From a virus, in IMG/VR virus record IMGVR_UViG_3300010157_000240, positions 1-24,431 of that record: a stretch of DNA of 24,431 nucleotides. One strand, 5' to 3'. Shown piece by piece: positions 1 through 24,431 of this stretch. Each line of letters opens with the position of its first letter. The stretch's first letter is position 1. Position numbers and translations under genes: made by a program. The notes beneath the pieces were generated by a model. It was not told where the DNA came from. It did no database searches and was given only the letters and a program-made list of their open reading frames with translations.

Positions 1-192
1 AAAGGTAGTAGTGGTACATGGGGTGGAAGTGGTCCAGGCATTGATACCGGTGTTAGAGCTCTAACGGGAAACTGGGAGAATACATATACTACTGTGAAAG
101 GTAGTAGTGGTACATGGGGTGGAGGTGGTCCAGGCATTGATACCGGTGTTAGAGCTCTAACGGGAAACTGGGAGAAAACATATACCACAGTT
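1..192 (+). repeat. Tandem 96-bp coding repeat (two copies, third copy at 460-555)
   Basis: Bases 1-96 and 97-192 are tandem copies differing at a few positions, each encoding 32 residues that run from K-G-S-S-G-T-W to T-Y-T-T-V. A more diverged copy lies at 460-555, after the premature stop, with the block gataccggtgttagagctc conserved in all three. The array probably continues upstream of the window. Such repeats can change copy number by recombination and so alter fibre length. Confidence 0.85.
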
Positions 193-438
193 AATGCAAA
201 TAGTGCCACGACATGGAATTATCAAGGAACCGATTTAAAAGATATATCAGGTAATTGGGAAGCTACATACACTACAGTTAATACAAATAGTCCTAATTGG
301 GACGGTACGTATACAACAGTCAATACAAATAGCGCTACTGCATGGAAATATCAAGGAACGGATTTAAAAGCTTTAAGTGGTAACTGGCAAACAGCTTATG
401 TTTCAACTACAGCATTAAATTTATCTTCTAGTTTCTAG
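1..438 (+). CDS. Tail-fibre stalk protein, 5' end outside window, ended by premature TAG
   Basis: The frame is open from base 1 with no start codon needed, so the gene begins upstream; the GTG at 94 lies inside a repeat and is not a convincing start. The product is a chain of short repeats with a recurring G-N-W-x-x-x-Y-x-x-V core. Two nearly identical 32-residue units come first, followed by related units containing W-K/N-Y-Q-G-T-D-L-K. This looks like a trimeric phage fibre shaft: low complexity, rich in Thr/Asn/Gly, no cysteine, no signal peptide or membrane segment. The frame stops at TAG (436-438) but continues open in the same frame to 873, still in repeat sequence. This is therefore most likely the proximal part of one gene whose distal part is 439-873. 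The same W-x-x-x-Y stalk motif occurs in the YadA-type genes at 9576 and 13283. The fibre assignment is by pattern only. Confidence 0.7.
   Translation, partial: KGSSGTWGGSGPGIDTGVRALTGNWENTYTTVKGSSGTWGGGGPGIDTGVRALTGNWEKTYTTVNANSATTWNYQGTDLKDISGNWEATYTTVNTNSPNWDGTYTTVNTNSATAWKYQGTDLKALSGNWQTAYVSTTALNLSSSF
436..438 (+). other. In-frame TAG interrupting a fibre gene
   Basis: TAG follows ...S-S-S-F, and the same frame continues N-S-A-Y-T-T-V into another 32-residue repeat. Aligned with neighbouring units (L-T-G-N-W-E-N-T-Y and L-S-G-N-W-Q-T-A-Y), the stop sits where Glu (gag) or Gln is expected. One base change from GAG or CAG would explain it. TAG also ends the genes at 13238, 15177 and 16831, so reassignment of TAG is not supported. 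Confidence 0.8.
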
Positions 439-873
439 AATAGTGCTTATACAACTGTAAGAGGTAGTAGTGCAACATGGCAGGTAGGCGGTGCTGGTAT
501 TGATACCGGTGTTAGAGCTCTAACGGGAAACTGGGAGAATACATACACAACCGTAAAAGGTAATAGTGCTACATGGCAAGCAGGTGGTGTTGGAGGCGGT
601 GCCGTGTTTATTACAAAAACTGTGAACACTAATCCTTACACCATAACAGCTGAAACAGGTTACGCAGATGGGTCGCGTTTAGTTTATAGAATTACTCAGC
701 AAGGTAACAATAACGTTACTAACCTTGCTGCTGGCTTTAGAATACCTAATAGCTCAACAACTCCCCTGCCATTCTCTACTGTCAACGGGTATTCGGATAT
801 AATGGGTGTAATGTATAGCGCAGCTGCGAGTAAGTGGGATGTAATTAGCTTTATACCGGGTTATGCACCTTAA
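439..873 (+). CDS. Distal part of the interrupted tail-fibre gene (repeat plus C-terminal tip)
   Basis: This is the same frame as 1-438, continuing after the TAG. About 40 codons complete another 96-bp repeat unit. A tip domain of about 85 residues then starts near the GTG at 604 (V-F-I-T-K-T-V-N-T-N) and ends D-V-I-S-F-I-P-G-Y-A-P. The pattern of alternating hydrophobic residues, a G-Y-x-D-I-M segment and a Trp near the C-terminus resembles small beta-structured fibre tips, as also seen at the end of the gene finishing at 15177. If translated separately, the only obvious start is the GTG at 604, and I see no strong ribosome binding site there. Otherwise the tip needs stop readthrough, or exists only in variants lacking the stop. 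The stop codon TAA lies 8 bases before the next gene. Confidence 0.6.
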   Translation, partial: NSAYTTVRGSSATWQVGGAGIDTGVRALTGNWENTYTTVKGNSATWQAGGVGGGAVFITKTVNTNPYTITAETGYADGSRLVYRITQQGNNNVTNLAAGFRIPNSSTTPLPFSTVNGYSDIMGVMYSAAASKWDVISFIPGYAP

Positions 874-881
874 CATTACTT

Positions 882-1325
882 ATGGCAACTCTATATTATT
901 ATAGTATAGGCGGAAATAACCTGAGCAACCCTTTAAATTGGTATACAGATTCAAGTTTTGAAGTACCAGCTGGTAGAATACCTACAGCATCTGATGATGT
1001 TATTATTCTCAGTGATATAACAAATAACGTCTCTACACCTACCTATAGCAGTATAGTAATAAAAACAGCAGTATTCGGTAACAGTAACGGTAACAATACA
1101 CTTGCTGCTGTAACGAGCGCGGTATTTTTTGGGTCGTGTGTAAATTATTTTAATATTACAGCACCTATTACTTACTTTAATGGGTACTCACAAAATAGAG
1201 GTACAATAAACGGCAGTGTTATTTTTAATGACTGTAGTTATAACGGATCCGGTGGCAAATACACAACCGCCACGTTTAATTCAATAAATAATAAAACAAT
1301 AGGTAACGCATCTTTGGTGCTTTAA
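882..1325 (+). CDS. Small fibre-associated protein, N-terminus related to the next gene
   Basis: 147 residues, beginning M-A-T-L-Y-Y-Y-S-I-G-G, with an N-W-Y segment followed by P-T-A-S-D-D-V-I-I-L. The same layout (N-W-Y ... P-S-V-T-D-C-V-I-L) opens the much larger protein at 1330. This arrangement is common at the N-terminal cap of beta-helix or beta-solenoid adhesins, where a buried V-I-I strand leads into the first rung. The remainder has a few strand-like segments ending in G-T-I-N-G-S-V-I-F-N-D-C-S-Y-N-G, which look like one or two solenoid rungs. It may be a capping or short-solenoid paralogue of the next gene, or a truncated relative of it. It sits 8 bases after the preceding stop and 4 bases before the next start, so it is probably co-transcribed. 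I do not recognise a named family. Confidence 0.65.
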   Translation: MATLYYYSIGGNNLSNPLNWYTDSSFEVPAGRIPTASDDVIILSDITNNVSTPTYSSIVIKTAVFGNSNGNNTLAAVTSAVFFGSCVNYFNITAPITYFNGYSQNRGTINGSVIFNDCSYNGSGGKYTTATFNSINNKTIGNASLVL

Positions 1326-1329
1326 CAAT

Positions 1330-4300
1330 ATGGCATATGTTTTCTTCAATACAGGTTCACCAACAGGATCCGGATCCTGGGCAACTGCTGCTAATTGGTA
1401 TGATTGTCCGGGTGGAATACGAACAACGGGAACAGGATTACTTCCTTCAGTAACCGATTGTGTTATTCTAGAGAGCAACATATGCACATTAGGAGCTAAT
1501 AGGGCTGTAGCTTCTATTTGTAATGATAATGCCACGGGTAGTTCGTTTTGTGGTGGTAAACATATAAAGGTAGTTGGTGGCACTTTAACACTATGTGGTG
1601 CATTAGCTCCAAGTAAGATGGTTAATGGTTCTGTTATTAATGTTTTTTCTTGCTGTGTCATAATGACAGCATCTACACCACTTACAATACAGTCAAGTGC
1701 TGTCGTAGGTACCCGTAAAATTGATAATCGCGGCGGTACAATAGATGTATGTAATTCCTCTATCGGTAACGGTGTATGTTTAACAAACTGTAATGCTGGC
1801 ACGATCCAGTTCTTTAATAGTACAATAGAGGGAGGGACTATTGTTTGTAACGCTGCGAGTTCTTTATCTAAAATTTTCTTTAGTGATTCTATGAATTGCG
1901 GAACGGTCACTAGTGGTTCGGGTAACACCGGCGATAATATACTATTTAGTAATAGTTTGAACTACGGTAATATAAATTTAGGAGGTGTATCAACTAGTGT
2001 TGTATTTGGATGTACAGTTGATGATTGTTCTGTTAATTTTGGTAATGGATGTGCTAACTGTTTTATTTTTTGTGGCTGCTCTATAAATTGCGGAGGTGGT
2101 TCAAATATGTGTTACCGCTTCCATGATACTACAGTTAATTATGGTTGTGCAGGCGGGTTGCTTGCAGTATGTTTTTATAATTACGCAACGAATATAGGTG
2201 GTTTGTCAGCTGCTTGTACATGGGTTGTTGATGATGCTATTAATTGTGGTGACATATATTCTTCTTGTAGTAGTATAATATGTGGCGGTGCAATTAATGA
2301 AGGTAAGATACGATCTGTATTGCGCAATTGTTTTTTTGATACGAGTGTTAATACAGGTAGTGCTTGTGCATCTTGTACTTTTTTGCGTAATAATGCGATT
2401 AATTGTGGTGTAATATGTAGCAATACCAGTAACTGTCTCTTTGATACTACAGATAATCAAGGAATCATTTGCGGTACTACAGTCATGAATACCGCAAATG
2501 ATAACACCGGGACAATTTGTGGTAATGCGACCTTTTTACAGGCATCAAATATAGGTTGCGTGGTAGGAAATAGTAATTTCTGTACGAATACGGCTAATAC
2601 AGAAAATTGCGGTCTCGTTACCGGGACAGCTTGTTTCGGTACATCAACTGGCTCTTATAATAGTTATAATTCCGGAATGGTTTGCGGTGATGCCACTTTT
2701 ACCGGTAATGGGGTTAATGAGGTAGTGAATTATGGCTGTGTCGCGGGTAATACTAGTTTTTCGTGTGGAGCTGGTAATCAAGGGAGCGTAGGATCAACGT
2801 CAATAAACACAGCTACATTTACATGCGCTGCGTATAACAGTTGTACTATTTGTGGAAATGGTGCCTTTTCTCGCACAGGCCTATTTTGTGAAGGACTTAT
2901 AACCGGGAATGGTTGCTTTTTTAGTAGCAGCACTCCTGGTTCGTTGACATCAGGTATGCCTCAGGAGAATTCCGAATGGGGACAGTATGGTGGTTGTATA
3001 TGTGGCGATATGCGTTATCTATCAGATACAGCGGTCAATGCTAGTCCTCTATGTATTAGTAAGTGTACGCCTTTATATTTTGTAAATGTGGGTGGTAGAT
3101 TTTGTGGGCCGGGTTGTGGTATAGGCCCCAGTGCATATAACACAATATGTTTTTTTGGTGACCGCTCAAACGATTTAAATACGACACTATGCGGTAATTA
3201 TAGAGGCAAATTTCAAAATTATTATTTCTGTTCTGGTGATATAAATTGTGCGACTCTTCAAGGCTCGGACAGTGTTCCGCTTATTAATGTAGAGTTTAAT
3301 AGTAATAATCCTAGCATTTATGAGACAGCTAATTACGGTACAATAATAAGTGATGGTAATGTTGAGACCGGTTATACTACAAATATACTATTTACAGGTA
3401 CTCTACCTAGTTCTAATAACTATGGTACTATTGTTGGAAATGCAGACTTTACGTGTGATACTATTAACTCTGGTACAATATGTGGTAATGCAGGCTTTTA
3501 TGCTACACCGGTTGTATGTCTCGTTCCTGCAGTCTGCTGGTTTGGTAACATTAATACAGCAAATTTTTCAAGTGTAGTAGGTGGCAATTCAAGATTTTAC
3601 GCTTACGATCTTAATACCAGTGTACTGAGCGGATCTTTAGGCACAGTAAATTTTTCGAATACAAAAGGTGCAGTACTCGGCACTTGTGGTCTTTTTGCTT
3701 GCGTTATATTAGCCTGTAATGATATATACTGCGGTCACAACACAAGTATACCGGCAGTTATCTTTAATGATAATTCAATAAACGCAGCAACCATCTCTGA
3801 TTCTAATACTTGTGTTATTTTTAAACAAAATTCTCTTAATTGCGGGACCATATACTGTGGCGATACTGTAGGTATTAATACAGATGCTCGTATCTTAGAA
3901 CAAGGGTGTGTTTTGTGTGACTTAACTATAGATAATAATAATGTTACTGATTGCTGTAACGGTGGTGTTTGGAGTTATCTAGGATGTGCTCAATATTCTG
4001 GAACAAGTGTATACGGTGCCAAGATAAACGGTAGATTGATAGATAAAGCGAGTGGGTGTATTGTACCTATTTTCAATTTTAGTGATTGTTCTCAAAATTG
4101 TGGTAAGGTACCGCCAAATGCACTCGCTATCTTTAATCAAAGCGCATTAAATAGCGGTACAGTAACTTGTGCCTGTACTAATAATATTTGTAATAATGAC
4201 GGTATACGTTTCTTAAACCAGGGTTGTTACCTATGTGACCTTAGTATAAGTGAAAACTGTGTAACAGATTGCTTTAATGGTAGTTGGGCTTATAGAGGAT

Positions 4301-5025
4301 GTGCACAATTTTCTGGTACTGATATGTTTGGTGCAAGAATTGATGGCAAGCTAATTGATAAAGTTGGTAATACTTGTGTACAAGTATTTGCGTTAAGTGG
4401 TTGTTCCTTTAATTGTGGAAGAGTGCCGTCAAACGTCTTTACTGTATTCAATCAGTGTGCATTAAATTGTGGAACGGTAAATTGTGCTTGTACTAATAGT
4501 ATTTGTAATAATAATGGCTTCAATTTCCTAAGACAGGGTTGTTACTTATGTGATCTCAGTCTAAGTGAAAATTGTGTCACTGATTGTTTTAATGGAAGCT
4601 GGTCATATAAAGGATGTGCTCAATACACGGGATCGAATATATTTGGTGCGAGAGTAGATGGTTGTATAATTGATAAAGTGGGCAGCAGTGCTATACAGAA
4701 TTTTAATTTCTGCGACACTTCTTACAATACCGGAAAGATTCCTGCAAAAGCTTGCTTCAATAATGCCTCACATAACGATGGTACAATAACAAGATCAGCT
4801 ATGTTCAAGAACACTAGTTATAACACCGGGACTATCGCTCTTACAGGTCTACTTTGTGACTGTACATACAATACCGGATGCATATGTTGTGTATCATTTA
4901 ACGGATACGCATACAACGGATGCGGTGGTACGTTTACAAACTTGATCGCATACAATAGTTTACAAAAAGGAATAAGTGGTGCACCCATACTCGGTGGCAG
5001 TCCACCTAAGACAACTTGTATTTAA
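1330..5025 (+). CDS. Giant cysteine-rich beta-solenoid-like virion protein
   Basis: 1231 residues, about 107 of them cysteine by my hand count (near 9 percent). The N-terminus (about residues 1-60) has an N-W-Y-D-C ... D-C-V-I-L cap-like segment shared with the preceding gene. Residues of roughly 140-850 are short irregular rungs of the type x-N-C/S-G-x-I-C-G-N-A-x-F, in which Cys often occupies positions next to Gly and Asn. Residues of about 854-1153 are three units of about 105 residues (see the repeat entry). The end reverts to Y-N-T-G-T-I-type rungs. I see no signal peptide, membrane helix or enzymatic motif. Rung spacing with conserved G, N and a buried I/F suggests a right-handed beta-solenoid, probably a fibre or spike. 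The cysteines could form ladders, disulfides or metal sites; none of this can be decided by reading. The gene ends by overlapping the stop codon of the minus-strand gene. It is a coding frame with confidence; the function is inferred from shape and neighbours. Confidence 0.8.
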   Translation: MAYVFFNTGSPTGSGSWATAANWYDCPGGIRTTGTGLLPSVTDCVILESNICTLGANRAVASICNDNATGSSFCGGKHIKVVGGTLTLCGALAPSKMVNGSVINVFSCCVIMTASTPLTIQSSAVVGTRKIDNRGGTIDVCNSSIGNGVCLTNCNAGTIQFFNSTIEGGTIVCNAASSLSKIFFSDSMNCGTVTSGSGNTGDNILFSNSLNYGNINLGGVSTSVVFGCTVDDCSVNFGNGCANCFIFCGCSINCGGGSNMCYRFHDTTVNYGCAGGLLAVCFYNYATNIGGLSAACTWVVDDAINCGDIYSSCSSIICGGAINEGKIRSVLRNCFFDTSVNTGSACASCTFLRNNAINCGVICSNTSNCLFDTTDNQGIICGTTVMNTANDNTGTICGNATFLQASNIGCVVGNSNFCTNTANTENCGLVTGTACFGTSTGSYNSYNSGMVCGDATFTGNGVNEVVNYGCVAGNTSFSCGAGNQGSVGSTSINTATFTCAAYNSCTICGNGAFSRTGLFCEGLITGNGCFFSSSTPGSLTSGMPQENSEWGQYGGCICGDMRYLSDTAVNASPLCISKCTPLYFVNVGGRFCGPGCGIGPSAYNTICFFGDRSNDLNTTLCGNYRGKFQNYYFCSGDINCATLQGSDSVPLINVEFNSNNPSIYETANYGTIISDGNVETGYTTNILFTGTLPSSNNYGTIVGNADFTCDTINSGTICGNAGFYATPVVCLVPAVCWFGNINTANFSSVVGGNSRFYAYDLNTSVLSGSLGTVNFSNTKGAVLGTCGLFACVILACNDIYCGHNTSIPAVIFNDNSINAATISDSNTCVIFKQNSLNCGTIYCGDTVGINTDARILEQGCVLCDLTIDNNNVTDCCNGGVWSYLGCAQYSGTSVYGAKINGRLIDKASGCIVPIFNFSDCSQNCGKVPPNALAIFNQSALNSGTVTCACTNNICNNDGIRFLNQGCYLCDLSISENCVTDCFNGSWAYRGCAQFSGTDMFGARIDGKLIDKVGNTCVQVFALSGCSFNCGRVPSNVFTVFNQCALNCGTVNCACTNSICNNNGFNFLRQGCYLCDLSLSENCVTDCFNGSWSYKGCAQYTGSNIFGARVDGCIIDKVGSSAIQNFNFCDTSYNTGKIPAKACFNNASHNDGTITRSAMFKNTSYNTGTIALTGLLCDCTYNTGCICCVSFNGYAYNGCGGTFTNLIAYNSLQKGISGAPILGGSPPKTTCI
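3889..4788 (+). repeat. Three tandem units of about 315-318 bp inside the cysteine-rich gene
   Basis: Units start near 3889, 4207 and 4522 and encode about 106, 105 and about 89 residues. Each begins with L-x-Q-G-C-x-L-C-D-L and continues with V-T-D-C, W-x-Y-x-G-C-A-Q, G-A-x-I/V-x-G-x-x-I-D-K and then a rung N-x-G-K/R-V/I-P. The second and third units are the most alike. DNA identity has drifted more than protein identity, so the duplications look old and under selection for the protein. Confidence 0.8.
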
Positions 5026-5037
5026 GAAAAAATACAA
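5016..5037. terminator. Weak stem-loop at convergent gene ends
   Basis: TTGTATTT (5016-5023) and AAATACAA (5030-5037) form a perfect 8-bp inverted repeat with a 6-base loop, exactly where the plus-strand gene (stop 5023-5025) and minus-strand gene (stop 5022-5024) meet. The stem has one G-C pair only, so it is weak. I call it a terminator because of its position, not its strength. Confidence 0.3.
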
Positions 5038-5705
5038 TAAGCAAATCTCTCATCTTCGGAGAGTACAACTTTGTATCCGTTCTTTTCAAGCCATAAAACA
5101 GATCTATAGTGCTTAACATGGCTTATATCATCTAATAACAATATTTTATTCTTTAGTCTATCTTTATCTAAGGACATAAATTTTTTAAATTCTAGATAAC
5201 CGACTCCACCAGCTGAATCTAAAAATACTAGCTGTCTTCTATCATTATCTATAAGTTTAATTAACAGATCTTCCATGCCGTTACTACATGTACTGTCACA
5301 TGAACACGATCCTATTACTTCTTGCTTATATAGATCTTTAATTTTTTCGATACCGTTACTTGCATAATCTACTATAAGACTATGTGACTTTACTTCGTCA
5401 GAATCATAGATATCGTCTTGATCTATAAATTTTACCATTTCATCTACAGGTAAGGACGTACCGTAGTAGAGCTCAACATTTTTATAATGTTTTAAATTGT
5501 GTTTAGCTTCACTATAACATTTATAAGAGCAATCTACTGATATAGTTTTTATTTTTGTTTTAGCAAAAATAGTCGTAGAACCTAATCCGTTAAACGTACC
5601 AGTCTCAATAATCTCTTCTATATTTCCTTTTTTAATTAGACTATCAACAGCCTTTTTAAATAACGAAGTATTGAGATTTATATGATATTTTCTATCTGCA
5701 AACAT
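5022..5705 (-). CDS. SAM-dependent methyltransferase-like protein
   Basis: 227 residues. Residues 32-45 (I-I-E-T-G-T-F-N-G-L-G-S-T-T) match the glycine-containing SAM-binding loop of class I methyltransferases. I-S-V-D-C-S (55-60) supplies the acidic residue expected at the end of the second strand. V-F-L-D-S-A-G-G (160-167) and L-L-L-D-D-I-S-H nearer the C-terminus fit later Rossmann strands. The layout is like small sugar or antibiotic O-methyltransferases (Methyltransf_24 or CmcI-like groups). A cysteine-rich insertion S-C-S-C-D-S-T-C (133-140) is unusual. Its start codon overlaps the stop of the glycosyltransferase-like gene by one base (TAATG), so the two are probably translated together. 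The likely role is methylating the product of that partner, or another glycan; the substrate is unknown. It is on the opposite strand to all the virion genes. Confidence 0.6.
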   Translation of the reverse strand: MFADRKYHINLNTSLFKKAVDSLIKKGNIEEIIETGTFNGLGSTTIFAKTKIKTISVDCSYKCYSEAKHNLKHYKNVELYYGTSLPVDEMVKFIDQDDIYDSDEVKSHSLIVDYASNGIEKIKDLYKQEVIGSCSCDSTCSNGMEDLLIKLIDNDRRQLVFLDSAGGVGYLEFKKFMSLDKDRLKNKILLLDDISHVKHYRSVLWLEKNGYKVVLSEDERFAYCIFS

Positions 5706-6643
5706 TAGAGCTTAATATTTGTTTTTTTAAGATCGAACGATAGTTTTTTAGGCTTTTTATTATTTACTAGCGACTGTAAAAAAGCATCCTTATCAAATAA
5801 GTTAGATTTATCGTCATACGGACACTCATAAATTTTACCCCCCGTCCAGTCATCAGACTCTAGATATGAATCAACTCTATGCCTGAAAGATTCTGCACCC
5901 GAAGCTAAAATATTATCATGTATATCATGTCCGAAAACTATAGGTGAATTTGATATCCACCCCACTGTTGCTTTTTTGTTCAAAGCAGCAGCAGCGTGTT
6001 GAACCATAGAATCCATGCAGAGAAACTTATCTGATAACGCAAACAAGCTAAACAGCACTCTTAGCCCATCTCTTGCTTGTATAGTGTTGCGTAATGCGGG
6101 TTGATCGTCTCGTCTGACGTGAAAAATTTTACTAAAATCTTTTTTTACATCGTCTATGATTTCTTGTGCAAAATCGTTGGGTAGGTCTCGCGACCATGAA
6201 TATGGGTGACCTTGTGTTTGCGCTCCCCCTGATGTCTGTACAACTAAAATTGGGCCATTTTTGTCTATCTTATCCCTAACAAAATTCGTCTCTTTATCGG
6301 TCAAAAAAAGTTCAGGTTTTTTATCTATACATGGAATATTAAAAACATCACACCATATTTCGGATAGTGATTTTCTACGATATAATAAATCTTCAGAGTG
6401 ATATGGTTCCATTCTAAGAATCTTAGAGTTTTTAGCTAAGATAAAATCATCGTAGAAATAGGGAATAGCGCCGAATTTATAAACTCTCCAAACGTTTGGA
6501 TTATGTAAAAACACTTCCGGGTATCCTGTAACTACAATTAATTTGTGTTCAGGGTACGCAGCTTTAATTGATTTAACAACTGATGTTGCAACAATATTCT
6601 TTCCACAACCGCCATCAACATGAAAGATTAGAAATTTATCCAT
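5705..6643 (-). CDS. GT9/heptosyltransferase-like glycosyltransferase
   Basis: 312 residues with the GT-B fold layout of the ADP-heptose:LPS heptosyltransferase (GT9) group. The N-terminus F-H-V-D-G-G-C-G-K-N-I (7-17) leads a first Rossmann strand and helix. L-I-V-V-T-G-Y-P-E-V-F is a second strand, and L-V-V-Q-T-S-G-G begins the C-terminal half. D-S-M-V-Q-H-A-A-A-A-L (211-221) followed by V-G-W corresponds to the nucleotide-sugar-binding signature of the family, with D211 and H216 at the usual positions. The expected role is transfer of a sugar from a nucleotide donor onto a surface glycan or a phage protein; donor and acceptor cannot be read from sequence. It is first in a two-gene minus-strand unit with the methyltransferase. 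The ATG lies in a perfect inverted repeat. Similar genes are known beside tail-fibre genes in T4-like marine phages. Confidence 0.65.
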   Translation of the reverse strand: MDKFLIFHVDGGCGKNIVATSVVKSIKAAYPEHKLIVVTGYPEVFLHNPNVWRVYKFGAIPYFYDDFILAKNSKILRMEPYHSEDLLYRRKSLSEIWCDVFNIPCIDKKPELFLTDKETNFVRDKIDKNGPILVVQTSGGAQTQGHPYSWSRDLPNDFAQEIIDDVKKDFSKIFHVRRDDQPALRNTIQARDGLRVLFSLFALSDKFLCMDSMVQHAAAALNKKATVGWISNSPIVFGHDIHDNILASGAESFRHRVDSYLESDDWTGGKIYECPYDDKSNLFDKDAFLQSLVNNKKPKKLSFDLKKTNIKL

Positions 6644-6669
6644 TTATTAATATATAAATGGATAAATTT
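6632..6669. repeat. Perfect 16-bp inverted repeat over the glycosyltransferase start codon
   Basis: aaatttatccatttat (6632-6647) is matched by ataaatggataaattt (6654-6669) with a 6-base spacer. The left arm holds the minus-strand start codon (6641-6643) and its next codons. The right arm holds a mirror copy, so a plus-strand ATG at 6658 is followed by the same D-K-F codons. A transcript from the minus strand could hide its start codon in this stem. Confidence 0.75.
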
Positions 6670-6762
6670 GAAAATCAATTTTTATTTTTACGGTTATACG
6701 CTCAATCGTTGTTCATAATAAGGCCTTTAAACACTAAAATGCGTTGATCATCTATAACTAAC

Positions 6763-6770
6763 AATAAATA
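6763..6770 (+). promoter_or_regulatory. Candidate T4-like late promoter (AATAAATA)
   Basis: One base from the T4 late consensus TATAAATA, in the divergent gap, ending 19 bases before the ATG at 6790. AT-rich sequence makes chance matches likely. The rest of the 6670-6789 gap shows only a 29-codon open frame and no clear ribosome binding site. Confidence 0.4.
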
Positions 6771-6789
6771 ACTTTAATACTGTCATCAT

Positions 6790-8547
6790 ATGCCTAATAG
6801 TCTAGACCATCTCCCATCAAGTGGTGCTATATCGCTACAGGATATAGCGAATACTTTTTACCTGTCTCTATCTTATGCTGACGGTGGTAGAGTACCTCTT
6901 TCTGCTTATTACGGTGATTTTATCAAGTATTATTCACCTGATTACCCGGTGATACCATCTTCTAGCGGTAAAACGATTAACGTCGATCCATTTCATGGTA
7001 AAAAGTACATAGTACCCGTTCCCGTAACTATTGCGTCACCATCTACAAATTATAATGTATATGATCACGCGAATGATTACACACAAAGCACTTATGGTCT
7101 AGCATTAAACACACCGGGCATACCTTTTGTTATTTCTGTATTGAATAAAAGCAGAATAGAGGCAGCATCAGTTACTGCTCCGGTTGTTGCACCGGGAATT
7201 CAAAAATTTGTTACTACTACAACTACTGGTACCTGGCCTGTTCCGACCGGTGTCACGTCTATAAATATTATTGTGGTAGGCGCCGGTGGGGGCGGGGGCG
7301 GGGGCGGGGGTGGCGGTGATTTAAATTATAATTACGGCGGAGGCGGGGGAGGTGGTAGTCAGGTCATTACACGTAATGATATTACTGTAACCCCCGGTTC
7401 ACTATTACGTATTACAGTAGGGAGTGGGGGTGTAGCAGGAAGTGATTACAATCCTGGTGGTATGGGTGGTTCATCATCGATTAAAATTAACAATACAACA
7501 ACTCATACAGCTTACGGTGGGCGTGGGGGCGGTGGTGGCACAGCGGGTATAATTTATAGAGGTGGTGATCCGGGGGGTAAAGGAGGTGCGGCTGGTGGTG
7601 CCGGTAGTATATCAAGTGCTGGAAAAGGTGGCGGCACCTTAGCGAGTGAAATATCAGGCCCTACACCATTATGTGGCAAGGGAGGAGACGGTGGCCGACC
7701 TACGGCGGAGATTTCTACACGTGGAAAAGATGGTGCTGTTGTTATTACTTGGGCTGAAATAAAAAACACAGCAAGAGACGCACAAAATGCTGCTGCAATA
7801 GCTATTGGTACCAGCTCTGATGGTTCAAAATCATTTAATTCTATTACAGCTGTGCAGCTTCTTAATCAAGGAACAATAACTGGTAAAAGAGACACAACAC
7901 AACGAGTAATCGTTACAGAGGATAAGATAACACCACCAGCATCACGAAAAAACGAGACAGAGACTAAAACCTTTACAATTACTGATCAAGGAACAACTAC
8001 CTTATCTTTTAGCCTAGGAGCGGGCGGTGGAGCCGGTGGTTACGGTCGTCAAGCTGATAACAGCGGCGCGGCGGGTCCCGGCTCTTATGGTGAATATAAA
8101 GTAGGCAATATATCCGTTAATAATGGTGATGTAATCAAGTGTACAATTGGCGCCGGTGGTCTTGCTGGTTTAAACGGTTCACCTTCAACGTTAACGGTAA
8201 ACAACGTCGAGCGTGTAAAAGCAGAAGGCGGTGCATACAATGGTGGCCAGAAGGTCGTGACCAGCGGCGGCGCAGGTGGACCAGGCGGGGGAAATACTGA
8301 TGGTGGCCATGCTAGTTTATCCCCTCGTGGGTATCCAGGAAGTGCAGATGTTGAATATAGCCCTAACTTACCCGGGGGCCCGGCAATCTACCTTACCCAT
8401 AGGACGACGATACTTAATGATGGTGGTTTTATATCAGGCGGTACAAGTAGCTTAGGAAATAGAAATGAGGGAGCTGGACATGCAATTATTGGTGTATCCT
8501 ATCTTCTCAATGACCCCGGGGGTGTGATAAACGGTGATCAAGTCTAA
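6790..8547 (+). CDS. Glycine-rich tail-fibre/adhesin protein (two Gly-rich domains)
   Basis: 585 residues. Residues about 11-45 (S-S-G-A-I-S-L-Q-D-I-A-N, then P-L-S-A-Y-Y-G-D) match the short N-terminal module common in fibre proteins of marine T4-like phages. Residues about 140-320 are a glycine-rich domain: W-P-V-P-T-G-V-T, then I-I-V-V-G-A-G with 11 consecutive Gly soon after, and ending V-V-I-T-W. A second, more diverged copy occupies about 395-550 (F-S-L-G-A-G-G-G-A-G-G-Y). Domains like this form sheets of polyglycine-II helices in phage adhesins such as the S16 gp38 tip, and the Gly_rich families occur widely in phage fibres. The expected role is host-surface binding on the virion. The stretch 7288-7310 is a hexanucleotide G-rich repeat. 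A related domain occurs in the gene at 12102. The start is ATG at 6790, with a candidate late promoter 19 bases upstream. Confidence 0.75.
   Translation: MPNSLDHLPSSGAISLQDIANTFYLSLSYADGGRVPLSAYYGDFIKYYSPDYPVIPSSSGKTINVDPFHGKKYIVPVPVTIASPSTNYNVYDHANDYTQSTYGLALNTPGIPFVISVLNKSRIEAASVTAPVVAPGIQKFVTTTTTGTWPVPTGVTSINIIVVGAGGGGGGGGGGGDLNYNYGGGGGGGSQVITRNDITVTPGSLLRITVGSGGVAGSDYNPGGMGGSSSIKINNTTTHTAYGGRGGGGGTAGIIYRGGDPGGKGGAAGGAGSISSAGKGGGTLASEISGPTPLCGKGGDGGRPTAEISTRGKDGAVVITWAEIKNTARDAQNAAAIAIGTSSDGSKSFNSITAVQLLNQGTITGKRDTTQRVIVTEDKITPPASRKNETETKTFTITDQGTTTLSFSLGAGGGAGGYGRQADNSGAAGPGSYGEYKVGNISVNNGDVIKCTIGAGGLAGLNGSPSTLTVNNVERVKAEGGAYNGGQKVVTSGGAGGPGGGNTDGGHASLSPRGYPGSADVEYSPNLPGGPAIYLTHRTTILNDGGFISGGTSSLGNRNEGAGHAIIGVSYLLNDPGGVINGDQV
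7288..7310 (+). repeat. G5-C repeat with quadruplex-forming pattern
   Basis: Four runs of five G (7288-7292, 7294-7298, 7300-7304, 7306-7310) are separated by single C bases on the coding strand, encoding consecutive glycines. The unit is six bases, so slippage would change the product by two Gly and keep the frame. Further G-rich runs lie near 7338-7355 and 7520-7540. Confidence 0.85.
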
Positions 8548-8555
8548 TTATAGAG

Positions 8556-8563
8556 GATAAATA
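8556..8563 (+). promoter_or_regulatory. Candidate T4-like late promoter (GATAAATA)
   Basis: One mismatch to TATAAATA, in the 30-base gap between genes, ending 14 bases before the ATG at 8578. There is no strong Shine-Dalgarno sequence between motif and start. Confidence 0.5.
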
Positions 8564-8577
8564 CTCTTACAAGTATA

Positions 8578-9543
8578 ATGTCTTATATCCTGCCATCTGA
8601 TGCTATAGCTTCGGTTATCTATTTTCAGCTTTATTTAGATACCTCAAAGGATATTGTTGTGTCTTTTGACTATGCATGTTACGGAACGAATGCTACAGGA
8701 TCAGAGGGATTTTGTGTGTTTTTTGCTAATACAATTTCTGAAGCTATACAATACGGCGGACCCGGACCTGGTCTAGGTTATAGTGCGGTTTCAGGTGTTA
8801 ATACAGTATTATCTAATGTCGATAGCTATCGAGGAATGGATGCGGCTATGCTCGGTGTAGGCTTTGATATAACTGGTAATTTTGGCAGTAGTCTTTATTT
8901 TAACACCGGTTATAATAATCTTGAAGCAAATACCATAGCGTTAAGAGATGCAGAGGGTGAAGGATTTAACCTACTTACGCGAACAAAAAATATAAATAGT
9001 ACAAATTTTGATAAATCAATTGAGTTATATCAGCAGATAGATAATAAGCAAGAGCCTATTTTTAAACGAGTACGTGTAAGGCTAACAGACTTCGGTCAGA
9101 GAATAATCGTTGATCTCAAGTCACCGGGTGATCTGTTTTTTACAAATTATCTTGATTATGCATTTAATAATAAAACATGGCCAACAACAGTAAGATGTGG
9201 TCTTTCGTTTGCAACGGGTGAAAGTACTGATACTATTTTTAAGATAAAAGGATTTAATATAAATGGAGCGTTTAGCACAGCAGAAGGTAAAAATCAAAAT
9301 ACATACGTCTATGATTTAGATCCTACAGCGTTTGCCGGTAGTGCTATTCTGTGGAAAAATCCAAGTAAGCAATACTTTAACGTCGATGATATATTAAAAG
9401 TAGAGAATCAAGATGCTGATTTATCACACGTACCAATTATTTCCGGTGGTCCGCTTATTACAGTAGATCCTATCGATGGTCCAAGAGGAGCTCCGTATGA
9501 ACCTGGTGATAATTATGTTACGATCACCACTAAGAGCTTTTAA
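8578..9543 (+). CDS. L-type-lectin-like (concanavalin-fold) virion protein
   Basis: 321 residues. V-S-F-D-Y-A-C-Y-G (28-36), G-F-C-V-F-F-A-N (44-51), G-G-P-G-P-G-L-G-Y (60-68) and L-G-V-G-F-D-I-T-G-N-F-G (92-103) appear in the order typical of L-type lectin and legume-lectin-like jelly-roll domains: a buried strand, a G-F-x-x-F strand, a Pro/Gly loop, then a strand that forms the carbohydrate site with Asp and Asn. R-V-R-V-R-L-T-D-F-G and I-I-V-D-L-K fit later strands. The last 80 residues or so (P-T-A-F-A-G-S-A onward) look like a separate small domain, possibly for attachment to the virion. Likely role: glycan recognition by the phage particle. The gene lies between two fibre genes with its own candidate promoter. 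No signal peptide or membrane segment is seen. Which sugar it binds, if any, is unknown. Confidence 0.65.
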   Translation: MSYILPSDAIASVIYFQLYLDTSKDIVVSFDYACYGTNATGSEGFCVFFANTISEAIQYGGPGPGLGYSAVSGVNTVLSNVDSYRGMDAAMLGVGFDITGNFGSSLYFNTGYNNLEANTIALRDAEGEGFNLLTRTKNINSTNFDKSIELYQQIDNKQEPIFKRVRVRLTDFGQRIIVDLKSPGDLFFTNYLDYAFNNKTWPTTVRCGLSFATGESTDTIFKIKGFNINGAFSTAEGKNQNTYVYDLDPTAFAGSAILWKNPSKQYFNVDDILKVENQDADLSHVPIISGGPLITVDPIDGPRGAPYEPGDNYVTITTKSF

Positions 9544-9557
9544 TACTATTTCTTTGA

Positions 9558-9565
9558 TATAAATA
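9558..9565 (+). promoter_or_regulatory. T4-like late promoter (TATAAATA)
   Basis: Exact match to the T4 late promoter octamer, in a 32-base gap, ending 10 bases before the ATG at 9576. The same octamer also occurs inside genes at 7260-7267 and 8991-8998, so position is the main support. Confidence 0.65.
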
Positions 9566-9575
9566 ATAATAAGCT

Positions 9576-12089
9576 ATGGGATATATTGCCGCTACACTTT
9601 CATTAAACGTACCTGCTATTACAGCTGTCTGTAAGGGGCCGAGAGGTGGTATTGTATTAAGGGGTGTAGGAGCACCAACAATATCCGTTGGTCTATCAGG
9701 TGATTATTATATTGATGAATTGACGGCCATGTTTTATGGTCCTAAAGGAGATAATTGGCCATCGACACCTTTCATAACACTAAGTTACCCAACGAGCGCA
9801 GAACCGTATTCAATTGTTGGGTCAAATACTGCTGTAATCGTTCCACGTTACGGTAATAATACCATTAAATCAACAAGTATTAATTCAGCGATTTTAGGAG
9901 GTACTAATAATTCTTTAACAGGTAATAATTCGTTTATTATCGGTTCAAATATAATTGCAGCTATTACAGGCTTCACGCTTGTGAATAATTTATCCAGTAC
10001 AGGTACTATTTATGCTAGTTCCGGTAACAGTAATCAATGGAATACAACCTATCAAACTGTTTACGATAATAAAGATACATGGAATCAGATTATACCGGTA
10101 AATACTACATTAGCTGCACAATCGGCTAATAATATTTCTGTTTATAGCTCGGTAAACACGACGAGTGGTAATTGGAATAGCGTTTATTCAAGCTATTATT
10201 CCAATTCAGGTACATTTTTAACAAATACATCAGCAGCTTCATTGTATCAAAATATACAATTAACGCCCTTCACATTCATATCTTCAACCTCTTCAATTAA
10301 TACGCTTGTTGGTAGCAATACTGCAACCGGTAAGCTTTCAAAGGTGTTAGGTGGTAGTTATAATACCGCTTCAGGAAATTGTAGCACGATTGTAGGTGGT
10401 TATAGCGGTTGTACATCCGATGATCACGCTGTAGTCATAGGAGGTTGTAGCAATACAGCGTCAGGAAGCTACAGTACTATTGTAAACGGCAATAGTGGTC
10501 GAGCTTCTGGAGGCTCGAGTTCGATCATAGGTGGTTACTATAATTCTACGTCTGGTTATGCTTCGTTAATTGCAGGTGGTGTTTCCAACACAGTAGATAA
10601 TACTGGTTCATATAGCATCATTGGTAACGGGCGCAATAATACAATTTCAAAATGCCACTCTATTATTGGAAGTGGTGTGAATAATTCGGTGTCGGCGTGT
10701 TTTTCTTTTATTGTGGGGGGAAGTGCTAATCAGATTTTAGGAAACTATTCATCGGTTTTGGGAGGAATGCGAAATACTGCTTCTGGAAATTATTCATTTA
10801 TAGCTGGTGGACGAAGCAACAACACCAAATATGATAATACATTTATACTAGGATCATCACTAAGTGCATCTCAAGCTAACACAACATATGTTAATAGTAT
10901 AAGCTCTCAAGGCAACGCTCTTGTTGCGGGTAGTATAGGTATTAATGTATCATCGCCTAGTGAAAAATTACACGTACAGGGTGGTAATATTTTAATTAAA
11001 CCAGTTAGCTGGGACTCAGGAAAAAATAGCGGTTCTTTACTTTTTGGTGATACCAACAATGGAATTTCAAATCAATACGGGCAACCACTAGCGTTATCTG
11101 GTTATAACGGTATTTCATTTAGTGTAGGACAAGGAACTGGTAGTTGGTTACAGAATACCGTAAATATATCAAACTCCGGATCAGTAGGAATAGGTACAGC
11201 GCCTAGTGCTCCTCTTCATATTAATACTAGTAATTATGGTGCAATTCTTCTAGGTGATAATACTAACGGTAGTAGTTTTGTTATTACAAAAGAATCAATC
11301 GATAATTCATTTAATATATGGACAAATGTTTTTGAAAGTGGTACAAATAGATTAAAAATTGAACAGACAGGTAATACGATACTAACACCCAATGGTGGTA
11401 ATATTGGTATTAATGAAGTATCTCCAAAGTATAAACTTGACGTTAAGGTAACACCAGGTTTGGGCAACACCACCGGTAATCAAATTTCTGCATTAAGACT
11501 ATCAACCACTGTTTCTACTAACGATAATCTTGAAATAACAAATACAAGAACTGCTGCTGGTGCAGATTGGAATACAGCTGGTTGGAGATTGCAAGAAAAA
11601 ACGAATAATGCCTGGATGGGTTGGATGCAGTTTAATGGATATAACAACCCCGGTGGTATAACATTTGGTGCCGGACAAAGTACATCGTCACCGACAAGTG
11701 TTACAGAAAAAATGCGTCTTGATCAAAATGGTGCACTTACTGTTACTAGTACGATCAGCACAGGGTCAAGTATTGCAGCAGGATCGAATTGGCGTACGGT
11801 GACATCAGATTACTCTATTCAGGATACTGACTGCGGTGGTATTGTAGCTTTGAGTAGTAATACTAACAGTATAATTGTTACTATACCAAATAATAATTTT
11901 CGTACAGGGCACCAAACAACGTTTATTCGTGCCGGGCTTAGTGCTGTTACTATCTCCACAGGAGCGGGTGTTACGATTAGAAAAGCTACCGGTCTTGGTT
12001 TATCTCTTACAAGTCAATGGTCGGCAGCAACAATTGTATATTCAGGTATACCTTCTGCAGGTTGGGTATTGTTTGGTGATCTTTTATAA
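9576..12089 (+). CDS. YadA-head-type trimeric tail-fibre protein, intact paralogue
   Basis: 837 residues. The N-terminal domain (about 1-100; A-A-T-L-S-L-N-V-P-A-I-T-A-V-C-K-G-P-R-G) is shared almost base for base in places with the gene at 13283. A stalk with N-x-W-x-x-x-Y motifs follows (about 145-220). Residues about 240-430 are some 13 repeats of about 14 residues of the kind N-T-A-S-G-N-Y-S-x-I-x-G-G, the left-handed beta-roll repeat of YadA-like heads. Residues about 450-720 have segments such as G-I-G-T-A-P-S-A-P-L-H-I that are frequent in phage fibres. The last 90 residues (D-C-G-G-I-V-A-L-S ... G-W-V-L-F-G-D-L-L) are a known style of fibre tip domain. The protein is probably a trimeric host-binding fibre. 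No S74 chaperone is present. An exact late promoter motif lies 10 bases upstream. Confidence 0.75.
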   Translation: MGYIAATLSLNVPAITAVCKGPRGGIVLRGVGAPTISVGLSGDYYIDELTAMFYGPKGDNWPSTPFITLSYPTSAEPYSIVGSNTAVIVPRYGNNTIKSTSINSAILGGTNNSLTGNNSFIIGSNIIAAITGFTLVNNLSSTGTIYASSGNSNQWNTTYQTVYDNKDTWNQIIPVNTTLAAQSANNISVYSSVNTTSGNWNSVYSSYYSNSGTFLTNTSAASLYQNIQLTPFTFISSTSSINTLVGSNTATGKLSKVLGGSYNTASGNCSTIVGGYSGCTSDDHAVVIGGCSNTASGSYSTIVNGNSGRASGGSSSIIGGYYNSTSGYASLIAGGVSNTVDNTGSYSIIGNGRNNTISKCHSIIGSGVNNSVSACFSFIVGGSANQILGNYSSVLGGMRNTASGNYSFIAGGRSNNTKYDNTFILGSSLSASQANTTYVNSISSQGNALVAGSIGINVSSPSEKLHVQGGNILIKPVSWDSGKNSGSLLFGDTNNGISNQYGQPLALSGYNGISFSVGQGTGSWLQNTVNISNSGSVGIGTAPSAPLHINTSNYGAILLGDNTNGSSFVITKESIDNSFNIWTNVFESGTNRLKIEQTGNTILTPNGGNIGINEVSPKYKLDVKVTPGLGNTTGNQISALRLSTTVSTNDNLEITNTRTAAGADWNTAGWRLQEKTNNAWMGWMQFNGYNNPGGITFGAGQSTSSPTSVTEKMRLDQNGALTVTSTISTGSSIAAGSNWRTVTSDYSIQDTDCGGIVALSSNTNSIIVTIPNNNFRTGHQTTFIRAGLSAVTISTGAGVTIRKATGLGLSLTSQWSAATIVYSGIPSAGWVLFGDLL
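9586..10187 (+). repeat. Direct repeat shared with 13293-13890 (paralogous fibre N-termini)
   Basis: Three blocks are identical between the two fibre genes: 9586-9647 with 13293-13354 (62 bases), 9996-10085 with 13699-13788 (90 bases) and 10117-10187 with 13820-13890 (71 bases). The sequence between them is similar but diverged. They lie in the same orientation about 3.7 kb apart. Downstream of the last block the two genes differ. Confidence 0.9.
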
Positions 12090-12101
12090 AATGCCTTTGT
12101 T

Positions 12102-13238
12102 ATGTCTTTCTTATTATCACGTCTAGGTACAATATCGTTTGCGAATACAATATACCCTGTTGTTGTAGCAGCTGAATATTTCTTAAACGACGGTGTGTTT
12201 ACATGGACAGCACCTGAAACAATGGTACCTGGTAGTCTCTCTGCGTTTGTAGTAGGAGCCGGTGGATCTTCTTACTACCCTTACAGTGTTACCGGTACAT
12301 CAGGTGGAGGGGGGGGAAGTATAATAGCAACTGTATCTGCAAATCCCGGTACAACATTAACAGTCGTTGTTGGGTCCGGTTCTGGCTTCCCAGATCCTGC
12401 TCATACTGAAAGTGCTTATGGCGGGGATTCCTGGTTAGGTATTCTCGACCCTACAGCACCCTCTAACTATACTTTCATTAGGAGACATAAAATATTAGTA
12501 TCCGCTCAGGGCGGCCGCGGGTATAAAGGTGGTAGCACCTTTGTTAATTTAGGCCGTACAATATTGTCATATACCGGTGTAAATGGAATTACAGGGTTAA
12601 ACTCAGTATCTGACCCGCCGCGAACCGATAATTATATATACCGAGATGATACTAGTGACCTAAAGGCGAAACCTTTTGTATTTCTTCTTCCTAATGGTCA
12701 ACCATATGATAATGTTAGTTTTCAGGTACGAGCCGGTGGTACTCAGCAATGGGGGAGAGACGATACATTCTATAATTATGATTTAGATATTCCTTTCTAT
12801 CCAGGCTTTGGCGGTTGCACAGTTGCAGTTAATAATGGTAATTACACTGAGGCTTGGAGAGGCCGCAAGGGGTTTGTATCTCTTGCATATAGATACATGC
12901 CGAAACCTAGGCCGTATATAATAAAAAAGGAATTTGCAATAACTGCAAATTCAGATGATACTCCAAATTTAGATTTTGGTGTAATTCCCCTTGGAGGTAG
13001 AACAATAACATCCTATGAAATTGATGAATATTCGTTTGATCCTCTCATTGTTGATTTAGTATACTATGTTAGTATTAAAGGTAATTCCAGCAGAACGCAA
13101 GGTGTTGGTGGTAACAGCGGCATGGGATATTTCTACGTAGGCAGAAATATCCCTGTGGGCGTATATACGTTTACCGTAAATATTACCATTGAGACTAAAC
13201 AAGTAATAGAATATCACGTAACTGTCAGAGCTGTATAG
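12102..13238 (+). CDS. Second glycine-rich fibre/adhesin protein
   Basis: 378 residues. Residues about 30-75 (V-F-T-W-T-A-P-E-T-M, then S-A-F-V-V-G-A-G-G-S, then S-G-G-G-G-G-S-I-I-A) parallel the first Gly-rich domain of the gene at 6790 (W-P-V-P-T-G-V-T, I-I-V-V-G-A-G-G, and S-Q-V-I-T), followed by the same L-T-V-V-V-G-S-G strand. The rest of the domain, to about 265, is less glycine-rich than in 6790. The C-terminal 100 residues (F-A-I-T-A-N-S-D-D-T-P-N-L-D-F-G onward) look like an Ig-like or other beta-sandwich module. Likely a fibre or adhesin subunit. It starts 12 bases after the preceding stop. A TATAAAAT at 12085-12092 is a poor promoter candidate, so it may be expressed with the upstream gene. 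It ends with TAG. No motif for an enzyme was seen. Confidence 0.65.
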   Translation: MSFLLSRLGTISFANTIYPVVVAAEYFLNDGVFTWTAPETMVPGSLSAFVVGAGGSSYYPYSVTGTSGGGGGSIIATVSANPGTTLTVVVGSGSGFPDPAHTESAYGGDSWLGILDPTAPSNYTFIRRHKILVSAQGGRGYKGGSTFVNLGRTILSYTGVNGITGLNSVSDPPRTDNYIYRDDTSDLKAKPFVFLLPNGQPYDNVSFQVRAGGTQQWGRDDTFYNYDLDIPFYPGFGGCTVAVNNGNYTEAWRGRKGFVSLAYRYMPKPRPYIIKKEFAITANSDDTPNLDFGVIPLGGRTITSYEIDEYSFDPLIVDLVYYVSIKGNSSRTQGVGGNSGMGYFYVGRNIPVGVYTFTVNITIETKQVIEYHVTVRAV

Positions 13239-13258
13239 GTTTGTTTTTGATCTTATGA

Positions 13259-13266
13259 CATAAATA
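13259..13266 (+). promoter_or_regulatory. Candidate T4-like late promoter (CATAAATA)
   Basis: One mismatch to TATAAATA, in a 44-base gap, ending 16 bases before the ATG at 13283. It suggests the frameshifted fibre gene is still transcribed. Confidence 0.5.
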
Positions 13267-13282
13267 CTTGTGTTATTAAGTT

Positions 13283-13600
13283 ATGGGAAATGTTGCCGCT
13301 ACACTTTCATTAAACGTACCTGCTATTACAGCTGTCTGTAAGGGGCCGAGAGGTAGTACTATATTAAGAGGGTCTAATCCACCTACGATATCCATTGGTC
13401 TATCAGGTGATTATTATATAGACATACTTTCAGCTAAGCTTTACGGTCCTAAAGAAATTACCTGGCCGGACTCAACGCTTACACTAAGCTACCCATCAAG
13501 TGCGTTTCCGTATTCAATTGTTGGGTCTAATACTGCTGTAATCGTTCCAATTTACGGTAATAATACATTAAATCGACGAGTATTAATTCAGCGATTTTAG
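13283..13600 (+). CDS. N-terminal fragment of frameshifted YadA-type fibre gene
   Basis: 105 residues. The first 95 or so match the N-terminal domain of the paralogue at 9576 (M-G-x-x-A-A-T-L-S-L-N-V-P-A). After G-N-N-T the frame runs L-N-R-R-V-L-I-Q-R-F and stops, whereas the paralogue continues I-K-S-T-S-I-N-S-A-I-L-G-G. The cause is one missing base: the paralogue reads ataccattaaatc and this copy reads atacattaaatc (about 13563-13574). Restoring that base would join this fragment to 13570-15177 as a 631-residue protein. As it stands, only the attachment-type domain would be made. Confidence 0.75.
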   Translation: MGNVAATLSLNVPAITAVCKGPRGSTILRGSNPPTISIGLSGDYYIDILSAKLYGPKEITWPDSTLTLSYPSSAFPYSIVGSNTAVIVPIYGNNTLNRRVLIQRF

Positions 13601-15177
13601 GAGGTACTAATAATTCCTTAACAGGTAATAATTCGTTTATTATCGGTTCCAATATAACAGCAGCCATTACAGGGTTTACTCTATTAAACAATCTTTCAAG
13701 TACAGGTACTATTTATGCTAGTTCCGGTAACAGTAATCAATGGAATACAACCTATCAAACTGTTTACGATAATAAAGATACATGGAATTTAATAACACCG
13801 GTAAATACTACATTAGGAACACAATCGGCTAATAATATTTCTGTTTATAGCTCGGTAAACACGACGAGTGGTAATTGGAATAGCGTTTATACCGGGTATA
13901 AAAATGCTTCCGGTACGTATGTAACATATATTGACGGTATTACATCTTTTGCATATACACGTAACGCTACACTATCGTCGATACAGCCTGTTTTAGGTGG
14001 TAATACATCATCAGGAAAAGGTAGTGTTATTGGTGGTGGTAAATCAAATACCGTTAGCGGAAATTGTAGTAATATAGGGGGTGGTGTATGTAATTCTCTA
14101 TCAGGTTCACTCGGTGTTATTGGTGGAGGTTACTGTAATACAGCTTCTGGCGATTACAGCACTATTATTGGCGGTTATAGCGGTGCTGCTATAGGCAAAT
14201 ACTCTGTAGTAGGAGGTGGTGCTACAAATACTGCCTCCGGTTACGGGTCCTTTGTTTCTGGTATATGTAATATTGCCGCCGGTGATGGAAAGATTAATAC
14301 TATCATAGGCGGTTGCCAGCATAATATAATCGGTGTTCAAGAGTCTTTATCTAACGCAATTATAGGCGGGACGTTTCATACCATATCTGGTGCACAGGCA
14401 ACTACTTCAAAATTTCATTCTATTATAGGTGGGTGTTGTAATTGTATAACAGCCAGCTGTATGGCATCAATTATCGGTGGAACATATAACACCGTATGTG
14501 GCACTGATGCAGCAGTGATCGGGGGGAGATACAACTCATCAAACGGTACAGATTCTGTAATCATCGGTGGTTGTAGAAATACTACCGGTGCAAATAATTG
14601 TGTGTTTATACTCGGTCAAGGATTAAGCGCAACACAGGCAAACTATACATACGTTAATAACTTAAGCTCTCAAGGAAGTGTAGCAGCCCGCGGTGGAGAT
14701 AGTTCTCTGTGGAACAGCAACTATACAAATTCCTTTGCAAACAGCGCTAGTTGGGCTAGTGTGTATTCTTATGTTAATACCGCTACTGCTAATACACTTT
14801 ATATAAACAACTTAAGTGCAAGTGGGCGGTCGGATGTATCATCTGTATCAGAAACAAAAGCAATGCCAGCAATTTCCGTTAACGTTCTAACACTTGATTT
14901 AAGCACGGCTTCGCTATTTTATGTAAATCTTAATAGTGATATTATTACTTTTAATTTTATTAATCCACCACCTTCACCAAGAGTTTGTTCATTTACAATT
15001 CAATTTGTCAGCGATGGTACAGCACACAACATTGCATGGCCGGCTTCTGTTTCTTGGCCAGGTGGCGTACCACCTGTACTCACAACTACTGTTTACAGAA
15101 TTGATACTCTTACGTTCTTTACACACGATGGTGGTACGAAGTATTTCGGCTTCGTAAGTGGGCAAAATTTTGCATAG
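13570..15177 (+). CDS. Distal part of the frameshifted YadA-head fibre gene
   Basis: From about 13570 an open frame continues without a stop to the TAG at 15175-15177. It has no start codon of its own near the beginning; the first ATG is at 14461, in the middle of the repeats. In order it encodes a stalk with N-W-x-S-V-Y motifs like that in 9576, about 17-18 YadA-head-type repeats (N-T-A-S-G-D-Y-S-T-I-I-G-G at about 14130-14180, running to about 14620), a second short stalk (W-N-S-N-Y, W-A-S-V-Y), and a C-terminal tip of about 105 residues ending F-G-F-V-S-G-Q-N-F-A. That tip (W-P-A-S-V-S-W-P-G-G, then D-T-L-T-F-F-T-H-D-G) is a recognisable phage fibre end that differs from the tip of the intact paralogue. 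So the two genes share a base and differ in the head length and tip. Confidence 0.7.
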   Translation, partial: KSTSINSAILGGTNNSLTGNNSFIIGSNITAAITGFTLLNNLSSTGTIYASSGNSNQWNTTYQTVYDNKDTWNLITPVNTTLGTQSANNISVYSSVNTTSGNWNSVYTGYKNASGTYVTYIDGITSFAYTRNATLSSIQPVLGGNTSSGKGSVIGGGKSNTVSGNCSNIGGGVCNSLSGSLGVIGGGYCNTASGDYSTIIGGYSGAAIGKYSVVGGGATNTASGYGSFVSGICNIAAGDGKINTIIGGCQHNIIGVQESLSNAIIGGTFHTISGAQATTSKFHSIIGGCCNCITASCMASIIGGTYNTVCGTDAAVIGGRYNSSNGTDSVIIGGCRNTTGANNCVFILGQGLSATQANYTYVNNLSSQGSVAARGGDSSLWNSNYTNSFANSASWASVYSYVNTATANTLYINNLSASGRSDVSSVSETKAMPAISVNVLTLDLSTASLFYVNLNSDIITFNFINPPPSPRVCSFTIQFVSDGTAHNIAWPASVSWPGGVPPVLTTTVYRIDTLTFFTHDGGTKYFGFVSGQNFA

Positions 15178-15214
15178 ATCTTGTTGTCTACTATTTGGTT
15201 AATAAGTAATTAAC

Positions 15215-16831
15215 GTGAGGTCTTATACCATAACTCTTACAAGCGTTCAACCTACCACCCCTTCATCAATAATAGATCACTATTTCTTTTATGATTCTAG
15301 GTTTGGCTTGAACTTCACATACCCAAATTCTGCGGATGGAAGTCTATTTAACACAACAACAGGCACGTTTGTATATCCGGTAACAGCAGACAGTGAAAAC
15401 ATATACCCCTGGGGATATTCTATACAGAATAATCAACACACTCTTACTGTAGGACCACTCAAAGGACCGTATACAGTTACTTTCGATACAGCGAGTCTTG
15501 ACGTAAGTCAGTCGGCAATTATTAAAATAAATTATGACTTTGGAGACGGTACATCAACAACAGTTAACCGTCAACTAGGTGATACCCTGACACAGATAGA
15601 TCCTAACAATGTTAGTATTAGTCATGATTACTATCCAAAAGACGATACCGTGACTGTATATAATTCGGTTGTAACAGTTACAAACGGAAACTTAATCGAG
15701 GATGTGTTTAATATTGCTATCTCGTCAGTACCAGCATCGATCTATGACTTTGATGATGTATATCTCATTAACAACACTCAACAAATTGCTACAGCTGAAA
15801 TGCAAAATATTCTTGAAATTGCACAGCCAAATTACCTTGCCGTAACACGTGTGCTTAGTGCAGCAGAAGCCGCTTATTATCCAACAGTTGCTCCTTTTAA
15901 CCCGATTACATCATTAAGTGGTTATGAAAATAATCTTATTCTTTGGCTTGATGCATCCGATGCGTTAACACTTTCAAGAGATAATAAAGAAAATGTTATA
16001 ACATGGTACGATAAAAGTCTATATAATAATAACTTCTTTTCTGATAGTACCACAACAAGTCCAACATTTAAATACCCAAGACAATCAAGGTCTCTACGCA
16101 AGTGCGTTAGTTTTACTATAGGTAAGTATCTTTACGCTTTAAGCGATCTCTGGACAGGAAACTATTCATTTGATTCAATAATAGATAATAAAGGATATTC
16201 TGTATTTGCTGTTATGAGGATTAATAAATCAGGTGGTACCTTATTTGCGTATGATTTAAATAGAGACGAGCAACTTAATCCTTCAACAGGTGATAGTGGT
16301 GATGGTGTTAATTATGTACCAAATTTAAATATTTCACTCGGTAGCCCCAATGCAATAACGGTTGAACAGGGGGATACAAGTTTTTATTTTGGTACTAGCG
16401 CCAATGATCCAAACGGTGTATATCAACCAACAACAATTAGTAATATTTCTTATAATTTAAGTGCGTATAGCTTATACTCTATAACTTTAAGCGGTGATGA
16501 AAACGCTCAGCTCTATATTACCGCAGATACAGCAATCGCTAGAAGGCGTTATCAAAACTATCAATATAATTTAAGTTCTTTCCTTAGCGGTGGATTTAAC
16601 TCAAGCACAGTATTATACCCACCTACCGGTCAAAATATACCTGCAGGCACGTATGATAAAAAGCTTGTTTATGCACTTCTCGGTACAAGCGATGCGTATT
16701 TTAATAGTTATTTAAGAGATACAGAAATTTCAGAATTTATGATTTTTAATAAACCGCTCGACACTGTAGCGACTGTTAGTGTTCTAAATTATCTCGCTAA
16801 TAAGTGGAACTTAACGCTCCGGACTGACTAG
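15215..16831 (+). CDS. PKD plus concanavalin/LamG-like structural protein
   Basis: 538 residues from a GTG start. The frame is closed by TAA at 15203-15205, so the true start is at or after 15206, and GTG 15215 is the best candidate. Residues about 100-150 (I-N-Y-D-F-G-D-G-T-S ... S-H-D-Y-Y-P) have the W/Y-D-F-G-D-G-T core and later H-x-Y of a PKD (polycystic kidney disease) domain. Residues about 240-535 (L-I-L-W-L-D-A-S-D-A-L-T, I-T-W-Y-D-K-S-L-Y-N-N, G-Y-S-V-F-A-V-M-R-I, and E-F-M-I-F-N-K-P-L near the end) match LamG/concanavalin-like jelly-roll domains often found in phage fibres and surface-binding proteins. Likely role: glycan or matrix binding from the virion. There is no good late promoter upstream (aataagta at 15201-15208 is weak), so it may depend on transcription from 13259. 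Confidence 0.7.
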   Translation: MRSYTITLTSVQPTTPSSIIDHYFFYDSRFGLNFTYPNSADGSLFNTTTGTFVYPVTADSENIYPWGYSIQNNQHTLTVGPLKGPYTVTFDTASLDVSQSAIIKINYDFGDGTSTTVNRQLGDTLTQIDPNNVSISHDYYPKDDTVTVYNSVVTVTNGNLIEDVFNIAISSVPASIYDFDDVYLINNTQQIATAEMQNILEIAQPNYLAVTRVLSAAEAAYYPTVAPFNPITSLSGYENNLILWLDASDALTLSRDNKENVITWYDKSLYNNNFFSDSTTTSPTFKYPRQSRSLRKCVSFTIGKYLYALSDLWTGNYSFDSIIDNKGYSVFAVMRINKSGGTLFAYDLNRDEQLNPSTGDSGDGVNYVPNLNISLGSPNAITVEQGDTSFYFGTSANDPNGVYQPTTISNISYNLSAYSLYSITLSGDENAQLYITADTAIARRRYQNYQYNLSSFLSGGFNSSTVLYPPTGQNIPAGTYDKKLVYALLGTSDAYFNSYLRDTEISEFMIFNKPLDTVATVSVLNYLANKWNLTLRTD

Positions 16832-16848
16832 TGTCTCTTTTAGTCTAT

Positions 16849-16856
16849 TATAAATA
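16849..16856 (+). promoter_or_regulatory. T4-like late promoter (TATAAATA), very close to the start codon
   Basis: Exact octamer ending 5 bases before the ATG at 16862. In T4, transcription starts about 6 bases past this motif, so the message would begin almost at the start codon and have essentially no leader. Confidence 0.6.
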
Positions 16857-16861
16857 ATGTC

Positions 16862-19800
16862 ATGGAGGTAATCACCCTCAATTCTACTAATTTTATTGGT
16901 TTATCTGCTGCTTATACGCACGATAACACAATAAAATTTGACCACGAAGTCTATAAGACGGAGCAAGGCGTTAGTCTGCCGCTTTCGCCAGTATTTGCAA
17001 ATGCTAATGACACTGCAACAAATAATTACTCTAATCTCTTTTTAACCCAAACAACGCCAATACCAAGCGTTGCATATATAGAGGATCTTGAACCTATATT
17101 TGATGGCGGGTTTACAACGTTTTTAGCCGTCAACGCTACCGGTGGTATAAGTGATGCGTCACGTTACCTGGTTGTTCAAGAACCTGATATAGCAGTCAAT
17201 ACTGCTACAATATCTGTATCAGGAGTTCGTAGCAAAATTGACAACAGATACTTTTTTACTATAATTTTTCTAGATCAAAACCTGTGTAAAGTAGAGCATA
17301 TTAACGGATCTATAAAAAGATATCTTACTCTAGATATTCAAGATAATATCTTTTTTTCCTTTGACGTTAATTTAGATTATCTCGGTGAGTTAAGTCCGCA
17401 AATATTTTATTACACGTACGATAGGGATAATAATTTTATTGTTTTTTCAAAAAATATACTAGATACAGAGCGTTATGTATCATATCGTTCATCTGATGCT
17501 AGTCTTGTTACAGTAAGCCCTATTACAGGAGCTAATACTATACCGTTTACATCTGATTCAATTTTTGCGTGTACACCAAGACCTGAACAACCGAATAATA
17601 CAAAACTTGTAGATCCCTGGGTTAGTTATAATCCAAACTTTAAGACAAATACTCAAGATATTAATATTAACCGAAGCACAAAAGATGTTAATACTAATCT
17701 TTTAGTTAATAGTGAATATTCAAATGTCACTGGTACAGCTCTTAACATCAACGCTCTTTCACTTAAAAACACATCCACACCAGAAAACTATCAATCAAGA
17801 AATAACCCGTTTCAATCAAATAAATCTAACTATACAACAGAAGACGATATAGAATTTCGTGAATATAAAAAACTATTTACAGGGTCAAATCAAATACTCG
17901 GTAATGATAATATTACTCTAGGATATGAGTCATATACAACAGATATCGTTTTACCAAAAGACAGTGTAACATACTTTCATGTACCGCAAGTATTATACCC
18001 ATTTAGCCGTCTCAATATTAATGAATCAGGTCTTGTTGAAGCAGGCGCTATAGCAGGTGATCATCCTATAAAGTCTGATAAAATCTTTAAAAAACTAGCT
18101 AACGCTAAATCAACCTCGCCATTTGGTAGCGTATCAGATGAAGCAAATGGATCTTTTCTTTGTAGCTGGTTGTCAGGCAGTTCTGACCTTTCTGTTAAGC
18201 CAACCTGGGTTGACAGATATTATAATCCATCTAAAATTACATTTATTAATGCATTAACGAGTAGATCACTTAAAGCCATCTCATATGAATCAGCATTTGA
18301 AGATCTCGTTCTTCGCGCTGGTAATATACCAGGCACAGATGATGTTTTTGATAAACCTTCAGATCTTATTTTTGAACCAGGTTGTTATTATGCATATCAT
18401 CATTATGGTCCAAAAGACGTTAGTAAGTTTATACAAACATTTACACCATTTCTTGTAGAAGAAGGTCTTGACAATTATTTTTTTAGCAACGGGTCGTCAG
18501 CTGAAAGCTCTATACAAAACAACGAGTATTCATTTGATGGCAATACCTATGCAATTACTAATCCGCTATCAAGCATACAATTATCGAATCAATTCACACT
18601 AGCGTTTGATATGTATAATGCCGACTGGTCAAAGCCATTTGGCTATCAGGTTATAGGTAATTTTCTTAACGATGGGTTTGGTATTTTTAATGAAAATATT
18701 GTAACACCTACAGTGCTTGTTAATACAGTCTCGAGTCTAGATATATTAAACACTGATTTACGTAAGCTTAAAACTATTACATATTCAGCTCAACCGCTTG
18801 CTTTTATCCGGTCAAATTTTGGCGAAAACTACTCTATTGTTTTTAGCGATGGGTTTATAAGACAGTATACGTGTGACGACAACCTTCTACGGCAGTCGTA
18901 TTCATCTTATCTCGCAAATACTATTGATTATACAAATAACGAAACAACAGCTTTTGTTCTCTGCTCTGGCTCACCAACCATTAGAGTATTACAAGTAGAC
19001 TTAGCATCATCTACACTAACACCCATTAACACCGCAACCGTCGATAAACAATTTACACCAAACGCAGGTTCATTTTCAAATAATCTTGCAAAAACAATTG
19101 ATGTTTATAATAATAGTTTCTATTTTACAGAAGGATCAACTTCGCGTCGAGTAGGAAATAAAATTTATTATTTAACCGATAATAATAAAACAATTGTAGA
19201 GTGGAATGAAATTAACTCTACAGCTATGGCGCTGTCATCAGCTTTTAAAATATCTAGCACAAACGCCACTTCTAATATTACTGATTTTAATATTGATTTT
19301 GACAGTAATATCTGGATACTGCAGAACAACAACACGTATTACAAATACACACAAGATAGAGAATTTTTATTATCGGGTACACTTACATCAAGCACATCAT
19401 CTGTCAATACTGTTTCTTTAACCGGATCAGGTAAGCACCATACTTACGCTATATCAAATAGTGGATCTACATCTTCTTACGATTACACAGTTTTTATTAA
19501 CAACTCGCAACTACGCCCTGTATTTGATTTTAACATTATAAACAATAAAATTGTCTTTCTCACACAACCACTATCAGGTGATAATATTGTAATATCTCGG
19601 TTAGTGTATCAAGACACATTTAAAAATCATAAAATTAATTTTATATCTGAATTTGTAAACGGTGAATATATTGATAATGTCTTAATCTCACGTACAGGGT
19701 ATTTAAAAACGGCGACAACCACAACTACCACAACAGCTCAAGCGTACCAATTTATTGTTTTAAACACAAGCGGTACGCAGATATCTAATGCATTTTATAC

Positions 19801-20500
19801 AACGTTAACAGGTAATCCTGCTTTTACAAATACCAACTATCTACGTGAATATATTCAAGACGCGTATTCGTCTGCAAATTTAAACGTGAAGGCAGTTGCA
19901 AGAAATGTATATAATGATACTGACTTATTAACAAGTGAAATTAAATTTAACCTTTCAGCTCTTGATCCTGGTTATCATCATTTTGCCGTTCGCTTTGATA
20001 CCTATCACGGCTTTATGTCGCTATTTGTGGATGGTCAGCGAGTTAATGATGTTCAGTTTGCTCCGAGAAAATATAAATTTAGCAATCTTCTCTATCGTCC
20101 CTTCTTAGTAGGCTCAGCATGCTTTAATAATTCAACACCATTATTCAAATATTTACAAAAAAATACATATCTCGTTGAAAATACAAAGATAAGAAATTTC
20201 TATCTGTACAACACACCACTTAATGATTACGATATTATTATGCATGCGCGTGAAAGCTGTGATATTCATGATATTCATTTTGATATACCTTGCGGTCGTA
20301 GAAACTACCTTGAAGAAATAGAGAGATATTTTAAAGCTACAACCCCTGGCTCAAAGTCAACACAATATAATATTGTAATACGCAATACCGGTATAGTAGA
20401 TGATAAGCTGAGAACAGCTCTTGAAAAGAGAATAGCTATAGCGCTTGCAAAATCAGCTCCTGTCTATTCGAAATTAAATAAAATAAAGTGGGTCAATTAA
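16862..20500 (+). CDS. Giant LamG-containing virion structural protein
   Basis: 1212 residues. Residues about 630-880 contain repeating four-strand-like segments (for example S-I-V-F-S-D-G-F-I-R-Q-Y and N-K-I-Y-Y-L-T-D-N-N-K-T-I) that could be a beta-propeller related to the next gene. Residues about 1035-1110 (Y-H-H-F-A-V-R-F-D, F-M-S-L-F-V-D-G-Q-R-V) are the strand pair of a LamG domain. The last 60 residues (Y-N-I-V-I-R-N-T-G-I ... K-L-N-K-I-K-W) are charged and helical, like the C-terminal anchor segments of phage baseplate or fibre-base proteins. There is no signal peptide. It lies 4 bases before the next gene, so the two are probably translated together and may interact. The start is uncertain: GGAGGT follows the ATG directly (16864-16869) instead of preceding it. 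A long stretch, residues 100-600, matches nothing I recognise. Confidence 0.65.
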   Translation: MEVITLNSTNFIGLSAAYTHDNTIKFDHEVYKTEQGVSLPLSPVFANANDTATNNYSNLFLTQTTPIPSVAYIEDLEPIFDGGFTTFLAVNATGGISDASRYLVVQEPDIAVNTATISVSGVRSKIDNRYFFTIIFLDQNLCKVEHINGSIKRYLTLDIQDNIFFSFDVNLDYLGELSPQIFYYTYDRDNNFIVFSKNILDTERYVSYRSSDASLVTVSPITGANTIPFTSDSIFACTPRPEQPNNTKLVDPWVSYNPNFKTNTQDININRSTKDVNTNLLVNSEYSNVTGTALNINALSLKNTSTPENYQSRNNPFQSNKSNYTTEDDIEFREYKKLFTGSNQILGNDNITLGYESYTTDIVLPKDSVTYFHVPQVLYPFSRLNINESGLVEAGAIAGDHPIKSDKIFKKLANAKSTSPFGSVSDEANGSFLCSWLSGSSDLSVKPTWVDRYYNPSKITFINALTSRSLKAISYESAFEDLVLRAGNIPGTDDVFDKPSDLIFEPGCYYAYHHYGPKDVSKFIQTFTPFLVEEGLDNYFFSNGSSAESSIQNNEYSFDGNTYAITNPLSSIQLSNQFTLAFDMYNADWSKPFGYQVIGNFLNDGFGIFNENIVTPTVLVNTVSSLDILNTDLRKLKTITYSAQPLAFIRSNFGENYSIVFSDGFIRQYTCDDNLLRQSYSSYLANTIDYTNNETTAFVLCSGSPTIRVLQVDLASSTLTPINTATVDKQFTPNAGSFSNNLAKTIDVYNNSFYFTEGSTSRRVGNKIYYLTDNNKTIVEWNEINSTAMALSSAFKISSTNATSNITDFNIDFDSNIWILQNNNTYYKYTQDREFLLSGTLTSSTSSVNTVSLTGSGKHHTYAISNSGSTSSYDYTVFINNSQLRPVFDFNIINNKIVFLTQPLSGDNIVISRLVYQDTFKNHKINFISEFVNGEYIDNVLISRTGYLKTATTTTTTTAQAYQFIVLNTSGTQISNAFYTTLTGNPAFTNTNYLREYIQDAYSSANLNVKAVARNVYNDTDLLTSEIKFNLSALDPGYHHFAVRFDTYHGFMSLFVDGQRVNDVQFAPRKYKFSNLLYRPFLVGSACFNNSTPLFKYLQKNTYLVENTKIRNFYLYNTPLNDYDIIMHARESCDIHDIHFDIPCGRRNYLEEIERYFKATTPGSKSTQYNIVIRNTGIVDDKLRTALEKRIAIALAKSAPVYSKLNKIKWVN

Positions 20501-20504
20501 AACG

Positions 20505-22127
20505 ATGAATATTAATGATATTATAGCTCAAAAAGGTGTATTATATGACCGTTATCTTGGAACACCGCTTTCCTTGCCTTACTCAGATTTTGAGACGATT
20601 AAAATTAAGCAAAACGATACTGCTAATAATTTTAATCTAAACAATATTATATCAAAGATACACGAAAACTATCTTTATCTCTATAAAGTAGCTCATATTG
20701 CTTCAAATATAATGCCACTTACGTCTATCTCTACAATTGGCGTTGTTTCACCTAGTGGGTTTTCAGCTTATCAAGGACTCAGTACAAGTCAATTTACTAG
20801 CTTTGCTTCCGTAGGTATTAGTAATTTTGATAACTGTAACGTTCTTAGTGTTAAATATAATTCTGATTTAGCAAAATATGTTATATTTGGCTCCTCAGGA
20901 CCAAACCTTGTTGTACTTAATAGTAACGATACTCTTACAAGTGCAACAACAGCTCTTAGCACGACGTCAGTATCAATAGGGTCTAATATTAAATGGAGCA
21001 ATATTCAAGACTTTACTTTTGGTGATAATAATGAGTTTTATGTTTTAGATCAAGGTGCTAATAGTGTAGTAAAGTATGATGCCACTGGTCTTCTAACCGA
21101 TGATAATATTTTACAAAACATGCTTGTTTATCAGGGCAATGTAGGCGGGAGAGGTACATTTGATGATAATACAAAGTTTAATGTACCAACGAGCATTGAT
21201 TATTATAATTCAGAATTATATGTTTTGGATTCTGGTAATAGCTGCATTAAGAAATATGATACCAATCTCAATTGGATCACTACCTACAGACTATTCAGAG
21301 ATTTTCTCTCTGCATACCCTATACAGATTAATCATGATAACAACGGTAATGTCTATGTAGTTACAAAAACAAACAGTATCTTAAAATATAACGAAGACTT
21401 TACAGTAAAGACAGAAATCGATCTCAATACTTTAACCGGTGATACGGGCAAGGTAAAGCAAATTGTGTTTTCGTCGTCTGATACAAATGTATTTTATCTC
21501 TTTACTGATAGTTATATCTATAAAAGTCTTTTAAGCAATCCAGATGATATTGTAGGAAAATATTCTTTATCACGATTTGGTGTCAATACACAAGAAACAA
21601 TATCAAATATGTCGTCAGTAGCTAAGAATATTAACGGTATTGATTATGATTATAATTTTATTTTTAGTTCTAGTTCTAACATTGGTAAGATTTCTGTTTA
21701 TGAAGACAGCCTTAACGCAGTAAGCGTTCTTACAAACGATATATTTGATATCTATACTATAGATGAGCTTTCAATACACCCGGAAGAATATTTACAAAGC
21801 TGGGTTATTAATAAAACAATTTCTAAGTTACTTATCAATCATATGAGGCTTCGTGATAATATTACTAGTAAGCTACTGTATCAAAAAGACGCAGCAAGTG
21901 GTGATATTCTACTTACTGGAACAAGATATCTCACCGAAAAAGAGCTTAATAAAATTCATTTTTATCAAGATATAACAAAATATATCGGCATGAATGAGTT
22001 ATTTCAAAATAATATTGTTAATCGACCTTTTCAATATATACATGAAATTCAGATTAATTTGTTATCCATGTTAAACGCAGAAATACAAAATTATCTTAGC
22101 AAGTCTCAAGTTGTAGAGCTGAATTAA
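20505..22127 (+). CDS. NHL-type beta-propeller structural protein, probable baseplate-associated
   Basis: 540 residues. The N-terminus M-N-I-N-D-I-I-A-Q-K-G and the helical segment at about 48-70 (I-S-K-I-H-E-N-Y-L-Y-L-Y-K-V) look like an attachment region. Residues about 100-420 contain NHL-like blades: F-Y-V-L-D-Q-G-A-N-S-V-V-K-Y-D (about 178-192), L-Y-V-L-D-S-G-N-S-C-I-K-K-Y-D (about 234-248) and V-Y-V-V-T-K-T-N-S-I-L-K-Y (about 282-294). The C-terminal 110 residues (S-I-H-P-E-E-Y-L-Q-S-W onward) are helical. NHL propellers usually bind proteins or nucleic acid; in a phage late cluster, attachment of fibres or glycan binding is plausible. It follows the 1212-residue gene by 4 bases with the start codon in ...aaaacgATG, and no late promoter is seen. 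Confidence 0.65.
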   Translation: MNINDIIAQKGVLYDRYLGTPLSLPYSDFETIKIKQNDTANNFNLNNIISKIHENYLYLYKVAHIASNIMPLTSISTIGVVSPSGFSAYQGLSTSQFTSFASVGISNFDNCNVLSVKYNSDLAKYVIFGSSGPNLVVLNSNDTLTSATTALSTTSVSIGSNIKWSNIQDFTFGDNNEFYVLDQGANSVVKYDATGLLTDDNILQNMLVYQGNVGGRGTFDDNTKFNVPTSIDYYNSELYVLDSGNSCIKKYDTNLNWITTYRLFRDFLSAYPIQINHDNNGNVYVVTKTNSILKYNEDFTVKTEIDLNTLTGDTGKVKQIVFSSSDTNVFYLFTDSYIYKSLLSNPDDIVGKYSLSRFGVNTQETISNMSSVAKNINGIDYDYNFIFSSSSNIGKISVYEDSLNAVSVLTNDIFDIYTIDELSIHPEEYLQSWVINKTISKLLINHMRLRDNITSKLLYQKDAASGDILLTGTRYLTEKELNKIHFYQDITKYIGMNELFQNNIVNRPFQYIHEIQINLLSMLNAEIQNYLSKSQVVELN

Positions 22128-22147
22128 TTTGATTTTATATCTCTGAC

Positions 22148-22155
22148 ATTAAATA
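22148..22155 (+). promoter_or_regulatory. Weak candidate late promoter (ATTAAATA)
   Basis: Two mismatches to TATAAATA, ending 6 bases before the ATG at 22162, within a 34-base gap. The spacing resembles that at 16849. Weak by itself. Confidence 0.3.
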
Positions 22156-22161
22156 ATTGTA

Positions 22162-24078
22162 ATGGCATCTCCAGTTCAACTCACATCAAATACTGTGGTA
22201 AAGCTCGTTATTAGACGAGGTACAGATCAACAGCGTCAGCAAGTTACATTGGCTAGCGGTGAGCTAGGGTTTACAACAGACACAGAGCGTGTATTTGTAG
22301 GTAACGGTAATACCGGTGGCGGTGTCATAGTGGGTAATAAAACCTATATATCAAAAAAAGGTGTAGAGGACTTTTCAAACCCTTATTATGGTGATCTCGC
22401 GTATGTAACATACGATGCGACAGGCAAGCTCACCAATACCCTCTATATACGCAATACTACTAATAGCATTAATACACTTAACGGCTGGACTAGTGTTAAT
22501 CCTGTTTTAGGTGCTCCGTTTGACTACTCAACTGGTACTTTATTGTTTAACTCACAATATCTCAATCTTAATACAGCTTCTAAACTCTTTACCGTACAAG
22601 ACAACATTACTACCATTACGCTAAGTGCTAATGATGTCGTAGCGTATAACTTACCTACGGTTGATGTACACGCTACTAATAAATTATATGTTGATACTTT
22701 AGTCAACGCAACATCTAACGCTGATCAACTATACACGCGTGTATATATTGGAAACAATTTTGTGCCTCTCAGCGGAAAAGCTACAATAACAGGCGCTCTC
22801 AGTACAACATCCTTTGTACGTATACCAACTGCTCCTATACACGCTTACGATGCACCAAATAAGCTATATGTTGATACACTAACAAACAATACATCTGACG
22901 ATATTTATAAATATGTTTATTCCAACTACCTACCATTAACAGGTGAGCGTCAGATTACAGGTTATATTGATACAGATATTGCAAGTGCAGTACCCGCTCT
23001 ACGTCTTAAGCAGTCTGGCTTAGGTGCTGCGTTGAGAATTGAAGATGTGGTTCGTAATACCACACCTTTTATTGTTGATAACTATGGTAGTCTAGGTATC
23101 GGTATAACGCCTCCGGCAGGAAGCGATACAAAAATTACTGTTAAAGGTAGTATGAGTGCGTCTGGTAATTTAATTATTCTTGGCAATACAGGCGTAGGCA
23201 CACCATCTCCGGTTTCTAAATTAGACGTACGCGGTGACGTTAATATTGGTGATCCAAATATTAATACAACAAAAACAGCTGGTAATAAATTGTTGTTTAA
23301 TTCAACAAATAATTCCGATATTCTAGCTCTTTATAGATACAATACCTCTGCTGACGTCTCAGAGCTACGTACGCAAATTGGTAATAACATCGAGGGGGAT
23401 GCAAGTGATGCGTTTGTTGTAGGTAATATACCTGATATTACATCACAGTGGATGGACTGGTTGAGGGTAAAATATGATAAAATGACATATAGAGGTGACC
23501 TTACGGTGGCGGGGTTAGGTGAATTTAGTGGAAATACGCAAATTGGTAATGGAGCGGCTCAGGGAATTTACAACGATGGTAATAACAACATAGCAATTAG
23601 AAATAACGAGGGGGCTGATGGTGGTATAAAATTTCAGACATATAATGGTGTGAGAACCGATATGCATATTAGTAGTGTTGACGGTCATGTAGGTATTGGT
23701 GTGTCGCCCTCTGCGACAGCTAAACTAGCAGTCGCGGGTAAGATATATGCTAGTGATGCTATTACATCATCATCTGATATTATAGCTTTTAGTTCTTCCG
23801 ACGAAAGACTTAAAAACAATATACAACCTATTCCCTCAGCTTTAGATAAGATTGATTTAATTAATGGTGTTGAATACGACTGGAATACCGAGCTTCAATC
23901 CACCTACACCGGACATGATGTTGGGGTGCTTGCACAAGAGGTTGAAAATATTTTACCTGAGGCTGTTACAACACGTGAAGATGGATACAAAGCAGTGCGG
24001 TATGAGAAAGTTATACCATTATTGATACAGGCTATCAAGGAACTTAAGACTGAAGTTCGAGCTCTTAAAAACATTTAA
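22162..24078 (+). CDS. Tail-fibre protein with Mtd-N-like start and S74 intramolecular chaperone
   Basis: 638 residues. Residues about 12-54 (L-V-I-R-R-G-T-D, V-T-L-A-S-G-E-L-G-F-T-T-D-T, V-F-V-G-N-G) match the N-terminal domain shared by many phage fibres and the Bordetella phage tropism determinant. Residues about 170-270 hold two N-K-L-Y-V-D-T-L repeats. Residues about 300-540 have fibre segments such as L-G-I-G-I-T-P-P and H-V-G-I-G-V-S-P-S. The chaperone starts near residue 545: S-S-D-E-R-L-K-N-N-I, with the conserved S546-D547-x-R-L-K, then G-V-E-Y-D-W, G-V-L-A-Q-E-V-E and a terminal helix I-P-L-L-I-Q-A-I-K-E-L-K. This S74 type assists trimer folding and then cuts itself off at the conserved serine, so the mature fibre would be about 545 residues. 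Most likely a receptor-binding fibre. Confidence 0.85.
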   Translation: MASPVQLTSNTVVKLVIRRGTDQQRQQVTLASGELGFTTDTERVFVGNGNTGGGVIVGNKTYISKKGVEDFSNPYYGDLAYVTYDATGKLTNTLYIRNTTNSINTLNGWTSVNPVLGAPFDYSTGTLLFNSQYLNLNTASKLFTVQDNITTITLSANDVVAYNLPTVDVHATNKLYVDTLVNATSNADQLYTRVYIGNNFVPLSGKATITGALSTTSFVRIPTAPIHAYDAPNKLYVDTLTNNTSDDIYKYVYSNYLPLTGERQITGYIDTDIASAVPALRLKQSGLGAALRIEDVVRNTTPFIVDNYGSLGIGITPPAGSDTKITVKGSMSASGNLIILGNTGVGTPSPVSKLDVRGDVNIGDPNINTTKTAGNKLLFNSTNNSDILALYRYNTSADVSELRTQIGNNIEGDASDAFVVGNIPDITSQWMDWLRVKYDKMTYRGDLTVAGLGEFSGNTQIGNGAAQGIYNDGNNNIAIRNNEGADGGIKFQTYNGVRTDMHISSVDGHVGIGVSPSATAKLAVAGKIYASDAITSSSDIIAFSSSDERLKNNIQPIPSALDKIDLINGVEYDWNTELQSTYTGHDVGVLAQEVENILPEAVTTREDGYKAVRYEKVIPLLIQAIKELKTEVRALKNI

Positions 24079-24119
24079 ATTTATATTGCCTTTATCTATA
24101 AAGCCTGTAATATATAGAA

Positions 24120-24431
24120 ATGGGATTATTTGATACGCTCTATGTAAAACGCAAGCTTCCAATTACTAAGGAAATTAAGAAAGCATTTCCTGATACTGAT
24201 TGGACTTTAGAAGACTTTCAGACCAAGGATCTGGATAATACCATGACCACTTATACTATTAAGGGTACTGGTCTTTATTGGGATAAGGTTGAAGGTGAGA
24301 TGGTTAGGACAATGACTGAAGCTGAAGAAAAGAAGGCTCGAAAGAAGAAGAGATGGGTATGGCCTTATAAGTTTGTTGAATCAAGTCGAAAGACTGAAAA
24401 AATATCTCATCATGGTGTCATTAACTTTTAT
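24120..24431 (+). CDS. Unrecognised basic protein, 3' end outside window
   Basis: 104 codons are visible, beginning M-G-L-F-D-T-L-Y-V-K-R-K-L-P and running to the window edge without a stop. It contains a lysine-rich stretch (E-E-K-K-A-R-K-K-K-R-W-V-W-P-Y-K) near residue 70. Of 16 lysine codons 13 are AAG, unlike the fibre genes upstream, which mostly use AAA. This suggests different selection on expression, or a different history. Start is the ATG at 24120, 41 bases after the S74 gene. CTATAAAG at 24096-24103 is a poor promoter match. I cannot name the family; the M-G-L-F-D start occurs in many small phage proteins. Confidence 0.65.
   Translation, partial: MGLFDTLYVKRKLPITKEIKKAFPDTDWTLEDFQTKDLDNTMTTYTIKGTGLYWDKVEGEMVRTMTEAEEKKARKKKRWVWPYKFVESSRKTEKISHHGVINFY

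Follow-up and report, generated by a model that had tools for sequence, protein, structure and literature searches.

The Cysteine-Rich Gene and Its Neighborhood

The window analyzed here, that is, the whole 24,431-nucleotide stretch of IMG/VR record IMGVR_UViG_3300010157_000240, contains a gene whose product is exceptionally rich in cysteine (Table 1). The original prediction had put this product at 1231 residues with about 107 cysteines, and the count came to exactly 107 (8.7%; 85 TGT and 22 TGC codons), against 0–2.6% in the 15 other ORFs of the window that we examined. The cysteines run from end to end of the protein, with 1–9 in each stretch of 60 residues. Its start ATG comes 4 nt past the stop codon of a short paralogue, and the N-terminal cap domain is common to both proteins and to about 30 viral proteins. 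As the paralogue has only 2 cysteines and the large protein is an outlier among its relatives, the excess does not stem from base composition or from the phage as a whole. Two other origins were considered and dropped: a diversity-generating retroelement, because the cysteines are distributed over the whole gene, and a recoded cysteine codon, because the other genes of the cluster are cysteine-poor. The T4-type late promoter TATAAATA occurs in the window at the frequency expected by chance.

Table 1. Features of the locus (positions in the window)
Feature	Position	Strand	Basis or remark
Short paralogue with only 2 Cys (internal control)	882..1325	+	Same family as the cysteine-rich gene
Cys-rich protein, predicted beta-solenoid, putative fibre/adhesin	1330..5025	+	1231 aa, 107 Cys
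N-terminal cap domain, GSW..A.NW....LP...D.VI	1330..1580	+	Alignments and HMM search
Main N-x-G rung run, residues 189–502, Cys in apparently outward columns	1894..2835	+	AlphaFold2 and column counts
Three tandem internal repeats, ~105 aa each	3808..4740	+	Repeats 49–54% identical to the first
C-terminal rungs, segment nearest the low-Cys family	4726..4917	+	Sequence comparison
C-terminal motif GISGAPILG, counterpart of GINGSSILG in the low-Cys family	4969..4995	+	Read from the sequence
Probable methyltransferase of class I, flanked by the fibre and glycosyltransferase genes	5022..5705	-	By eye and a very weak PDB match
Glycosyltransferase-like gene, GT9/heptosyltransferase-related	5705..6643	-	Convergent to the cysteine-rich gene
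YadA-head-type fibre gene, frameshifted near 13590	13283..15177	+	Three-frame translation

Profile searches of the cysteine-rich product matched no Pfam, PHROG or NCBIfam family. The same cluster holds a YadA-head-type fibre gene, with cysteines within repeats of the GG-x-C-N type, and S74 and Mtd_N domains are found at 22162–24078. From this tail-fibre neighborhood we infer that the product is a phage virion protein; it would be a tail fibre or adhesin of a host-recognition cluster. The PDB match of the probable methyltransferase is to an O-methyltransferase (E 0.056). The glycosyltransferase-like product is 34% identical to MH319754 and 25% identical to a Pelagibacter phage ‘putative glycosyl transferase’. 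It scored 11.5 bits with PF01075 (GT9), for which the cut-off is 22, while its homologue in HTVC112P was at the cut-off with 22.1. In the window this gene is not co-transcribed with the convergent cysteine-rich gene, an arrangement that counts against a link between the two. In HTVC111P and HTVC112P, two cultured Pelagibacter phages, the glycosyltransferase gene and the fibre gene overlap by 1 nt, and the fibres have 1.5–1.9% cysteine. At another locus (L142), a sulfotransferase adjoins the glycosyltransferase (PF13469, 2e-11).

Relatives and Predicted Fold

The cysteine-rich protein belongs to a viral rung family low in cysteine, as it has the NWW cap, N-x-G-T-I rungs and a GINGSSILG-like end. 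With phmmer it matched L009 (9.6e-21) and L011 (4.1e-9), and the 32 relatives with the shared N-terminal domain have 0–3.6% cysteine. A search of IMG/VR with its peptides gave no direct relative, scans with cysteine-bearing rung motifs (GTICGNA; NCGTICG) gave none of this rung type, and no direct relative was found among annotated phages or, by sequence, in the PDB. The ~105-aa internal repeats had no relative among the viral contigs searched. Two low-cysteine relatives, L011 (E 5.9e-6) and L026 (1.2e-4), weakly matched the bactofilin beta-helix profile PF04519 with scores of at most 26.9 bits against a gathering cut-off of 27.9, and a profile search gave no such match for the cysteine-rich protein itself.

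The expectation that the rungs form a beta-solenoid was borne out by AlphaFold2 for part of the protein: a three-sided beta-solenoid was predicted, with a mean pLDDT of 77.8 over residues 228–480 and values mostly between 70 and 92 over residues 345–540. The rungs are 15–25 residues long, so the likeness to insect antifreeze proteins, with rungs of 12 residues and fixed cysteines, did not hold. With Foldseek neither model gave a significant match, the best E values being 0.33 in the PDB and 0.36 in BFVD. The top structural match of both was the TibA fragment that TibC hyperglycosylates, with Z 15.9 and rmsd 4.2 for one model and Z 21.3 and rmsd 3.3 for the other; this likeness indicates the fold of the protein and not its function.

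Placement of the Cysteines

To describe where the cysteines sit, we assigned rung columns as outward or inward from column parity and statistics, not from the coordinates of the models; on this basis 25 of 138 outward cells in 23 rungs contain cysteine, compared with 2 of 92 inward cells (P=1e-4). In the relatives, the matching outward columns have cysteine in only 2 of 684 cells (P=2e-18), and homologues carry it only in the inward, buried +8 column, so the cysteines of this protein are not conserved. They had been predicted to recur at fixed places in the rungs. Counted from the N of N-x-G, there are indeed peaks at +1 and +5, yet no column is occupied in more than about a third of the rungs, and the consensus N, G and I/V positions have no cysteine at all. 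Judged from these columns, the cysteines appear to face outward on variable positions and to avoid the conserved core.

It had also been proposed that the cysteines stack into a ladder inside the solenoid and so harden a spike. A solenoid is predicted, and the low-cysteine relative L026 has all 11 of its cysteines in a single inward column, which is comparable to the cysteine ladder of the leucine-rich repeat protein InlJ, as far as the mentions of InlJ in PMC9210967 and PMC3196904 go. Set beside InlJ as mentioned there, however, the cysteines of the present protein are scattered across outward columns instead of occupying one; only 1 of the 107 is at the inward position of G-x-C-x-F, and cysteines sharing a column in neighboring rungs are at chance level (8 pairs versus 6.7 in shuffled sequences, P=0.34). 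Both checks suggested along with the ladder, stacking in adjacent rungs and conservation in homologues, thus failed to support it, and we regard a stacked ladder as highly improbable. Disulfide hardening after release may still occur, in the form of scattered surface cross-links and not of a stacked core ladder.

Such cross-links belong to a second alternative, in which free outward thiols oxidize after lysis and disulfides join rungs, chains, or the fibre and the host, giving stiffening or covalent attachment. The predicted surface thiols would be reachable for oxidation, and three successive rungs, starting at 358, 376 and 392, have cysteine at +5. Against this, in addition to the chance level of same-column pairs, CxxC spacing is not enriched (7 versus 8.6 expected) and CC pairs are depleted (3 versus 8.4). 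Cysteine positions also turn over between the three internal repeats, in which 5 columns keep cysteine in all three copies and 7 have it in one only. We consider this alternative unlikely. Thiols also bind metals, and with soft or transition metals bound to them the fibre could act as a metal-laden lure or ligand. This would be akin to the Trojan Horse hypothesis, which places iron in the tails of marine phages, and metal-bearing tail fibres with HxH motifs have been proposed for such phages (PMC11705849). But the protein has only 4 histidines among its 1231 residues and no HxH, CxxC is not enriched, and the cysteine columns vary and do not build a repeated chelate. We consider a metal-binding role improbable. 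Neither oxidation nor metal binding explains the glycosyltransferase association described below.

Other Cysteine-Rich Fibres and the Glycosyltransferase

Using the glycosyltransferase as a lead, we found further cysteine-rich phage fibres, unrelated to the first, with repeats that were assigned by eye, without a profile match, to the YadA-head type of phage fibres and trimeric adhesins. These fibres have 4–8% cysteine, up to ~140 residues each, in loci retrieved by a pattern that itself requires cysteine. Their array is N-x-A-x-G, which sets them apart from the N-x-G-x-[IV] rungs with F of the present protein. Like the latter, they confine cysteine to variable columns: in 588 repeats it is at 0% in the conserved columns N1, 2, A3, 4, G5, A8, L9, N12 and G15, and at 10–27% in 7 of the 8 remaining ones. 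In the 2472-aa fibre of MH319754 every cysteine is inside the repeats and none in the flanks, and the genes neighboring cysteine-rich fibres mostly encode 0–2% cysteine. A third, unassigned fibre type, also reached through the glycosyltransferase, has 10%, and in AG-345-O18, for which the glycosyltransferase was the only lead, ORFs with 9.6% and 10.6% cysteine lie immediately upstream of that gene. We saw no simple sequon shared by all cysteine-rich fibres. A scan of bacterial genomes with NTCGC-x-N-x-A gave no YadA-type repeats among the matches listed, so no host was found.

Relatives of the glycosyltransferase were present in 10 of 13 independent records with cysteine-rich fibres (6 of them strong matches) and in 0 of 22 with low-cysteine relatives (Fisher test, 1.6e-6), a contrast that lineage could confound because the 22 controls carry the rung family of the window and not low-cysteine YadA-type fibres. 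Strong matches had an ORF of 3.5–7.5% cysteine close by, and in loci selected by the glycosyltransferase only, fibre cysteine was above that of the controls (P=9e-5). The association is nevertheless imperfect: 4 of 11 matches were partial as well as weak, with E values from 1e-7 to 1e-10 and low-cysteine neighbors, and another reached only 4e-27, many glycosyltransferase-bearing loci (L127–L141) have fibres of just 1–2.6% cysteine, and two very cysteine-rich fibres, L163 and L149, had no match in their incomplete records.

The glycosyltransferase might instead act on the LPS of the host, perhaps to prevent co-infection, and be a mere common resident of these clusters. The cysteine surface would then be an independent trait, either host-binding or hypervariable, or would reflect drift under weak selection at variable positions. 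Glycosyltransferases are often found in host-recognition clusters of aquatic phages, and the authors of the pelagimyophage genomes read those of the tail cluster as LPS-modifying (PMC7029224). The enzyme of the window matched LPS heptosyltransferase models, though only weakly, and the convergence of its gene with the fibre gene fits the same reading. The co-occurrence counts and the directly adjoining, overlapping genes of HTVC111P and HTVC112P argue against it, and its drift variant does not explain why several fibre types reach 8–10% cysteine with neighbors near 1%. Overall, we consider this alternative rather unlikely.

Discussion

Our preferred explanation is a tail fibre or adhesin whose surface thiols serve as modification sites, with the glycosyltransferase as the likeliest modifier. 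Its anatomical part is, in our judgment, quite probable: an N-terminal cap would be followed by a long three-sided beta-solenoid, the three larger internal repeats and the conserved C-terminal motif. Its cysteines, lying in outward, variable columns away from the conserved core, would be a surface decoration and not a disulfide or stacking ladder, and the same decoration would have arisen also on the unrelated YadA-head-type fibres. The outward thiols may be attachment points for a chemical modification made in the host cell, probably an S-linked sugar transferred by the GT9-like enzyme encoded beside such fibres; cysteine density seems to count more than exact position. Taken as a whole, mechanism included, this explanation is one we put forward tentatively.

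The sugar would coat the fibre much as TibC, a heptosyltransferase, coats TibA, whose helix serines bear heptose (PMC4358343). TibA/AIDA-I (PDB 4q1q) resembles the present protein in its beta-helix and in the company of a heptosyltransferase, here a GT9-like gene nearby, and differs from it in that ours is a phage protein with cysteine enriched in place of serine. A Pfam search found no autotransporter translocator or passenger domain in it, and the TibC/AAH models did not match the phage glycosyltransferase. A recurring system of aquatic phages, in which unrelated fibre folds with outward cysteines are given an S-linked glycan coat on the virion by a dedicated GT9-like enzyme encoded nearby, with methyl- or sulfotransferases, is a broader proposal that we consider decidedly speculative.

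A protein synthesized in a reducing cytoplasm would not be expected to have a cysteine-rich surface, and we found no description of cysteine-rich phage fibres in the literature searched. To our knowledge, glycosylation through cysteine is known from few bacterial products, and we know of no description of it for phage fibres. The overlapping fibre and glycosyltransferase genes of HTVC111P and HTVC112P make part of the proposal testable, though their fibres are far poorer in cysteine. Should the glycosyltransferase link hold, it would suggest that virions are glycosylated on cysteine, and it would provide a target other than host LPS for the glycosyltransferases that are so frequent in the host-recognition clusters of aquatic phages.

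A cysteine-rich fibre protein within a fibre/adhesin cluster

Within the window, an entire record of 24,431 bp, the ORF at 1330 encodes a protein with 107 cysteines in 1231 residues (8.7%), distributed from end to end when their positions are counted, against 0-2.6% in the other window ORFs examined. This count bears out the original prediction that the cysteine level is unusual. Its ATG comes 4 nt past the stop codon of a short paralogue with only 2 cysteines, and because of this adjoining paralogue the excess goes beyond what composition or host environment alone can explain. Judged by sequence, the surroundings are a fibre/adhesin cluster. The frameshift in the second YadA-type gene may have come from the assembly or be a genuine lesion. 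Both YadA-type genes begin with a common N terminus, MGxxAATLSLNVPAITAVCKGPRG, which suggests one attachment domain with interchangeable shafts.

Positions of the genes and domains discussed
Feature	Record	Position	Basis
Short paralogue of the cysteine-rich protein	window	882-1325	
Cysteine-rich fibre protein	window	1330-5025 (+)	
Glycosyltransferase-like gene	window	5705-6643	
YadA-type fibre gene, open, paralogue of 13283-15177	window	9576-12089	
YadA-type fibre gene, second copy, frameshift-split near 13590	window	13283-15177	
Tail-fibre PHROGs	window	14461-15177	PHROG search
Peptidase_S74 + Mtd_N domains	window	22162-24078	domain search
Low-cysteine relative	L026	8533-9438	
Sulfotransferase	L142	9939-10760	PF13469, 2e-11
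Two adjacent cysteine-rich ORFs	L194	10016-13158	

Relatives and predicted fold

Searches of Pfam, PHROG and NCBIfam assigned the protein to no family, and it had no match in annotated phages or the PDB. Scanning with N-x-G-T-I-x-G-N-A-x-F matched 46 viral stretches, many of them in long proteins built of one 16-residue rung, and similarity to the viral locus L009 was significant (9.6e-21). The family is laid out as an N-terminal cap, rungs in varying number and a C-terminal GINGSSILG; the window protein has GISGAPILG followed by 9 residues. Cysteine accounts for 0-3.6% of 32 distinct relatives, and some relatives score just under the cut-off of bactofilin PF04519, a hint of a three-sided beta-helix.

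A first AlphaFold2 run, with an alignment of 11 rows, gave residues 345-540 a pLDDT mostly of 70-92 and the rest low confidence, and a second run on residues 228-480 gave a mean of 77.8; residues 1-227 and 541-620 lie outside the confident portion, and 621-1231 outside the models. Predicted strands repeat at N0 (the N of N-x-G, from which columns are numbered), about +3 to +6, and +8 to +11. Foldseek found no significant match with either model, but realigning its top chains placed TibA first for both, at Z 15.9 over 224 residues (rmsd 4.2) and at Z 21.3 over 241 residues (rmsd 3.3), followed by other beta-helices. These predictions support the beta-solenoid originally proposed, at least for this part of the protein. 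The TibA fragment matched is the one hyperglycosylated by TibC, and the match speaks to fold, not function.

Cysteines favour the predicted outer surface

The 114 rungs examined in the relatives have a hydrophobic residue at +4 without exception and at +8 in 93% (A 71, C 14, V 7), with F at +10; these columns were read as inward-facing. Residues at +1, +3, +5, +11, +13 and +15 vary and are mostly polar, and these columns were read as outward-facing. The relatives carry cysteine at +8 and hardly anywhere else. In the low-cysteine relative L026, all 11 cysteines stand at this one inward column (G-x-C-x-F/L) in successive rungs, a real buried column of the kind originally pictured. As read from its 23 rungs, the window protein reverses this habit, with cysteines at +1 (6), +3 (4), +5 (8), -5 (4) and -3 (3), and none at N0, +4, -2 or -6. 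They fill 25/138 outward cells against 2/92 inward ones (P=1e-4) and 2/684 outward cells in the relatives (P=2e-18), both values being only indicative because cells were taken as independent and columns assigned after inspection. Column +8 has 5 cysteines in the 23 rungs, its orientation being uncertain in 17-residue rungs.

The proposed cysteine ladder was not supported: in 8 cases neighbouring rungs have cysteine in a shared column, where shuffles give 6.7 (P=0.34), which is stacking at chance level, and the outward cysteines are not conserved in the homologues. In three internal repeats of ~105 aa, five cysteine columns are common to all and seven occur in one repeat only; density is maintained as the positions drift. 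Within the window protein CxxC is not enriched and CC is depleted. Disulfides formed by the thiols after release, and metal binding by them, are both live alternatives to the reading that we consider most likely, in which the outward thiols would serve as modification sites.

Cysteine-rich fibres of other types and a glycosyltransferase family

Relatives of the window glycosyltransferase-like gene were found at 17 loci (63-71% identity). One of them, L142, has genes for two fibres, of 802 aa (8.1% cysteine) and 1998 aa (3.7%), both with YadA-head-type repeats and not the rung of the window protein. A scan for N-T-C-G-C-x-N-x-A yielded about 20 viral loci with large cysteine-rich fibres (up to 140 cysteines and 7.5%), the remaining genes in such YadA-type loci having mostly 0-2%. 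In 588 distinct 17-residue YadA-type repeats cysteine is at 0% in all conserved columns and at 10-27% in 7/8 others; the heights of columns 14 and 16 are biased, because the scan required cysteine at two columns once per match, and the empty core columns are unaffected. The 2472-aa YadA-type fibre ORF of L182 (MH319754.1; marine virus AG-345-L05) holds 75 cysteines, all in repeats, leaving ~100 residues at the start and ~270 at the end free of cysteine. Two ORFs of L194 (MH319759.1, AG-345-O18) that lie immediately upstream of a GT9-like gene have 73 cysteines in 758 residues (9.6%) and 31 in 292 (10.6%), with no Pfam family and no obvious repeat rung.

When whole records were searched with an alignment of the glycosyltransferase family, it matched in 11 of 14 records with cysteine-rich fibres, or 10/13 without the record found via the enzyme itself, against 0/22 records with low-cysteine relatives of the window protein (Fisher 1.6e-6 for 10/13 vs 0/22). 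Five of the ten matches have E below 1e-130 and one 4e-27; four are weak (1e-7 to 1e-10) and have low-cysteine neighbours, and the strong records L162 and L166 may be one virus. Loci picked by the enzyme regardless of cysteine exceed controls in maximal fibre cysteine (P=9e-5), most reaching just 1.4-2.6%. Among annotated phages the enzyme is rare (HTVC111P, HTVC112P, AG-345-L05, AG-345-O18). In the Pelagibacter phages HTVC111P and HTVC112P its gene and the fibre gene overlap by 1 nt, and their fibres contain 1.5-1.9% cysteine, compared with 0.7% for Venkman and 0.2% for CRP-1. The family appears to be GT9/heptosyltransferase-like; the HTVC112P homologue scores 22.1 bits against the PF01075 cut-off of 22, and the window gene falls below threshold. 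In the window the fibre and glycosyltransferase genes converge, with a methyltransferase-like gene between them, and so give no operon evidence. The L142 sulfotransferase directly adjoins the glycosyltransferase, and genes of its MPRSMSTL type were seen, by eye, beside the glycosyltransferase in several other loci.

The nearby glycosyltransferase would be the leading candidate for modifying the outward thiols. A role in LPS, unrelated to the fibre, is a live alternative, and is the reading given to pelagimyophage glycosyltransferases (PMC7029224). For fibre modification the working analogy is TibC acting on TibA: TibC adds heptose to serines of a beta-helix (PMC4358343), whereas the phage fibre would be linked through cysteine, as we infer from co-occurrence alone. 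Mycobacteriophages are known to have glycosylated virions (Freeman et al. 2023, cited by PMC12619734 and by PMC10877033). The window solenoid itself is a new member of an already known kind of phage adhesin. A cysteine-studded outer surface that recurs on unrelated fibre types and is tied to one glycosyltransferase family is undescribed in the literature searched.
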